Below, in pieces: positions 1 through 64,000 of a DNA stretch of 64,000 nucleotides. The stretch is from contig OU612066.1 in the NCBI GenBank assembly GCA_914767715.1, forward strand, positions 19,192,283 to 19,256,282, read 5' to 3'. The position numbers were made by a program, and so were the translations under genes. Position 1 is the first letter of the stretch; each line of letters starts with the position of its first letter. Origin of the DNA: Membranipora membranacea (Eukaryota; Bryozoa; Gymnolaemata; Cheilostomatida; Membraniporidae). Below the pieces are notes generated by a model that was not told where the DNA came from, did not search any database, and saw only the letters and a list, made by a program, of their open reading frames with translations.

Positions 1-683
1 CGCCGCCCATGCTTCGGGATGTGGCTTGTGATAAGACATCCGATTTAAATCACCATTTTAATCAACCATTAATCAATAGAGCCCAATTCAGTAATTTTGG
101 GAACAGAGGCTATCTTTGGCTGGCTGAAGACACTCTAAACTTTCTCCTCTATGGGCTCAAGTGAGGGCCTAGATCAATGGCTTGATTAGATATTAGAATA
201 CTAAAATACTAATGCTTTCAACGCATTCTATCACGTGCCCTAGAGGGAATTCCCTTTATCGATGTCACAGCTTTGGGGATATCCAATAACATTTTGTTTT
301 CACACCCATCAGGTGTTGCTGCCTATATAAGGATATTAATGATGCTAGGGTAGTTTATGCCTGGACAATTCCAAGGCCGAATGGCGAAACGGCTAAATTT
401 GGCCGGATATAAAGCAACACAGCCGGGCAATGAATCTTCTCAATTGCAAAGTGTGCAGCTGCAGACTTTTCAGGGAATCGGTGTTTCAATTAGTAATTCA
501 TATAGTTGTAATACTATTAAGTCCATGGTTATTCAATGAAAATCATCCTAGGCTGGTCAAAGTCGGCCTTTTTGATCTGGACCACATTTTCTGGTATGAA
601 AAGTTTCCAAGATTACTAGTCAAGGCTTAAATGTACCTACAGTGTCAACACTATATTTTAATTGAAATGCTTCCTATCATTAC
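1..683. other. No firm gene; possible last exon(s) of the myosin-XV-like gene
   Basis: I could not assign coding sequence here with confidence. The minus-strand FERM exon at 684-767 ends at a good splice donor, so at least one more exon must lie to its left, here or beyond the window edge. A minus-strand acceptor near 575 opens a short reading frame, but in the phase required it gives only about 15 residues before a stop and does not resemble the end of a FERM domain. The plus-strand open frames at 357-630 have no detectable family features. Confidence 0.3.
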
Positions 684-3600
684 CTGTGAGTCTGGATCGA
701 GAAAATGGACACCTGCTCTATTCACTGCGACGATGCAACTTGTTCCAAGTTTAGGCTCCGTATCGCACTACAGAAAATGTGTGAATATGGTATTACACAG
801 ATATATTTCACTCTACTGTATGTTCCGTAATTCTTAAGCTTACAACAGTAATCTCAATGTATATACATATATTGTTCAATAGTTTCTTTACCAAGTTTTG
901 CCATCTTTCCCAGGTTAGAGGGCCCAAATCAAATATAATTTGTCATTTATTAGGGCTCTCATCAATACCTTAACTTGATAAAATGATGCACCAAACATGG
1001 GCCAGCGTTTTAGTATATCTAGAACATCTATTTTGAAGTCCAGTTCTGTAGCTGTGCGATAACTGAGTGTGGGGAGGTATCTCCTCATGCCATTGTGTAT
1101 TTGCTCTGATGTGAGAATAGCATAGTTCAATACTGCATCAGGTACAAACTCGACGCAGTTATTGCTGCAAATAAATTTCAGAAAATAATGCAAAACCATA
1201 TTTTAGGGTAAGTATTCATTTAAGTTACCGGTTGGAAGGCATGTTTGTCTCACATATATTGCCAGGAATGGTACATACAGTGAGGCAGGTTATTATCATC
1301 AGTTTTGTCTTTCCCAAGATATGTGGGAAGAAGTTTTTAATTCGATATTGAATCAGTATCGCTATGAATGTGTAAATACAGGTGAATTCATATGTGTATG
1401 TGAATTCGCCTCATATGAAGGTATTGTCAGAGTTCATCAAAGGGTCTACATATCAAACTGACTTCGGGCTTGAGTTCACCCTGTGCATTTTCCTATAAAA
1501 AACAGACCTATCACTGGAGAGCTTTCAGCGGGTTGTTATAATACCCAAAACATCTAAATGATGAGTGTGGTATGTATAGATAGATGTGATTAGACCATGG
1601 TGTAGACGCTATGTTATAAAATATGAGTACAAGGTTATATACTTAGGATATGTATCAGCTGTGGTAAACTAAAATGATCTTCGCATCCAATTTTCTGTCA
1701 GTAAAAAGCAAGAGGATATATCTATTGGTTGTCATTGTTTAAAAATATTGACCTGCCTTAGACAGAAACAGCAATATATCCAATTTGATAAACAATTGAA
1801 TGTACCAGTCCACTTATATACCCATGGAAATCCTGGTTGATCTGGGTCAAGTCAAACCAAGAAAGATACAATGCATCTTAGAGGGCATGGAGTAAACTCC
1901 GATAATGGGCGCACTCCAGGCTGCATTAGACCATTTTTCAAGGAGTTTGCTTGTAGTTAGTGTGATAGAATCAGGTTTTTGGTATCATTCTAGAGTTCTC
2001 AGTCATATTCAGAATAATAACCTAGGTTTGTCAACAGCCTGTGAGCCAGTTTCAACTGATTTTCACATTTTCACTAGAGGGAAATTACATCCTTTATAGT
2101 ATCTCCTCATCTCAAACACATTTAAACTGGGCTACAGGCTGTTTATGGACCTTGAGAAGTAGTATGCTTAATAGACTGAGAATGATACAAAAAACATGAC
2201 TCTTTCACAATCACTTTAAACCAAACATGGAAGAAGAAAATGTGGATAATTCGTCTGTTGTCACCTGAATTTGACCTTGCTTTGTCTACCTAACCAGACA
2301 TGGCTATAAAACACATCATCTACATTGAACGTTAAAATAAGGCTCACTTACATTCCCAAAGCATTGTCATCATTGTCACCAATCCTCCACATCAATGCTG
2401 CTATATGCATGACATTATCCTTCAACAGAGTATAAAGCGCTTTTAACAATTAATCCAAAAGGTTTTCTTCACTGTACGGTCCTAGTTATGGGCATTTCAT
2501 GCTGTCTACTATTTTTTACAATCAAAGGATAGGTTTATGGGGGGACGAGGAGGTTTAGTTTTTACACTCACCAACATTTTAGAAGGTACTCTGGCACCTT
2601 TGTCAGGTAATGAGATAAGCCAGCCATCTAAGTAAAGTTGTACGGTCTGATGATACATCATATTGTTGCATTCATATGATAGAAGATCATAGTTGAGAGG
2701 ATAATACCAGCATATCCTCTCAAAAAGAAGAGTACATGTGACATTGTGTAATCTCATCTGTGTTACCATATCCATTATATATTCTTCTCTCTTCATACGT
2801 ACACAGTTAGCTGAACCTATAAACGTACACAAAATCAATACGGACGGGATACGGGATAGGCCTACATCACATATTTCATGTGATGTATACCTGAAGTGGT
2901 CATGTCTGCACAATCTGAAATAAATGTGCGAAAGTTTCATTTGATACAAGATCATGTGGGTTCTAATATGAATAACTACTCATATCACAGAACATGCAAA
3001 ACTTAAGGTTATGTTGGAGTTGTCCTATCATTGATTAAAAGAAGATTATTCCCTTGTGATGTATTTTTATTACTGACTTGGCAAATTAAATTCAGGAAAT
3101 GGCAAAAGTGAAAGCAATTCCAATATAAATATTTAACCTTGTATCTACCAGAACAATGATGACCATGACTCAACTCGGCAGGCAGCTGATTAAAATAATT
3201 CTAGAATGATTTGTAACTTTGATTTGAGGGCTTTTTCACCTTTTTTTAAATATTCGAGTGGGACCGGTAACAAAGGAGTTAGAATATACAGCTTATCATA
3301 GAGGCGGCTGATGCGGAGGAATTAGCGTGAAAATCTTACCTGTGTCATAGAGAGCAAACATAGCATACTCCTCCATCTCTGCCTGGCTTATAATACCTAA
3401 CTTCACACAAATCTCCTCTAGTGTCTCTTTTACAAGCTAAACATACACATGTACACATAAATAATCACATTATAATTCTGCACTCATATATTAATGTTTA
3501 AAAGCCAGTTTTAGTTTTCGTCAGCTGATCGACCAATAACAATAATAAAAAAATCCCGAAGCATATATCAGCCGCTGGAATCGAGGTCAATGTTGTATAG

Positions 3601-6600
3601 TTGGTTAAATCTCATTCCCTTTCCATTTGGCTATATTTTTAAAACCACAGCATAGGAAATTAATGTCATAATTGCTTCATCTTTATCAAAACATCTACCG
3701 TATACTGAAAGCTTGGCGGGATAAAGCAGCTGTATTATTACGAATTTGAAAGGACAAGTTTTTCAAATCATTAGGGACTTGATATGGCGAATATCAAAAC
3801 AATTGCGAGTTTTCAACGGTGCAGATGCTGAATCGAAAAGCCAGCTCAGCTCCATTTACGTTAGCCTGTCTTGAAAAGCTACATTTTGCTATGCTTTATA
3901 TGCTAGAGAACCGAAATGGAGAGAAGGTAACTCCAACCTACAGCTCCGGTCACTGTCAATTATAGTTATATATTGTTAAGGCTATAAAACCTACTGTGTA
4001 CGGAGTGATATTGATGACTATGCCATTTTCCGATCCTGGTATTAGAACAGTCTGTCTTTTACTCAGCTTCCCTTCCTACAAGCATCATTTAACTTTAAAT
4101 GTCATGTAAATTCATGCTTCACTCATATTACTCCTTACCCACAAAAAAGTCTGGACAATATTCCAAATACTCAGTGATGAGTGCAAGGAAATATCTCAGA
4201 ATGACAGGTAAGATATTGACAATCGACACGTGAATAGCAATAGAAGAGGCCAGGGAGAGAAAATATGATATAAAGCAAGAGAGATACAACGGTACGGCTG
4301 AATCATCGCCAACTGAAGAGCCAAGACATTACAGTTATTTATTTATATCAGGTCTATAGAGTGAAAAATAAGGAGGATAGACCCAAGCGCAAGGATCCCA
4401 CCAGTTATATTTCAGTTAGAGACCTTTAAATTGAGTGGAGGGCCTCTTTTCGTAGACATAGGTACAAACTGAGGTATACTATTAATAAATAATGTACCTC
4501 AAATTAGGTGGTTTTTTATTTATTTTTGAGGTGACCAATTTCAGAGGCCTAACATTAAGAGCTCAGACTAATTTGGTTGATCACAGTCAATCTGACAGCC
4601 ACGGCATGAGCAGTGTGCCCAGCTTACAAATATACCATCATATTTTGACTCACAGCAATAGCAGCGATTTCTTCTGCAGTTGGTACATTTCTCCTGCCTC
4701 CATAGCGGATTGTTTTCCTCAGTGAAGTGAGACATGTGGACGCAGCATTGTGATGCGTTCGTGATGGATCTGAAGCATTCTGTTGCAGATATGTCAATAG
4801 GAACGGTCTCAGGATATCAGAGCAGGCAAACCAACAGCAAACAAGCGTGAGAAGTCGCCAGCCTCTCAAACAGCTCTTACTGCAATGTCAATGAAATCAC
4901 GAATATAACAGTAAATGGACCTGAATGCCACCCACAAAACCAGTTAATAGTAGTTGAGTAACTTGCTGCCTTAAACGTCAGCGTATTCTGCACTCCCATG
5001 AAACCAATGAATAGTAGAGCCACTTGCTGCCTTTAACTTCAGCATATTCTGCACTCCTATTAAACCAATGCAACAAACGATCACTTTATAGATATATCAC
5101 TTTGAGGACCTGACTATTCTCGTTTACTTACCTGTGTTCACTTTTGTTATTAGTGACTTGTTTCGTCAGCTGACAATAAACCTCATCTCTCAGTTCTGGC
5201 TGGTGATGGCAAGCCTACAATTATGACTGGATGTGACATTGATGTATTCATAGGCTGTGTGATTACATCTCGTTGTCCACATTTGTCTACAACACCTAGC
5301 TCTAGCTATTGAGAACATCCTAATTGGAAATTTGGCTGATAAAAGAAAGGAATAGCAAATTTGTGACTGACTGAGAGACTACCTGCAGAAAATGTAATTT
5401 GGCATGAAGCTATGTCATTTGTGGACAAGAAATAAAATACAAATGAAATGTCTGACAAACATAAATGTACATGCAAGTTGGTTAAGCACTAAGCTATCTT
5501 ACTTGATCAGTACAGAAGATATAAGTTACTTTAACTTCATGCGGCTACTGACCTTCAATATTCTGAATACACAGTCCAACTCAGAAAGTGGATCTGGTGT
5601 TTCTAAGTCTCCCATGAACATTAAAATACTGTTGAAACACTGCACCGCTTCCTTTGACATCTCCGAGGAAGGTAATTTGAGCAAGGAGTTCTCTAGCGGT
5701 ACCTTTGCAAAAAAATTAAGTTCAATTCAGTATTCAGCATATACGTATCACCAGGGAGTTTGGGGCATGTCCCAAACTCCCTGCCCCAAAAGGCAATAAC
5801 AGAATGGCAGCAAGTTGTCCTCTCATAAGAGGCCACATAAGAGATGCCCAATAACAGATGCAAAACCTCTCTTCAGTGAAAATTGAGACTATAGATGGAA
5901 TTTTTGTGTCAGTAATGTTATGTGTTAATCAATCATTGGGGTCATGGTACTGGATCAAACAAAGTATAACTCTCTCCCACAGTACTAAATCGCCTCCACT
6001 AGTTCCAAAGTTGACCAACCAACACTTATTATCATCATATATCAAGCAAAACATTTTATTTTAGTAAGATCATTGTTTTTAGGATTCAGGACAGCCATCT
6101 AAGCCTTGTTAGAAGCAGCCCAGTGAACAGCATTTTATAAAAGACGATCCCAGGTACAAAAGGGATGTCGAAAGAAATAGAAAATTAAAACCCCAGTCAT
6201 GATTGATGACCATTCCCATAGATTTTAGTTCAAGCTTGACATAATGCGTGCCGAGAATGAAGCCCAGGAGTCTATATATCATTTTTGTGGTTTGATTCTA
6301 ATTACTCATGTCAACGTATCATGTGTAACATAATATATTCATAATCCTTTTCTGGTGAACAGGGTGATGGTTGGATACTAGCTCGAGCCTGACTTGCTTG
6401 GTTTTGGTTGATTGGCTATAGATGATCAATTGCAGCCAGCACTCTACTACTCATGTTTTCTTTACGGTCATGATAACATTTAATAAAGTGGGTGTAGGAG
6501 AATTTCTGATGAGTCAACTTAAGCCAACTGAGACTAAACACATAACAAGCAGCTAACAGAGTAGAGGCCCAACTAAATCTGAAGAAAAAAGTATCTGTGT

Positions 6601-9600
6601 GACTAGCCTCATTTATGTGAAGATCCAAAGCCTATTCTGACAACAACCTAATGTGAAAACCCCAATTTGATACAGTCTATAAATATGGTGTTCTTTTAAA
6701 CTGGGGAAAGAAGAACAACAACAGCATGAACCATCAGTTTTTAGCTTTCACAGTGCGAATTGACAATTTTGTGTGAAGAAATTTTTTCGCCAGGTAAAAT
6801 AATCATTACTCCTTTTTTAATTCATCAATCAATCCTGTTTGTGAGGTTTAAATTCAATCATAACTCATCTCTTTTTACCGTTTGGTTGTCATTATGTTTT
6901 CTGCTAAGAAAACAAGGAGCTTGATATCGTGTCATCCAATCGCAACTTAAATCCTTTGCAGTAAGTGAACTTACATTGGTCCATTTGATTGCTTCAGCTT
7001 GCTCTTTCCATGACCAGCTCTCACATTTGGCTGCTCCATCTAGAGTGTACAAACATCAATATTCTATAAGTTTACAGTTAGACTAAGCAGCGCATAGAAA
7101 AGTAGTACCTATCAAAGACATACCTTGGAAAAATGTATGCTCACGGCTCAAGGCTTGCCTAAGTTGCAACTTAAGACACAATTTCTACGATAAACAAACT
7201 CATTATTTTCACTTAACTCGATCATCGTATCCTATCATATCTTTTAGGTGATAACCATTTGTTTATGCAATTATCTTTCAGCTGACTTCTTTCTTAGTGA
7301 TCATCTGTTGTCTATTATCCTGTAGGCCATATCTCATTCCATGTAATGGGTATGAGCAATATTTTGGTCCAACCATAATGATTCAGAAACAGTATCTACT
7401 TACACAAGAACTTCCAGGAATCATTTGAATATTGTAGTAATTGAAATCATAATAACGTGGGCTTCTACTTCCTAAATTACATGGCCCAAGATTTAACACC
7501 ATCTGTCGTGAAATCTAACATATAGCCTAGACCCCTAGAGGGACATTTCTCTCATGATAAAGCCCTTTGCCTAGTTTTTTAGAAAACTTACAGCCCTAGT
7601 TTGGTGAATCCGCATAGTTTGTCACAGGTTTCTCTCAAGTTGGTGGGAAGTTGTACTGATATGACCAAATGAAATTAGGAATACAGGAGTCAGGATTTGA
7701 ACCCAGCTGATGTTTGTAAAACTATGTATGACGAGTCAAAAAGCAGCACATCAGTCTTACTATAGAAATAGGCACATAGAAAGTTTGGTTTTAACATACC
7801 ACTGGTACTACTGGTGTCCTTATTAAATATCTTCTTTTTGATGCTGCTCAACTTTAGAGACTCTATTAGTTTGATACTATCTTGTAAGCCTTTGCTGTTA
7901 TTCTGCAAGGCCTCATACCTAAAATGGTAAATACGCATCACATTGCGGACTGAATTTTGTGTATCATGTTTTGATGCTTCTATCGTTTACGAGTTTGTAT
8001 TTATCACTATATCACACTCCAGGAACCAGTAATTAACCATCATCAACGGCTCCCAATGGATATATGTAAAGAAAAGGCTCATCAACCCTCAATTTTGTGT
8101 ACAGTTTACCATAAACATATCCATATCCATTGTTTGACCAAAGCTTTAGTTGTAGTAAGCTTCACTACTATAATTGTTTTCTCTAAAGTGGCTTTAGGTT
8201 TTTAGTTCCTCCTCATGGAAAATAGGCAAGTGCTTTATAGCAAGAATTTATATGCTCGATCTATATTGGATGGTTGGACAACTGCAATGAAACTGAGTTT
8301 GAATTATCTTTGTTAATTGTTACATCATGAAAACACCACCATTCTGTCGCTCCACCAACGGGCTGATTCATGGTGTTTTGTACAAGCCATAAACTTTTTG
8401 CAAAGCACTAGATCAATGCCAATTTTTTTTATCAATTAAAACAAATCACATAAAAAATTACTATAGTAGTGTGGCCAGTACATGACCCAAAGAGTCAGGA
8501 ATTAGTTACAGCAACCAATCGAGTTGTGTGAGGCAAATCATTAGAGCTTTTCAAAGATAGTCACTCTTATTTCATCTTCCAAAGCTGTGATGGAATCGCT
8601 TGATTGCCATTATCTCAATGAAGATTCCAAATATTGCTGGTCTTATTGGATCCATTGTATCAAACTGGTAGAGAACAATAGCAAATAAAGACTAACCGGT
8701 CAATGTTTTGCCTGAAGTACATCATTGAGAACTCCAACATCGAGAATTTCCCTGTTGAAGATGCTTGTTTTGCCATATCAGCAAGATCCTGAAAAATCCA
8801 TACAACAGCCTCAGATTAAAAAGATGAGGAAGAAGTTTGCTGTAGTTGCACATGATAGTCCCTTATATATGACTTATCACAGAAATATTTTATTGCGGGT
8901 ATCGACGCGTAAACACAGCATAATCGGGCTGGTGAGAAGATATCATCTGGGGAAAATTAAGCGCGATAAGCTTGTTTGAAACCCTAGTAGTCTGGATGCC
9001 TTGAGTGAGTAGAAGTGCAGTCCACAAGCACTTCATACAACCTGCTGCATATAACCTGCTCCGTCTATTTTTTAAGAATTCTCACTTTTTTGATGCTGAC
9101 TCCTTAGTGTGTAGTAGGATTGAAAATACTGCTAACATTTTTATAAATTTTGATACCCATATTCTTAACCAGTGCTACTGGAAATCATGCAGGATGCCAA
9201 AAATTAAGACTGAAAGATTTTTATGTAGTTTTATATCTACGAGTATCAAAATTTTAAATGATATGCCATTACAATCACAGAGCCTTTTTAAACAATTGTA
9301 AACTGTCTTCGGCGGATTTACCAATAAACTGCTATCTCATCTTATCTTATCATATATAACCTTCTGCATATACTGCCTGGACAATTTACACCCTTACCTT
9401 TCCATGAGAGCTGGCGCGTCGCCTCATAACGGGACTGCCAAAGCTAGCGGTTCGAGAGACATGCTTTTTCCTCAGTGTACTCATCCCCTCGTCTGCATTG
9501 CCATTGAATGAGCCATAAACCCAGCCTGCAACATAAACAATCATAAATGTAAAAAAGCCATAGTCACTCTCAGGTGGGGTGAAGAAAAAGGTGTCAAATG

Positions 9601-10729
9601 AAGTTCGAACAGAAAAAAATTCCTCTTTGCAGCAACAACATTTTGTTGACTGGTTCTGATGAAAATGTTACAGGAAGTTGTAAACATAGCCGACCAGTAG
9701 GTACAACACAAGGTTCTCTTTCTACGGGTTGCGGAGTCAAACCATGCTGTTGCAAGAATTCAAGGATTTATATGGACACAGTAGCAATTGTGGCAGGATG
9801 CTCTAACTAACACCAACAAACACCAGACCTCTTGTATTAAAGATTGAGCAGACCACTGTCAACCATCATAACAAAAAAACGAAGGAAACAAAAAGATTGA
9901 ATAATAATTAAGTGGTCTGTTCCAACTTTTCAACCTTGTGGTCAATGGATGATAATATTTCAGGATTATGGCAAGCTTAAATTTTGCTTTGTCTGGGAAA
10001 ACTTATTATCATGGCTATGGAGGCAAGCAGCTCATGATGCATCACCAACACTGTGGAGAGATTAGAAGCCAATTGTCTACCTAGGATACCCCAATATTGG
10101 GTCACAGGCATATGTCAGTCTGTGTTTGTATGCGTGCAGCCAGCTTATTGCAGAAATTCCACTAGTTCAGAAGATTTTTAGCTGATGATCGAGTAACTGG
10201 TTAGCTTAAATTGAGGACAGATTATTCCTTGATTGGAAGCTAAATTTTCCAAAGTACGATTAGTCACAAAACTTCTCATCAGTGTGATGGTCTTTCAGGA
10301 GGTTATGTGTATGTATAACCTTCCACTCCATCCTACGGCCCAGTATGCTGGACATCGACGTACTCGAAAAGTTCTCAACAAGTTTGCTTTTTACTGTTTG
10401 GCCACTTTTCCTCAGCAATTCTTTCGAATGTTACACAGGCTTTTAATGACAACTACTTCCTTTAAACCACACTGAATATAGTGAATATAGACATTATTGC
10501 TATGTTTTACGTGAGGGTTTTGTATAAGTCTTGTCTCATCTATGCTTGTCATATTTTAATGACAAGGCGATGGATTAACCCATTGGCAGTGAAAGGATCT
10601 TGTGAGAGAATCAGTACAAATAAAGCAGATGATTCCAATGTTACTGATGACTAACCTCCTCTTGGGGGACCTCCTGGCTTCACAGTTTCCTGGGTTTCAG
10701 GTCGTGATGCCCCTCTTCTTAACATCTTG
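684..10729 (-). CDS. Myosin-XV-like SH3-MyTH4-FERM tail protein (partial, multi-exon)
   Basis: Minus-strand exons that join in phase: 9398-9525, 8697-8788, 7800-7918, 6975-7039, 5553-5702, 5132-5214, 4654-4864, 3995-4075, 3340-3436, 2572-2810, 2352-2419, 969-1164, 684-767. A tentative 5' exon ends at 10656. They encode about 538 residues. The first part ends with an SH3-like GWVYGSFNG. A MyTH4 domain follows, marked by IKWTNVPLENSLL, HHQPELRDEVYCQL, RGWRLL and IRYGGRRNVPTAEEI. After it comes a FERM domain with KRQTVLIPG, EICVKLGI, CWYYPLNYD, KRWPMFGASFYQV and CIVAVNRAGVHFLD. The order and motifs match the C-terminal half of unconventional myosin XV, which carries cargo to the tips of actin protrusions. 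No motor or IQ exons were found before SPO11 begins on the same strand at 12.8 kb. The gene is therefore either motorless, or its head lies beyond SPO11. The true C-terminus is not resolved. Family assignment is strong; the exact gene name is not. Confidence 0.82.
9005..9351 (+). mobile_element. 3' fragment of a non-LTR retrotransposon (LINE-like)
   Basis: An open frame at 9005-9301 ends in a stretch (KTERFLCSFISTSIKILNDMP) resembling the last residues of LINE ORF2 proteins, where a basic Arg-Thr segment is followed by F-P-x-S-I and W/L-N-x-L/M-P. A short 3' tail follows, finishing in ATCTT-type repeats (about 9328-9351), as LINE 3' ends often do. Only the tail survives; no reverse transcriptase core is present. 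It sits in an intron of the SH3-MyTH4-FERM gene, on the opposite strand. Confidence 0.5.
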
Positions 10730-11989
10730 AGGATTGATGATGTTTACTGCCTTACCTAGCGCACTGTAAAACTGAAAGTTCCTATCTGTTGAGACAATGC
10801 AGGTATCAGTAGGACTAATGAGACTGCTGGGTACGATAGTGCATTTAAGTCTCAGCTCATCTGACCATGAACTCTAAATCTTATAGCCATAGGGTTACAA
10901 GTAGTATATTTAGTGTTATAGAAGTTCGAACATCAGATAACAGGCTAATCTCCCGGCCAGTGACATAAGTCATGCAATCCTAATTTCTAGCCTGTTTTGA
11001 TTCCACAGCACTGATGTGATCCATAAATCTTATGTATAAACAAAATAAGCTATGAGAGATCATGACAGATATAGGTCACAACTTTACGAAAAATTCAATC
11101 ATATTTCAATGATAAGTATCCTTACCCATCTAGCAGATTAAACATTTGCTATATTTCAATCAAACAGTCAAATGATGTTTTAACATCGTTGTAGGGTCCC
11201 AATATCCATCTGAAAGATAGCTTGGCGCCAGTCGGTTGTGTCACGAGTCCCAATCACTCCCTGTTCTTTGTTATTGTATCCTCTCTGAACAATGATTTGG
11301 TGATTCTAGGATCACAGCTAAAAGCTTCACAGTTGACCAGAGTGCTGTTGGAGTGCTGCTGGAGTCCTGCTATGGTTTACAATCTGCAGCCACAGCAACA
11401 ACTCTAATGAAAGGTTTGTTCTGTGAGCCTCAACAGTGAACAAAATGATTGATATCAATCATAATCTGGTCTAGTAGCCATGGTAACAAGGTTATGAATC
11501 GCCTGTTATAATTATAGCCTACTTCTTGTATTACCGCTGTTTGGTAAGTGACAGGTTGAAATCATCGAAATAGGTAGGACTAGTCTTCAAGATAAATTAT
11601 GTCTTTTTTTACAAAGGGAGTAAGGGTTACATGCTATAAAATATAATACACAGACCCACAGACCAAACCAAACCATGTAAGACAGCTCTATATATAGCAC
11701 TGGGCAACTAAGCGCTATAGCACTGATGTAGTTATGCAAGATTTATACAGTGAACAAGTTGCAAGCTCTTCCAGGTTTAAATTACCGATTGTATTAGTTA
11801 TTACCCCCTCCTGCTGAAGTGCAAAATAAGAATACTAGTAGGTTATCAAGTTTACTGTGCTGTACGAGCCAAATAAACTGATGTTTACAATGTCTCTTGA
11901 AAATACATGTTATGCCTTTACCTGTAATTGCTTCATGGGTCAAAACCTAGATATTTTCTCAGTGTGCATTCGTGTATAATGTGTGTAAT

Positions 11990-12377
11990 GGCTGGTGCAC
12001 ATTATCCCAGACGACCATCACAGATAGCAATTCCAGTCAATGTGAACATGAGAATTACACAATCCCAGTCTGCCTGGGTCTGCCTTAGACAGTATCTGGA
12101 AAGTTCGTAAGCGTCAAACTTTCCCGATGCTATCCCAGACGAACCCAGACTCATTCTACATCTGGGTGCTATGTGAACCAAACATTGGGATCATCTGGGA
12201 CGATCTGGGACTATCTGGAACAATGTGAACATTATCCCTGCACTATCCCAGATAAAAACCTAATTGTTAATTGCTGAATTTTACAATGTGAACATAAGAC
12301 TAGGACCATCTGGGATAAGCATCTGAGATAGCATCTGGGATGGCATCCCAATGTCATCTGGGACAATGTGAACCAAG
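11990..12377. repeat. Interspersed repeat rich in TCCCAGAT/ATCTGGGA words
   Basis: The words CATCTGGGA, ATCTGGGAC and their complement TCCCAGA recur many times in both orientations, together with several copies of AATGTGAAC. The arrangement looks like a fold-back, MITE-like element with internal sub-repeats. I could not define its ends or a target-site duplication. Confidence 0.5.
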
Positions 12378-12527
12378 CTTTATTCTTTATCAAATCATTC
12401 TATTATGGTAAAGCACTGTCTCATATAGAGGGGTCCCGTTGTGTTTCGCTGTTTGATCGGTTAAAAATAAAGTTCATTACATTTTTTCAAGCATGAATTC
12501 AGGCAGCAATAAATGCTGGTATTTGAG

Positions 12528-12533
12528 TTTATT
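12528..12533 (-). terminator. Poly(A) signal AATAAA downstream of SPO11
   Basis: TTTATT on the plus strand reads AATAAA on the minus strand, about 250 bases past the SPO11 stop codon. It is the best placed canonical signal for that gene. Confidence 0.45.
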
Positions 12534-12785
12534 GCGCCTTAGCAGTCATTATTATTATTAGGCAGTGCCACTCTATATTCAAAAGTCATGATTTTGTCTA
12601 TTACATAGTTGTTTTGCTATGTCAACAATGGGTTTAGTACATTTCTGTCATCAACATAAAATATACATGCAGAATTTGACGTTGCACTTCGGAAAAGATC
12701 TATTATCTCCTATTGCAAGCTCACAGATATACCATAGTAGAGATTCGCCAACAATAATTTGCTCTATGATCCAACCTTATGATAT

Positions 12786-15700
12786 TTACCTCATTCCAGC
12801 CTGGCCCAGTCGATACGGTAAATACACATCTATTAGATAATTCCTACCAAATGTGTCAAGACTTTGGATCTCTGCTTTATTGTTTTTCTCCAGCATCTTA
12901 GTCAGCTTTTGGGAGAAATTGGAGAAAAAAAGTTTAATACGGTACTTCACAAACATAGATCAATGATGTAATAGTGTTTCAGATAATGGAAGTGTAATAT
13001 AGCGTAATTATAATATTACTTCCTAAAGGCCATCTGCGCCATCACTTGTCGGTTTTGGTTGATTGTTCAGATTGGTGGAGGGAGGGTAGAAACAAGAGTC
13101 AGTTTACGTAAAATGTGTAAATCTCTTCCAGTATTGTCAGCATAGTAAAATGTCACCAGTGAACTTGGTAAGGGTGCACTGCGCTTTCAATTTTTCAAAA
13201 GTTAGATTATTGACTTAGGCTCACAAGCTACAGCAATCCTTAGAAAGAATAAGTAAGTAACCAAGCATTTTGCACAAAATTAATACAATCTTACTTCTGC
13301 TTTCTCCTGCACTAATATCTTCATATACTCTCTGTTCATTAGGTCTTGTATCTGTGCCCTTTCTCTTGTACTTAATTCAATCATAGTATGTGATGATAGC
13401 TGGAGGTTATCCATATCAGAGGGCAAAATCCCTAACCATTGTAGCGTTGGTAGATTCAAGTTCTCACCATCATGTGCATGTACCTAAGAAATATCAAAAC
13501 ACATAAAAGAGAAATATTTGTTATTTGCTTTCAACTTTTGATAAAGCCTACTGAAACAACAGATATGGTCCGAAAGCTTTTTATTTCTACTCTTTTCCCA
13601 CCAGTTCAGTAAATCTACATTCAACTACTTGTAAAACTTCTGTCAAATAGCTAGCCTCAGTTTTTGAAGGTTTTTACTGGGATCTCAATCAATGCTTAGC
13701 GTAATAGCAGCCAGATTTTCAGCTAGATCCAATTACTGACACAAAGTTATATACTGATTACTACACAAATAGCAAGACTGTGTGTATCACCAAATACCCA
13801 TAGACTAAATATACTAAACTAGAGCGATGATTCTACCACCGATCCATGAATACATATGACTGTATGCTGACTTGTTTCAGTTGTAGTGAGAGTGAAACTT
13901 AGAAATATTTCTGTTATCAGAAGGAAGACAGCTATAGCAATTTATTTGCATTTTCTAAGTTTTATCTGCCACAACTTTTATGGAATGTCAAATGTGCTTT
14001 TCTCTCATATCTTGGTCATGTGTCATGTCAACAATGCTTGGACCATTCACACTAGAGTATTCTGTTGAGCTAAGGAACAGCATAGGATTCAAAGGCAATG
14101 CATTGTTTATCTGCGTTAATCAAGTTGGACAATCAAAGCTTTTGAGCTAACCAAGTACAATTTAGAGAAGTAGCCACCATCTAGCAAATTAAAGTTATAT
14201 TACAATTCTCACAGATTAGGTTTTATAGCTTTGATTTTCCACTCTCCAACTATCAGCTTTGAGGTCTACATGCATTATGAAATCAGTAACAAGTAACCCA
14301 TAAACTCACCAGGGAACCAAACTTGTATGTCAAGTATATACAAACACCGTGCGGATCAGCATCCACAAGAGCATAAAAAGGCAGTGATGGATATTTAGTA
14401 TAGATCATATTCACAAATTGCCTTGTGCTCAAGTCAGGGTAACCTTTTGCCTGAAAATGAGACACAACATGTATGTATACCATACCATCAAAATCCTCAC
14501 TCACTACACTTGGCATAGATAAAGGATAACAAATTCATGTACACTACACATTCACATAACGCGTCAAAGAGACTAGTTCATTTAGCCAAGCTGGCCATTG
14601 GTCAACTCCATGTCAAAAAGGCTATTGAAACTGGTCACTGTTGCCTTGGAGCAATGAACTTCATTGCTTGAAGGCCCATTGTTGGAGTATTTTGTTGGCA
14701 AAGATCCGCAAAAAAGGTATCCTGGAGGTATCATTAGCATTAAATCAATGAATGAATGATTTTGTTCACCAATGTTTTTCCTTCACTGAATGAGTTCACT
14801 GAATCATTCACTAAATGGTTTTCATTCACAAGATACCTAGAGGCTTTGGTTTTTTACAATCTGTGCTTCAGATGAGCTGCTTTATAACGTACAGTTACCA
14901 TTTACCTAATTGCCTATGGAGAGATGGTCTCAGCAAATAATTGTTCGAAATCAAATCGATTAGGTTTTCAACCCTCCCTGTTCAACGATAAAAATTGCTG
15001 CTATTGGTACAAAGAGGAATTGTTTTCTCATGCTCACTGTGACGATTAGACAAGGTCCTAGTTTCTCCACTGCTTTCCCTTCTAACAAATGTTGGAACGT
15101 GGCATCTTTTTCGACTATCAATACAAACTTAGCCATAGTTCTCTGTATCTCCACTTTGTGAATGAGAGAAGGCAGCAAAACGCCCTGCAAGTGGTAACAT
15201 GATATTGATGACCTAAAAGCAATGTAATGAAGTAATTTTGTCGTTGAATGCACTTGAACAGGATGATTTTAAAAAATTATATTCATTCAAACCTAAACAA
15301 AGGAAATCGGAAAAAAAAGCGAAGTCGGTGATCATGCATAGTAAGGATATCTAATTTTATAACTTTTAGGTCAGACTTCATTCTCAACAGCCTCATCTGC
15401 CAATTAAAGAAATCTTAGTTTACAACAAATGTAGAGAGAAACGGTTGTGCGGATGGATAAGGGAAACTGGTATTGTTGTCTATGAGTAGTTTGCATATTA
15501 CAACAAAAGCAAACTCACATTTTGTGATTGAGAGCAATCAACTAGTTTTTTCTCCATGTCCAGATACTCGAGACATCCAGCTATAACACCCTTCGAGGTA
15601 GCTACCTAATTGAAAATACCAATAGAATACCAATAACATAGCTGACAAACGCAATGCATTTGTTTGATAAGTAAGAAATGAGGGTATGATGTTGTGTGAT

Positions 15701-17069
15701 ATAACACAAAACACAATTTGCACGCAATCTGTCTTCTGCGTGCTTGATAGATAGCGGAGCAGAACCCTCGTTAAGAAGCTATAGAGCATTTGTGAAAACT
15801 GTTTGTACCGCAAGTATATGCATTTTCTTTCAAATGATAATTTAATTTATGCTGAGTGTGTAGAATTAGATTGAGATTGGAAACATATTGCAAACCGACC
15901 ACGTGTAAATGCCATCTCGGAACGTTCAACATTACAGATATAGTGTCAATCAATCCATCAATGTACCTCTGATTTCTGTACAGCTCAGGGTCTTGATAAT
16001 AAAGATCTCTGAAAACAGTCATGAGATATGACATAAAAACAAGGCAGCGTGTAAATGGATTCTCTTTAGTGCAGAGTAGTGAGAGCATTAGCGCTGTTCA
16101 GATGATAAACTGGTGAGGAGGGAGAAATAATCACACAATTATGAATTCTTTTGATGAGATACTTATTGGAATGGCATCTTCTGGTGCCAGAATATGAATA
16201 ACCAAAGACATATTCTGTTCAGCTCTTTATGAATTATCCTTTAGCCATTTAGGATGAGGTTTCTCTTCAATAATAATCAAAGAGAATGATGTCCAGATGG
16301 CTGAAGTATTTATTTTTGTTCAATCTGAGGAGGCCGCATCCAAGATGGGAGGTGACATTACATAGAGTGGATTCAATGAGAAGCGATAATTTTGGTTGAT
16401 ATGGTGAATTTTCTACCAAACATTGTAATCTCTTTTCTGAAAAACACGTCTTACAAACTAATCATCATTCACAATATTGACGACCACCTAAGCAAACCTT
16501 TTAGTACAGTATCGATTTTTGACAAGCAGAGAGTGAATAGAGGCTAAAACTCTCATCATGGCTCCAAATTTACCAACACTCTGCCTACGTCCAAACCCGA
16601 TCACAGAATAACTAGAAACAGAAAGGAATAGAACTCCAGACAGGTTATTTTAAAATCATCTCAACTGTCCAATTAAATGTAGTATAGTGATATCACAAAA
16701 TGGAAAAACCTTATCAATCGTCTACGTTTATCCTCAAGGCTCAATACTCACATTTGTATAGTCAAATAACAATTGGTCACTTCTCACAAATTAATAGATT
16801 GAGAATTATTTGTTTTTGTGAATACCAAAATACCATAAAATTGACATTCTTAGTTTATTAACTGTGATACACAATGTATCCTGTGCTTACCGCCGACCTT
16901 TTTCAGCTCGGTTCTCTCTCAACCCTCCGCTACAGGATATAGTCAACTGAGGAGCCTCACTTTGTATAATCTGTGTGAACACTGCACAAGCCAGACCTTC
17001 TATTCTTTCTATCAATGCCAGCCTGCATAACAATGCAAAATGATTTTTTGAAGTCTGCAAAATGCACAT
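12786..17069 (-). CDS. SPO11: SPO11, meiotic DNA double-strand-break transesterase (topoisomerase VI subunit A family)
   Basis: Eight minus-strand exons join in phase: 16891-17069, 16498-16611, 15900-16008, 15519-15605, 15038-15184, 14310-14450, 13295-13483, 12786-12905. They give 361 residues, close to animal SPO11 (about 390). The enzyme cuts both DNA strands to start meiotic recombination through a covalent tyrosyl-DNA link. The active-site motif TKRDLYYQD contains the Tyr pair at about residues 101-102. The Toprim metal-binding residues are present in FVLIVEKDATF (Glu about 188) and LVDADPHG (Asp about 242 and 244). KGYPDLSTR and WLGILPSD are family signatures. The last exon ends in YLPYRLGQAGMR and a TAA that overlaps a donor-like GGTAAAT; I take the stop as real. 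The start is the in-frame ATG at 17069. An alternative is splicing into 17022 from an unseen upstream exon, which would give a longer N-terminus as in vertebrates. Confidence 0.92.
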
Positions 17070-17648
17070 GTTATGACGAACATTTCATCCATGATTTTTT
17101 GGGGCCTGCTTCTGACGAAATCTTGGTTGGTTATCAAGGAGGTAGAGGAGTGTTTTATTTCATATTTTTCAATCACCAGTTAGTCGCAGGTTAACCAGGT
17201 AGGTAATTTTATTTCATTCAGATGAGGCACGGACCAGCTATAATACCTTTTTTTTCCTAATCTTTGTGCCATAAGAATGGGTGAATTTCAAGTAGGCCTA
17301 TTACAAGTCTATGATGGCTATGATAGTGCCCTATGGTATTAATATATTATTATTCATTTAATATAGTTTCAAGTCAACTCCATTTATTTACTTTAAAAAT
17401 GAGTGCCTCCAAAGGAGCATATTACTTATTAGGGTTTGCACAAAATTCTGTGTTTACGATTAGCAGAGGGATTTTCTCTTTAGTCAGCAGTAAGTGAATT
17501 TGTGTGGGTTTTTCCAGAGAGTAAACAAAGCTGACCAATATACCTTGTTTACCAATTAATTCACATGGAGTGCAAATGTCAAATGTCATTGTTTTTCAAA
17601 GGGCATTCTACTAAACAACAAGCAAAGAAATGATTTTTTGATTCTACG

Positions 17649-17800
17649 AAAATTTACCTTTAATTTTTGTTCTAGTAAGTATAGAATGTTCCCTTGTTCA
17701 CAGTTCTTCAATTCAAGACGCCTTTTATCACAGACACAGGCCAGGGCTTGCCTCTTTTTTTGTTCACTAAAAGGAGTACTAAATGCATAGCCTAGTCTAG
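17649..17800 (-). CDS. Possible orphan coding exon
   Basis: A minus-strand frame open from about 17800 encodes a charged, coding-like stretch (for example KKRQALACVCDKRRLELKN and ILYLLEQKLK) and ends at a good donor, AAG|GTAAAT, at 17649. Its end phase (0) does not match the SPO11 acceptor at 17022 (needs phase 2), so I do not join them. It may belong to another minus-strand gene or an unseen exon chain. Family unknown. Confidence 0.3.
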
Positions 17801-17914
17801 TATATACAGCAACGCTGCTGACTTATTGGTCATATGGATAACCTCATATTGTTTGATATTAGCTGAAAATTCTAGAGACTGGTAAATGGAATCCACCAAG
17901 CCACCATCAACTGA

Positions 17915-17955
17915 TTCAATCAATCAATCAATCAATCAATATATCAATCAATCAC
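17915..17955. repeat. (CAAT)n microsatellite
   Basis: CAATCAATCAAT repeats run for about 40 bases with one TATC interruption. Confidence 0.85.
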
Positions 17956-19632
17956 AATGGCAGGAAAAATGAATGAAGTAAGCTGAGAACAGGCTTCATT
18001 CATTTTTATTTGTCATCAAACCATACTTTAGGCTGTATAAACCTGGGCTGCAGTCACTACTTCATACATCATCATCTTGGTAACATTATTGAAATGACTT
18101 ACCTCACATCATTCTCTGAACAATCCATATTTCCAACTCAGAAAACCCCAACTTTGTCACGGTTTCTTCTGTAATGTCTGCCCATTTTATCACGTGACAC
18201 AGCCTCTTAACCACACCAAGGAGTTGTCTACAACTCCTTGACCACACTGACATCGAGATTATGAGTTGCAATAGTAAATCACATGATCAGTGTGATAGAT
18301 TTGAGAACTATAAGCCATAAGAGTCTATGTCTCATAATAAAGTTTGGGAAATTTTGTCCCCAAGTCTTTGAAACATGAAGTTTGGACTCCCTTCAATATC
18401 CTCATTGGCACTATTGGTACAACTGATGATGGATATTCACCAGCAAACTGGGTAGTATCTGTTGACCAGTGATTTATCCATGTCCATGATACAATGACAT
18501 GACCCTGACATTTCACTAGCTGTCAAGGTCACTCTGACATCTTGATGAAGAAAAGCAACTGAAAACTCAAATAATAAATGCATAGGACTACTGCTTTGTA
18601 TGGGCCTTAAGTCAGGAAAATCAGTAGTCCTATGAATAAATGTAATAAATATGGCCCTTGTAACAGAAATTAGCAAAAACAACCATGCCCTAGGCAGTAA
18701 AGACTTGATTTAGACCTACTAATTCTTCTCTTTCATTTGAGGTGAAGCCAACAACTTCAACTTTCAAGTGAAGTGAGTCGTGACAGATCAATTCAATTTC
18801 AATACTGTCCTCTACTGGGCTGTCGTGTTGAGTGAGTGATCAGCAGACAGAGCGATCTTTTTGTCCTGTGAGTGGGCCTCACCAGCCAGTGAGTAAGTCT
18901 GTTGTTGCATTGAGGCATCTTGTTGATGTGTTGGCCTACTTACTACAGGTAACAGTACATTTTTAATTAATGTTTTCTCAGTCTGCCATGATGATGAGAT
19001 AGCACTACCTGACTTTGAGTAGTGAAGTGTAGCCTTATAGTGACAGAATCATCAGGTTGTAAGTATCAATCTAAAGTTCTTCTCAGGTGTCTAATTTGAA
19101 ATACTGTTCATGAACAGTTTCAACTGATCATAAGGTACTATTTTGTATACACATTCATTATAAAAGTTCATTTTTAGTACCTGCTCATCCTATCTATGAG
19201 TGTATATCAGTTAAAACAGCCCACAGGCTGTTCTTGAATTTAGAGCAGTATTCTAAATAAGACTGAGAACTCTAAAATGATACAAATAAAACATGATTAT
19301 GTCACTACCACGTGGGCCTTTGGGACTCACACGCCATTACATTGCCAATTTCCAGTATCAAATCCACCCATTGGAAAGGCAAGCATGTACATCCCAGGGG
19401 CCCATGGTCAATCCAAACCACATTGAGATTTTTCTGTTTCCTAGGTTCCGTAGTTACATTATCACATCCTATCCAGTAGAGTAGATTAGGGCTAGAGACA
19501 CAACTTGTACTTATAAGTCCCGAGCAATACCCCCCACGTAATTCATCTGACGTAAAATTTTCATATCACTTCTATATCCAGTATTTAACCCAATTATACC
19601 AACGACAGGCTGATATATCATTACATGGGTTT

Positions 19633-19884
19633 GGTCTCCGTGTGAAGTGCTACCATTCTCTCAGCACCTACATGTCTGGCACTGTTTTCAACCTGAAGTT
19701 GCACTTGGTCAGGAGCTGTCTGTCTGACTTGCCTGATGTGCTGAATGTGGCCCTGACCAACGATCCAGAATACCCGACTGTTCCGATACCAAATGTGTTA
19801 TATTTGTATCTCTACCTACCTCATACAGGATATCACTCACTGTTTGGTTACTCATTATTTGTATCCAAACGCTCAAACCCTTGA
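19633..19884 (+). other. Coding-like fragment of unknown origin
   Basis: An open plus-strand frame with higher GC than its surroundings reads, in part, HSLSTYMSGTVFNLKLHLV and DVLNVALTNDPEYPTVPIPN. No upstream ATG in context or clear splice sites were found. It could be a lone exon, a pseudogene piece, or part of a transposon. I do not recognise the family. Confidence 0.25.
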
Positions 19885-20442
19885 CTGATTTTATAAAGTG
19901 ATGAGGAAGCAGGCAGGCCCAAATAATTAATTAGTTGAGATAAATACATCGATTATCTCATTAACAATTCAAACAGTGTCAGCTTCCCAATCATGTTTTG
20001 AACATTTAATAAAAAAAACATAGTTATTTCTATCCCCCTCATCAACATGCGTAAGCATGATTCTCGGCATGCTGCGCCATAAACGTTGCTCATTTGATTT
20101 AATCTCCTCTGTAGAAGATGTTCAAAAGCCAAGCTGTCGCACCACACCAGCTTTGGCCGGACATGCACCAAAAACTTCCCTCCCGTGAGAACTAATGACC
20201 TTTTAATACACTGTAAGTTCTGATGGCCATTGATAATGACTTAATTGATGAACTGCTGTCCATGACCATATTTCGCTAAATTATTTTCCCACTATGGATG
20301 GCTTGAAGTGACATATATGTGTTTTTTTTTCGTTCCAGGTTTGGTTCTCGCAGCTGTGAGCAGAAAAAGAACACTTCTTGGTAAAAGGACTTACAATTGA
20401 ATTTGGAAGCGCCTTTGTTTACCAATAGAAGACCCAAAGGTC

Positions 20443-20993
20443 ATGGTTGAAAACATATCAGCTTTATTTCATTTTGATGATTACCTAGCTTCGTTCAAGA
20501 GTCATTGTTATTACTTGGAAAGCGTGGTATCTAGCAGTCAGCAATCACTTCAAGAAGTTTTCCAATCTGGATCCTGGAATACAAACTTTGAAGTAAATCT
20601 TCTTGTGCTGTTGTGTTTGGTTTTCTGCTTTGAGCTGGTCATACTGACCTTTGCCTGGAGGAAATACTCGAAACCAATACTTGAAGGAAAGAGACTCTCA
20701 CAGGAGGAAGAGCAGGGTTCTGGTATGTAGTTTAAAGAGAACAAGTTGATCATACTGTGATAGTGTGGGGTCATTAACATGTCCCAACACTACTCGCAAT
20801 AAACAGACAAAATCAGAATTTGAGCAAGAAATAATAATGAACATGTAAACATGGCGATTGAAAGGGTTCTTGAGTTCATACATTATATTTGACAACACTG
20901 TTTATTCTGCTTTGTTAGGTACAGAATCTTATGGTGAAATAGAGCAGTCATTTAGTGAAACTATTTTGAGGACTCCTCAACTCTACAAAAGAG
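20443..20993 (+). CDS. Two upstream exons coding for a single-pass membrane segment (UBXN6 5' extension or separate small gene)
   Basis: Exon 20443-20722 starts at an ATG after a splice acceptor at 20339 and encodes 93 residues. They include a clear hydrophobic span (FEVNLLVLLCLVFCFELVIL, about residues 49-68) followed by a basic flank, WRKYSKP. It ends at G|GTATGT (phase 1) and joins exon 20919-20993 (TESYGEIEQSFSETILRTPQ), which also ends in phase 1 at G|GTGAGC. The next usable acceptor, at 21449, lies two bases before the UBXN6 ATG. Splicing there keeps frame and would give a membrane-anchored UBXN6. No stop codon or AATAAA separates them. Alternatively this is an independent small membrane protein whose last exon I missed. 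Confidence 0.55.
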
Positions 20994-21451
20994 GTGAGCC
21001 ATTTTATTCTGTTAGATTGATGCCGTTAACTATTGTTACCATGAGAATGAGGGATCTAGTACGAAGATAGGTTAATTCACATAGTATTGATTTTCCGAGT
21101 ATTAATTTGGCCCAGCATCACTTTCATAAGATTGCAATGAGTCAGGAAAATCTGCTCCTTGAATTCTAGAGCCCTCTTGATCAGAATGCTCACCTTATGG
21201 CCAGAATATTTGCTGAAGAACATCATAAAAATCATATTAATCAGGTTGTGACAGAATGGCTAAAGGTTGTTTCTCAAATCATTACCCCTGTAAAACTGCT
21301 GAATATCTACAGCGTTCAAGGATTTGGGTACCAATTGTTACAGGTGGAGATGCTGGCCTTGGTGATAATGATTTCATAAATCACGATGACTTGTTTTATT
21401 CTTGTTTATAACTCTTTTTTAACATTCCTTTGTGAAGATTAAGTCACAGAT

Positions 21452-24400
21452 ATGTCGATGATCAAGAGGTTTTTTGAGAAGAAAAAATTGGACAGGAAGT
21501 TCAAGAAGGCCGGTGAAGGGCATGTCCTAAATACTCCAAGATCAGCACCACAAGCAGTGCGACCCGCGTCGGTCTCAGCAGACAGTGCTAGAGCTGGACC
21601 ACAGGCTAGATCTGGATCACAGAGAGGTGCCTCCTCAGCTGAACAACAAAATGCTGCTGCAGCTGCATTACAACGTATGAGTGCTCAGTCAAGTGAGTTC
21701 TCTCATAAACTACAAGTGATGTTAGTCTAATCATCATTTAGTCACCTTCTGTTTGACTTATATCTGATGAAACATGCTTCATTTTAATCAATATTACACA
21801 TCTCCCTCTAGCTCTACCACACTAACTCTAAAATTTCCATTAGAGCAAATAATGTTGACTCACTGAAGAAATATTGACTGGTGAGAGTAATCAACTCTGA
21901 CAATTTTGCTTGTCTGATTTGTAGGTGCACCTGCTCCTAGAACAGGTAAAGATGCCATCAAGGCACAAGTCAAGAGAGAACTAGAGCATGAAAGAAAGAA
22001 AAGAAAGCTGCAGCAGGAAGCAGCACACTATTCAGGCGGTCCACAAGAAGTTGTATTAGAATCTGCCCAGGTTATTTCGAACTATGGAGGAGTGTTTTTT
22101 ACATGTCCTCTTATGCCTCAACTCATGCTGCCAAAGAAAGAAATGGATGGTGAGTAATAATTGTTTCCGATCAATGAGATCAAAGATAAAGTTAATATTT
22201 TTATTGTATCAACATTTGTCTTAGTCTGAGTGCGGGCCACATTTGCTGCTCACAATTGTCTGTTTTGCAGAGAAAATTCACTTGTTTTACTCCAACTACT
22301 TGCCAACTTTACTTGTAATTGAATGTTTTTTATATTTTTAAAGAAAAAATTAAAGATTTTCTCACAGATCAATTGAATGAAGATGCAGAGATGGCGTCAG
22401 CCTTACTCATTCACACTGTTAACAAACAAAGTGAAAAGGTAAAGTTTTAATGATATTATATAACTATAAAAAACTATATAAATCTCATGAACTATCGGAC
22501 CATTTATAGATTAGAGCACGGCATAAAATATCCCCTCGTCACACAACAACTGTGACAATGGCCAGCTTGAGCTACAACAGGTTTTTTGATTAATTTTAAT
22601 GAATGATATAACATAGCTGTTGTTTTTTTGTTCCCGTGTCTAGATTTCCAGATTATCCTAAAGAGAAGACAGGCTGATAATAAAACACCACTACTATCAC
22701 ACTCAACTATCAACTGTCTCTCTTATTGTTTATGCTAGGTGAAAGTTTGTATAGAGACATTGTGCAAGTATATAGACAACTTGATAACTAACAATGGGGA
22801 GGAGAAGTTTAGAAAGATACGGTGTGGTAATAAAGCATTCCAAGATAGAGTAGCCTCACTAACTGGTGGTACTCAGTTCTTATTGTGTGCTGGTTATAAG
22901 CTCCAAAGGTTGGTGTTTTTTCCACGCAATTCAATCAAACAGTGTTTGTCCAAAGTTAACAGGTCTTATCATGTCAGACATTATCTATGTCACTCTTAGG
23001 CAGTGGTTTAAGTGGAATTTTTTCTTTGTGGGTACTCCACTCTCTTGGTTGAAATTCGTTTGAGAATTTTTTGCAATTTCTAGATCAAATTATGCAGAAA
23101 TATGGATCTGTAATAGTATGATTGATATCTGGACAAATAGACAACTTGACACTGTTTTTGAACAGAATCCAGTGGAAACTGTGTTTTAAAGGTTTGCCCT
23201 CCATATTTTTTGCGGGAACTCAGTTCCCACCAGTTCCCACTCACTCAGAGCACTGCTCTTAGGTATAATGCTCTTAGTAAACTTGAGATATCATTTAAGA
23301 GGCTCACAATGAACACACTTCTGGCATCTGTTTTATTTTATGAGCGAAATTAAATTTATGTACGCACACTAGATTTCATCAGTTGATTGGGCAGAGTAAG
23401 GGCTATATTTTTAGCGGTGTTTTATGGGGATTTAAACAGTTGGATGGTCGTTTGATCGTCTTATATGCTCTCTGGTGTTTTGATCAGTAATAAAGTTGAT
23501 ACATAACATATTTGTAAGCATGGGAAGCCTGCAGTCTGTACATGTTAATAAATAAATTCAGATTTTGTACCTACAAGCTAAGATTGCATAGTCAATGATT
23601 TATAGAATAACACTGATATCATTATGATTAGTCAAATCAATTTAAATAAAGTTGGTTTCAATCATAGATTCATGGAATCCACACAGGAAAACCATCCTTT
23701 GTGAGATATCTCACTGATACTCGGAAAGTTAGTCTTCACACATAATGTGTTATGAACAAAGAAGAATGAATAAGGCCTATCAATCCTTCATTAAAGTTAT
23801 GATGTTAATAATTGGTGCATAGACCATATCGACCTAAAACGCCTATCCTGTAGAAATTTTTAATTTGCTAATTGTGTTGTTATTTTTTGCAGGCTGCCAT
23901 TTCAGGATGGCGAGGATGAGTTCTATGTAATATCAGAGGTTGACTCAATGGATACTGAGAAATTAGAACATTTAAAAGAAGTGCTTGTCAATGCTGAACC
24001 AATCACTGCGGAGCTATGGAGAGCAGAGAGAATATTCCATTGCCCAAACAATACTGGTGCCAGGTGTGTATAGTGTGTACATGTACAGCAGAGGTGAAAT
24101 ATCGAGACTCAAGTACATCGTACATAGACTGAGGCTTTGGTATTTGGTTTCTGCTCATAAATGATATTATTTCCCATGAATTGCTTGAATTGAAGAGAGT
24201 AGCTTTTTCATCACCAAACTTAGGGATTGGCCTTTAACACAGTGAGAAACAATACAAGTTTATGTTAGTTTCGAGCCCGTTGTCACACAGTTTTCTGTTC
24301 CCACGTCATATTTGGATGTTTATAGGTTTGGTGATTTACCATCTGAGTTCTATACCATGTCGAAAGAAGAGATGAAACGAGAACAGCAGGCAAAGACAGA

Positions 24401-24961
24401 TGCAGTGGAGAAGCTTGGTATGCTTAGAACTAAGGCTATGAAAGAACGAGATGAAATCAGAGAATTACGCAGATACAGGTGATGACAGGTTTCATACACA
24501 ACAAATCTAATAGCTTAAAAACTGATGAAAAAGTTTGAAAGTACTGGTTTTACTCCATTAGCCCTATGTAAAGCTAGGAAATGTAATCACTTTTTTGTTG
24601 GTAATCAACGGTTTAAAACTTTTGTCTTTCTTACAGGTACACTTTAATAAGAATACGGTTCCCAGGTGATATCTATCTACAGGGAATATTCAAATCAAAT
24701 GAGACGCTTCAACATATACTGGATTTTGTTCAGGAGCATATGGAGTTTGACTGGCTGCCATTTTGGATCTCCTCATCCACTGGTCAGAGAATGAGTGACA
24801 CAAAGAAGACTCTAGCTGAGCTTCAGCTTGTACCAGCCGTGGTTGTGTACTTAGGTTATGATAAAGACTTACTTCAAGATGCCCATCGTCAAGGGGCTAA
24901 TCGATCAGTAGGTTTATTGAAACAATCGGTGATGGATAGGTTAGAAAACTGGGCCATATGA
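21452..24961 (+). CDS. UBXN6: UBXN6 (UBXD1), p97/VCP cofactor with PUB and UBX domains
   Basis: Seven plus-strand exons join in phase: 21452-21692, 21925-22149, 22344-22438, 22739-22908, 23893-24063, 24326-24478, 24637-24961; 459 residues. UBXN6 binds the AAA ATPase p97/VCP and works in ER-associated degradation, endolysosomal sorting and autophagy. The N-terminus (MSMIKRFFEKKKLDRKFKKA) matches the conserved p97-binding start of the family, which is followed by a low-complexity Ala/Ser linker. GVFFTCPL begins the conserved core. The PUB domain spans about residues 170-270 (KVCIETLCKYIDNL, GEEKFRKIRCGNKAFQDRV). MLRTKAMKERDEIRELRRY precedes the UBX domain, which begins near YTLIRIRFPGD and includes FDWLPFW and LVPAVVVYL. 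The start is the ATG aligned with the vertebrate start, but an acceptor just before it suggests an upstream exon. Confidence 0.93.
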
Positions 24962-26143
24962 AAACATTATAGCAATGATCGCCAAGTCTATCAGCCAAGA
25001 ATCTATTATATTTATGATATACTTCCAAAATGCAATAATGGTGTTCAGATATCGTGTATTATTTTTCTTTTGTCTCCAATCCAATCTGCGGTATTACTCT
25101 TAGCGTTGGTCTTTATCTGTCAATAACATTATAAACAAATACTACACACAGGTCATTCGCTGTACCAATTTGTTCTCAGTTTCTAAGCAGGTCAGAACAC
25201 CGTAGGGTGACCATCAGTCCCCGGTAGCTCTATTGTACATGTGCAAGAAACTTCCACTTCAACATTTTTCCCATCACTGGCAAGGCTGATGTTTTCCCGT
25301 AAACTGCTAAGAAAAATATTTTTCACTGTTTTGTATTTAATAGTAGGCCTGGTCAATTTCCAGCAAAAATCCTGAAATTATCCTGTAATTATGAACATAC
25401 ATCAACTATATTTATGATTATCACCGGCATCATCATCATCATTGGTTTCAATTGTCTTGTTTTGTTATTAGGGGTTTTTATAGGCCAATTTTTACAGTTT
25501 ATTGCTAAACATTGTGCCATAAGCTATGATCATAGATGGAGGTTATCGGCCCAGCTTGTAACACCAGCTTGTCAAGCTGGCCACTTTTCTGCTGATTCTG
25601 CCAGCAACCAGTGTAGTGAATAAACAGTCGCACAGCAGTCTGATATACATTTGTTCTAGACTTCCTTGTAATCTTTCTGCCCTCGTAAATCTTTTCATCG
25701 ACCAGCTTTCCAGTCTTCCGTGTTGCTCGGCCAACCTTTTTATATTCTGACAATTTTATGACAGAAGGGTTTTGATTGAATGAAATGAGATGCTTTGAGG
25801 TTTGCTCCTTGTTGTTTATCAATCACTGAAAACAGATGAGTTATGTCTCGGGGACGTATATTGAGTTATCCACTCATGTCACAATAGGGAGTAATACACG
25901 CGCCATCTTCAGGAATACCAAATCAATTGATATACACTGAATAAACATGTAATGGAATGTGGCTATCATCTTCAATATAAACCGTAATATTTTGCGCAAG
26001 TGATCTATGCCAAAATTCCAGGAATAACAAAATATCACATGAATGGTAACGAGTCACTATCTCACTGTACATTCATTTGCAACAGATTAGTTAGATCAAC
26101 TGAACATATCTTTTCAAATATGGACTGCCACAAAAACTGGTAC
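24962..26143. other. Convergent intergenic region
   Basis: This lies between the 3' ends of UBXN6 (plus) and the pyruvyltransferase fusion gene (minus). The open frames at 25414-25822 on both strands overlap each other and show no family features. I see no gene here. It must hold the 3' untranslated regions of both neighbours. Confidence 0.5.
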
Positions 26144-29100
26144 TCATACTAGAGTTAAAGTTTTATCGTAAAGTTTTAATAGCCTTAGAGCCTCCGTCAA
26201 AGCTTCAGCGTTATTATTGACCAACATTGATGTATTAACATTCTGCTCCCATGTCATGTAGTAATTCTCTTGTTTCTTTGTTTGACTGTTTATAACTACA
26301 TTGAGTTTACCCATCAACTGACTCATGATGTGTGCATGAAGCCGATCTGATACCACAACCTGAAATAGATGTGATCGTATTGAAAATAAATTGAATTAGT
26401 ACAAATGTTACCCCTTTTCTCTGTATTGATGTAGAACACACAAAAATGGTGGGATAGATTTCAAACTGTGGAATACAAGGATAAATTACAACATAACAAG
26501 ACAATGCTTTCACATCCTAACTCTGTTACCTTAGCTCTGGAGAGGAAGGCTACACCAGTCATAGTACGAAGTTGGTGATCTTCCCAAAAGTTATCAGACT
26601 TTTGACTCATCCACTCATCTTTCCAGTCTGTCACCTGTAAGCATGTATATACAGTCATCTTATTTATACATCCCATTTTATGAAGGGTTAGTTTGTAGAG
26701 TACTTTGTATTGTACATATGATAAACAGTCACCCCTAAATTGATTTTCATGGTAGATTACTCTCCCACTACACTAATTCAAACTGTGCCCATATAGTTAA
26801 CACACTGACAGCGGTCGCAACCTCAGCGGCTCCTCAATTAGTTTTTATATAAACATCAATCCTCTGAGGATCAGCTGCGGCTTATGTGTTAGTAATGTGA
26901 CGTCATGCAAACCTGAGGTTGCAACCGCTTAGTATCAGCTGAGGCTGCTATCAGCATAATAAGTTGACAATGGTTACATTGTGCAAACATCTGAGCTCAG
27001 CTAAGTTAGCTGCCATAGGGGAAAGGGGGAGCAACTCCAAAATGCAGTAAAATTTGGTTTATTCATTTCTTATGGTATCCTAATCTTGAGTGTGCAATAT
27101 CTCAAGTAGATGTATTATGAATTTGACATTAGGATGTCTACGTTTGCCAGTTTTGCTGTAGCTAATTGCTTGGCATAAGGTTCAGAATCAGCAGACATTA
27201 AAAAAAGAGCCAAGACATTAACGCACCTCAATAGATACACCGGCAGGGAACTGAGGCATAGCATCTCCCTGTGATTCCCAGTCATCCCTTTTCAGCCACA
27301 CAATATCATACACTGGTACTATGTTCATTCTGATACTGCCAACAGCAAAGGCAGAGTCAGGTGCCAGGTAATTATGTGTAGTTTTGAAGTACTGCTCTGC
27401 CAAGTCGTATGAGTATCTACAACACAAATCCATTACATACCTACATACCATGTCAAAATACCACCCATAGAGTCACAATGTGCATACCTCTGAGCTCAGA
27501 GGTGATGAACCGCTAATTAATGTCTTTTCACTAGTTAGCTGCAACAAGCTAGAGGGGAGCAACTCCAAATTAATCTAGTTCTCTTGGTATCCTAATCTTG
27601 AGTGTGCAATATCTCAAGTACATATATTTTTACATTTATTCATACCAAAGGTAAAGACTTTCATCTTATCATGGTATGAACAGAGTGCAGCTGAGCACTA
27701 GATCTCACTAACCTGTCTCTGAGTACAACATGGACATCTTGGTGTTTGGCGAAGATTTGGGCAAACTGTTCAATCTCTGTACAAGGTTTGATAGGATGAC
27801 ACACACTTATCGGGAATACCATGACTCTGTTGTTAGGAAAGTTCTCTACTGTGGTTGTGCACACGTATTCATGTGATGGATGGCCTATGTACCCTGCACC
27901 TTGTATCAGTACTACCTAAAAAAAATAATGGTGGTTATAGACAGTTTTCTGAGCTCTTATGTATGCCTCAATTCGGAGTTGTCCTCTCTCCAGTTTGGTA
28001 CTTTTAACCCACGCCGCATAGGAAAAACCTGCTGAAAGAGGGTTATCTTGAAAACCGATTATGTTAGGATAAAAATGAGGGTTGATTCAGAGTCTGCACC
28101 ATTGAAAACCATGGGAGACAGGGTTTCCAAATCATTGGAGGCTTGGATTGTTGATAAATTTTAATTTTAGTGACGAAACTCATGAAAAATTCTGCCAAAT
28201 TGTCCGCAAAAAAGGCAGAAAATGCCATAATTGACTATCCAAATACTAAAATTATTTACCAAACTATGTCCATATGAGTTTTCAATGCTGCAGATTCTGA
28301 ATCAAAAATAATTTTTATCCTATTATAAGCAGTTATCAAGATAACCCTCTTTTCAGCACGTTTTTCCTATGCGGCGTGGGTTAAAAGTACCAAACTGGAG
28401 AGAGGACAACTCCGAATTGAGGCACAAATCGGAGCTCAGAAAACTGTCTATTGATGAGGATAATCACGGATATTGCGGGACATGCTAAGATCTTGGTAAT
28501 GGTGATCCTCTAACTGACCTAGAGGAGATTTTTGGATCAGAATTGTCTATCACTGTAATCTACTCACCAATTCAGGGTCGTCTTTATTGATACCAGAGAA
28601 ATCACAATCTCGTCCAGGATAGAAGCAGTGATATATTAGCTCTATACCCATACGTTCTAATATCCTACGCTGCCCAATGGTGATCAAATGATCTCCCTTA
28701 TTAAACCACTGGAACACATTCACCAAAACTGCCTTTTTATAACGCCCTTATGAAGAAAAAATAATGGAGATTATAATTAATACAAAGATGAACACATTAT
28801 ATGAATGCTGTTCAATCATGTGCTTTTTACCTTGACCTTTTTTCATGCTTCATGGTTATCTAATGAAGATTGGTGTGAAAATAAAAAACTTTGGGTGTTT
28901 CACTAAGAGTGTGAGATGATAGTCATTTCGCGATAACTGATTTATCCTTAAACATACAAATACTTTTTATTTACATGTTTACAGATTTATCAGTTCCACA
29001 AACCAATTAGCAATCGGTTAGAACTGCATATATCAAGGGACATATAAATGCAAGCATGAGGACCATTTTAGCCCTCTGTTTTTATAGGTTTCTCTTTTTA

Positions 29101-32100
29101 AAGTTAAAGTGCTAAAACTTTGCCCAGGTTGCTGGTAGTGGCATTTCATTATTAAATGCATCACTTGACTTTCTTTTTCGCAAGTTCTGCCTTGTTTCAT
29201 TTATTTGGAAACTGTGTATTCAGGGAGGGTGTAAGTTATAGTATGGCACAGAATACAGAGATTACCGATTATATGTGTGAACACCTCTTCATGTATCCTG
29301 TAAGCCTCCTTAATCAGAGAGATAGTGTCCTTCACTTTGATTGACTGTAGATTTGCTTTCGTCGGGTCCTCATAACTCTTTACCATATTCTGTCAATCAC
29401 AATGTGGTACGTTTTTTAGAAGATTCTGAAGATCTGGAGAGTGTTGATCAATCACACCATCAGAAACAACAAGATGAACAAACCAAAGGTTGCGCTCTAT
29501 CTCAAACTACAAACAAGTTGTTGACTACAGGGTAGATAGGGTGATGGTTGGTAATGTTGAGGGTACGGTTGGGTAACTTATAGCCTATATTGACAATCTT
29601 TTTGTTGGGGGGGGGGGGTTATCAGGTAGCTTAGTCATACTCATATTGATTGATTTTGGTAGTGTTTCTGTTTGTCAGGTGTATCATTAATATTAGCACA
29701 ATGCCATTAACTGGCGAAGGAATGGAAGATATCTCTGGTGATTGGTACTACAGGATTAACCAGATAAACATCCGATTACAGTATATGTGTGATGAATGAT
29801 GCACATCTTGGCATGACTATTAATGCGATAGGAATCATTCAATTGACAGGTTCTGTTACATCTTTTTGCCATAATTATTTTGAAAAAATTAATTAAAGCT
29901 TTTGCTGATCAGTTAGTAAAAAGGCTCAAGTAACTTCATTATTATTTTAGTATTTGGAATCTCCTTTTGATCAATTAAATTTTGACTTTTATTTTATATT
30001 TGATTGTGCAATAAATTGAATTAGGCCCTAATTTGAAATTAGTGACATAGTAAGTTTTTAAATAAATCTTAGTCATAACAAATTCTCACCAACTTTATTT
30101 CGAGACACTGATAAATAATGAATTTGATGTAAGACATGAAGTAGCCTACCTGTAGTAGGGTGTCAGCAGCTTCACCTTCTGCTGAGGCAGCCAACTCCTG
30201 CCTCCTATCACTCACAATTCGATCAACATTCAATGGTGGTAACACTACATTAGTCATGTGTTCTCCAGCAGAGGGATACAGAGCTACATCAGGGGTCGTT
30301 ATTGGAGATACAGTAGCTATGATCACAACCACTGCAGTCACTACTGTGATCAAACTGAGTGAAGCATTACTATCTGAAGCAAAAAAGGTTTCATGATTCT
30401 GTAAAAAAATGTGACTTGACCATCTGCAACAAGGTTGGTATATTCAGCTAATTGCAGGCGCAAAATTACATCTCCGCCATGAACACGGACAACTCCCTGA
30501 CAATTAAATATACCACTTGAGGACATACAAGGGTACAGTTAGTTCACTTTTCGTTGCAAACAATGGCAGATTTAACGTTGCTAGTCAACTGCAAAAAAAT
30601 TTTTTTCTAAATTTCTCATTTCCAGTTATTCAAGAGTTGGCCGTCTCAAGCCAAACATAGCCTAGTTTTTTGCAAAACAATCAACAACACTCATTCTGCA
30701 AGTGATATTCGAAATTAAAATAAATGTATTTAAAAAAGTTATCCATGCCACCTCAAATTAATTTAGCTTGTACTGTACCGTGTGACCTACGCGTTATCTG
30801 GAATATTGTTGTTGGACACCCTTCACAATTTCACACTTGGATGTGAAAAAAGGTGCAGGGCATTTTGGTAAATCCTAAACATGTAAAAAAAATCATCTCA
30901 CTTAGAGGAGTTGCAGGTAACTGCTCATTTAATCTCTACTTCTATTGAACCACCAACAAACCACAAGAACCAACCGCAAGCACCACCCACAAGCACCACC
31001 CACAAGGACCACCCACAAACCGCAAATGAATATTCATATTTCACCTAAATACCAGGAGGTGTGATCGGATATGACACTCCCACATGAAAAATGTCATTTC
31101 ATTTGACTAAGAAAGATAGGTTTGAACTTTTAAAGTCTGAAGCGCTGTTTTAAATCAAGAAATAGAACATAGGGATATATCACCACAAACTGGATGTATT
31201 TTAAGGTAGCATAATGTGGCAGTGATTGATTAATTGTGCCAAAAATTTACTCACCACTAAACGGGCAGACTTTTGGAAACATGTATATAGCAAGTCCTAG
31301 TAGCATAACTCCCCCCATGAGCCAATTATTTGAGGTCAGCATTGTCTTTCCAATGAAGTAGAAGACTGCGGCTACAAGTATTCTTTTGAGAAGATTTGAA
31401 GTTGCATGCCCAACAACAGAGGTGTATTTTAATATCACACATGTGGAGATGACTGTGTATGTAACATGGAAAAGGGCAGAGATTAGACTGTCAGTGATAT
31501 CAAAGCTGCTCGGTCTTTCAGTTAGAGCAATGATTAGTGATACCATAGCTATTAACACGGCGGCTGCAATGAGGCTGGCTTTGTAAAGCAAATCCAATTT
31601 CGACTTGATGGTCGGAGCTCCTTCTTGTAACAACTTGAGATTAATATTTCTTACTCCAAAAAGTATATTTGAAACGAATGCCATTGCGAGTCCAAAAGTA
31701 GCACCAGCTTGCAGAGATGGCTGCCAAACAAAGCCGAGGGCTCCTGACACAACCAGGGGTAGCGATATTATAACATGTGTCTGTAACTTAGAGCCGAGTA
31801 GCATTGAGGTTAGCACCGCAGTGGTGATTGGTTCAAATGATTTAATAGTAAAGGCTGATCCAGTATTTACAAATGCTATACTGGCGTTTGTGGAGAGCGT
31901 TGCCAAAGCATGTGCTATATACATTGATAGAGTTGAAGGCTCACTTCTTGGCTCTGTCACTGTTATATCACCATTTTGAGTAGATTTTTTACCAGTACTG
32001 TCGTTTCCCTCGTTTAAACTGGCAAACATGCCTCTATTGGCGAGCAGTACAAATATCTTCAACACACCACCTCCAACGAGCAGCTGTACAATAGTCAGGA

Positions 32101-32254
32101 GGAACACGGTGATCCATTCTTGAGCCCTTTTATCTGCGTCTCCTGCTTTGATTGTAGAACGAGCGTAGAAGTGTGCAAAGAATGAGAAGAGAGTCCATAA
32201 AATAAACCAAAAGATGCCAAATGTAGCCGTGGAAATCTGGACAGCCTGAGTCAT
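26144..32254 (-). CDS. Triose/PEP-phosphate-translocator-like transporter fused to a polysaccharide pyruvyltransferase
   Basis: Eight minus-strand exons join in phase throughout: 31255-32254, 30150-30373, 29266-29389, 28568-28746, 27713-27915, 27227-27416, 26530-26634, 26144-26359; 746 residues. Residues 1-333 form a roughly ten-helix transporter of the TPT/nucleotide-sugar-transporter superfamily. FTIKSFEPITTAVLTSMLLG and LFGVRNINLKLL match its HxxKxxEP and N-x-x-x-RN-x-x-x-K signatures, and the C-terminal part has NLLKRILVAAVFYFIGK. The second exon adds a hydrophobic span (about 339-357) and a linker. Residues about 450-720 are a polysaccharide pyruvyltransferase domain: NVFQWFNKGDHLITIGQ, IQGAGYIG, VFPISV, VVLRDRYSYDLA, LAPDSAFAVG, VYDIVWLKRDD, VVVSDRLHAHI and the KxxxYYMTW tail. 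Bacterial and fission-yeast relatives move a pyruvyl ketal from PEP onto sugars; plant TPT relatives include PEP/phosphate antiporters. I infer a Golgi protein that imports PEP and uses it. The ATG at 32254 follows an acceptor (CTACAG), so there is a 5' UTR exon upstream. The second exon has no ATG before its membrane span, which supports one fused protein. Confidence 0.86.
26806..26930. repeat. Short inverted-repeat element in a fusion-gene intron
   Basis: GCGGTCGCAACCTCAG near 26812 is mirrored by CTGAGGTTGCAACCGC near 26912-26927, bracketing about 90 bases with an internal CTCAGCGG/AGCTGCGG pair. It is a small fold-back, MITE-like element. Confidence 0.5.
27075..27620. repeat. Pair of direct repeats in two adjacent introns
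   Basis: A unit containing GGTATCCTAATCTTGAGTGT and then GCAATATCTCAAGTA occurs at about 27075-27110 and again at about 27584-27620. Each copy is preceded by GGGGGAGCAACTCCAAA-like or GGGGAGCAACTCCAAA-like sequence. The copies flank the exon at 27227-27416, so they are separate insertions of one repeat family or a local duplication. Confidence 0.6.
27937..28451. mobile_element. MITE-like element with about 115-bp terminal inverted repeats
   Basis: The left end begins ATAGACAGTTTTCTGAGCTC and the right end finishes with its exact complement. The match continues inward for over 100 bases (including AATTCGGAGTTGTCCTCTCT and CCCACGCCGCATAGGAAAAA) with a few mismatches. The centre has no coding capacity. 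It lies inside an intron of the pyruvyltransferase fusion gene. A diverged relative of its inner part appears at about 3560-3940. Confidence 0.85.
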
Positions 32255-35194
32255 GATTCCTGTAGTTTAGAGGAAAACACTTACTGCTGCATTTAGATAT
32301 ACCTTCAAAGAAATATAATATAGGCTAGAGGCTTCTTCTGGCAAGTCCGACAATGATTATATGCTAAAAGTATAAGATGTAAACAATGCCTATACTTTAG
32401 GCTTCTTTGGAAGTGACTGAACGGGTTAACTGTCGCAAGGCTGCTAAAGTAAAATATTCTGAGTCCATTTCAACCTAACAAGCTCGTATCTATATGGATA
32501 CTGTATATCATTTGCATAGTTTTTGAACATGACAAACTAGTCTGCCTGTGCAAACGTTCAATGCACAAGAAAAGTTTGTCTAGTACCTGTCATTAGCCTG
32601 CACAGCCTGCGCCGGACTAACCTGTCATGACATGAACAAAGCCAGATTTGTATCAATAATATTAACTCTGGCCCATTTACCTCTGACCAGCTACTGTATA
32701 TTCTCCTGGTCCTAGTATGCCTCACGTTGTTAAACTGGAACGAGGATAAGTGGTAACTCTGATTGCAGCAAACCTTCATCTAACCATTTTATTGATTGAC
32801 AGTAATCTAAATACTTACATATCCTGTCTGTGAATCTGTCACCAAAGATTCCTGTTGTATTCAAAAGACAAAATGTTTTCAGTTTTATTGTGAGGATGGC
32901 GACAATGCCAGTGAAGCACGACAATCATGGGTGAAATCAGTCTGTCACACCGAATTAGGCAATGATAAAAGCTACAGAGTGAATCAAATCAATGAGTTTT
33001 CTTTCCGCTTTTAGCCAGCATTCATCAAACTAGCCTACTAATCCTTTGTGCTAGGCTATGCTTCGATGGCCATTCCTTGCAGTCTTTCATATGCAAATTA
33101 GGGGAATATGACCGTGTGAGGGGAGGTTCTATGAATCATTAAAACTATTGGAGATAACCCTGTAATTTGGTGCACTTGTGGATGTTGTGACAAGTTGTAA
33201 CCTGTATGGCTACTTGGAGCTAACTAATAATTTGGAGACATCCTCATAAAATTGAAAGGGCGTTGTTTTTCTTGACAAGCGCTAAGTTATCTTAATATTT
33301 TGAACAGACAGCTAAGATAGTCCACAACAATAATTATAATCCAAAAGCCACGGCAATATAGCCATGTCTAGCGGTTACAAAAACTAAAAAAGTGAACGCT
33401 TGACAAGGCTACATGCGTTAAGCCCCTAACTCCTTGCGTTAACCAGTTACAAAGCTATTGGTTAGCGGTTGATGTTTGAATTACAGGACTATAATCTGTC
33501 AAACCAAGGAGTTAGAGTTCCTTGGTCGAACGGTTATTGAATCTTTTTGTAGCAATACATTTTGTGACTGAGATAGCATCATTAGGACATCAACAACTGA
33601 CAAATGTCGTAAATTAAGCCATTCAAGTTGTATATGGGCAAAATTTTGGCTTGCTTGGCTTTTCTTTAAGGTTCTGAATAACTTGCGAGATATTTTTTTA
33701 ACAAATCCACTGCTATGTATTTTCATGAGAGGTAGCTGATGGGGTTTGTAACTTTCTGTGCTTCTATCTTTATAGCATTATAGCATGGGCGTCAGAAGGG
33801 GTGCTCAGGGTGCTCAAGTGAGCACCCCTTGGGAGGTTTAAATTTTTTTTCTTCTTAACAATTGGAACTCAATGTTTTCTTTTATCGCTAGAACTTTCTA
33901 TCGGGGCCCGGGCAAGAGGCTGTTGCTGTTAAATATTTTTGGTATCATGCTTGGTGTTGCTCATCCATAAAAGTTGGGTGGTATGTACCAGAATGTCTCT
34001 TTTTGGGTCTCAAATTTAAAAATATTTCCGTCGGCAGGAGGGCGCTCGGGCGCCCCTCCCGCACCCCCCCCCCCCACTTACACATGCCACTAACTACTCC
34101 ACAGCTAAAAGGAGCACCCCTTGGTAACTCCTTCTGACGCCCATGAGCATTATACCAAATGTACTAAATTAATTGATTTTATTACTATATATAGATCAGA
34201 CCAGTCATTCTTGGTGAAAAATGCCATTGGATAGATATAATGTATTCATGACCCGTGGCGTTTACCTCAAACCCTGTCAAAAGGTTTCTTGCCTCAGAAT
34301 TATGTATTATAGCGTGTGTGAATCAATGATGCATGCATGCCTTGGAAAATACTAATAACGCAACAGCTAGTATCGTGATTCAGTCTCACATTGTTTCGCC
34401 AATAACAAGGGTTCTCCAATGAATAGATTTGTATTTGCTTTCACTGCTATTCATTCATTCTCAATGGGGATAGGGAGAGGCATAATAATTTGTTAGCCAA
34501 ACAGGCTCAGCTAATTTAGTCAACAATCTTCTAGTAGATCCCCTTCATTCCATCAGAACGTAAGTTGAGATAATGTCGATTATTTGACTCTGGTTGAGCT
34601 GACTGCAGGACTAGGTTGCACCAGGTTGCCTTTATTTGAAAACCTCAAAACTTGTAAAGTACTTTTTAAGGTAAGTGCCCTTTGATCGATACTTGATTTG
34701 TTACATATTAAATGCTGTGCAAAAACACATTTCATCTTTTATAAACATAAGCCTAGAACATCTAGTGAAGTCCTTATGCAAAACTACAACAGAATGTCAT
34801 TGAGCGTGATTATACACATTTGGGGGATTTTGATGGAATCTTCCCCAGACAGGGGGAAAGAGTCTGGGTGGTTCTGACTAGGCGGAATCTAATTCAACAA
34901 AGTTGGGGGCTTGTGAGTGCTCTCAAAGTTGGTCAGCCTTCTTTTTCAATAACTGATTTCTTGTGATGCTTACGGGGGTCCAGGCTTATACAAGGCTTGA
35001 AAACGCGTAGTGACCTGTTACTGCTAAGCTCTTGGGCCTTACTTAGTTACAGTAATGATCCTGTCCAAGATGGCTAATGGAACCAGGTGTAGATTTGTCA
35101 AGCCACATGGGATTTTCTCCATCCATAGCCAGGTCGTTTTGACTTAGGCTATAGCTACACCTTACACTAACCGCTGATTATGATTTTCTTGTAG
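32255..35194. promoter_or_regulatory. Divergent intergenic region between two glycan genes
   Basis: This separates the start of the transporter-pyruvyltransferase gene (minus) from the type II glycan enzyme (plus), so it should hold both promoters and their non-coding first exons. On the plus side a donor AAG|GTAAGT near 34670 is the likely end of a 5' UTR exon that splices to the acceptor at 35193-35194. On the minus side the acceptor is at 32260-32261, and its 5' exon is probably at 32.8-33.0 kb. A hAT-like MITE occupies 33783-34146. I cannot name specific factor sites. Confidence 0.45.
33783..34146. mobile_element. hAT-like non-autonomous element (MITE) with 8-bp target-site duplication
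   Basis: The ends are inverted: GCATGGGCGTCAGAAGG at the left and CCTTCTGACGCCCATGA at the right. The second inner repeat, GAGCACCCCTTGG, also appears near both ends. The element is flanked by identical 8-base words GCATTATA (33775-33782 and 34147-34154). An 8-bp duplication is typical of hAT-superfamily insertions. There is no transposase. It sits between the two divergent glycan genes. Confidence 0.85.
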
Positions 35195-35219
35195 AGTGAC
35201 GGTGCTGCTAACTGAGATT

Positions 35220-38200
35220 ATGACACTACTCAGACTTAATAAGGGAGCACTTGTATTGCTGCTCCTGCTGACATCAGCTGTGTTTGTTGTATTCAAAGTC
35301 GCCATGTATGATGGCGTTCTCAAAGGCCGAGCAAGCAGTCTGCATCAGGGAGAACTCTCTATAGAAACCCGACAACTCAGCAACGAAAAAGAGGCAAAAT
35401 TACCAGGCAATGCTAGAGGTATGTTGTTGTTAAGAATTAAAAAGCGTCAGGTGAGTCTCAGCAGGGTTTCTGTACTCAATGTTGGTCACGCGAAAGTGGC
35501 CGTGTGACCAGGATAGTAAATAGAGGCTTTCATTGTACTCATCAACAACCGAAATCTATCAAGCGAGGACTTAGAGGGAGAGAGACTAATTATTATATCT
35601 GTATAGGGTTCCCAATATATGCTCTATTTCTAGTTTAATTTCTAGGATAAAAAAAACTGCCCTCTTCTGATTAAATTTATTATCAATAAAGGAAAAATGT
35701 AGACCAGTCTCGAAAAAATATGTTTTGTGCAATAATGGAGTGATAGAGAAATTACTGTTTAACTTCTTAGTGCAGGTTGGAAGTTTCTCGTTTCTGATCA
35801 TTTTGTGAGTCAAATCTTGGTCAAGCCTTGCAATTATGTATCCAATGGTTTGGTTGATTAAAATGGTTGATTAAAATGAGTGGTCTTATCGCACTCCACA
35901 CCCTGAAGCACTTTTTATAAATGTAATTAAATATTTTTTTCATAATATTTAGATGTCTACAAAGAACAAACATCTCTTCATATCGACCAATCATCTACTG
36001 CGGCTGATTCATATCCTGATGGAGCTTATAGTAAAGAACAAATGCTACGGGGTCTGGTATTCACAGACCACACACAGCTAGGAAGTATGGAGGGAGAAAT
36101 GTCTCATAATGTGACCTTATCTGTTGTGAGTAATGGATAGCTCCAATGATAATAATACCCTGTAGGAGTGAAGCTTAGACTGAATACATTTACTCCTCAG
36201 GGGTAATTATATTTCTACAGCAGCATATTATTCCTAAAAGCACCTTTGTTGAGCAGAGTTTTGATTTAATCAACACAGGTGCAGGATGTCCAATTTGTCA
36301 TTAACTTTTACAATAGGGTTACTGGAAGAAAGATTGTTCTATGGTTTAAATAGCAAACAATACCAGTTAAGCTTCACCAACTCTTCTAAAAACTGTGTAG
36401 GAGGAACCAATCCTTCTTCATGAAAGATGGTTTTCACCATAGACTTAATAATAAGTCTATAGTTTTCACAATTGTTTGAACCAGAAAATCTATTCCTGTT
36501 TTCACATTAAGCCCCACCCACAAAATACTGTCGACAATTTTGAGAGGCATTGCACAAACCTCTGTTCAAGTGCAATGAAATTTATTGAATTGGCTGATAC
36601 ATTAAATTCCCCCCAATGAACTTCCTTCATTAATCAAACTATAAGTCGCAACCTAGACTAAATATATAATATAGTTTATGGTTGCAATCATCTAAGAATT
36701 GCAATCATAAATTAGCAATCATATAAAATAATAAGATGCAATTTTATAACAGAGTGCTTTGGCAGCTACCAAAGAAAAACAGCTTTGCCAAGAACCAAGT
36801 AGCTACCTATCAAGAACTTCTCAATTAGACAGGAAATTGGCGTGATTTTTATCTATCAAATGAAATCTATTGGAGGCTTTCTTGCTTTATCACAATGCTG
36901 GTTTTAAATATAGTCTAATGGAGTTCGATGCTGCAAAATTGCTGTGCATTATTCAAATTAAACACCAGCCTGATTAAGCTATAATTATCAGCTCTCTCAC
37001 TCAATCATAGGTGGAGTTTCAAACCTGTTTATTATATTATAGGTGAAATCTCTCTCCCCTGCAGTAATCGCCCATGTGAAAGATATATTCAATGATGACC
37101 ACAATGAAAATATTTATTTTGCAACAATTCCGGCGATTATAAAACGAGGTAACGCTGTAGAGGCTGTTATCAGAATATGGCTTGGACAGTTCGAGAAGAT
37201 GAAAACACACTACAGGAATAATGGTAATGAGCTTGTTTGATCATCTGTATTTTTAGGCCTTACTGACTTGGACTTATCATTACAAGCAAAAAAACAGTTT
37301 GAAAAAATTCAAGAGAAATAAAATAATATTCTAATGGACTGTTGTTAACTGTCCAAAAATCAATTATTAGAGGTTGTTTTCCATAACAAGCCATAATAAT
37401 TAGGACAAATGTCAGGGAATGAGAAAAGGAAGACCCTTTATTATGTGGAAGACTGTGTAGCCTATCTGCTTTTCAACTCTGCATTGTTGTATGCAACCGA
37501 AAAACAAAAGCATGTTCCGTAAGACTCTTTGTCATAACTTGGACTTATGCCCTGTTGCAGGTTGGAACCTCAATACTATGTTTAACGAGTGGAAGAATAG
37601 CTGGCAAGAGAATCACTTTTATCATGTCTTGCTTGATGAAAATTATAATCAGCTCAAACCAGGAGGGCTTATGGGAATTCCTACAACAACCAACGTCAAG
37701 TTCACATACAAGAGTGATGGGCCCATGGATCCCAGGTATGGCCATCATTAGCTTCCTCTTCCACAGACAATTGCAACAAATCATGAATACATGAGCTGCC
37801 AGGGCTTTTTCTGATATTCTGCCTGTACACATCTCCCTGGCAAGAAAAATGTGTAAGCACTAAGCACTCATTGCCGCAGCATCCTACTTGTGCTAAGTAC
37901 GCTGGGTTGTTGTACAAATTTGACTTGAGATGCCATTTGGGCTCCTGCAAATATATCCTGTGAAGAAGTAACTTGCATATCTGTTGATTTATTGTAGATT
38001 AGTGCAGAGTGGTGACAGCACACTTCTGATCTTCCATACCTGGTTAGTGGACAAGAACTCAAACAATGAAGTTGGGGGCAGACCACATATCTGGGATATG
38101 GACAGACATGTCAAACGTAGACTGTGGCCCCATATCAATCTTCAGCGGACAGAAATCAATTGGATACCTCTCGATATAAATGGAGAACTATATTTTACTT

Positions 38201-39631
38201 ACAGGTAAGAGATGAGCTAATGCGTAAACCCGTGGTATAGTGGTTCGGTATCTGAGCTTTGTGATTAATAATAATTACAATAACTCTTCAGGGTCAGCGC
38301 TAATAGAAAATTTTGTATTGGGTGTATTTCGGACACACTCTGCTTCTGAATCATGCACCTGGTGAATTAAATAATAAAGGAATTTTTAACGAACATAACT
38401 AATGTATTACATGATGGCCACGGCTATCTTTAAATAATTGTATAATAATGATATGGTTTGTATTTAGTGATTATATCTGGCCATTCCTAAAAGAAGGTCA
38501 ATCTCTAGGGTGTTGGAGAATGGAGGAGTGATATTGCACTATTCAGTTTTACACAGTTTTTAAAATATCCCTCAGCCGCCTGGAAAAACTGTGTCATTCC
38601 TACAAGACTGGAGAAATATGCGCTTATGTAATTAATAGACATTCAAGTTTACATATATTCAAAACTTGAATTATTTTCTCTGCTTCAAAGTGCAGATAAT
38701 CCCAAAATGTCCGATATTTAAAATAATGTGATATTATTATGAAAAGTGTGTCCTTCGGGTTAATCATGATGAAGTAGCAGTAGAAGTAGCAGTGTGATCG
38801 ATCTTCACTTTGGTTAGCCAGAAACCTCTTATGCAAAATACTACTCAGTATTTCATCATTATATCAGATTGCTGTTTATCTGCTGTACCTGCTGGCCAAG
38901 GAAAATGGAATTCCATATACATTCAGCTAAAAAATATTATCAGCATTGCCAAAATGTAGTGGTTCTTGCAATATATTTTTTATTAATTTACCCTTTTTGT
39001 TCTTTATTGAAGCATCGATCCACTGAGGGTGATGAAATGCAGCAAAGCTGATGGAGATTGCCAATTCGTCTATGAGCAAGATGGAAGCGCAGAGAATCCT
39101 TTTGTATATTCCAATGACCATTTACGAGGTGGAACACCATGGGTCGAATATAAATACCCATATTATATAAGCATTGCACACAATGTAGCATCTACTTATA
39201 AACCCTATCAAGACTTTGCCATATACAATGCGAATCTAGTTGTTATCAATGTCAAGGACTGGAGAGTAGTTTATGTCAGCAGAAACATTGCAGCGAATAC
39301 AAAATGGCTGCAGACTGACCCAGTCATCAGGAATCACACGATAGTGGCTCCATTTTGGTACCCTACAGGTATTATACTCCACACTCCAGATATTGTGGAC
39401 ATATCATGTCATCTAAATGATGCAAGTGGACATATACTCCGCCTCAGAGGTGTCGAGAAAATCTTGGGACAAGTGATGAATACTGATAAGACAATGAAAT
39501 CTGATAGAGGACCCTCTGTTCGTGTTGCACAGCAGTATGTTCTAGAGTCTACTAAGCGATTGTACAAGGATAAATGGGTATTTATGGGAGACATTATTGG
39601 CAAAACTGTTGAGGGAAAAGATATCACATAG
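35220..39631 (+). CDS. Type II membrane glycan enzyme, GH130/beta-mannosyltransferase-like
   Basis: Six plus-strand exons join in phase: 35220-35418, 35953-36125, 37043-37223, 37561-37735, 37998-38204, 39013-39631; 517 residues. A short basic N-terminus and a single hydrophobic helix (GALVLLLLLTSAVFVVFKVA, about residues 9-28) predict a type II Golgi protein. A charged stem follows (to about 130), then a catalytic-like region. The most telling pieces are INWIPLDINGELYFTYSIDP, which fits the E/Q-x-NW-x-P...Y-S-I-x-P pattern of GH130-like and related glycan enzymes, and LRGGTPWVEY...YYISIAHN, which fits their R-G-G-T-P...H pattern. The resemblance to GH130 phosphorylases and fungal beta-mannosyltransferases is at pattern level only, so the sugar and the direction (transfer or breakdown) are unknown. 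The start is the ATG 25 bases after the acceptor. It is transcribed divergently from the pyruvyltransferase fusion gene. Confidence 0.75.
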
Positions 39632-39654
39632 CGTGTAAGTTCATATGACCTGTC

Positions 39655-39660
39655 AATAAA
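39655..39660 (+). terminator. Poly(A) signal AATAAA of the type II glycan enzyme gene
   Basis: A canonical AATAAA starts 24 bases after the stop codon, with a GTGTGT-rich stretch just downstream. This implies a very short 3' UTR. Confidence 0.7.
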
Positions 39661-41426
39661 AATGTGTGTAGTACATCACAAGCCTTTTTCGAGTACACAT
39701 TTGAACAGAAGCAATACAAATCGTTATCTGAGACCTCAGTGTAAGTTGTTACCTAGCGGTTAGTCTGTTGGTCATTGGTCACTGGTTTACCGAGTTTGAG
39801 AGTTCCAAGGTAGCTTGTTCTCAATAAGGTTTTCTTACCGATAATATGCTCTGCTGCTTCACTGGCCCCGGACACCAGTTTCAACTTAATAATAATCTAT
39901 TAGCTCCAGACTTAGATAGCTTGTTTCAGGTATTGTCAATTCAGTCGAGTTGTTATTTGAATCTAGCAACACAGTGGTAATGTAAATGTTTAAACCGGGG
40001 ACCAGGGACCTGGAACCATTCTCCCTGCTGGGACCTGGGACCATTCTCCCTGCTGGGACCAGGGACCTGGGACCATTCTCCCTGCTGGGACCTGGGACCA
40101 TTCTCCCTGCTGGGACCATTCTCCCTGCTGGGACCCTGCTCAAACTCTGTCTGGGTTACTGGTGGTGGCCTTCCATTATCAACCACCTCACAAACAGTGA
40201 TTAGGTTGTGGTTGATGGAATGGAACTATCAGCAACCAGGTCAGAGTTGAACAACTTTGACTAACTCATCATCTTTCCCTCCCTAATCCAACAATCTGAT
40301 GACCGGGCGGTAATGATGTAATGTTCACCGCTTCGAAGTACCCATTGTGGCTTACATTAAGCGGTATATAAAAAAACTCATTATTATTAATGCAATATAG
40401 GGGCTCCCTGCACACAATGCTGTCTTCAATTTCTTCAGAGAAAATGAGCAATCTTCAATTTTAAAACTCTTCAGAATAAATTCTTCAAAACAACTGGACT
40501 CGAGTTAAAACTGCTGTAACTAAATGCCTGTGAGAACTGAGCCAGCAAGTTTATTAGCTAATGAAAGTGATCATTTTTTTCTAGATAATTAATGCACCTG
40601 GTGGAGATCAAATTTGGGATCCTGTGATCCAAAATCAGTAACACGGATGGCCTGGTTTTGGCAGGGAGGGTGGTTTTGGTTTGTTGTTATGTGGAGTTGT
40701 CTGTTCAAACCAACAAACCCAACCTGAGTAGATAACTTCAAGTTGTATGACCAGGGAGAATGGTCCCTGGTATGACTGAATCCAGTCTACTAGAAATTTG
40801 GAAATCTTCTATTGATTTTTCATTTAGATCTTTTCTTCAACTTTAAAACACTCAATCCTCAATCTACAGTAAAATACGCGGGGAGCCCCAATATACATAA
40901 TTTCGATCTTACATCTATTTGCTGCCATATATAGCTTATAGCTTGTCTGTGGGCATTTCCGATGAGTTCCTGCTCTCTACTTTTTTGCTGCAACTTGCTA
41001 TGTGTTGGGTATTCTTGGCAGCGGATGATCAGGGCTCGTTTTATTCAAGACAAGCATTGGCTGGAGGTGGTGATATACCAATTTCAGCCTCAACAGTGGG
41101 TCCTTCATTTAGTATTTTCCAATGTTTTGCATTAGAACTTTTTTTCCGTCTGGATTGGGTGAATAAATTTTACTGTAATTCCCTGTAGTTTCTGAACACC
41201 AAACAGTGCAAAATATACCCGGGTCTCAAACCTCCTCAAACATTGAATAAATCCAGAATTGAAAGTGAAAGCTGGAAATCTGGAATCTCAAATTTCTAGT
41301 AGGTGGAAGTCGTGTTCTCATGCCTTAGGTTATTTTCTCTTAGCTTAGCCTCAAACCAGTGAGTTTCAATTAATAATCACAATACAGGCTGGATTTGTTT
41401 GTGAGTATTGAGGCTAAGCAGTGGAC
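39661..41426. other. Intergenic region between the glycan enzyme and PDHX
   Basis: Apart from the minisatellite, no coding exon is evident. The open frame at 40919-41188 has no family features. The PDHX promoter should lie near 41.2-41.4 kb. Confidence 0.4.
40003..40142. repeat. Minisatellite (GGGACC / ATTCTCCCTGCT units)
   Basis: Variable tandem units built on GGGACCTGGGACCATTCTCC followed by CTGCT, with longer and shorter versions, repeat about five times. A related inverted copy (ACCAGGGAGAATGGTCCCTGG) occurs near 40750. It is markedly GC-richer than its surroundings and keeps reading frames open on both strands, which explains the spurious repetitive open frames here. Confidence 0.9.
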
Positions 41427-44400
41427 ATGGCTGCAAAGACATCGCTCAATAAATTTCTCTCACCGGCCAGTCTGTCATGCTGCACTCATTTGAGATGTGT
41501 TTTAAATGTTGACTATCCTGCCAGTCTAGATAGAAGTACAAAGAAACATCTAGCCACTGCACCGGCACGTTCTACCCTAAATCAGCAGTAAGTAGTAGCA
41601 CAGCCTTCTGTACTGTCCAGACACGACCCCACCATTGACAACAATGATTCACAATGAATGATGCATTGATTGATTGAGTGACACTGACAGTTACCAGACC
41701 AGTGGTCAAGGCCTGAGCATGTACCTTTTAATTAGTTACTCCTGGTAGAATAATGTTGCACTGACAATACATTATTATACCATTATTATATGGGGATTTA
41801 TGCAGTTGTACCATACTCACTCACTGCATTGCTGTCACCCTCCCTGTTATCACTTCACTGTCAGCAGTCACTGGCCTCGTATCATTGTAAAATGGTCTAG
41901 CTAATCAAATGTTAGCCTGTCTTGACAAGCTTGACAGGCTTGTGACATGCCCATCATGCCGTGGGTGGTGAACACAATTTGTCAGAATTGTCAATAAGCA
42001 CTAGGGGGGTCTTTCAATTAGAAAGAGTGATCCTTTACTAAAGCAAGTTCTATCACTATCACATCGCTCAAAATTATCACTCACTTGGTGTTTCAATTAG
42101 AGAAAATCGCTCCCAAATCGCCCACTCAGAATGTATATAGTTCCATCAAGTGACTGAGCCATCTGAAAGCTAGACCCCTAGCAGGTATCGCTCACTCACT
42201 GAGTGAGCGATAAGATTGCGATTTTGGCTGTTTCTAATTGAAAGACCCCCCCCCCCAGGCTCATTGCACACAGTGACACCCTGACCCTCAGCTACAGTAC
42301 ATTTGTTATTGAAAGATGGACCAGTTTCCCTCTAATTAGGATTGGCGCTAGCGTACTTTGCAAACATTGACTTTTTTTAAAGCAATGCACCCCTACTTAT
42401 TATGGATCCTAATAGTGTCATCAATACGTTAATAGACATATGTATTCCGTAGATCTTTTGGTCCTTCAGTTCGGCTCCTATTGACACTCTACGATATAAA
42501 ATCAGATGCTGTTGCGGCAACTGGACCCCATGGACACCTCTTGAAAGGGTGAGTTATTTCCAGAAAACTGTGATTGTATGGGGTTTGCAGTATTGCAGCA
42601 AATCTCTAAGGGTTGACCACTTGTGGTTGTGCTCATGACATTTAAACTTCTTGCAACGCCTATAGTTGTATATACTGCCAATGTTGGAAAGATTGCCACG
42701 AATGGGACATTAGCGAAAGTCTCATAGTCACCGGAATTAAATCGGAAAGAAAATAGATCAGAAAGGAATCACGATTATATCCATGTTTACATGTTTCTCA
42801 GCGATCACATAAAGACGATAAATATATGCACCGCTCTAGTCATAACACTCCCATGTGTCTTATTTGTAGGGATGTCTTGTCTTACATCAGCAGCAAACGT
42901 TTGGAGCCTAAGCCTCTACAGGCTATCACCGCACAACAGCCACTAGTGTCTCCTGCCACAGTTAAGGATCTGACAAGATTTTCGCCCTCATTTGATCTAT
43001 CGCCTCAGGTATGCATACGCTGTATAAATGCCATTGACAGACGATTGGTAGATGTTATTGTCATTGTCTATGGCCCTATTTCTTAAAGTTTCACTGTTTG
43101 TAAGATACCTTTGCATTTACATTCTTGTGTTTAATGGGTAAACGCTGATAATTTAAGATCTTAACAAATCAAATACTCTCCTCCAGATTCTGTAGATGTG
43201 CTACTTACAGGACACAGCTGAAATTAGAGCTGCAGTGCTTGCCCTCTTTGGTTTTGCGTGTAAAACTTATTTTCAGAATGATTATGGAGTTCACTTGTAA
43301 CACCAATTGTTGTCGATCTGCAGGAAGGTTGTAAGCAGTGAATATGAGCAAAGCTTTGATTTTCGATTCAACCCTCAAAGCTCGAGTTCGATCAACTTGG
43401 CCATGCCATTGATTAATAATAAATCAAAAAAATAAAAGAATGAGATGTGTAAAGTTATCTGCATTGTTGTTATATTGCATCATAATTATCATTCTCCTAG
43501 CCAATACAACAAATACTGTATGAAGATGGTGAAGCATATAGAGATATAGACCTGAGCGGTATGAGAAAAACTATAGCAAAACGTATCACTATATCTAAGG
43601 TAGACCTTCTAAACTGTGTTATCTGTTCTCTCTCTAACCCTTGTATTTTAGCATTCAATCCTGGCAAATATGAATCATCTTGCAATTTGCCTTCACAGGT
43701 AGGCAACATACTTAACAATGAAAATCTAAGGTCAACTTGTTCACTTTGTTTTAAATTGATTTTGATCAATCAGTATTTTAGATTTTAGACATGATCAATA
43801 ACAGTTTTTCGAGCTTTGTAGTTGTACGTAGAGTTGAAGGATTCATGATCTCTTGATTTGATTTTAGACTACAATTCCTCATGTGTACGCTTCAACTGAT
43901 TGCAAGATGAATAAGCTGTACTCAACAAGACGACAGCTATCAGAAGACGGTATCAAAGTTTCTGTAAATGACATCATTGTGAAATCGTGCGCTGCGGCCC
44001 TGATGGTGAGTGTCTGTATTCGATCGATCATCACTGCGTTTCCTTGGTGTGGTGTAGAATCTCGTCATAATGTACCCATCATCTTTCTTTTCCTTCAAGC
44101 CAAGGAGTTAAGGACTTTAACTCCTTGTTCAAACCCATCTCTCTCTCTCTTCCTCTCCCTTCTTATTGTTCCCATGGGGTTTCAAATTTCAACTTTAAAT
44201 GAACTATCTTTTTCAGAGGATGCCAGAAATGAACTGTATTTGGGGAGATGGTGAAATACAGCCTTTATCACAGGTAGATGTAGCTGTTGCGGTGGCTACG
44301 GACTCAGGGCTCACAACACCAATCATTACCTCAGCCAATGAGAAATCTGTGGCTGAGATATCGTGTGACATTAGAGTAAGTCGGCAATAATGTGCAGATT

Positions 44401-45233
44401 TCTTAGAATATGAAGTTTTAGATTACCTGTTCATCCTGTTCCTTAATTGTGGTATGTAGTAGGGTACAGTCTATAACACGAGATGAACAGACACACATAA
44501 ACTGTCAGGCATGAGTCTCTCTGGACTGATTTTATTTAGGAGTTATCAAGTGATCTCCCAATGATACAGTTTGGGAGTGTGGTCCATCAGGTTCTCTACG
44601 AGTGCAATCGTTCCTTACTAGCTTTGTCCCAGAATTGCAGACTAGATAATATTGAAGTATTTATTAATTATATTTGTTTTATAGGAATTAGCTGGAAGAG
44701 CCAGAGAAAACAAGCTCAGACATCACGAGATAGTTGGGGGTTCTATGACGTATGTATAGTTTACCTGCACAAGTATAAGATTAGGAATACACAACAAATA
44801 CAGCAGACCAACAGGGCCTTGTGCCATATTGTGTTCAAAGGTCAATCTCTGTTAAGGTGGCCAGTATTTCTTGTGTTTTGCAGGCTTTCTCAGTGTCTGT
44901 TACGTTAATCTTTCTTCAGTTATTGATAAAGTCTGGTGAGACTGGCCCTCCCTTTTCTCATTTTATAAAAAAATCATATTATTTTGTTGTTACAGGGTGT
45001 CAAATTTGGGAATGTTCGGTGTCAAAGAATTCAAGGCTGTAGTCAACCCTCCTCAGGCTTGTATACTGGCTGTCGGAAACGCTCAACTTAAACCTAATGA
45101 GGATAGAAGTCTCGACACCTACATGAATATAACACTATCCTGTGATGGCAGAATTGTTGATGATATTCAAGCCAGCAGATTCATAGAACTTGTGAAAGAT
45201 TTGATAGAAAACCCGGTGGGGATAGGACTGTGA
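41427..45233 (+). CDS. PDHX: PDHX-like E3-binding protein of the pyruvate dehydrogenase complex, lacking a lipoyl domain
   Basis: Eight plus-strand exons join in phase: 41427-41587, 42453-42548, 42870-43008, 43501-43599, 43868-44005, 44217-44375, 44685-44749, 44996-45233; 364 residues. E3-binding protein anchors dihydrolipoamide dehydrogenase to the mitochondrial complex. Residues 1-53 look like a mitochondrial presequence (basic and hydroxylated, no acidic residues until about residue 31). Residues about 56-92 are a peripheral-subunit-binding domain (FGPSVRLLLTLYDIKSDAVA, ATGPHGHLLKGDVLSYI). Residues about 145-364 are the acyltransferase-fold core (MRKTIAKRITISK, IPHVYAS, KVSVNDIIVKSCAAAL, VSNLGMFGVKEFKAVVNPPQ, ending ENPVGIGL). 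The catalytic DHRxxDG motif reads DGRIVDD, so the His is Gly (about 337). Such loss marks PDHX rather than catalytic DLAT. No lipoyl domain (ETDKA-type motif) occurs between the presequence exon and the binding-domain exon; they splice directly in phase. The first exon is the least certain. Confidence 0.88.
42003..42257. mobile_element. Fold-back (MITE-like) element in a PDHX intron
   Basis: AGGGGGGTCTTTCAATTAGAAA at the left is mirrored by TTTCTAATTGAAAGACCCCC at the right. In between are a further TTTCAATTAGAGAAAATCGC copy and inverted CACTCAGT/ACTGAGTG words. It has no coding capacity and occupies the intron between the presequence and binding-domain exons of PDHX. Confidence 0.75.
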
Positions 45234-45926
45234 TTCATCAAGATGTGCTGTTATACCATTGTTCTTTCTAAAAAAATACAGGTTTATTATAAGTAATTTA
45301 TTTGGATTACGCTTAGCAATTGTATCGTAAATAATATACCAATTCCGAAGGCTCATGTCTTGTGGTTGGTAACATAATACCACTGACTAATTCTTGCTAA
45401 TATATTGACTCCATACTTGGTGAAAAATATACATATAGTTCAAGCTTTCTCATAGAAGACTAATTACAAAACATCAGAGTAGTAGATGATTATTACATAA
45501 CGTGTACCTTATACTAGTACCTAGCTACCCCCTTACTACGCTCAGTTTGTCTCTTCATTATAAGTTAACATGGGCCAAGTAAAATATGATTTGCCCCCTC
45601 ACCCACTTATTTAGTACATCAATGACTTATCTTTATTGACCAGCTTTGTTAGGCAGGTTAGTCATGCCAAGGAGTAACTGTTACTCCCTGGTCATGCCAA
45701 CTCAGCAAAGCTTGTCATGACAGATTACAAATTACATGCGATAGAATACAATAAAAATGAGCACTGCGCAAAATAATGCATCTAATTGTGCCTTGGGATG
45801 GATTGCCTTGTAATGTTTTCAAGTATAGGTACAACAGATTGTGACATTAATGAATATATGGCAACAATGTAACATCATGTTGAAACATTCTGAATCATAA
45901 TCATTACATAATATGGTTTGGAGTTA
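45234..45926. other. Convergent intergenic region between PDHX and EMC8
   Basis: The two genes run tail to tail. TTTATT words (AATAAA on the minus strand) at 45297 and 45632 are possible EMC8 poly(A) signals. At about 45667-45694 a small hairpin (CCAAGGAGTAAC/GTTACTCCCTGG) resembles others at 33.5 and 44.1 kb. No further gene is seen. Confidence 0.45.
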
Positions 45927-48900
45927 TCATACATCAACAAGGTCTCTATTTCTCCAATCCAATGATATATCATCTAAATGGTTATCAAAGTCGACTAGAT
46001 TGGCATATTCTCCATTCTTTATTGACTGAGCTGAGGCTTCTATAGCACCTTGCTCCAGAGGTAAGCTGTGAAATAAGAGGACAGTAATATTCAAATCCTG
46101 TAGATTACAAATTGCAGAATTACCAAGTCTTATCTCTTGAAATATTGTATGTACGTCTTGTATGTATCATTATTGTCCACCAGAGTAAGATTGACATTTG
46201 AGCTGATTCATAACTCTGATGTCAATGATTGCATGGAGTTCTTGCATAGATGGTCACCTATGGCCTGCCTGTAAAGAAACAAAACTCACCCAGAACATAG
46301 AAGTGTTCTGCCATCTTGATACTCGTATACCTTATACGGACATTCTCTATCTTTTGAATTCAGCTTACAGTTGTCGACCTTAATAATTGAAGATGTGAAA
46401 ATCGTTATGAATTATTAGTTTTAATCTAGAAATGTTTGCAAAGAATAAAAATGATAACTCACATGCATACATTTATTTGTCATTCTCGCCATGATATTGT
46501 ATGTAAACGATACAAATCAAATTTAATAAATCTTCGAAACGTGCCAAGGTTATGTGAGGTATACATTCACTGTGAAACAAATTCTTTGGGAACTATTCTA
46601 GAGCTAGTTATGAAGTTCAAGGTATGTGAATAATCGCCTGTGAATGGTGGGCCTACCAAATTATTATTTGACTCACCATACATAAATACACTTTGCCACA
46701 ATTCTCGGTTAGCCTTTCCATGAGTTTGATTATGAAGCTATCAGGTCTACAATCATATAATAAATGCATAGTTGATTGATTGAGTCAAGTTATATGCTGC
46801 TGCAATTCCGCTTAATGGATTTATTGTTATTGCTGAAAACTGAGAAATTTGCCAGTGTCGTATCAGTGTCATCCTAGTAAAATATCAGATGCACTTGGTA
46901 GGCACAACAACAGACAGAGCTGACCTTGTTCTTTGGTCTGCAGAGTACGGTCTTAATTTCTCAAGCTATAGCCCACCATACATGCATTCATTTGCAGAAT
47001 ATATAGAGCAATGAACTCCCTAGGAGAGGAAGTTCATTGTATAGAGGGATCCTTTTTTTACACTGCAAGCTCCACTAAAATGGAAGTTTGCAACAAAATG
47101 CCCTCCTCTTGTCAAATGCTTTTACCAAGAAGAAATCCTTGCTTGTACTTACGCGCTATCTGCTATATTACTGTGTATATGATAATAACCGCATATTGCC
47201 ATCTTCTCTTCTTTGCAGTAAGCCTCAATCTATCAAAAAATTAATATCTAAGTATTTCTTCTGTTCAGTACTTACTAGAACTTATAAAAAAAAGAGGGTA
47301 ATAAAACGATGATTACACATAATTCATACACATTTCCGACCGTATGTCTCATCAGTCAGTGAGTCAGCGGGAGTGTTTGAACCATACTTGCAAAGTCACC
47401 CTATTTAGGTTGGACCCTCCAGGTTTTCACAACCACTTTCCACTAATTCCCACTATTTCCTCCAGATTTGAGAGAAAACAGCCCTATTGCAATTATTTAG
47501 TATCTGTCTAAGCACTTGTTGACCAGTTACTGGTAAGGTCTTTGCACACAAAATTAAAAAGAATTGTGCTATTCAATAATGTTAACAAATTTACCTATTG
47601 TATTAAAATTCAGACTATTATTATCAATGGGGTGGTTGATACTGGACATCGGCAAAGAAAGTCCCCGGGGCCCATGTCTTGATGGTAGGCCTAAGTGTTT
47701 GAAGTGTATTTCACCCATAGACGTAATAATAAACCTAGACAGTGCTATTCAGAGTGATAAGGCCCCCTCTCATGTCAAGTTGCTGGATGGGAACCTAACC
47801 AATCTGATTGATGACAAGTTTATGAGCTGAAGATGTTTACACATAACCAGGGAACAATCTCTTCTTCCCCTTGACCTCAGAAACCGGATATAGGACCATA
47901 AACATCTACAGGCAAATATAACCCAAAAAGTATTAAAATTATCATACTATCACTATCACTATCATTTCAGACTATGACCTTCATACAACCTTCCTTCAAT
48001 TTGTCATCTGCAATTGGAATGTGGGAAATTGGAAGAAATGGAGGTTATTTTGAGATCAATTTTAGGTGATTCTACATGTGCAGAAGAAGTTGTAACTCTG
48101 TTCAAAGGTAAGTGAAAGTGTAAAAAGTGGTTAAAGAGGTCACAGAAACATCAATAAGATTTAGAAATGAATGATATTTATTTGGTAGAAGCTAAAAGTT
48201 TTAGTAACTCCTCCATCACCATGGGCCCCTGGGACTTTCATGTCTTTACTTTGCCAATGTCCACTATCAACCACCCAAAAAACACCCATGACAAAGTCCC
48301 AGGGGCCCATATCCATCACCCAGTCACTCACAGTCACACACAACAATCAAAAAGTCACACCATCTTTAAATTTTTTCTTTGCCTATACTAGGCCTATATT
48401 ATATCAGTCCCTTTTCAGCCACAGGAGGAATTTTATTACCTTAACCTTGCAGTCAAGTTTGCTACTAGGGGAAGTTTTCTACCACATTTATTTCCATTTT
48501 TTTGATTTATACTGCTGTCACTGTGCATGTGGTGCCCTGTGGTAAAGTTAAAAGTAGTATAGAAACCTTCTGTTGTAAGTTTAGTCAACCGGTCAGTCTG
48601 GCAGTAGCATTTCTGTTCACTCTATAGGCCTATGTATCAATAACCTCTGTTGTAGATGAAATGATAACAGCACAGTCGTTGAAAATGATGACGGATATGG
48701 AGGTTTGAGGAGGAACTGGCCATGATGAGAGTCAGAGGAGCTAGAGCTCTAGTGAGAACCAAACTCAAAGATCTGCGGGCTGAAGTGAAGGTAGATGTTC
48801 AAACCATGTGCGCTCACTGAAACATGATTCAAGCACACAGTTGTGTCTGTGTTCTGTATTCATGTGTTCTGTATTGCTCTTGAGTGGGCATATATCAAAA

Positions 48901-50544
48901 GAAAATTGATCATCACTTTAAGGAATGTTCTGTGAGAGCATGCGGAGTATAGGATGTCAGTGGGGAGGCGGTTAGCATGCTCTGTCTAATTTTCTACCGT
49001 TTTTATGCATGTTGCATCTGGTCTATTTACGGTCGGTTACATACCACTCTGTGCTTACAGTTCTGTCTTTACCAAGTCTTAAAACCTGTTTCGCCATCGG
49101 TGGTGGGAAAGCTAATATTATATTGTCACAAATGTGATTATTTTACGTAACACTGACTGACTGTAATCTCAAACTCAAACTTCACATTTTTACTATCAGG
49201 AGACTACTGTAGCCACAGACATTGCCGTTGTCTCAGCTGCTAATCAGCCACCTGCTCAGAAAAGTGATGAAGATGTGATAGTTGTGGAGTCGGTCATTGA
49301 CGGGCAAGACCAATCTTTACCGATGGCAGGGCAGTAGTGAACATTGAACCACAGCCAGGTGCTCGGTCTCAGAGGAGGAGACGAGCTATTGTATATGATT
49401 GATTAGATTACATTGATTAATTAGATTGACATTCCTCTGTTTTAGCTAGGTTTTCTTACTTTCTCTTTCAGTATTATTGTACCTAGCTTGTCTCTCTTTT
49501 TTTTTGAAGAATATGTAAATGGTACTTGTACATATAGCCATAAACTGAGGATAAAAATCTCAAATAATATATGCATGGTTTTATACTGGTTCAAACAATT
49601 ATACTGTGATGCATCCATATCTTCACAGGCATGCTCTTTAGCTCTGAAGAAATGAAACATCCAGCATGTGGTGGTGTTAAGGGGTGCTGAAGTAAGGGGC
49701 CTGGATTAGCAAAAATAGGGGTGAATATGAGTCCAACGGACACAGTGGAAAGGGGAATGTAGTCAAATCAAGCAAAGTAGTGTTAGGGGGTAGTGGCTTT
49801 GTGGGTGGGCCTAGCATGGTGGGGTTTTTTCTGGTGAGTCCCCCCCTGGGCGTCGCCCTAGTACCTCAATGTTAATGCTCCATATAGTGTCCTGTCTAGG
49901 TTTATTATTAAGTCTATGATTTCACCTCAGTTTGATATTTTAGTACCAGTACAAACATGAAGTTATTTGGAGTCAAATATACAATTTAGCGCTTCCTAGT
50001 CAGTGGTAAGAAACGCTCTCAGAGCGTCATCAGATGGGACTCTGTTGGTGGATAACTGGATAATTGAAATCTTCCACTTTTGAATTTAAATTACTTGGCA
50101 AGTATGGTTTACACACGCATGCCACCCTCCCTGACGCCACACCCTGCTGTCGTCTTTCATCATAATTCATGTTGATGATTATATAAATCATAGATGCATA
50201 ATATATATATATATATATATATATAAAAGTGAACATATCAGTCGGTTAGTCAGATCACACTGAATAGTGTTGTAGGTAATCAAACCAAGCTTACTCGCTC
50301 CAACCTATCACTACCAGTACATCTTTCTTTCTAATAATTCTACTCTATTTTTGCTTACCTGTGAAAGTGCCACTTCTAACATAGGCAGCAGGGTAAGATT
50401 AAGATGAAATAAGGGTATACAGTCTTTAACAGTAACATCTGGATTGGGTTCTTTTGTTTGTCTTCTCAGAAATATACCATTGACTGAACAGTGTGGATAT
50501 TTGGCTGCATGAAGCAACATTTTTACGAAAGAAGACGAATTCAT
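45927..50544 (-). CDS. EMC8: EMC8/EMC9, ER membrane protein complex subunit
   Basis: Five minus-strand exons join in phase: 50359-50544, 47153-47229, 46677-46746, 46290-46378, 45927-46065; 186 residues (vertebrate EMC8 and EMC9 are about 205-210). EMC8/9 is a cytosolic, MPN-fold subunit of the ER membrane complex, which inserts tail-anchored and multi-pass membrane proteins. Recognisable pieces are MLLHAAKYPHCSVNGIFL, VKDCIPLFHLNLTLLPMLEV, AICGYYHIHSN, the VDNCK strand, and the highly conserved end ANLVDFDNHLDDISLDW. The JAMM zinc residues of active MPN proteases are absent, as expected for this family. Most invertebrates have one gene for the EMC8/EMC9 pair, so the paralogue name is a convention. 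The first intron is long (about 3.1 kb) and holds a broken reading frame at 48.0-49.4 kb. The start ATG faces PANK across a shared upstream region. Confidence 0.93.
48034..49401 (+). pseudogene. Degenerate reading frame with SAM-like start, nested in EMC8 intron 1
   Basis: On the plus strand, a coding-like block ends at a good donor near 48108 (MEVILRSILGDSTCAEEVVT, LFK). It joins a block at 48656 (DEMITAQSLKMMTD), a pattern loosely like a SAM domain. That frame stops at TGA (about 48706), but the reading continues in another frame as FEEELAMMRVRGARALVRTK up to a donor near 48789. A third block starts at about 49201 (ETTVATDIAVVSAANQ, DEDVIVVESVIDGQD) and stops. Again a shifted frame continues (GRAVVNIEPQPGARSQRRRR) to a stop near 49401. 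Two frame breaks suggest a pseudogene, a decayed transposon gene, or assembly indels. The parent family is not recognised. Confidence 0.4.
48219..48312. repeat. Short inverted-repeat element
   Basis: ATGGGCCCCTGGGACTTTCATG at the left is mirrored by CAAAGTCCCAGGGGCCCAT at the right, about 50 bases apart. A similar arrangement is seen at 19300-19410. It fits a very short MITE. Confidence 0.7.
50197..50225. repeat. (AT)n microsatellite
   Basis: About 28 bases of alternating AT, upstream of the EMC8 start and within its intron 1. Confidence 0.9.
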
Positions 50545-51836
50545 TTTTCCTTTTTTTTCTCCAGAATGAAATCAATTGCTGCGGTCTGACCTTTTTGGGG
50601 CTATATTTCCAAGTAATTCAATGATATGAAGGAGACCTCTCTAATATCCCAAGTTTAAAAGACCTTTTCTGTGAACTGAGGTTAAATTGAGGTGTTATTA
50701 ATTCTGGTGTTGATTTGTATACTTGGTTGTGCAGGCTTGAGAAAGACGTCAGTGTGGTGTAACTAAATGAAGTTTTGATCCAAAAATGAGAACAGTCAGC
50801 TGTTTGGTGTCACTCTGTTTTCCATTGTCGAGTGGTTGAGTCTGCCTCTGCCACCACAAATCAAAGTCAAGGTACTGCCAATCTGCAATTTAAAAGTAAG
50901 GAATGAATTTCGGATGCATCACAAATAATTTTACTGAATCAGATTGAGATCGTGATTGGTGATGTGTAGCTCCTGTTCTGTTGTTTGGTTACTTCACACA
51001 GTTCACAGACATTGATGGAGTGGGATGCGTGCCAACCTGTGTGACACAGGCACATGCTGTTGTTTGTGCTGCAGTTTGAAGGGTTGACAGCGAAAATTAA
51101 TACAAAACAAGTGATTGGATTTGCTTTTTATCAATTTATCATTCGGACTGCATAGACTGTAGTGTAGGTAGTGGAATCAAGGGTACAGAAATGTAGAATG
51201 CTCACAACAATCCCTGCTCATTGAATTGATCAGTGAATCTATTACTATTATGGTTTGTACATTTATTGATGATAGTGATAGGCATAAATGTTGATAGTAA
51301 TACTTAGTTCCCTCTGACCATGAGCCCCTTTCACGGTACGAAAGTACACATCTAACTCTGGCGATGTAGAAATGCTTCAGAACTAAACTTTTGTAAGCTC
51401 AGATGGGTTGGGAATAGAACCAGACTGGTTTAGCTCACTCATCACTAACTTTACAAGTCTGTCTGAATCCGATTGTGACAGAAAACCATCTTCTATAACA
51501 TGTGTATCTGGATGTGCTCAGCTTAACTGTAGAGACAACTACAATAAGTCCGTCCCTTCCCTTAACTAACAGCATATATTACTGTAGCTAACCTGTAGTT
51601 CCTCTTATCCCTTACTGTTAATGTTACTAAAGGACCCCTTTTGGCTGATTGATTTCTGAAGCAGAACAACTGCCGACAAATACATAGAAGGCATTGGTTT
51701 GAGCAGAATATATGTAGCTCAGTATATTGTAATATGAATGAATATATATATATATATATATATTTATGTTTGCAGATAAGCTTCTCTGAATTGGAGGGTT
51801 TCCTGACTCATGTGTAATATAAACATAATATATAAT
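50545..51836. promoter_or_regulatory. Head-to-head EMC8/PANK upstream region
   Basis: EMC8 (minus) and pantothenate kinase (plus) start about 1.3 kb apart and should share or split this region for promoter function. An acceptor (TTTGCAG) at 51769-51775 precedes the PANK start codon exon, so PANK has a non-coding first exon upstream. An (AT)n stretch lies at about 51737-51764. No specific elements are identified. Confidence 0.45.
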
Positions 51837-54800
51837 ATGACAACTGTAAATGAGATGTCAGCTAACGCCCTAAGAGTATTAGAGGATGATGATCTCACAG
51901 AGTATCCAGTATTAGCCCGTGGGTATAATGTAAATGTAAATCACTTTTTATATAGCTGCTCTCCAGCAATCTTTACATGAATATAAGATAGATACATATA
52001 CATACTCAATTTAGCGCACTCCTGTACAAGGTAGGAGTGGGCAAGCTAGGCTATTGTCCAGAGAGCTCACCTCCTTCAGCAGCATGGGTAGTGACCAGGA
52101 TTTGAACCTGCAATTCTCGGATTGAGATGCTCGAATCCTAACCACTACGCCACCCTGCCTGCCTGTATATATAATATTCATGCAAGGTTATCAAATCTGC
52201 AATATCCGTTAATCCTGTCAAATCAATACGCTCTCTTCAGAATGTCTGTATCGTTTATTGTAAGTAAGATGTTATATTATTTATGCACTGATCTTCAATT
52301 TCTTTCAGCATTCACTTGGTTTGGTATAGACATCGGTGGCTCCCTTACCAAACTCGTCTACTTTGAGCCCAATGATCTGCCCAATGATGATGATGACTGT
52401 TCGGACCTCAAGAAAACCATCAGTATCATACATAGATATCTCTCTGGTAATACTGCCTATGGTAAAACAGGTTAGTTAATTTGTGTTTGTCTGGAATGTT
52501 TCCTTTTTGTAATACATTTTTCATGATCATTTCCAACAGAATAGGATAATATAATTTTTTTGTTATGGGTAACGCTTTGGGTTTTTTTAATACCAACAGG
52601 AAAACTGTTTGTATGATGCACAACAGATTAGCAACACTGGCTTAATAAATAAGTCTGTTTGTCGGTGTCAATTGGCAACCTGTGCATTTAAAAACTGGGA
52701 GTTATTTTCAGACCATGGCCAGAGTTTTAATACTTACTATCAGCAGCATAAATTGCAGATATATATTGATTATGAAATATCTAACCCTTATTTTACATCA
52801 TTTTTGCCAGTTCATAAATGAATAAAAATTGATGTTATCACACAATCCATATTTTACTGGTATTGAAATGGGCTGATACTCTTGGCTCCAGCCATTGTAC
52901 ATTGTACATTATTATTATATTTTCATTAATACAGAACAAACACAGAAAATTCACCATCAAACAGTTTTGAGTAAAATTTTTGTGTAAAAAACTTAATCAG
53001 GATTCAATAAAAAATAGACTCATCAATTCATACAAAAAATGTTCAGTGCTGTCTTTGTTTGACTGTGAGGAGTGACCAATGTTTATGTTTATTATACAGG
53101 AATATCCTTATTATCTTTATACATTGATAATGAATAAGTCTCTCTCAGAATGGTAGAGCCATTTTAATTAGCTGAACTGTTAGATCAGGGATTTGGTGTG
53201 GAATAACCTAGTCTAGCTAGTGAAATCATTTAGGTGATGCTCAATATTTTTGTTATTCTATGTTGTCATGTCATTGTTTCGTAAGGTTCAGACTCAGAGT
53301 CTACCATAAATATTATCAGCAGGTACAAGCAGCAATTTTATCAGGAATCCAAATTATTTGTGACAGGCTGGCCTTCATTTTCTTCACAGGAATAAGAGAC
53401 ACACATTTACAAGTGAACACAATGTTAGGTGGTTACCACGGCTCCATGCATTTTATCAGATTCCCTACATCGGAGATGCCTGCATTCATTGAACTCGCCA
53501 AATCCAAGAATTTCTCACTGCTTGGTACTACAATATGTGCTACAGGCGGGGGAGCACACAAGTTCTCTGAAGAATTTGAGAAGGTTAGTATCATTTACTT
53601 CATACTTTTGCCTTATGAGCGCGTAATATCAATCAGAAGCACTCAACTAAGCAAGTAAACCTACTGCTAACTCAATCTGATAATGACTATAATATCTGTA
53701 GTAAGACCAGAGACTATCAATATGTTATTATCTATAGTCTCTGGTATGACCAGCTGATTTCTCCTTGTTATGACTCCAAAATTTTTACAATTTGTTTGGT
53801 GGTTACTCAACAGTTGTGGATTTCAATACTGAACCCTTCAAATGTATGATAATGATAGATACTACAACTTCCTGCTGTTGGGTGCAAAACTCTCTTCAAT
53901 TTAAAGAACAAGGCTATAATCACTGAGTAAGGATATATCCTTACTCTGTGATATAACGATACTGGAGAGTTTCCCAGAATATTACAATTATACTTGCAGA
54001 GGATATATAATTTACTCCGGTACAAATGAATCAAGGCCTGTGTAGTATGTAGCATGGCCTGATGTATTATGATATGGTCTGATGTTATACAAATAAGTAA
54101 ACAATGCACTTTGTACACGCTTACTCCAGCTGATAGCTTTGTGTGATGACAGGGTAATACACTGCATTTACAGTGTATTATTAGTTTGTAAGAAATGGAC
54201 ATTTAATTTCACTGACGAATATAGGACACACAGAGTATATATAGTCACTGACAACTCTGAAAGAATTTTGTGATATCTTTCTGCAAATTTTTGTTATATG
54301 TTTCTGCAAATAACCCAATTTCTTCATGGCACATCACACTTAAATGAGTGGTGTGGGTTTTACAATACGGGCTTATCTGCCATATCTACTACTGCGTAAT
54401 TGAGATCAAATGGACCCTGGTCATTTTTATATCAGATTATCATAGTAAGATTCATAGTTACATGACATAGATTCCGCAGGGCAAATAACAAGCCTTCATG
54501 TTGCCGAGCAGCCAGGCTGAGATTAAACAAATCTTATAATGTTAAGTCTGGTGGTGAGACCACAGATATCATTCCAAGCATCGCAGCTGGTCCCAACTGG
54601 TTTAATTTATGGTTACAATCCAAATTTCTAAGAGTTACAGCATCATGCCTGTCTAGTCATCCAGTCTCTTTCATTCCTGTTATTGGTATCCAAATTTACA
54701 CTATACAATATGATTGTTTTCATTTCCAGCAATTGAAGATGAGGCTGAGGAAAATGGATGAGTTGTCAACATTAATCCGTGGCATTCACTACATGGACAG

Positions 54801-57800
54801 TATTAACTCTTGCGAGTGTTTTTTCTACACCGATGCTAAGAATGACGATGTGTGCGCAAAACACGACTTTGATTTCCGTAATCCCTACCCTTACTTGTGT
54901 GTCAATGTCGGATCTGGAGTTAGTATTCTTATGGTAGATAAACCCAACTCATTCAAACGTGTCGGTGGTACCAGGTAAGATTTAAAAAAAAATTGTTTTG
55001 AAGAAATAGTAGAATGCAGATTTATCCATTCAAACCCAGAAACACAATGCACTGTAGCATTCAATAACTTTATCATGCATGCCCAGATTTTGCTGTCCCG
55101 CAGTTAGGTGAGACCCTTAGGGATGAATTACAACATATTTGTAGGGCTGAACAAAGGAGTAAAAGAGCTGAACTCTACCCAACCCTAATATATATTGTTT
55201 CCAAAAAATTATGCATAGGCATAGGCGAGATCAAATTGTGTTCTCCAGGAGGAGATAACTCATATTTAGAACAAGGCACATAAAAATATCAGGTGTTGTG
55301 TATTGAATTTTTCAGCCTTGGAGGAGGTACTTTTCTCGGGCTATGTTGCGCCCTGACAGGTTGCCAGTCATTTGAGGAAGCCTTAGAACTGGCCTCACAA
55401 GGAGATAATTCTAATTGTGATAAACTGGTCTCCGATATTTATGGTGGAGATTATGAGAAGTTTGCATTACCAGGTGACCTTGTCGCTAGCAGGTGAGGGT
55501 GCAGTGATAGTCCAATCTCTGCATGGATCCATCCATCAAATGAATGAACATTTGTAATATTCATCAGTATTAATATTAATATTATATTGTAATAACATCA
55601 GTCAATATTGCAATTTTTTTAGGGGCATATTATTGCGTTTGAAGGCAAACAATTGATATGCCTGCATAATCCAAGTTTTGCAGATCAACTTTTAAAATTA
55701 TTGCATTCACTTGATTGTAGTTTTGGTCACATGATGGATCCGGAGCGTGTGAAATCAGCCAGCAAAGCTGATCTAGCTCGGTCCTGCTTGGCAATGATAA
55801 CCTACAATATCTCATCTCTAGCTCGGCTCAATGCGGAAAAGCAGGTTAGTCAAAGCTGTGACCTTGGTGAAATCAAGGCAGTACATCATACAATGAGAAT
55901 AGTTAAGATGTTGTGGTGGAGTATGTTTGAGAAACCCATAAACATAATATACGTATTTGTATGTTTATGGAGAAGCCTGTTTCATGTTTATGGAGTTTTG
56001 TGCTCTCATTGAACTAACTGACATTACCAAACAACTCCAAGTCTAGGTCGTCATTGCGGAGAGGGTTACCCCTTTAGAGTTAAGGTACGGGGACCCATGG
56101 TACTTAAGCCGCACCCTATACCCTTCCCCGCCGGAGTTCCGGCTACTCTTATTATCGAAGAGGCAGAGGGGGATCTTTTTACTGCATGTGGGGTGTGCAA
56201 ACACACAGTGGACCTCCGGTATTTTTAGTCCTGTTCCGCAAGGAACTGGCTAGGATGAATGGCGCGCCAGTACCAAATCAGAAATGACTGCAGGCACCGG
56301 GACCCTTAACCATCAGACCACTCCTGACTCCCAACTCCAAACTCACTATCACTTTTTAACAATTAATTGAATGTTTTAAACCATTCTCTTTATTCAGGGA
56401 ATTGAAAGAGTGGTGTTTGTTGGTAACTTTTTACGAAAGAACACCATATCAATGAGATTGATAGCCCATGCTATGGACTATTGGTCTAAAGGCTCCATGA
56501 AGGCACTTTTTCTGCAACATGAGGTAATGAAATATCAGTGAATTATATATAATTGTTTTTGTAAATAGTACATATTGACCATTCTCTAGGGAAATTGTAT
56601 GCTACAGAATATGTCAGGTGCAATATTCATATTAGAATTTCCTACATGATATCCTTATCCCTTTTATAATTTTGATTGTTGGCTCAGGCAAATTTGTGCA
56701 CACTGATTTCTGTATAGCCCCAAGATAGCTAATTGAGGCTTTAATCTCAGAATGGTCACCTGACGGGCAAATATTTTGCACAAACTGATCTTCGAAATCA
56801 GGGTATGAAATTAACACACTAGCTGATGATGTCATTATTGATCACTAGTAAGACTGTAACTACCCCACATGTTACTGTAGATAATTAATTTCATACCCTG
56901 ATTTTTAGTTTCAGTTTGTGCAAATTATTTGCTCATGAGGTGACAATGCTGAGATCCCAGCCTCACAATATTAGTTTTCAATAAGCACACATTTGCCTGT
57001 GTACTAGCAGTGGTTTAAGAATCAAAGAAGAATTTTTTAGATGTTTTCCGTCCTTTTACCCAGTTTACAGTCGAGCTCTGGTTAGTGGTACACAACAACG
57101 CTGATTTCAACCATCAATCTTGGTCATGTTAACACAATTAAATCAAGTGATCTAATTTAATGAATCGCTTTAAAAGTTTTTATTTGATTAGACAGCGTAT
57201 TACATCAATTTGTTAATCCAATTTTGAAGTCTGTTTCCCAATGGTAGTGTCACTCCACTTCTTAGCTAATTAGCTTCGTCTGGAAGGCGGATTCACTTTG
57301 TTTTCATTGATTCTTCATAACAATAATGAGGCAAATCTTACACGCATGTTAGGATATCAGTTGATTGGAGAAGGTATTTGTGCAGATACTGTCCCACGTT
57401 AAACCTGCTCTATAATATCTAATAATGTTGTCATCTTGTTTTGAGTAATTTTATCAGTAATGTCAATCATCGACCTTTAAATCCCATAATTTTAATAATC
57501 AGAGTGCTTGTATTAATCATGCCAACCCAAGAAACTCAGCTCCAATACATCAATGCCATGCAGATGAAATTAGTTTACCCTCAGACGGAACTCCCTGTCT
57601 AAATTATACTACTTCAAATTTGGTTTTCAACAGTGGTTTCTGATGACTTTCTAATAGTCATATAAGATTATGATATCATAAAGGTAAAACGATTACCTTG
57701 TTATAACACTTTCTATTGAACCTTCATGAGTCATAATCGCCCACCAAATAAACATACATGAAAGCAATTCCGGTATAACCAGTATACAGATGCAACAACA

Positions 57801-58084
57801 ACAAAAAACATGACTAACATGTGAAGCGCCAATGCCAACACAGAGTACTGGTATTGTAAGGAGCCTAAAATTTAGGAGTTGTAGACTCCTTCCTCAGATG
57901 AACGTGAAAAAACTAAGCTATAGCCTACCCACTGCTATCATAATGTGCTGATTGCTTGTTACAGGGTTACTTTGGAGCTGTCGGCTCATTACTTGAACTG
58001 ATAAATCCACATTTCAAAGCAGTTAACTCCCGGACCCCAACACCTCCTCCAAAGACTGCATCCGATATCCCTTCTCCAACATAA
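51837..58084 (+). CDS. PANK: Pantothenate kinase (PANK1/2/3-type)
   Basis: Eight plus-strand exons join in phase: 51837-51918, 52309-52470, 53390-53583, 54730-54974, 55316-55492, 55721-55844, 56398-56523, 57965-58084; 409 residues. The enzyme phosphorylates pantothenate with ATP, the first and rate-setting step of CoA synthesis. [19 protein letters not shown] near residue 30 is the nucleotide-binding start of the eukaryotic type II family. Other signatures are [96 protein letters not shown] and [12 protein letters not shown]. The ECFFY stretch in the fourth exon carries the likely catalytic Glu. The first exon relies on a GTGGGT donor at 51919, the only one nearby in the right phase. The short N-terminus has no obvious mitochondrial signal. 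The C-terminus adds a Pro/Thr-rich tail of about 20 residues. Confidence 0.93.
51990..52165 (-). mobile_element. tRNA-derived SINE in PANK intron 1
   Basis: Read on the minus strand it begins with a tRNA-like head. A Pol III A-box, TGGCGTAGTGG (52142-52152), is followed at tRNA-like spacing by a B-box, GGTTCAAATCC (52098-52108). Then comes a non-tRNA body. The left end toward 51990 is approximate. It is too degenerate and extended to be a functional tRNA gene. Confidence 0.75.
56043..56335. repeat. GC-rich interspersed repeat, probably SINE-like
   Basis: The interval is clearly GC-richer than its AT-rich surroundings and lies within a PANK intron. Read on the minus strand it starts GGGAGTCAGGAGTGGTCTGA and continues TGGTTAAGGGTCC, resembling a diverged tRNA A-box region. 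I found no good B-box. Ends and family are uncertain. Confidence 0.45.
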
Positions 58085-58144
58085 ACTGTTAGCGACATCA
58101 TATTATTATCGCAGAGGAATAATTTGCTGACACTGCCAACACGT

Positions 58145-58150
58145 AATAAA
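58145..58150 (+). terminator. Poly(A) signal AATAAA of the PANK gene
   Basis: A canonical AATAAA starts 61 bases after the stop codon. Confidence 0.6.
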
Positions 58151-61100
58151 CATCTCAAGGCATTGAGAAAACAAGAGAAATTATGGCAACCGCAGCACGT
58201 TGTATTTACGTTACAGTATGAATCAGCGTGAATGTAGACGTTTTTGGAAGCAAACAAAATACCCTATGAGACTCACGTGATTTTCATTCCTTACATCTTA
58301 GACACACACAAATTTAAAAACTTTTGGTTTATATTAACTTAGTTGGACAGACAGCAAGGTTACATTTATCAGTTGCTGATCTCTTGAAATATCAGATTCT
58401 ATTTATTTGACCAATTTTGACAGTTCTCTTATGGCTTACATTTACTACCGAATCATTCTTAAGCAGTTTACAAGTCTATTAACCTGTTTCCTATCAGTTC
58501 CACTAGCAGATGCTCATTCTACAACTTTATTGACATATCTCCTGTATAATAGCATTTAGATTACGACCAATCGTCTTTCGTTGAGAGTACCGATAATTTG
58601 CGGTTTTTTTTCTAGTTATTTTTCTTGCTGTTTTCAATTATTTATTATTGTTTCAAGTATAACTGTTTTTGTTAAAGTATTCCTGGTCAGTGATAGAGAA
58701 GACAAAGTGCATTTGCGGACATCAATACTTAACCTCCGAATAAATGTTAACATATTTGCAATAAAGTTGCTTTTTGTTAGAAGAGGTTTCCACTAATATG
58801 TAAAAAAAAACCTGATCAATCAGCGAAAGTATGATGACATAGGCATGTGGTATGGGCTTCATTTCCTAGGTAGGAACTATCATTTTGAGCCATGATGCTG
58901 TGTAGGTTATATTTTGAGAGGTGTGATTAAATAATCACTATCCCCCAAGTGATGATATCAGAAATTAGTCTGGAATTCCTATCAGAGACAAACACCCTAA
59001 AATGTTGATTCACTTGATCCAATAATGTGTAATGATGTTAGATCATGTCTAGTACATCTCAGCGAGGTGTCCTGATTATTCGCTTATTGATGTGAATGTT
59101 ACCTGTCCGTTACCAGGTACCTATATAATTGCAGGTTTTATGAAGATATCTTCAGTGCTTGAAGGTGTTGATTTAGACATCATTATATGATCAGCATGGG
59201 CAGTCGGCAATGCAATTGTGAATTGTATTTTGGCCTTACTATACATTGATACTGTGTTGTAGAGATAGGAAGAGTTATTAAACAGTTAGTGTTTACATTC
59301 AAAGAAGTAGTTTCATATCAAAAACAGCCTCTGATGAGGAGTATAAGCCTAAAACAGAAGTGATGTCTCATCTAGAGATTGACTAGATCAACCTTACTGT
59401 AGTCCCTCCATGAAAGCTGATTGTATCGACGCTTTGCTTGAATACAGTTAACTCCTTTTTCTCAGAATGAAAAAGAGATCAGATAGCTCCAGGATGAAAG
59501 AGATCTCATCCCTTGACTTCCTAGAGCAAAGGAACATATTTTTAGAGAATGTAGAAGAGTCCAACCATACCAGTACACGTTATTCCTACACAATCTATCA
59601 AATGTGTTACTCTCCCAACTCATTTTTGCGATCGTTGGCAACAGTATTATGAGAAAGATGGATGCTATCATCAATGATACGAACTTTAGTTGACAAATTT
59701 GAAGTAAGATGAATAAAGGATTATGTAGGTGCTATGTGCTGTTAGCGCGGAGAGGAGGGGACACTGGGATTCTGCAAGTCGGTTTCCATTCACTGCAGCT
59801 TGGATCTCTCTTTGTTGTGTTCAGGATCCTTGCTAGAGACTTTTTGTTCACGGCAGATAGAAATTTAAGGTCAGACTATAGATTCAAACACAGTGTTTTT
59901 TATCATCATCATATCACAGCTGTGCATTCCCGCAAAATTACCATTTAATTTTTATGTAGCGTGGCATATTTCTGTTACCTCCCAACTTTCATATTTCTCA
60001 ATTTTGGTGCATAGGTAAACAAGATAATAATTTTTTATTATCTCGTTTACATATGGTCGCAAGATTCACCTTCAACATTCCAAATTTAGTAATCATTATT
60101 AGGCTAGCCCATAGCTGTATCCATGGGCCAGGCTGACCCATGACCTTTAGGATGTACCCTTACTCTGTGATCACAACCATAGTTAATTATATGGACATGT
60201 CTATTTTTAACACTACACTACATACACGTGACCTAAAAAGAGTACTCTTTCTGTTGATGTTTACTGTATACAAAGCGAGCACTTTTTGTCAATAATGTTG
60301 CCGAACAAGAAATTGAATTATTATTGAATAAGAGATTTAATTTGCTACATCTTCTCAACTTTGAGCAAACACTGCATCATGCTCCAGTATGAAACCAATT
60401 TATTAGCCAGCGTCTTATCATCAAGTTCATCTAACTAAACAGCAAGGCTGTGTCTCAAGGGACAGACTATCCATTAGTTTAACAAAATCTATAATAAGGG
60501 CGCTGCACTGAATAATTGTTAGTCTATCCAAATTTTTGCTCACTATACCTTTTCTGCTATGAAGCTGATATTACATCGATTTGATGGGACTGAGCTCATA
60601 TATAAAATCTGTGCTGCAATGTGCTTCACTCATCATCTAGGCTGTCCTGATATCTGCTGACAATGTAAAGAAGCAGGACTGTCACATGTGCTGCTTGTAT
60701 CTGCACATATTTGCCTGTCAGTAGAACTGTAAGGTAATCAGATCTTCGGCACTTTACTTTCAGTACTCAGGTTGGACTGGTGCAAATTGGATATTCTGCA
60801 AGTTTTCTTCCATACTGATTGGAAATTTTATCTATCTGTTGAAGGCTGAAGTAAGTAAAAATAGTTTCAAACTCGTGTGACTAGAATATTTATACAGTGG
60901 GTTTACATTGATTAGAGATTGGTATGAGATTGAATTGACACCTCATCCAGCGATCTCAGCTCCGGCTTGCCCTGTGGTATCTGGTTAATTGTATTCAAGG
61001 CTAAGGAGATATATAGGAGTCTCCGGGCAGGTTAACTGGAACATGTCAGAGCTGTCCATAAGTCAGCTTTTTAGCAGTGACCTCTATTCTCTCTACAACG

Positions 61101-61885
61101 AGAGTGCGTAGATCAAGTTTGATGCAATCTGGTTGTTCAGATTCTACTAGTGAGTCTGCGTGCGAGTGGTCGGCTCTAACCCAAAATGTTGGTTAGCTGG
61201 GGCATACCTGATCTAGAGATGCTTTAATCTTTGCGATATTGAAGAATTGACTTTCTTGTTCCAGCCTTTGTCCAAGTTTTATTGAATTCAATGTTAACTG
61301 CTGTGATTGTATTCAGTTTAGGGGCTTATATTTCTGTGTTTTAAACATATTGGGAGGCCTAACAATACGTAAGTGTATGGTATGTTTGCAATTAGTTTGG
61401 AAAATCACAAATTGTTAAAGTGATATAATATAATAAATACCAATTAAATACCAGGACTTTTGATTTAAAGATTTAAGGCCGTATGAGTTAAGAGTAGCAT
61501 TTTCTGTAAAGCAGCGAAATATTTGATAATATTTCAAGAACATGACATGATACTTCGAGCAAAGGCATTTCTAGACGTAGGATAAGTGAGAGTATTCAGT
61601 TGGCGATGATGTTTCTCTCATCTCTGAAGCCATTGACACTAAAGTACAAGACTTTATAAGAAGTTTATTATTATACGGCCTGTATCAACTCTACCATAGA
61701 ACTTCAATCTGTATTGTAATCTGTATCTCTATATGAACCTAAACAGATTGAACATTATACCCTTCATTATTGATCCGTGTGAGTCTACAATTCTAACTGT
61801 TTTCATTTCATTTTTTGCTCTACCATTGTCATATCAGTAAAGCGAGATGAGATTGAATGTATTCTTTGCTCATGGATTTTAGGAG
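58151..61885. other. Intergenic region after PANK
   Basis: No confident gene. A coding-like segment at 60764-60850 (YSGWTGANWIFCKFSSILIG then NFIYLLKAE) lies between a good acceptor and the donor GAA|GTAAGT. It could be an unassigned exon with a hydrophobic stretch. The open frame at 59467-59652 lacks family features and convincing splice context. Confidence 0.35.
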
Positions 61886-62932
61886 ATGTATTTCATCGTG
61901 CCATATTATATTATAATTGGGTTTCTCCTGGGATCTGGATTGCTTTATTTCTTTATAGCTGTAAATTTAAATAATTAATTGAACAAATCTTGTTCTGCCA
62001 AAATGACAGCATGAAACGAATTTCATTTTTTTCCTTTGAGATGCCAAACACCATCATCATATTACATGTACAATGAAGCGAAGGAAGTGTAAAGGAAGAT
62101 TTGACGTATTGATTATCAGTTTTCCTTAGTGAATCTCAGCGTATGTCACATTGTTTTGATGTTCAACAAGCTTAAGAGTATTATTTTTTACATGGTTTAA
62201 TCTGATGTTTTACTTGCATGCAATTATTCAGCAGTCATGTTGCTGAATAAAGTCTGTTGAGTGTGGTGTGTATGTAAAATCTGTATCTTTGTATTTTAGG
62301 CTCAACAGAAATTCATATTTATACCTCCATTCTCACAATATCCAAAAACTACAGAAGATAAACTAGAAATGGTACAGCTTTTCTACTACGAAACTCGTGG
62401 AAAGAACTTCAAGAAACTGATAAGCTATGAGGGGATCCCATTTCGGGTCAGCTTGTTCCCCAATGAAGAAGTTGGTTCATCTTTAAATTCATACTGGATA
62501 GTAAAGATACCCTGGTGGAGAAAGACAACAGCTAAAATCTTAGAAGTTAGCGGCGGACATTACAGATATGCTAACGCTAAGGTTATAAACGAGGGAAATG
62601 GTAATATTCTCATCAAAGGACAATTCAAACTGGAAAATAACAAAAGTAAATTTAAACAGCTTCTAGAATATGTCAACAGTCCAGGCAAAGATGAGAAACT
62701 CTCATCTCTCTCTGTAGTTGAAGCTGTAACTCCAACAAGAGTGGGTAACTTCAAGCGTATATCATCAGAGGTGCAGCCTGACTACTTTCGGTTACATCTG
62801 ACAACGCATGTATCTAATGAAGACTTTCATCTTGGATATAGCATGACTGGAACATTGGAACAAGGAGTAGATAAAGCTGAAGAGGGCATGTATTTGTCAC
62901 ATTTTGCTGTTGTTAAAAGAAAGGGTTACTAG
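61886..62932 (+). CDS. Unrecognised single-pass membrane protein, two exons
   Basis: Exon 61886-61960 begins with ATG and encodes a signal-anchor-like helix (MYFIVPYYIIIGFLLGSGLL then YFFIA). It ends at the donor GCT|GTAAAT in phase 0. Exon 62300-62932 follows an acceptor (TATTTTAG) in phase 0 and encodes 210 residues, for a total of 235. The large domain starts with KFIFIPPFSQYP and contains LISYEGIPFRVSLFPNEE, YWIVKIPWWRKT, VSGGHYRYANAKVINEG and RVGNFKRIS, ending FAVVKRKGY. It has few cysteines, alternating polar/hydrophobic residues suggest beta strands, and there are no obvious catalytic motifs. I do not recognise the family. The second exon is convincingly coding. The first is inferred from phase and the membrane helix; 60764-60850 is an alternative upstream exon. 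Confidence 0.6.
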
Positions 62933-64000
62933 ATTCCAAGCTGCTTAAAACGAGATCTAACATAGATCGTTGCTTCACTAGGGCTTGACCCGTTAAAAGT
63001 GTCAGGCTTTTTTTCCATATGAAAATGATAATGAGATTGAAAACTACACCATTTATTTAGCTGCTGTCAGTAGAGTATTATCAATAATGTTGTTTGCGGC
63101 ATAACCAATAATCCTGCAGCCGCAAGCTGAACGGTTATAAGTTCTATAACATGTGGCGCATTAGGAATACAGGGTGAAAATTTAATTTTTCTTTATTCAT
63201 CTATACCTGATATGAGCCCATCAAAAGCTGATATGAACCATTAACGATTATCAGAACTATCTGGCACAGTGAATCAGTTATCAGACTGTTTTTTATGCTT
63301 GCAATGTGAAAAAGATCTACTTGTAATGAAAACCTGTCTACCTGTTTACCTTCTATTAAATGGCTCTGTTCAGGGATACTGGGCCGCTTTTTGAAACAAC
63401 AATTATATAGCTTAGTTTTGTGCACGGTGTATGACGTTTTGTATGCCGCGGTGTCATATCTTTGTCTTAGCCACTGCTATCTGCTAGCAAGCATTTCAAA
63501 ATAATCATAAATTATACCAGTGCAAACGAAGCGTGATATCCTTTTCTTCTTCGTTCAATAACGCAGTGATAGTGTAAAAAGCAGGATGAGATCTTTCTGA
63601 TATTATATGGACTTGTTGTATTATCCACACTGGATAGATTGTAAAGATATCATGTTACAGTAGAGTAGTGCATTGTCCCATTGACATGAAAAGGCAAGAT
63701 TCTTTAATTATTCTGTTACAGCAATTTCAGACCTAGGTTTCTTCAACATTACATAAAGACTTCATTTCACAGTCCGCAGTGCTATTTATAATACAAATTA
63801 TGATCCATATTTTGTGCCAAAGGTCACTATTTTTTGTTTATAATTTCTTTTTGTTACATATATACTGAAAAGTGATATAGCAGCACATTCTCCATAGATG
63901 GTATGATGAGAATTCTCTTTTACTGTCATCAGCAATGTAAACTAATATTTTTCTAGTGTAAATTATTGTTTTTTCACTAAGCTGTGTATTGTGTACTAGA
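62933..64000. other. 3' flank, no gene seen
   Basis: AT-rich sequence after the unrecognised membrane-protein gene. It contains no open frame or exon with family features on either strand, and probably holds that gene's 3' UTR. Confidence 0.5.

Follow-up and report, generated by a model that had tools for sequence, protein, structure and literature searches.

Eight minus-strand exons read through a transporter and a pyruvyltransferase domain

The window analyzed here is a stretch of 64,000 nucleotides from the bryozoan Membranipora membranacea (contig OU612066.1, positions 19,192,283 to 19,256,282). In our splice model, eight exons on its minus strand (32254-26144) join into a frame of 746 residues with one terminal stop, and all seven introns are GT-AG with compatible phases. 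The coordinates, exon count, residue count, and motifs given in a preliminary description, made from the sequence alone, were all correct. The gene is composed of the following parts:

31255..32254, minus strand: exon 1, 1000 nt, residues 1-333 plus one base, a complete ten-helix TPT-type transporter
31930-31283, minus strand: TPT Pfam match within exon 1, residues 109-324
30374..31254, minus strand: intron 1, phase 1, GTGAGT...TTTTTGCTTCAG
30955-31018: 13/26-base tandem repeat inside intron 1
30150..30373, minus strand: exon 2, the eleventh membrane helix and then the start of the stem
30365-30309, minus strand: the eleventh helix in exon 2, residues about 337-355
29266..29389, minus strand: exon 3, stem and then the start of the transferase domain
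28568..28746, minus strand: exon 4, NKGDH motif; D468 (28693-28691), equivalent to Pvg1 D106; C490 and C497
27713..27915, minus strand: exon 5, H524, equivalent to Pvg1 H168; R575 (27720-27718), equivalent to Pvg1 R217; C548 and C554
27227..27416, minus strand: exon 6, transferase domain, PDSAFAVG
26530..26634, minus strand: exon 7, transferase domain
26144..26359, minus strand: exon 8, SDRLHAH; R681 (26344-26342), equivalent to Pvg1 R337; H683, equivalent to Pvg1 H339; stop codon

Both domains that the preliminary description had put forward for a Pfam check scored above cut-off in the window protein. TPT (PF03151) matched residues 109-324 with 57.8 bits (cut-off 30, E 1.5e-15), which supports a TPT-family transporter half, and PS_pyruv_trans (PF04230) matched residues 465-699 with 73.3 bits (cut-off 25.3, E 4.1e-20). 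Hydropathy revealed an extra span at residues 332-366, immediately past the junction of exons 1 and 2. Two other acceptors for exon 3 led to in-frame stops, and acceptor 29390/29389 stays open. The gene may also have a 5' untranslated exon, because a CAG resembling a splice acceptor lies five bases 5' of the start ATG.

The junction between the two halves is continuous in relatives

A search for the same fusion elsewhere, as the preliminary description had advised, covered 5.77 billion proteins, of which the 7,995 sharing most words with the whole-protein query were scored. Four proteins (P0001 to P0004) passed the threshold of E 0.001, and all four cross the same junction. P0001, from the bryozoan Watersipora subatra (Cheilostomatida), is uncharacterized and matches 99% of the query at 65% identity. 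The Watersipora genome paper describes the Ensembl annotation as resting mainly on transcriptome alignments (PMC12902671); P0001 is either this Ensembl model or comes from a different annotation of the genome. The others are predicted proteins of 656 amino acids (P0002, without roughly the first 112 residues), 757 amino acids (P0003), and 804 amino acids (P0004), on contigs of 2,954, 4,092, and 2,823 bases, respectively. These contigs look like transcripts, since they leave little space for introns. PS_pyruv_trans scores of the four were 55.0 to 70.3 bits, and three of them passed both Pfam cut-offs. The exception, P0004, has a decayed transporter half that still aligns but reaches only 12.6 bits for TPT against the cut-off of 30.

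Aligned exon by exon with P0001, the window protein was identical at 188/324, 24/64, 25/41, and 56/60 positions in exons 1 to 4 and at 58/67, 54/64, 27/35, and 55/71 in exons 5 to 8. Identity in exon 2, the linker, was 24/64, 18/68, 15/65, and 9/62 across the relatives. The junction is uninterrupted in P0001 to P0004 (FKDTNASLSL in P0001 versus FSDSNASLSL in the window model). A chimera of assembly or annotation was ruled out, as Watersipora and three other contigs share both the junction and an alignable, weakly conserved linker.

Could the locus instead hold two adjacent genes? The first would be a transporter on its own, stopping two codons past 31255, and the second a type II pyruvyltransferase whose first exon, small and unseen, lies within intron 1. 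Two observations are in keeping with this arrangement: if the donor is not used, the exon 1 frame stops two codons later (window 31247-31255), and the database holds nine stand-alone transporter frames of 322 to 372 amino acids plus a 362-amino-acid Lingula protein. However, every protein returned by the whole-protein query (4/4) continues through the junction, and three of the four lie on contigs that leave at most 0.4 to 1.9 kb outside the coding frame. In exon 2, no in-frame ATG occurs from the last upstream stop up to the membrane span, which bears out the earlier reading that this exon has no usable start there. When intron 1, minus its last 60 bases, was scanned with three donor patterns, only one ATG-led piece in phase with exon 2 was found (31037-31004, 11 amino acids, partly inside the tandem repeat), a weak alternative first exon.

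The stand-alone frames (P0005 to P0013; four from a first profile search, all nine from a second) also argue against two genes. All nine have a Gly at the junction, with identical spacing in eight and one residue later in P0013. Their tails past this point are short and mostly dissimilar, with a Trp common to P0012 and P0013. Because the Gly and the unlike tails are what translation past a phase-1 G|GT donor would produce, we interpret these frames as first exons of related genes; P0006 is exon 1 of the window gene itself, apart from one substituted residue. Given the four continuous relatives and this read-through pattern, we reject the two-gene model and regard it as highly improbable. As judged by sequence, a real and conserved transporter-pyruvyltransferase fusion is well supported. 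Since unspliced exon 1 runs into a stop so soon after the donor, intron retention could possibly yield a transporter-only product.

The Lingula anatina protein (P0014, 362 amino acids) ends in SKYCLSS, one codon off the position at which exon 1 ends. This ending could be donor read-through (AGT AAG TAY), and it may equally be that of an unfused gene. In a transporter tree from which P0006 and P0015 were left out, and which the program flagged for long branches that meet, P0003 grouped with P0014 at 100/100. On the basis of this pairing, the fused gene is probably not confined to bryozoans but also present in a lineage near Lingula (e.g., brachiopods or phoronids). Fused and unfused labels were intermixed in the tree (4 changes; 273/500 shuffles were as low), a pattern that would follow if the unfused frames represent exon 1 alone. 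P0004, at 7 or more, had no meaningful place.

No stand-alone animal transferases were among the protein-search matches. The protein searches scored 7,995 to 7,997 candidates each, so that true relatives can be missed, and P0002 was part of the query alignment of the second profile search yet was not returned by it; this absence therefore proves little.

The C-terminal half is a predicted Pvg1-type ketal-pyruvyltransferase

The preliminary description had read a full pyruvyltransferase domain in the C-terminal half, and the PS_pyruv_trans match of 73.3 bits together with the kept Pvg1 residues agrees with it. Pvg1 residues D106, R217, and R337 correspond to D468, R575, and R681 of the window protein and are invariant in five sequences; a passage on Pvg1 presents their catalytic roles as proposals (PMC4872226). 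The C-terminal half has a GT-B-like Pvg1 fold in the predicted structure of Watersipora P0001. These data give good support to the pyruvyltransferase enzyme class and to the prediction of a Pvg1-type ketal-pyruvyltransferase, as far as sequence can indicate.

The structure model was made for P0001, not for the window protein. Built from four sequences, it had a mean pLDDT of 51.2; built from fifteen, it reached 74.1 with a pTM of 0.48, and because of this pTM the relative placement of the two halves was not used. In the model, the ten helices of the transporter are followed by an eleventh (H327-346), a low-confidence stem, and the Pvg1-like domain. As known from Golgi relatives, a ten-helix TPT has both ends in the cytosol. 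Since the ten helices would leave the chain end cytosolic and the eleventh would then cross the membrane, the stem and the transferase are predicted to lie in the lumen.

The transporter pocket and its probable cargo

The Pfam score and a predicted ten-helix fold place the N-terminal half in the TPT/SLC35 drug-metabolite transporter family. Its pocket (T119, T122, K138, F199, R202, Y266, K290, and R291) retains that of the plastid triose-phosphate translocator except for a His-to-Thr change, and Thr was found in 14/14 rows with a residue at this position. The phosphate-site residues of pPT transporters, which we take to be K204, K362, R363, and Y339 (Galdieria numbering), are present as K138, K290, R291, and Y266. 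The eight pocket positions are kept in 13/15 rows, including P0006. The position of Arabidopsis F262 retains an aromatic residue (F199; F/Y in 13/14 rows with a residue, Arg in P0004), and the small residue expected there of a phosphoenolpyruvate (PEP)-transporting translocator is absent. The NCBIfam model for phosphate/PEP translocators, TIGR00817, was not reached by the window frame (43.9 bits versus a curated cut-off of 317.9); among eight other proteins, seven scored 34.4 to 73.4 bits and P0004 had no match.

PEP is the donor of the polysaccharide pyruvyltransferase family, and the reaction releases inorganic phosphate. TPT-type carriers are phosphate antiporters, as documented for the diatom ones. 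With a PEP donor, phosphate release, and phosphate antiport, the loop of donor, by-product, and counter-substrate would close within one protein. For this reason we infer that PEP is the cargo and hold it to be likelier than any other, despite the kept pocket Phe, which in sequence terms argues against it.

Another cargo, such as triose phosphate, 3-phosphoglycerate, or a nucleotide sugar for the acceptor glycan, would mean that the fusion merely co-locates or co-regulates two glycan-building steps. The pocket equals that of plant TPT at 5/6 listed positions, including the bulky Phe that in Arabidopsis TPT is thought, in a passage of PMC6981301, to exclude PEP; nucleotide-sugar transporters also have the same fold. 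However, the enzyme family in the fusion works with PEP, the phosphate site retains its Lys and Lys-Arg, and the pocket His is replaced by Thr in all 14 rows with a residue there. The same source (PMC6981301) counts three diatom and other TPTs as reported PEP transporters, one of them a diatom TPT of a kind that keeps Phe and changes His and Tyr; the parallel is partial because the window protein keeps its Tyr. Taken together, we consider another cargo rather unlikely.

Can the transporter half have become a mere membrane anchor or regulator, the transferase being active on PEP from a separate carrier? P0004 resembles such a state: its pocket residues (Lys, Tyr, and Arg) are lost, its TPT score is below the cut-off, and its transferase residues are intact, suggesting that the fusion can outlive transport. 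Against an anchor alone stands the conservation of the eight pocket positions in all but two of the 15 rows, that from the window's species among those that keep them, and we regard this explanation as improbable.

A proposed mechanism of coupled PEP import and pyruvyl transfer

The account that we favor, and consider probable, is a Golgi PEP/phosphate exchanger tethered to a lumenal ketal-pyruvyltransferase, with the by-product phosphate as counter-substrate. One gene would encode a two-part membrane protein, whose ten-helix part would act as a TPT-fold exchanger of organic phosphate for phosphate with both ends in the cytosol. The eleventh helix would thread the chain through the membrane, so that the Pvg1-type transferase, held on a flexible stem, would sit on the lumenal side of a secretory-pathway compartment, with the Golgi the likeliest. 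PEP imported by the exchanger would donate its pyruvyl group to a sugar, for which galactose is the likeliest candidate, and the inorganic phosphate freed in the transfer would be returned outward as counter-substrate. Donor import, donor use, and by-product removal would thereby be joined within one chain. The Golgi location, topology, phosphate counter-flow, and sugar acceptor are what we infer from the parts. Of the earlier proposal that donor import and transfer are combined in one Golgi protein, the fused gene and the two families hold firm, and PEP as cargo and the Golgi location stay provisional. We see about an even chance that several lophotrochozoans share a self-contained pyruvylation machine, in which PEP/phosphate exchange is coupled to pyruvyl transfer, the by-product drives import, and PEP is perhaps channelled directly from the carrier to the enzyme.

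Comparison with known systems

In fission yeast, Pvg1 is accompanied by the Golgi PEP transporters Pet1p and Pet2p, as described in sections of PMC6801904. The resemblance noted in the preliminary description is upheld by these sections: the fold is of the Pvg1 type, the catalytic residues are shared, and Golgi donor import serves the transferase. The yeast proteins come from separate genes, whereas those of the bryozoan form one chain.

Among solved transporters, the closest sequence match was to the plastid TPT/PPT structure 5Y78, with the fold and the phosphate-site Lys and Lys-Arg in common. Unlike the plastid proteins, the animal protein is fused, has an extra helix, and has Thr in place of the pocket His. 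Bacterial polysaccharide pyruvyltransferases are stand-alone enzymes. Those of the CsaB, WcaK, and WbbZ type share PF04230 with the fusion, relatives were found at 56 bacterial loci, and identity was 21 to 41% over the best matched pieces. The Golgi nucleotide-sugar transporters (SLC35) have a fold in common with the transporter half and follow the logic proposed for the fusion. In SLC35 systems, which bring the donor in and take the by-product of a lumenal glycosyltransferase out, transporter and transferase are separate proteins and the donor is a nucleotide sugar, whereas PEP is expected for the fusion.

Papers of 1989 to 1995 cited in PMC6801904 recorded pyruvylated galactose in Aplysia, a sea hare, and Microciona, a sponge, and PMC6994554 notes pyruvate on glycolipids of sea hares and on glyconectins of sponges. 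The passages of these two sources on such sugars name no animal pyruvyltransferase. In the open-access library searched, no paper contained both "pyruvyl transferase" and "triose-phosphate transporter," and among the matches listed, none dealt with this fusion by title and start of abstract. The fusion is a combination of known parts that we did not find described in the open-access papers searched. The gene offers a concrete candidate for an animal pyruvyltransferase with a testable mechanism, whose product probably imports its own raw material to put negative charges on surface sugars. If this is true, it is a natural covalent link between a Golgi donor importer and the enzyme consuming the donor, in which the by-product is the counter-substrate. 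The fusion in itself is also an argument as to what an otherwise uncharacterized animal transporter carries.

Searches bearing on the origin of the gene

Genome contigs scanned using the C-terminal alignment yielded 84 pattern matches and no relatives; with the transferase domain plus Pvg1, 56 of 106 stretches were bacterial loci with relatives, and 32 of the 56 entered the transferase tree. The five animal sequences grouped together (100/100) beside two bacterial ones (93/86) and did not join Pvg1. Because the animal branch is long (2.05 changes per column), we draw no conclusion on the origin of the transferase. A viral origin was set aside, with no relative among 12 pattern matches in IMG/VR.

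Searches of the window's own genome covered 339,339,785 bases in 18 contigs. The transporter query had one match at E <= 0.001, the window's own locus (two candidates scored). The PF04230 profile had none, which we think is due to the splitting of the domain over exons.

Neighboring genes in the window

Other genes recognized by Pfam are as follows:

15771-16097, minus strand: TP6A_N gene (type IIB topoisomerase/SPO11 kind), Pfam
24617-24961, plus strand: UBX domain gene, Pfam
44940-45233, plus strand: 2-oxoacid dehydrogenase acyltransferase gene, Pfam
54466-54978, plus strand: pantothenate kinase (Fumble) gene, Pfam

An Rfam scan of the window at gathering scores gave no matches. Head to head with the fusion gene lies a plus-strand neighbor (35217-39631) that likely starts as a type II membrane protein at 35217-35507 and has two further coding-looking pieces, 37461-37751 and 39011-39631 (with YPYYISIAHN). 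None of the three pieces scanned was above a Pfam cut-off, and the 206-amino-acid piece had no PDB sequence match better than E 0.42. Perhaps this neighbor is a lumenal glycan enzyme sharing its promoter region with the fusion gene. A tandem repeat with a 57-base unit (2.1 copies, 98% alike) lies at 39998-40118.
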